From Pseudomonadota bacterium (GTDB taxonomy: Bacteria > Pseudomonadota > Gammaproteobacteria > Xanthomonadales > Rhodanobacteraceae): a stretch of DNA of 6,796 nt. Position numbers and translations under genes: made by a program. Location of the stretch: positions 1 to 6,796 of the forward strand of contig JAJZGE010000094.1 of the NCBI GenBank assembly GCA_021798675.1, given 5' to 3'. How positions within the stretch are numbered: position 1 is the stretch's first letter; every line of letters starts with the position of its first letter. Below, one piece after another: positions 1-6,796 of this stretch. The notes below the pieces were generated by a model. That model was not told where the DNA came from. It was given only the letters and a program-made list of their open reading frames with translations, and ran no database searches.

Positions 1-1
1 G

Positions 2-505
2 TCGGTCAGCCCGCTGGCGATCATCGTGCTGGCGCCGCTGGTGACGCTGGTGTGGAGCCTGCTCGCCGCACGCGGACGCGAGCCGTCGATCCCGCGCAAG
101 TTCGGACTGGGGCTGGTCTTCAACGGGCTTGGCTTCGCGGTGCTGATGTATGCGCTGGCGCACCTGCCGGGCGGCCGCGGGCTGATCCCGTTCTGGCCGC
201 TGACGCTGTGCTACGTGCTGCAGACGGTGGGTGAGCTGTGCCTGTCGCCGATCGGACTGTCGATGGTGACCAAGCTGGCACCGCCGCGGCTGGTCGGGCT
301 GGCGATGGGCGGCTGGTTCCTGTCGCTGGCGGTGGGCGGCAACCTGTCCGGCCTGCTGGCCGGCTACATCAGCGGCGACAGCGGCATGACCGCCGCCTCG
401 GCGCTGAGCGGTTTCAGCTTCAGCTTCTGGCTGCTGGCTGGTGCCGGTGCGCTGCTGCTGCTGATCGCGCCGCTGATCAACCGGCTGATGCACGGCGTGC
501 GCTGA
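2..505 (+). CDS. Proton-dependent oligopeptide transporter (POT/PTR2 family), C-terminal part
   Basis: This is the C-terminal 167 residues of an inner-membrane peptide/H+ symporter of the major facilitator superfamily. The frame is open from the left edge (SVSPLAIIVLAPLVTLVW) to the TGA at 503-505, so the true start lies outside the window; the GTG at 26 is not a credible start because coding sense continues upstream of it. Four hydrophobic helices are visible, separated by short loops. The stretch GELCLSPIGLSMVTKLAP followed by GGWFLSLAVGGNLSG matches the C-terminal signature region of POT carriers (GEL.xSPxGLS, then GxWFL..A.GN). POT proteins are usually about 480-520 residues, so roughly one third is present. 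The substrate is expected to be di- or tripeptides, from family knowledge. No partner gene is visible, and the next gene is 195 bp away. The family call is firm; the exact peptide specificity cannot be read. Confidence 0.9.
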   Translation, partial: SVSPLAIIVLAPLVTLVWSLLAARGREPSIPRKFGLGLVFNGLGFAVLMYALAHLPGGRGLIPFWPLTLCYVLQTVGELCLSPIGLSMVTKLAPPRLVGLAMGGWFLSLAVGGNLSGLLAGYISGDSGMTAASALSGFSFSFWLLAGAGALLLLIAPLINRLMHGVR

Positions 506-571
506 AGCCACGCTCGCAGCGGCGGTCCGATGCCCCTGCCGGTGATGCCGCACCGCCTTGTCCCAAGTCAG

Positions 572-599
572 TTACCGGCGCCACGCCACGCCCTATCAT
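572..599 (+). promoter_or_regulatory. Possible sigma70-type promoter for the GGDEF-like gene
   Basis: The 195-bp gap between the transporter and the next gene contains TTACCG (572-577) and TATCAT (594-599) separated by 16 bp. The -10 matches consensus at five of six positions but the -35 at only three. It lies about 100 bp upstream of the start at 701. I see no convincing terminator with a T-tract for the upstream gene in the gap. This is a weak call based only on motif likeness and position. Confidence 0.3.
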
Positions 600-700
600 C
601 GCCGCGCCGAGCATCGGCCAAGGCCTTTTGCAGAGCACCGATCCGCGCCTTCCCGCGCGCGACGGGTCACTGCCGAATGCGCACCCTTCCGAGGCGCCCG

Positions 701-1831
701 ATGAACCCTGCCACGTTTCTGCACAAGCAGCTGTCCTACTTCATCGGCACTGACGAGGAGCGCCCGATCCATCTGTTCCGGGCTCCTGCATCGCCGATGT
801 TCGAGCACGAGCGCGCGCGGATCGTGCTGCGTCGGATGGAGGTACTGACCTGGATCTTCATGATCCTGGTGCCGATGTGGATCCTGGCCGACATCGTGAT
901 CTTTCCCGCCGAGGTCGTCAGCCGGCTGGTATTCGGTCGGCTCATGGCCACCCTCGGCCTCGGCCTGCTGCTGCTTTTTTCGCTGGTGGTGATGGAACGG
1001 GCCACCTGGCGAGTGTCATATCTGTCGGTGGTCGTGCTGATGGCGATACCGGCACTGTTCGAGCTGTATGCCCAGCCCGTGTTCAGCGCCTGGCAGCTCG
1101 GCCATGCCCATCTCAGCGAGACGCAGTCGGCGGCGATCTTCCTCTATCGCCAGCTGCCGATCATCTACATCTCGGGGCTGGCCCTGTTCCCGATGACCCT
1201 GCTGGAATCGCTGCCGATCGCGCTCGCCATCACCGTCATCGATGCCGTCGTCGACATGCACGGGATGAACCTGCGTGCGCTGCATGCCGCGCACTGGGCA
1301 GGCCTGTGGGTGGTCTTCGTCACCGGTGGCTCGGCCATACTGGCGGCGGTGCTGCAGTTCAACCTGCTCTGGCAAAACCATCGGCTGGCGGATTTCGATG
1401 CCGAGACCGGCCTGATGAAAAGGGAGGCGGCGCTGGAGCTGCTCAAGCTGATGTGGAACGACAAGTCGAGCGGCGACCGCTGCATCGGTATCAGCCTGAT
1501 GGCGCTGCCGCCGCAGGCCGACGTCATGGACAGCCCTGCCGGCACGAAGCTGCTCGCCAACGAGGGGGAATTCCTGCAGCAGCAGCTGCTGCCCGGGATG
1601 CACGGCGTGCGCTGGTCCGGCCGCTGGCTCGGGGTGGTTTCGCTGGGACATGCCAAGCCGGAGCTCGCAGGCCTGATGCATGCCATCTACGGCCAGACCG
1701 CCGCGCTGGCTGGCGCGCACGGCGGTCGCCGGATCGCGGTGGTCGAACGCAGTGCCGACCACGGCGTGGGGCCGCATAATCTGCTCTCGATGGCCGAGCA
1801 GAAGCTCAGGCAGGCATTGGCCACTGCATGA
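701..1831 (+). CDS. Membrane protein with degenerate (probably inactive) GGDEF domain
   Basis: The product is 376 residues. I chose ATG 701 because GAGG at 691-694 lies six bases ahead of it and the protein-like sequence begins there; the frame is open further upstream to an ATG at 530, but that part reads like non-coding sequence. About six hydrophobic segments are visible (near residues 46-68, 76-97, 104-123, 152-165, 170-187 and 200-222), so the N-terminal half is an integral membrane sensor-like region. The C-terminal half (231-376) has the outline of a GGDEF domain: DFDAETGLMKREAALELL resembles the D.LTGL.NRRA entry, and the end LLSMAEQKLRQAL resembles the closing LL..AD.ALY.AK. The catalytic parts are missing. 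The DxD metal site is replaced by MALPPQ, and the GG[DE]EF loop by RWSGRWLGVV (304-313). Diguanylate cyclase activity is therefore unlikely; a sensory or scaffold role is inferred. It is 20 bp upstream of the next gene, with which it probably forms an operon. Confidence 0.75.
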   Translation: MNPATFLHKQLSYFIGTDEERPIHLFRAPASPMFEHERARIVLRRMEVLTWIFMILVPMWILADIVIFPAEVVSRLVFGRLMATLGLGLLLLFSLVVMERATWRVSYLSVVVLMAIPALFELYAQPVFSAWQLGHAHLSETQSAAIFLYRQLPIIYISGLALFPMTLLESLPIALAITVIDAVVDMHGMNLRALHAAHWAGLWVVFVTGGSAILAAVLQFNLLWQNHRLADFDAETGLMKREAALELLKLMWNDKSSGDRCIGISLMALPPQADVMDSPAGTKLLANEGEFLQQQLLPGMHGVRWSGRWLGVVSLGHAKPELAGLMHAIYGQTAALAGAHGGRRIAVVERSADHGVGPHNLLSMAEQKLRQALATA

Positions 1832-1851
1832 GTTGATCACCGGAGGCAGGC

Positions 1852-2223
1852 ATGAAGTTCGCACGCTGGGTGTTCCTGTTCGCTGCCATCTACGGCGTGC
1901 TGGCGCTGGTTCCGATGTACTTCCAGGAGGCGATGCTGGCGCCGGCGCTCACCCATCCCGAGTTCTACTACGGCTTCATCGGCGTGGCGCTGGCCTGGCA
2001 GGTGCTGTTCCTGCAGCTGGCGCGCGACCCGCTGCGGCATCGGCCGCTGATGATTCCGGCCATGCTGGAGAAACTCGGCTTCGGGCTGGCGATGCTGGTG
2101 CTGTACGCGCAGCATCGGCTGCCGACGCGGATGCTGCTGGCCGGTTGCGTCGACCTGTTGTTCATGGCGCTGTTTCTGCTGGCGTGGTGGCGCATGCGGC
2201 ACCACGGGCCGGTGGCGCGCTGA
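1852..2223 (+). CDS. Small four-helix membrane protein of unknown function
   Basis: The product is 123 residues, starting at ATG 1852 with a clear GGAGG at 1842-1846 five bases upstream. It is almost entirely hydrophobic, with four likely transmembrane segments at about residues 6-24, 39-57, 67-86 and 95-113. It has short charged loops (RDPLRHR at 59-65, and a basic C-terminal tail WRMRHHGPVAR). There is no signal peptide distinct from the first helix, and I see no catalytic or binding motif. I do not recognise the family. The 20-bp spacing behind the GGDEF-like gene suggests co-transcription, so it could act with that membrane protein, but nothing in the sequence proves this. It ends 28 bp from the convergent MarR gene. 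The gap between them holds only a weak CCGC/GCGG stem and no T-run, so a terminator is not evident. Confidence 0.75.
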   Translation: MKFARWVFLFAAIYGVLALVPMYFQEAMLAPALTHPEFYYGFIGVALAWQVLFLQLARDPLRHRPLMIPAMLEKLGFGLAMLVLYAQHRLPTRMLLAGCVDLLFMALFLLAWWRMRHHGPVAR

Positions 2224-2251
2224 TCCGCAGGCTTCGCGGCCGTCGCGGGTC

Positions 2252-2779
2252 TCAAGCTGATCCGCTGCCGCCCGTGCCGGGCAGTCCGCTTTCCATCAGG
2301 CGATCCAGGATCCGCACCAGCCAGGTCCGCTCCTCCTCGCTGAGCCGGGCCAGCACCTCGCGCTCGCGCGCCCGCGCCATCGGCGCGACCTCGTCGTGCA
2401 CGGCCCAGCCGGCGTCGGTGAGGCCCAGTACCGAGCGCCGCTTGTCGTTGTCGTGGATGCTGCGGCTGACCCGGCCGGCCTCGACCAGTCGGGCCAGCGC
2501 GCGGCTCACTGCCACCTTGTCCATCGCGGTGCGCTCGGCCACCTCGCGCGCGGACAAACCTTCGAAGCGCGCCAGCACCGCCATCACGCGCCATTCGGTG
2601 ACCGAGATGTCGTAGCGACGCTGGTAGTCGTCGGCGATCGTCTGGCTGATGGTGTTGGACAGGATCGACAGCCGGTAGGGCAGGAAATGCTCCAGCTGCA
2701 GCGGGGCGTGTTCAGCGGTGGCGGGAGCCGGTTGGCGCTTGGGGGTCACTGCGGCGTTGTTCCTTGCAATTGGTTTCAT
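2252..2779 (-). CDS. MarR-family transcriptional regulator, probable repressor of the tyrosine catabolic operon
   Basis: The product is 175 residues from ATG 2779. The winged helix-turn-helix is clear: dimerisation helices from about residue 29 to 55, then DISVTEWRVMAVLARFEGLS (57-76), recognition helix MDKVAVSRALARLVEAGRV (86-104), and a wing with HDNDKRRSVLGLTDAGW (109-125), which holds the conserved D.D.R and LT..G pattern. A C-terminal dimerisation helix follows. The first ~25 residues are low-complexity and not conserved-looking. ATG 2779 lacks a Shine-Dalgarno sequence. GTG at codon 11 (2749) has AAGGAA at 2765-2760 upstream and is an alternative start giving 165 residues. MarR proteins usually bind short palindromes near their own promoter and are often released by phenolic ligands. 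Here GTTTCATATGTAAC covers the gene start and the divergent hppD promoter. Regulation of hppD-hmgA-fahA by this protein is inferred from position; a tyrosine-pathway intermediate would be the expected ligand. Confidence 0.88.
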   Translation of the reverse strand: MKPIARNNAAVTPKRQPAPATAEHAPLQLEHFLPYRLSILSNTISQTIADDYQRRYDISVTEWRVMAVLARFEGLSAREVAERTAMDKVAVSRALARLVEAGRVSRSIHDNDKRRSVLGLTDAGWAVHDEVAPMARAREREVLARLSEEERTWLVRILDRLMESGLPGTGGSGSA

Positions 2780-2786
2780 ATGTAAC
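2773..2786. promoter_or_regulatory. Predicted MarR operator, GTTTCATATGTAAC
   Basis: This 14-bp near-palindrome is symmetric at 12 of 14 positions, centred on CATATG (2777-2782). It fills the spacer between the -35 and -10 of the rightward promoter, and on the other strand it covers the MarR start codon and the presumed transcription start. MarR dimers bind palindromes of this size. Binding here would block RNA polymerase on both strands, fitting autorepression plus control of hppD. That this particular MarR binds it is inferred. Confidence 0.55.
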
Positions 2787-2790
2787 TATA
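2785..2790 (-). promoter_or_regulatory. Possible -10 box (TATAGT) of the MarR gene
   Basis: On the minus strand TATAGT occupies 2790-2785, matching the TATAAT consensus at five of six positions. No -35 is recognisable 16-18 bp upstream. If used, the transcript would begin near 2778. It would then be either leaderless at ATG 2779, or carry a ~29-nt leader with AAGGAA ahead of the alternative GTG at 2749. The call is weak. Confidence 0.25.
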
Positions 2791-2880
2791 AAGGCAGAGG
2801 CGTCAGCCGCCGCCGGTCGGCAGCATGCGATGCCCAGCGCGCCATCCAAGCTTAGCGACAACTCACCGCAGGAGTGCGCC

Positions 2881-2916
2881 ATGCATGGCGTAATCAACTT
2901 CAGAGGCTTGCCATGA
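2881..2916 (+). CDS. Leader mini-ORF 1, MHGVINFRGLP
   Basis: This is an 11-codon reading frame. ATG 2881 is preceded by GGAG at 2871-2874, six bases upstream. Its TGA (2914-2916) overlaps the ATG of mini-ORF 2 in an ATGA arrangement, as in translationally coupled genes. The peptide has no tyrosine and one phenylalanine, and ends in Pro-stop. Whether it is translated is unknown; the support is the ribosome binding site, the coupling geometry and repetition of the design in the next two units. It could equally be a by-product of duplicated DNA. Confidence 0.4.
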   Translation: MHGVINFRGLP

Positions 2917-2948
2917 ATGGCGTAATCCACTTCGGAGGTTTGCCATGA
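2913..2948 (+). CDS. Leader mini-ORF 2, MNGVIHFGGLP
   Basis: This is an 11-codon frame in the second 32-bp unit. Its Shine-Dalgarno-like AGAGG (2902-2906) lies inside mini-ORF 1, six bases ahead of ATG 2913. Its TGA (2946-2948) overlaps the ATG of mini-ORF 3. Relative to mini-ORF 1 it carries H2N, N6H and R8G changes, with one synonymous change (GGC to GGT). It has the same GLP-stop ending. Translation is inferred, not shown. Confidence 0.4.
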   Translation: MNGVIHFGGLP

Positions 2949-2980
2949 ATGGCGTAACCAACTTCAGAGGCTTGCCATGA
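2945..2980 (+). CDS. Leader mini-ORF 3, MNGVTNFRGLP, coupled to hppD
   Basis: This is an 11-codon frame in the third unit. Its Shine-Dalgarno-like GGAGG (2934-2938) lies in mini-ORF 2. Its TGA (2978-2980) overlaps the hppD ATG (2977-2979), so a ribosome finishing here stands at the hppD start. The hppD ribosome binding site AGAGG (2966-2970) is inside this frame. Of the three it is the most likely to influence hppD expression directly, by termination and reinitiation. Confidence 0.45.
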   Translation: MNGVTNFRGLP

Positions 2981-4071
2981 ACGCCCAGCCCAACCTCGGC
3001 ATGCAGGTCACCACGTTCGACAACCCGCTGGGTATCGACGGCTTCGAGTTCGTCGAGTTTGCCGCACCAGCCGGGCGCACGGGCGAGCTGCACGCGCTGT
3101 TCCGGCGCATGGGTTTCAGCGCGGTGCTCAAACACCGCACGCGGGCGATCACCGTGTACCGCCAGAACGGCGTGAACTTCCTGCTCAACGAGGATCCCGC
3201 CTCCTTCGCCGCCGATTTCGCCGCCGCGCACGGTCCCTGCGCCTGCGGCTTCGCGATCCGCTTCCGCCAGCCGGCCGCCAAGGTCATGCAGACCGTGCTG
3301 GACAATGGCGGCGCGGCCATCGATCGGCGCGAGAGCAGCAAGGCGGTGAACGCACCGGTGATCAAGGGCATCGGCGACTGCATGCTGTACCTGGTCGACC
3401 GCTACGGCGACAGCGGCAGCATCTACGACGCCGACTACGCGCCGATCGAGGGCGCCGAGCCGAACCCGACCGGCTTCGGCCTCACCTTCATCGACCACCT
3501 CACGCACAACCTGCACTTCGGCAACATGCAGAAGTGGTCGGACTACTACGAGCGCCTGTTCAATTTCCGCGAGATCCGCTACTTCGACATCAAGGGCGCC
3601 AAGACCGGTCTGGTGTCCAAGGCGATGACCGCGCCGGACGGTATCGTGCGCATTCCGCTGAACGAGTCGGACGACCCGAAATCGCAGATCAACGAATATC
3701 TCGACGCCTATCGCGGCGAGGGCATCCAGCACATCGCCTGTTTCACCGACGACATCTACGCCACGGTGGAAAAGATGCGCGCGGCCGGGGTGGAGTTTCT
3801 CGACACGCCCGACGCCTATTTCGAGGTGATCGATCAGCGCGTGCCAAACCACGGCGAGGACGTGCCGCGGCTGCGCCGGAACAAGATCCTGATCGACGCC
3901 GATCCGGAAACCCGTCAGCGCAAGCTGCTGCAGATCTTCACCACCAACGCGGTCGGCCCGATCTTCTTCGAGATCATCCAGCGCAAGGGTAACGAAGGCT
4001 TCGGCGAAGGCAATTTCCAGGCGCTGTTCGAAAGCATCGAGCGCGACCAGATGAAGCGCGGGGTGCTGTAG
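2977..4071 (+). CDS. hppD: 4-hydroxyphenylpyruvate dioxygenase
   Basis: This cytoplasmic Fe(II) enzyme converts 4-hydroxyphenylpyruvate to homogentisate with O2, releasing CO2; it is the second step of tyrosine breakdown after transamination. The 364-residue product has the two-domain vicinal-oxygen-chelate layout of the family and its usual length. The iron ligands appear as H174 (FIDHLTHN), H252 (GEGIQHIAC) and E332 (GPIFFEIIQRKG), spaced 78 and 80 residues apart. This is close to H161, H240 and E322 of the Pseudomonas fluorescens enzyme as I recall them. The C-terminal GFGEGNFQALFESIERDQ helix, which closes the active site, is intact. ATG 2977 is set by AGAGG at 2966-2970 and by the ATGA overlap with leader mini-ORF 3. 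It heads a plus-strand run with the DUF559 gene, hmgA and fahA, and is probably controlled by the divergent MarR regulator through the palindrome at 2773-2786. Confidence 0.97.
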   Translation: MNAQPNLGMQVTTFDNPLGIDGFEFVEFAAPAGRTGELHALFRRMGFSAVLKHRTRAITVYRQNGVNFLLNEDPASFAADFAAAHGPCACGFAIRFRQPAAKVMQTVLDNGGAAIDRRESSKAVNAPVIKGIGDCMLYLVDRYGDSGSIYDADYAPIEGAEPNPTGFGLTFIDHLTHNLHFGNMQKWSDYYERLFNFREIRYFDIKGAKTGLVSKAMTAPDGIVRIPLNESDDPKSQINEYLDAYRGEGIQHIACFTDDIYATVEKMRAAGVEFLDTPDAYFEVIDQRVPNHGEDVPRLRRNKILIDADPETRQRKLLQIFTTNAVGPIFFEIIQRKGNEGFGEGNFQALFESIERDQMKRGVL

Positions 4072-4077
4072 CCATTG

Positions 4078-4119
4078 AGCCCCTCTCCCGTCGGGAGAGG
4101 GGTGGGGGAGAGGGTTCGG
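4078..4119 (+). repeat. Left inverted-repeat arm, with internal hairpin and the DUF559 ribosome binding site
   Basis: CCCCTCTCCC (4080-4089) pairs with GGGAGAGGGG (4093-4102) across a three-base GTC loop, a perfect 10-bp stem. The arm continues with GGGGGAGAGGG, which serves as Shine-Dalgarno for the ATG at 4122 with a seven-base spacer. The arm begins a few bases after the hppD stop. There is no T-tract, so it is not a standard terminator, though it could slow or stabilise RNA. Confidence 0.85.
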
Positions 4120-4121
4120 AC

Positions 4122-4535
4122 ATGCCGGAACGCATCAAGCCACCACTGCCCACCCAAACCCGCGAGCGTGCACGTAGCTTGCGCCGTGAGGGAACGGATG
4201 CCGAACGCAAACTCTGGTATCAGCTTCGTGCAGGCCGATTGAAAGGAATGAAATTCCGTCGCCAGCATCCTGTGCCGCCATACATCGTCGATTTCCATTG
4301 CGAGGCGAAGAAACTGGTCGTGGAGCTGGATGGTTCACAGCACAATCAGGCAGTCGACCGTGATCGCACGCGATATCTTGAAGCCCAAGGTCTGAAAGTG
4401 CTGCGCTACTGGGACAACGAAGTCATGCAACAGCTGGATGCGGTGCTCGAGGCGATCGTGAGCGCCGCTGGAAACCGAACCCTCACCCCCACCCCTCTCC
4501 CACCGGGAGAGGGGCTTGAAGGCGAAGCGCCATGA
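4122..4535 (+). CDS. DUF559 / Vsr-like endonuclease-fold protein
   Basis: The 137-residue product has the DUF559 pattern, related to very-short-patch-repair (Vsr) endonucleases and the PD-(D/E)XK fold. It contains a helix with [10 protein letters not shown] (27-36), then [16 protein letters not shown] (45-60), [13 protein letters not shown] (63-75), and [22 protein letters not shown] (79-101). D57, E68 and D70 are the likely metal/catalytic residues, and H74 is also conserved in the family. The substrate is unknown; action on DNA is inferred from fold. The core ends near residue 115. Residues 119-137 ([19 protein letters not shown]) are encoded by the right inverted-repeat arm and look like read-through, not domain. 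The start uses a Shine-Dalgarno sequence inside the left arm. The TGA (4533-4535) overlaps the hmgA ATG. Lower GC and softer codon choice than the flanking genes point to transfer. It has no evident role in tyrosine catabolism. Confidence 0.85.
4475..4516 (-). repeat. Right inverted-repeat arm, with internal hairpin, encoding the DUF559 tail
   Basis: This is the reverse complement of the left arm apart from three positions: one in the spacer and two in the hairpin loop. The 10-bp stem CCCCTCTCCC (4492-4501) / GGGAGAGGGG (4505-4514) with loop ACC is intact. Loop change with stem preservation suggests the hairpin is under selection or recently formed. It ends 15 bp before the hmgA ATG, and plus-strand translation through it gives the [12 protein letters not shown] sequence. 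Confidence 0.85.
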
Positions 4536-5884
4536 GTGCGATGCAGTCCCGTGGTTACCAATCCGGCTTCGGCAACGAGTTCGCCAGCGAGGCGATCGCC
4601 GGGGTGCTGCCACAGGGCCAGAACTCGCCGCAGCGGGTGGCGCATGGGCTGTATGCGGAGCAGCTCAGCGGCACCGCGTTCACCGCGCCGCGGCAGGCCA
4701 ACCGGCGCAGCTGGCTGTACCGGATCCGGCCGGCGGCGGTGCATCAGCCGTTCCAGCCGCTGGCGCATGCCGCGTTCCACAACCGCTTCGACGAGGCGCC
4801 GGCCACGCCGAACCAGCTGCGCTGGGATCCGCTGCCGCTGCCGACGGTGCCGACCGATTTCGTCGACAGCCTGGTCACGCTGGCCGGCAACGGCGGGCCG
4901 GCCGAGCAGGCGGGTATCGGTATCCACGTCTATGCGGCCAATCGCTCGATGCAGGGGCGCTTCTTCTACGACGCCGACGGCGAGCTGCTGATCGTGCCGC
5001 AGCTTGGCAGCCTGCGGCTGGTCACCGAGCTGGGCGTGCTGGAGGTCGAGCCGCAGGAGATCGCGGTGATCCCGCGCGGCGTGCGCTTTCGCGTCGAGGT
5101 GATGGATGAGGCGGCGGCCGCTCCCGCAGGCTCCGCCTCGGCCATGCGCGAGTGTGCCGTTCGCGGCTACGTCTGCGAGAACTTCGGCGCGCTGCTGCGC
5201 CTGCCGGAGCTGGGCCCGATCGGTTCCAACGGGCTGGCCAACGCGCGCGATTTCCTCACCCCGCACGCGGCCTACGAGGATGTGGAAGGCGAGTTCGAAC
5301 TGATCGCCAAGTTCCAGGGCGCGTTGTGGTCGGCGAAGCTCGGCCACTCGCCGCTGGACGTGGTGGCGTGGCACGGCAACTACGCGCCGTACAAGTACGA
5401 CCTGCGCCGCTTCAACACGATCGGCTCGATCAGCTACGACCATCCCGATCCGTCGATCTTCACCGTGCTGACCTCGCCCAGCGACACGGCCGGTACCGCC
5501 AACCTCGACTTCGCGATCTTTCCGCCGCGCTGGCTGGTGGCACAGCACACGTTCCGGCCACCGTGGTTCCATCGCAATGTGGCCAGCGAGTTCATGGGCC
5601 TGATCACCGGCGTGTACGACGCCAAGGCCGAGGGCTTCGTGCCCGGCGGCGCCTCGCTGCACAACTGCATGAGCGGGCATGGGCCGGATGCGGTGACGTT
5701 CGAAAAGGCGTCGGCGGCCGATCTGTCGAAGCCCGACGTGATCGTCGACACCATGGCCTTCATGTTCGAGACGCGCAAGGTGATCCGTCCCACGCGGCAG
5801 GCGCTGGCGTCGCCGCAGCTGCAGCACAACTATCATGCGTGCTGGCAGGGGATCGGCAAGCATTTCGATCCATCGGCGGCGTAG
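4532..5884 (+). CDS. hmgA: Homogentisate 1,2-dioxygenase
   Basis: This cytoplasmic Fe(II) ring-cleaving enzyme converts homogentisate to maleylacetoacetate. The 450-residue product opens with the family hallmark [13 protein letters not shown] (9-21). It contains [31 protein letters not shown] and [16 protein letters not shown]. By comparison with the human enzyme (H335, E341, H371; base H292), the iron ligands are H347, E353 and H383 and the general base is H281 in [12 protein letters not shown]. The start at 4532 overlaps the stop of the DUF559 gene (ATGA). A weak GAAGG lies at 4518-4522, so translation may rely partly on coupling. ATG at 4541 is an alternative start. It is slightly long: between FRVEV and RGYVCENFG there are about 15 more residues (roughly 192-207, Ala/Ser-rich) than the form I know from Pseudomonas. 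The next gene follows after 27 bp, fitting an operon. Confidence 0.97.
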
Positions 5885-5911
5885 GCCGTCACACCGTTTC
5901 CGGAGCAATGC

Positions 5912-6796
5912 ATGAAGCTGGGTAGTCTCAAGGAGGGCGGCCGCGACGGCACGCTGATCGTGGTCAGCCGCGATCTCACGTGCGCGGTCCGCGCCGGCGG
6001 GATCGCGTCGACGCTGCAGGCGGCGCTGGACGACTGGTCGAACAGCGCGCCGCGGCTCAACGCGCTGTATGTCGATCTCAACGAAGGCGGCGCCAGCGGT
6101 GCGTTTGCGCTGGAGATGACCGCGCTGGCCGCGCCGCTGCCGCGCGCCTACGAATTCGTCGACGGCAGCGCCTACCTGCCGCACGTCGAGCGCGTGCGCC
6201 GGGCGCGCGGCGCCGAGGTGCCGGCCAGCTTCTACACCGATCCGCTGATGTACCAGGCCACCAGCGCCGGCTTCCTCGGCCCGCGCGATCCGGTGCTGGT
6301 GCCGAGCGAGGCGTACGGCATCGACCTGGAGGCCGAGGTGGTGGTGGTCACCGACGACGTGCCGATGGGCGTGACCCCGGCGCAGGCGGGCGAGCACATC
6401 CAGCTGATCGGTCTGGTCAACGACGTCAGCCTGCGCGCGCTGATTCCGGGCGAGCTGGCCAAGGGCTTCGGCTTCCTGCAGTCCAAGCCGCGCTCGGCGC
6501 TGTCGCCGGTGCTGGTGACGCCGGACGAACTCGGCGACGCGTGGCAGGGCGACAAGCTGCACCTGCCGATGCGTACCTGGTTGAACGGCGCGTGGTTCGG
6601 CGCGGCCGAGTGCGGTGTCGACATGCAGTTCAGCTTCGCCGAACTGGTGGCGCATGTGGCGAAGACGCGCCCGCTGACCGCCGGCACCCTGGTCGGCTCC
6701 GGCACCATCGCCAACCAGGACACCGGCAAGGGCGCCTCCTGCCTGGCCGAGCAGCGCACGGTGGAAACGCTGCGCGATGGCCAGCCGAGCACGCCG
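5912..6796 (+). CDS. fahA: Fumarylacetoacetate hydrolase family protein, 3'-truncated by window edge
   Basis: This enzyme is expected to cleave fumarylacetoacetate to fumarate and acetoacetate, the last step of the pathway begun by hppD and hmgA. The first 295 residues are present and the frame is open to the right edge; the family is usually about 330 residues in this short bacterial form. ATG 5912 has GGAG at 5902-5905 six bases upstream. The N-terminal domain (1-~100) is followed by the catalytic fold. Likely metal ligands are D110 (FYTDPLMYQ), E140 and E142 (IDLEAEVVVV) and D171 (LIGLVNDVSLR), with K192 in FLQSKPRSALSP. G262-I266 lie in the VGSGTIANQD motif. The His next to the first metal ligand in human FAH (H133) has no counterpart here, as is usual for this bacterial subfamily. 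Family members also act on other 2-oxo substrates, so the assignment as fumarylacetoacetase rests on operon context. Confidence 0.88.
   Translation, partial: MKLGSLKEGGRDGTLIVVSRDLTCAVRAGGIASTLQAALDDWSNSAPRLNALYVDLNEGGASGAFALEMTALAAPLPRAYEFVDGSAYLPHVERVRRARGAEVPASFYTDPLMYQATSAGFLGPRDPVLVPSEAYGIDLEAEVVVVTDDVPMGVTPAQAGEHIQLIGLVNDVSLRALIPGELAKGFGFLQSKPRSALSPVLVTPDELGDAWQGDKLHLPMRTWLNGAWFGAAECGVDMQFSFAELVAHVAKTRPLTAGTLVGSGTIANQDTGKGASCLAEQRTVETLRDGQPSTP

Follow-up and report, generated by a model that had tools for sequence, protein, structure and literature searches.

What is an array of three short, mutually coupled reading frames doing immediately before hppD, and does it belong to that gene? 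The window (the whole stretch of 6,796 nucleotides analysed here, from a member of the Rhodanobacteraceae) carries marR in reverse orientation, hppD, a DUF559 gene, hmgA and part of a further gene, in this order, with the array placed between marR and hppD. The three 32-bp units can be read directly and were also recovered by TRF (2878-2981, period 32, 3.2 copies, 88% matches, 0% indels, score 173). Each runs from an ATG through 11 codons to a TGA stop with a spacing of -4 to the following start, and this spacing holds at three of three junctions, the last of them at the hppD ATG (Table 1). The sequences AGGAG, AGAGG, GGAGG and AGAGG lie six bases upstream of the four ATGs, in that order, and the start positions modulo 3 are 1, 0, 2 and 1, such that all three frames are used. 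As 32 is 2 modulo 3, tandem duplication of a unit re-forms the same overlap each time. An earlier note on this DNA had described the ATGA-coupled units ending on the hppD start, the Shine-Dalgarno-like sequence before each ATG and the shift of frame with each unit, and all three descriptions are confirmed. Its statement that eight of eleven peptide positions are kept needs correction: seven are common to all three peptides, and positions 2, 5, 6 and 8 vary.

Table 1. Features of the hppD leader and gene in the window.
Feature	Coordinates	Strand	Basis or remark
Predicted hppD promoter (TTGCAA, 17 bases, TATAAA)	2764..2792	+	Read from sequence
Host Shine-Dalgarno AGGAG, taken over by the first mini-ORF	2870..2874	+	Sequence; position as in non-carriers
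Unit 1, 32 bp	2881..2912	+	Mini-ORF MHGVINFRGLP, TGA 2914-2916
Unit 2, 32 bp	2913..2944	+	Mini-ORF MNGVIHFGGLP, TGA 2946-2948
Unit 3, 32 bp	2945..2976	+	Mini-ORF MNGVTNFRGLP, TGA 2978-2980 overlapping hppD ATG
Unit-supplied hppD Shine-Dalgarno AGAGG	2966..2970	+	-5.8 kcal/mol
hppD, 4-hydroxyphenylpyruvate dioxygenase	2977..4071	+	Pfam PF14696 E 2.3e-57, PF00903 E 5.3e-16; homologues

Among the matches listed, 52 of 80 homologues align with the hppD product from residue 1, which bears out the hppD start, and the other 28 from residues 2-5. Upstream of the array, the TTGCAA and TATAAA pair is likely to be the hppD promoter, judging from its sequence. This candidate overlaps a palindrome-like block adjoining the divergent marR; slightly altered forms of this block, TTGCAA..GGTTTCATATGTAACTATAA, are present in most of the hppD leaders compared. 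A consensus promoter scanner, which demands T as the final -10 base, found no site here. Between promoter and Shine-Dalgarno, the hppD leaders of the genus fall into at least two types, one with GATGGTGGCACGC...CATCGTGCACCGAC, which could form a hairpin, and a second with ...CAGCTTAGCGACAACTCATCGCAGGAG, to which the window belongs. On the other side of hppD, the gap before hmgA is occupied by the DUF559 (endonuclease-like) gene (window 4071-4523), with 49-nt inverted repeats on its flanks (4071-4119 and 4475-4523, 88% complementary). A DUF559 match just downstream of hppD was found in 22 of the 80 loci listed, two of them partial, and this gene is therefore likely to be a recurrent mobile gene in the hppD-hmgA gap.

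Could such a chain arise by chance or by misassembly? Both strands of the 80 listed loci (693,103 bases) contained no chain of two or more ATGA-coupled mini-ORFs of equal length; the same bases held three two-unit chains of unequal length and 136 single couplings. Five dinucleotide-Markov sets, for which similarity between units was not demanded, yielded 2, 1, 0, 0 and 1 equal-length chains. The unit recurs in other assemblies, which makes an assembly artefact unlikely.

To place the array among its relatives, species genomes were scanned for hppD, giving at least 80 loci. The unit was present in one of the 80 listed, L003, labelled Dyella sp. S184; one other locus in this set (L020) had only 106 bases upstream. 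The genus of L003 was covered by 45 genomes, 43 of them with an hppD match and 42 with a readable leader (in G042 the 5' end is missing). Of these leaders, 37 are without the unit and five carry it: one copy each in G001 (the genome of L003) and G019, two each in G027 and G032, and four in G025. G032 is the nearest relative of the window, with 93% identity over 705 hppD bases. The earlier note had suggested that copy number could vary between strains; between related species it does, with 0, 1, 2, 3 and 4 units.

The leaders free of units help to define the insertion point. An empty site, CAGGAGAGCGCC|ATGAACGC, was found in 21 of the 42 leaders, and G001 and G019 each have a single unit exactly at the bar, as CAGGAGAGCGCC[unit]ATGAACGC. 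The host AGGAG of the window is at the place taken by the hppD Shine-Dalgarno in the empty site of non-carriers. The inserted sequence, ATGAATGGCGTAAYCNANNTNAGGAGNTTGCC or close to it, begins with ATGA, contains the 11-codon frame and ends in a Shine-Dalgarno sequence followed by GCC. An alignment and a profile were built from 13 distinct units, with identical rows and units 1, 3 and 4 of G025 left out; GCCATGAATGGCGT, parts of AGGAG and TTGCCATGA are fixed or nearly so among these, and the middle varies.

The same unit is not confined to hppD. A pattern search found it in six of 233 family genomes, and in two of these it stands at the start of a small gene after crcB, with four units in G042 and one in G027. 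By Pfam, the G042 pair is crcB (PF02537) and DUF190 (PF02641). Units were found in two of the 43 genomes of the genus with a DUF190 match and in none of the other 41, the match in G028 being a more distant relative in another setting. At the crcB-DUF190 junctions (L158 / L162), one of the four G042 copies has a TTG start, and the G027 copy has an early stop. The unit sits between ..GCC and ATGAA at both the hppD and the DUF190 sites, from which it follows that the host ribosome-binding site passes to the first mini-ORF and the gene receives a new one. Insertion at the start codons of different genes is therefore observed, and the presence of the same unit at the DUF190 start indicates that it is not a leader belonging to hppD. 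In G027, 2 of 32 bases distinguish the second hppD unit from the DUF190-site unit, and 1 of 32 distinguishes either of them from the G001 unit. The sequence GCCATGAA is present at both junctions, which fits a target-site duplication or simple copying over 8 matching bases alike.

Beyond these places the unit appears to be scarce. Only two occupied places were found, at most two of them in one genome (G027), and a profile search of the six carrier genomes gave no further copies above chance, suggesting that dispersal has been slight. Across the family, the profile matched 43 of 233 genomes at E <= 0.1, with only the six carriers below 1e-4; the next best E value, 0.0037, is as expected over 233 genomes, and the non-carrier matches were set aside as chance. 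An order-wide pattern search returned four of 398 genomes (G001, G019, G025 and G027), all known carriers; a class-wide profile search with stricter filters returned one of 369, again G001; and no match to the exact unit pattern was found in viral contigs. A looser 18-base pattern gave mainly chance matches in three genomes, the one exact match being at hppD of G001. Any AGGAG-ATGA duplication was found in seven of the 233 family genomes, four of them carriers; those in G116 (two places), G172 and G041 are of unrelated sequence. In G041, a 21-bp AGGAGCGAGAAATGAGTGG-type tandem repeat lies about 640 bases upstream of hppD (G041:C6:62021-62077, L267); as 21 is a multiple of three, this repeat is of another kind. 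We identified no machinery for moving the unit.

The hppD gene tree places the carriers in three regions. The window groups with G032, and G027 with G025 (here too lies G042, in which the 5' end is missing), and G001 and G019 stand among the non-carriers G009, G016, G017 and G018. Grouping the six hppD carriers as one clade was rejected (p-AU 3.6e-8, for one gene and with the group chosen after the carriers were known), and at least four changes of carrier state are needed on this tree; G001 and G019 as sisters were not rejected (p-AU 0.38). The hppD genes of G001 and G027 are 82% identical overall and 64% identical at third positions, and those of G027 and G019 are 60% identical at third positions. 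Despite this divergence, the units of G027 are nearly identical to those of G001 and G019, one base apart. Either the unit moves between genomes or sites, or its bases are strongly constrained, and its placement at two genes favours movement.

Taken together, we put the probability at roughly 0.6 that we are dealing with a small interspersed repeat which reaches start codons by insertion or by being copied into them, resembling in its working the mycobacterial interspersed repetitive units (MIRUs) that are said to go back to Supply et al. 1997. Placed between the host GCC and ATGAA, a unit would leave the host ribosome-binding site to its own mini-ORF, make the stop of that mini-ORF overlap the gene start by four bases and supply a new Shine-Dalgarno sequence. 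Ribosomes would load at the host Shine-Dalgarno before unit 1, terminate at each TGA and begin again at the ATG that overlaps it by means of the Shine-Dalgarno sequence of the unit, a termination-reinitiation relay that would keep the downstream gene expressed. The repeat would be tolerated because it re-creates the start with -4 coupling; units would gain copies in place through slippage and would only rarely arrive at new sites, through lateral or ectopic copying. On this account, the role of the unit is probably to pass ribosomes on by its stop-start overlap, and not to yield a peptide of any use.

The relay geometry proposed in the earlier note is supported, with -4 spacing at all window junctions, and translational coupling of this kind is established elsewhere (PMC6728339 and PMC10666635). 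Of the overlapping gene pairs tested in one study, 13 of 14 were strictly coupled (PMC6728339), and in published E. coli pairs removal of the Shine-Dalgarno sequence lowered restart in four of five. For menD-menH of E. coli, the final 15 nt of the upstream gene are enough for coupling (PMC10666635).

How much would such a relay change expression of hppD? The host AGGAG before unit 1 has a duplex energy of -6.9 kcal/mol against the anti-Shine-Dalgarno sequence ACCUCCUUA, followed within the window by -5.8, -10.2 and again -5.8 kcal/mol (the last for hppD). In the non-carrier leader of L001 the hppD value is -7.4 kcal/mol, stronger than that of hppD in the window. The new Shine-Dalgarno of the gene reaches -9.4 in G001, -8.6 in G027 and -8.5 in G042, and in G032 is slightly weaker than in L001, at -6.5. 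As the new sequence often equals or exceeds the empty-site one in strength, expression need not fall on insertion. Within each unit, AUGGC near the unit's own start can pair with GCCAU around the next start, and by this pairing the reading of one unit would free the next start. Against shuffles, the window array had a folding z-score of -2.13, and four single units scored -2.70, -1.76, -0.81 and -0.49; a self-opening fold that would hide the next start is suggestive only. Translation of hppD is probably changed modestly and not placed under a regulatory switch.

These same observations bear on the view, close to that of the earlier note, that selection has shaped the array into a regulatory relay by which hppD is tuned or buffered, with copy number and per-unit reinitiation setting ribosome delivery. 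The intact ATGA geometry of all three window units, the varying copy number and the fold that translation of one unit would undo at the following start are all as this view would have it, and the weaker Shine-Dalgarno supplied to hppD by the last unit would make the gene more dependent on delivered ribosomes. The unit Shine-Dalgarno is, however, stronger than that of the non-carrier in G001, G027 and G042, and the folding scores are weak to moderate. Coupling has moreover been lost in three of the four G025 units, and so is not indispensable. The last unit of that leader (L155) has lost its start (ATC) and, at 33 bases, is in frame with hppD; from its sequence it reads as a unit turning into plain leader. 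The earlier note had held that relatives with the repeats but lacking intact ATG/TGA overlaps would speak against its proposal: such repeats do exist, in three of four cases in G025 and in the single DUF190-site unit of G027, and the other units are intact. A leader set up to tune hppD is further disfavoured by the 37 unit-free leaders of the genus and by the occurrence of the unit before the unrelated DUF190 gene, and we consider this view unlikely.

A simpler origin would be plain slippage duplication of the hppD start region, with no portable element involved. Copies within an array are often closest to each other, as with units 3 and 4 of G042, which are identical, or units 1 and 3 of the window, which differ at 2 of 32 bases, so that local duplication certainly adds copies. 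As a complete explanation it seems improbable, because it does not account for the recurrence of the unit at DUF190 in G042 and G027, and because the single unit of G001 and G019 is, beyond ATGAA, unlike the coding start of hppD.

Could the mini-ORFs instead encode a functional or sensing leader peptide, for example one responding to an amino acid? An intact 11-codon frame with -4 spacing was found in 14 of 18 units, the exceptions being units 1, 3 and 4 of G025 and the DUF190-site unit of G027 (early TGA); the search patterns contained start and stop codons, by which intact units are partly favoured in these counts, and the hppD leaders were also read directly. The frame, the M-N-G-V start and the L-P end do recur, but the M, L and P ends fall in the ATGA overlap and in the stretch from Shine-Dalgarno to start, and at codons 5-9 residues of different kinds freely replace one another (I/T/F, N/H/D, F/M/I/S/L, R/G and G/R/S). 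Over codons 2-10 of 11 units, the true frame gave a pN/pS of 0.47, against 0.46 for the +1 frame and 1.62 for the +2 frame; this set omitted the duplicates G019 and G042 unit 4, the TTG-start unit 2 of G042, the stop-bearing DUF190-site unit of G027 and the broken units 1, 3 and 4 of G025. With the true and +1 frames nearly equal, there is no sign of a constraint specific to the peptide. The peptides lack a run of one amino acid, no terminator-like site was found in 2700-3050, and Rfam gave no match at the array up to E 1, all of which count against a leader peptide or attenuator, and this explanation is very improbable. It is equally far-fetched that Rhodanobacter species exchanged promoter-leader segments laterally through homologous recombination, and that a single rare ectopic event linked hppD and crcB-DUF190. 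For all the near-identical units in distant species and the scatter of carriers on the hppD tree, the leaders around the unit differ from one carrier set to another (G001/G019, G027/G025 and the window/G032), with the result that long shared segments are not evident and only the unit itself is shared.

If the array is, as we think, a small repeat that re-creates start codons, with which known systems does it compare? Minisatellite (VNTR) arrays in 5' regions differ in copy number between relatives, and the present array likewise has tandem copies whose number differs; here, in contrast, every unit restores an entire start region that is in register with the gene start, and the unit occurs at a second locus. 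Leader peptides and attenuators of amino-acid operons place a short translated frame before a metabolic gene, as is the case here. The array differs from these in having no sensing codons, no attenuator and three coupled frames, and in that the same unit stands before unrelated genes. In the open-access literature we found no paper on an hppD leader peptide.

A parallel at the level of a single junction is provided by ATGA overlaps with termination-reinitiation, which share the stop-start arrangement and likewise have an intragenic Shine-Dalgarno ahead of the restart (PMC6728339, PMC10666635). Those overlaps join two protein genes, whereas here a chain of 11-codon frames leads into a gene. The natural series of 0, 1, 2, 3 and 4 units before the same gene is a ready-made experiment in harmless soil bacteria, and addresses how many successive rounds of termination and restart ribosomes can manage, a question left open by reporter work with two genes.

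MIRUs are dispersed at many places in one genome, a wide spread that is not seen here, where only two occupied places were found, in some members of a single genus. According to a 2025 review (PMC12548453), MIRUs appear mobile, insert at start codons with an internal ORF coupled at -4 spacing, and are likely to have minimal impact on the gene. The present unit is similarly a short start-codon repeat with an internal ORF coupled at -4 (in the 14 intact units), with tandem copies in varying number (0-4 between species) and with no obvious role for its peptide. Its length is also 2 modulo 3, which re-forms ATGA (32 bp here; 53 and 77 bp for the senX3-regX3 MIRUs, PMC4213456). Compared with MIRUs, the unit is half the length or less, belongs to Gammaproteobacteria and has a Shine-Dalgarno sequence in each copy. 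The remark in the earlier note that no leader of this kind had been described for hppD fits the open-access literature, which yielded no paper on a MIRU-like or tandem-repeat element in the Rhodanobacter group either; the kind of element itself has been described in mycobacteria (PMC12548453). It is possible, as a tentative extension, that a MIRU-like class targeting start codons exists outside mycobacteria, in the form of a 32-bp cassette that would land at GCC|ATGAA with a ribosome-binding site and a self-opening hairpin and would leave the host gene dependent on relay through all copies. By analogy, the Rhodanobacter unit appears to work like a MIRU, the likeness being one of working and not a claim of membership or of kinship in sequence. 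This suggests that start-re-creating repeats with stop-start coupling arose outside mycobacteria, in an easily testable short form.
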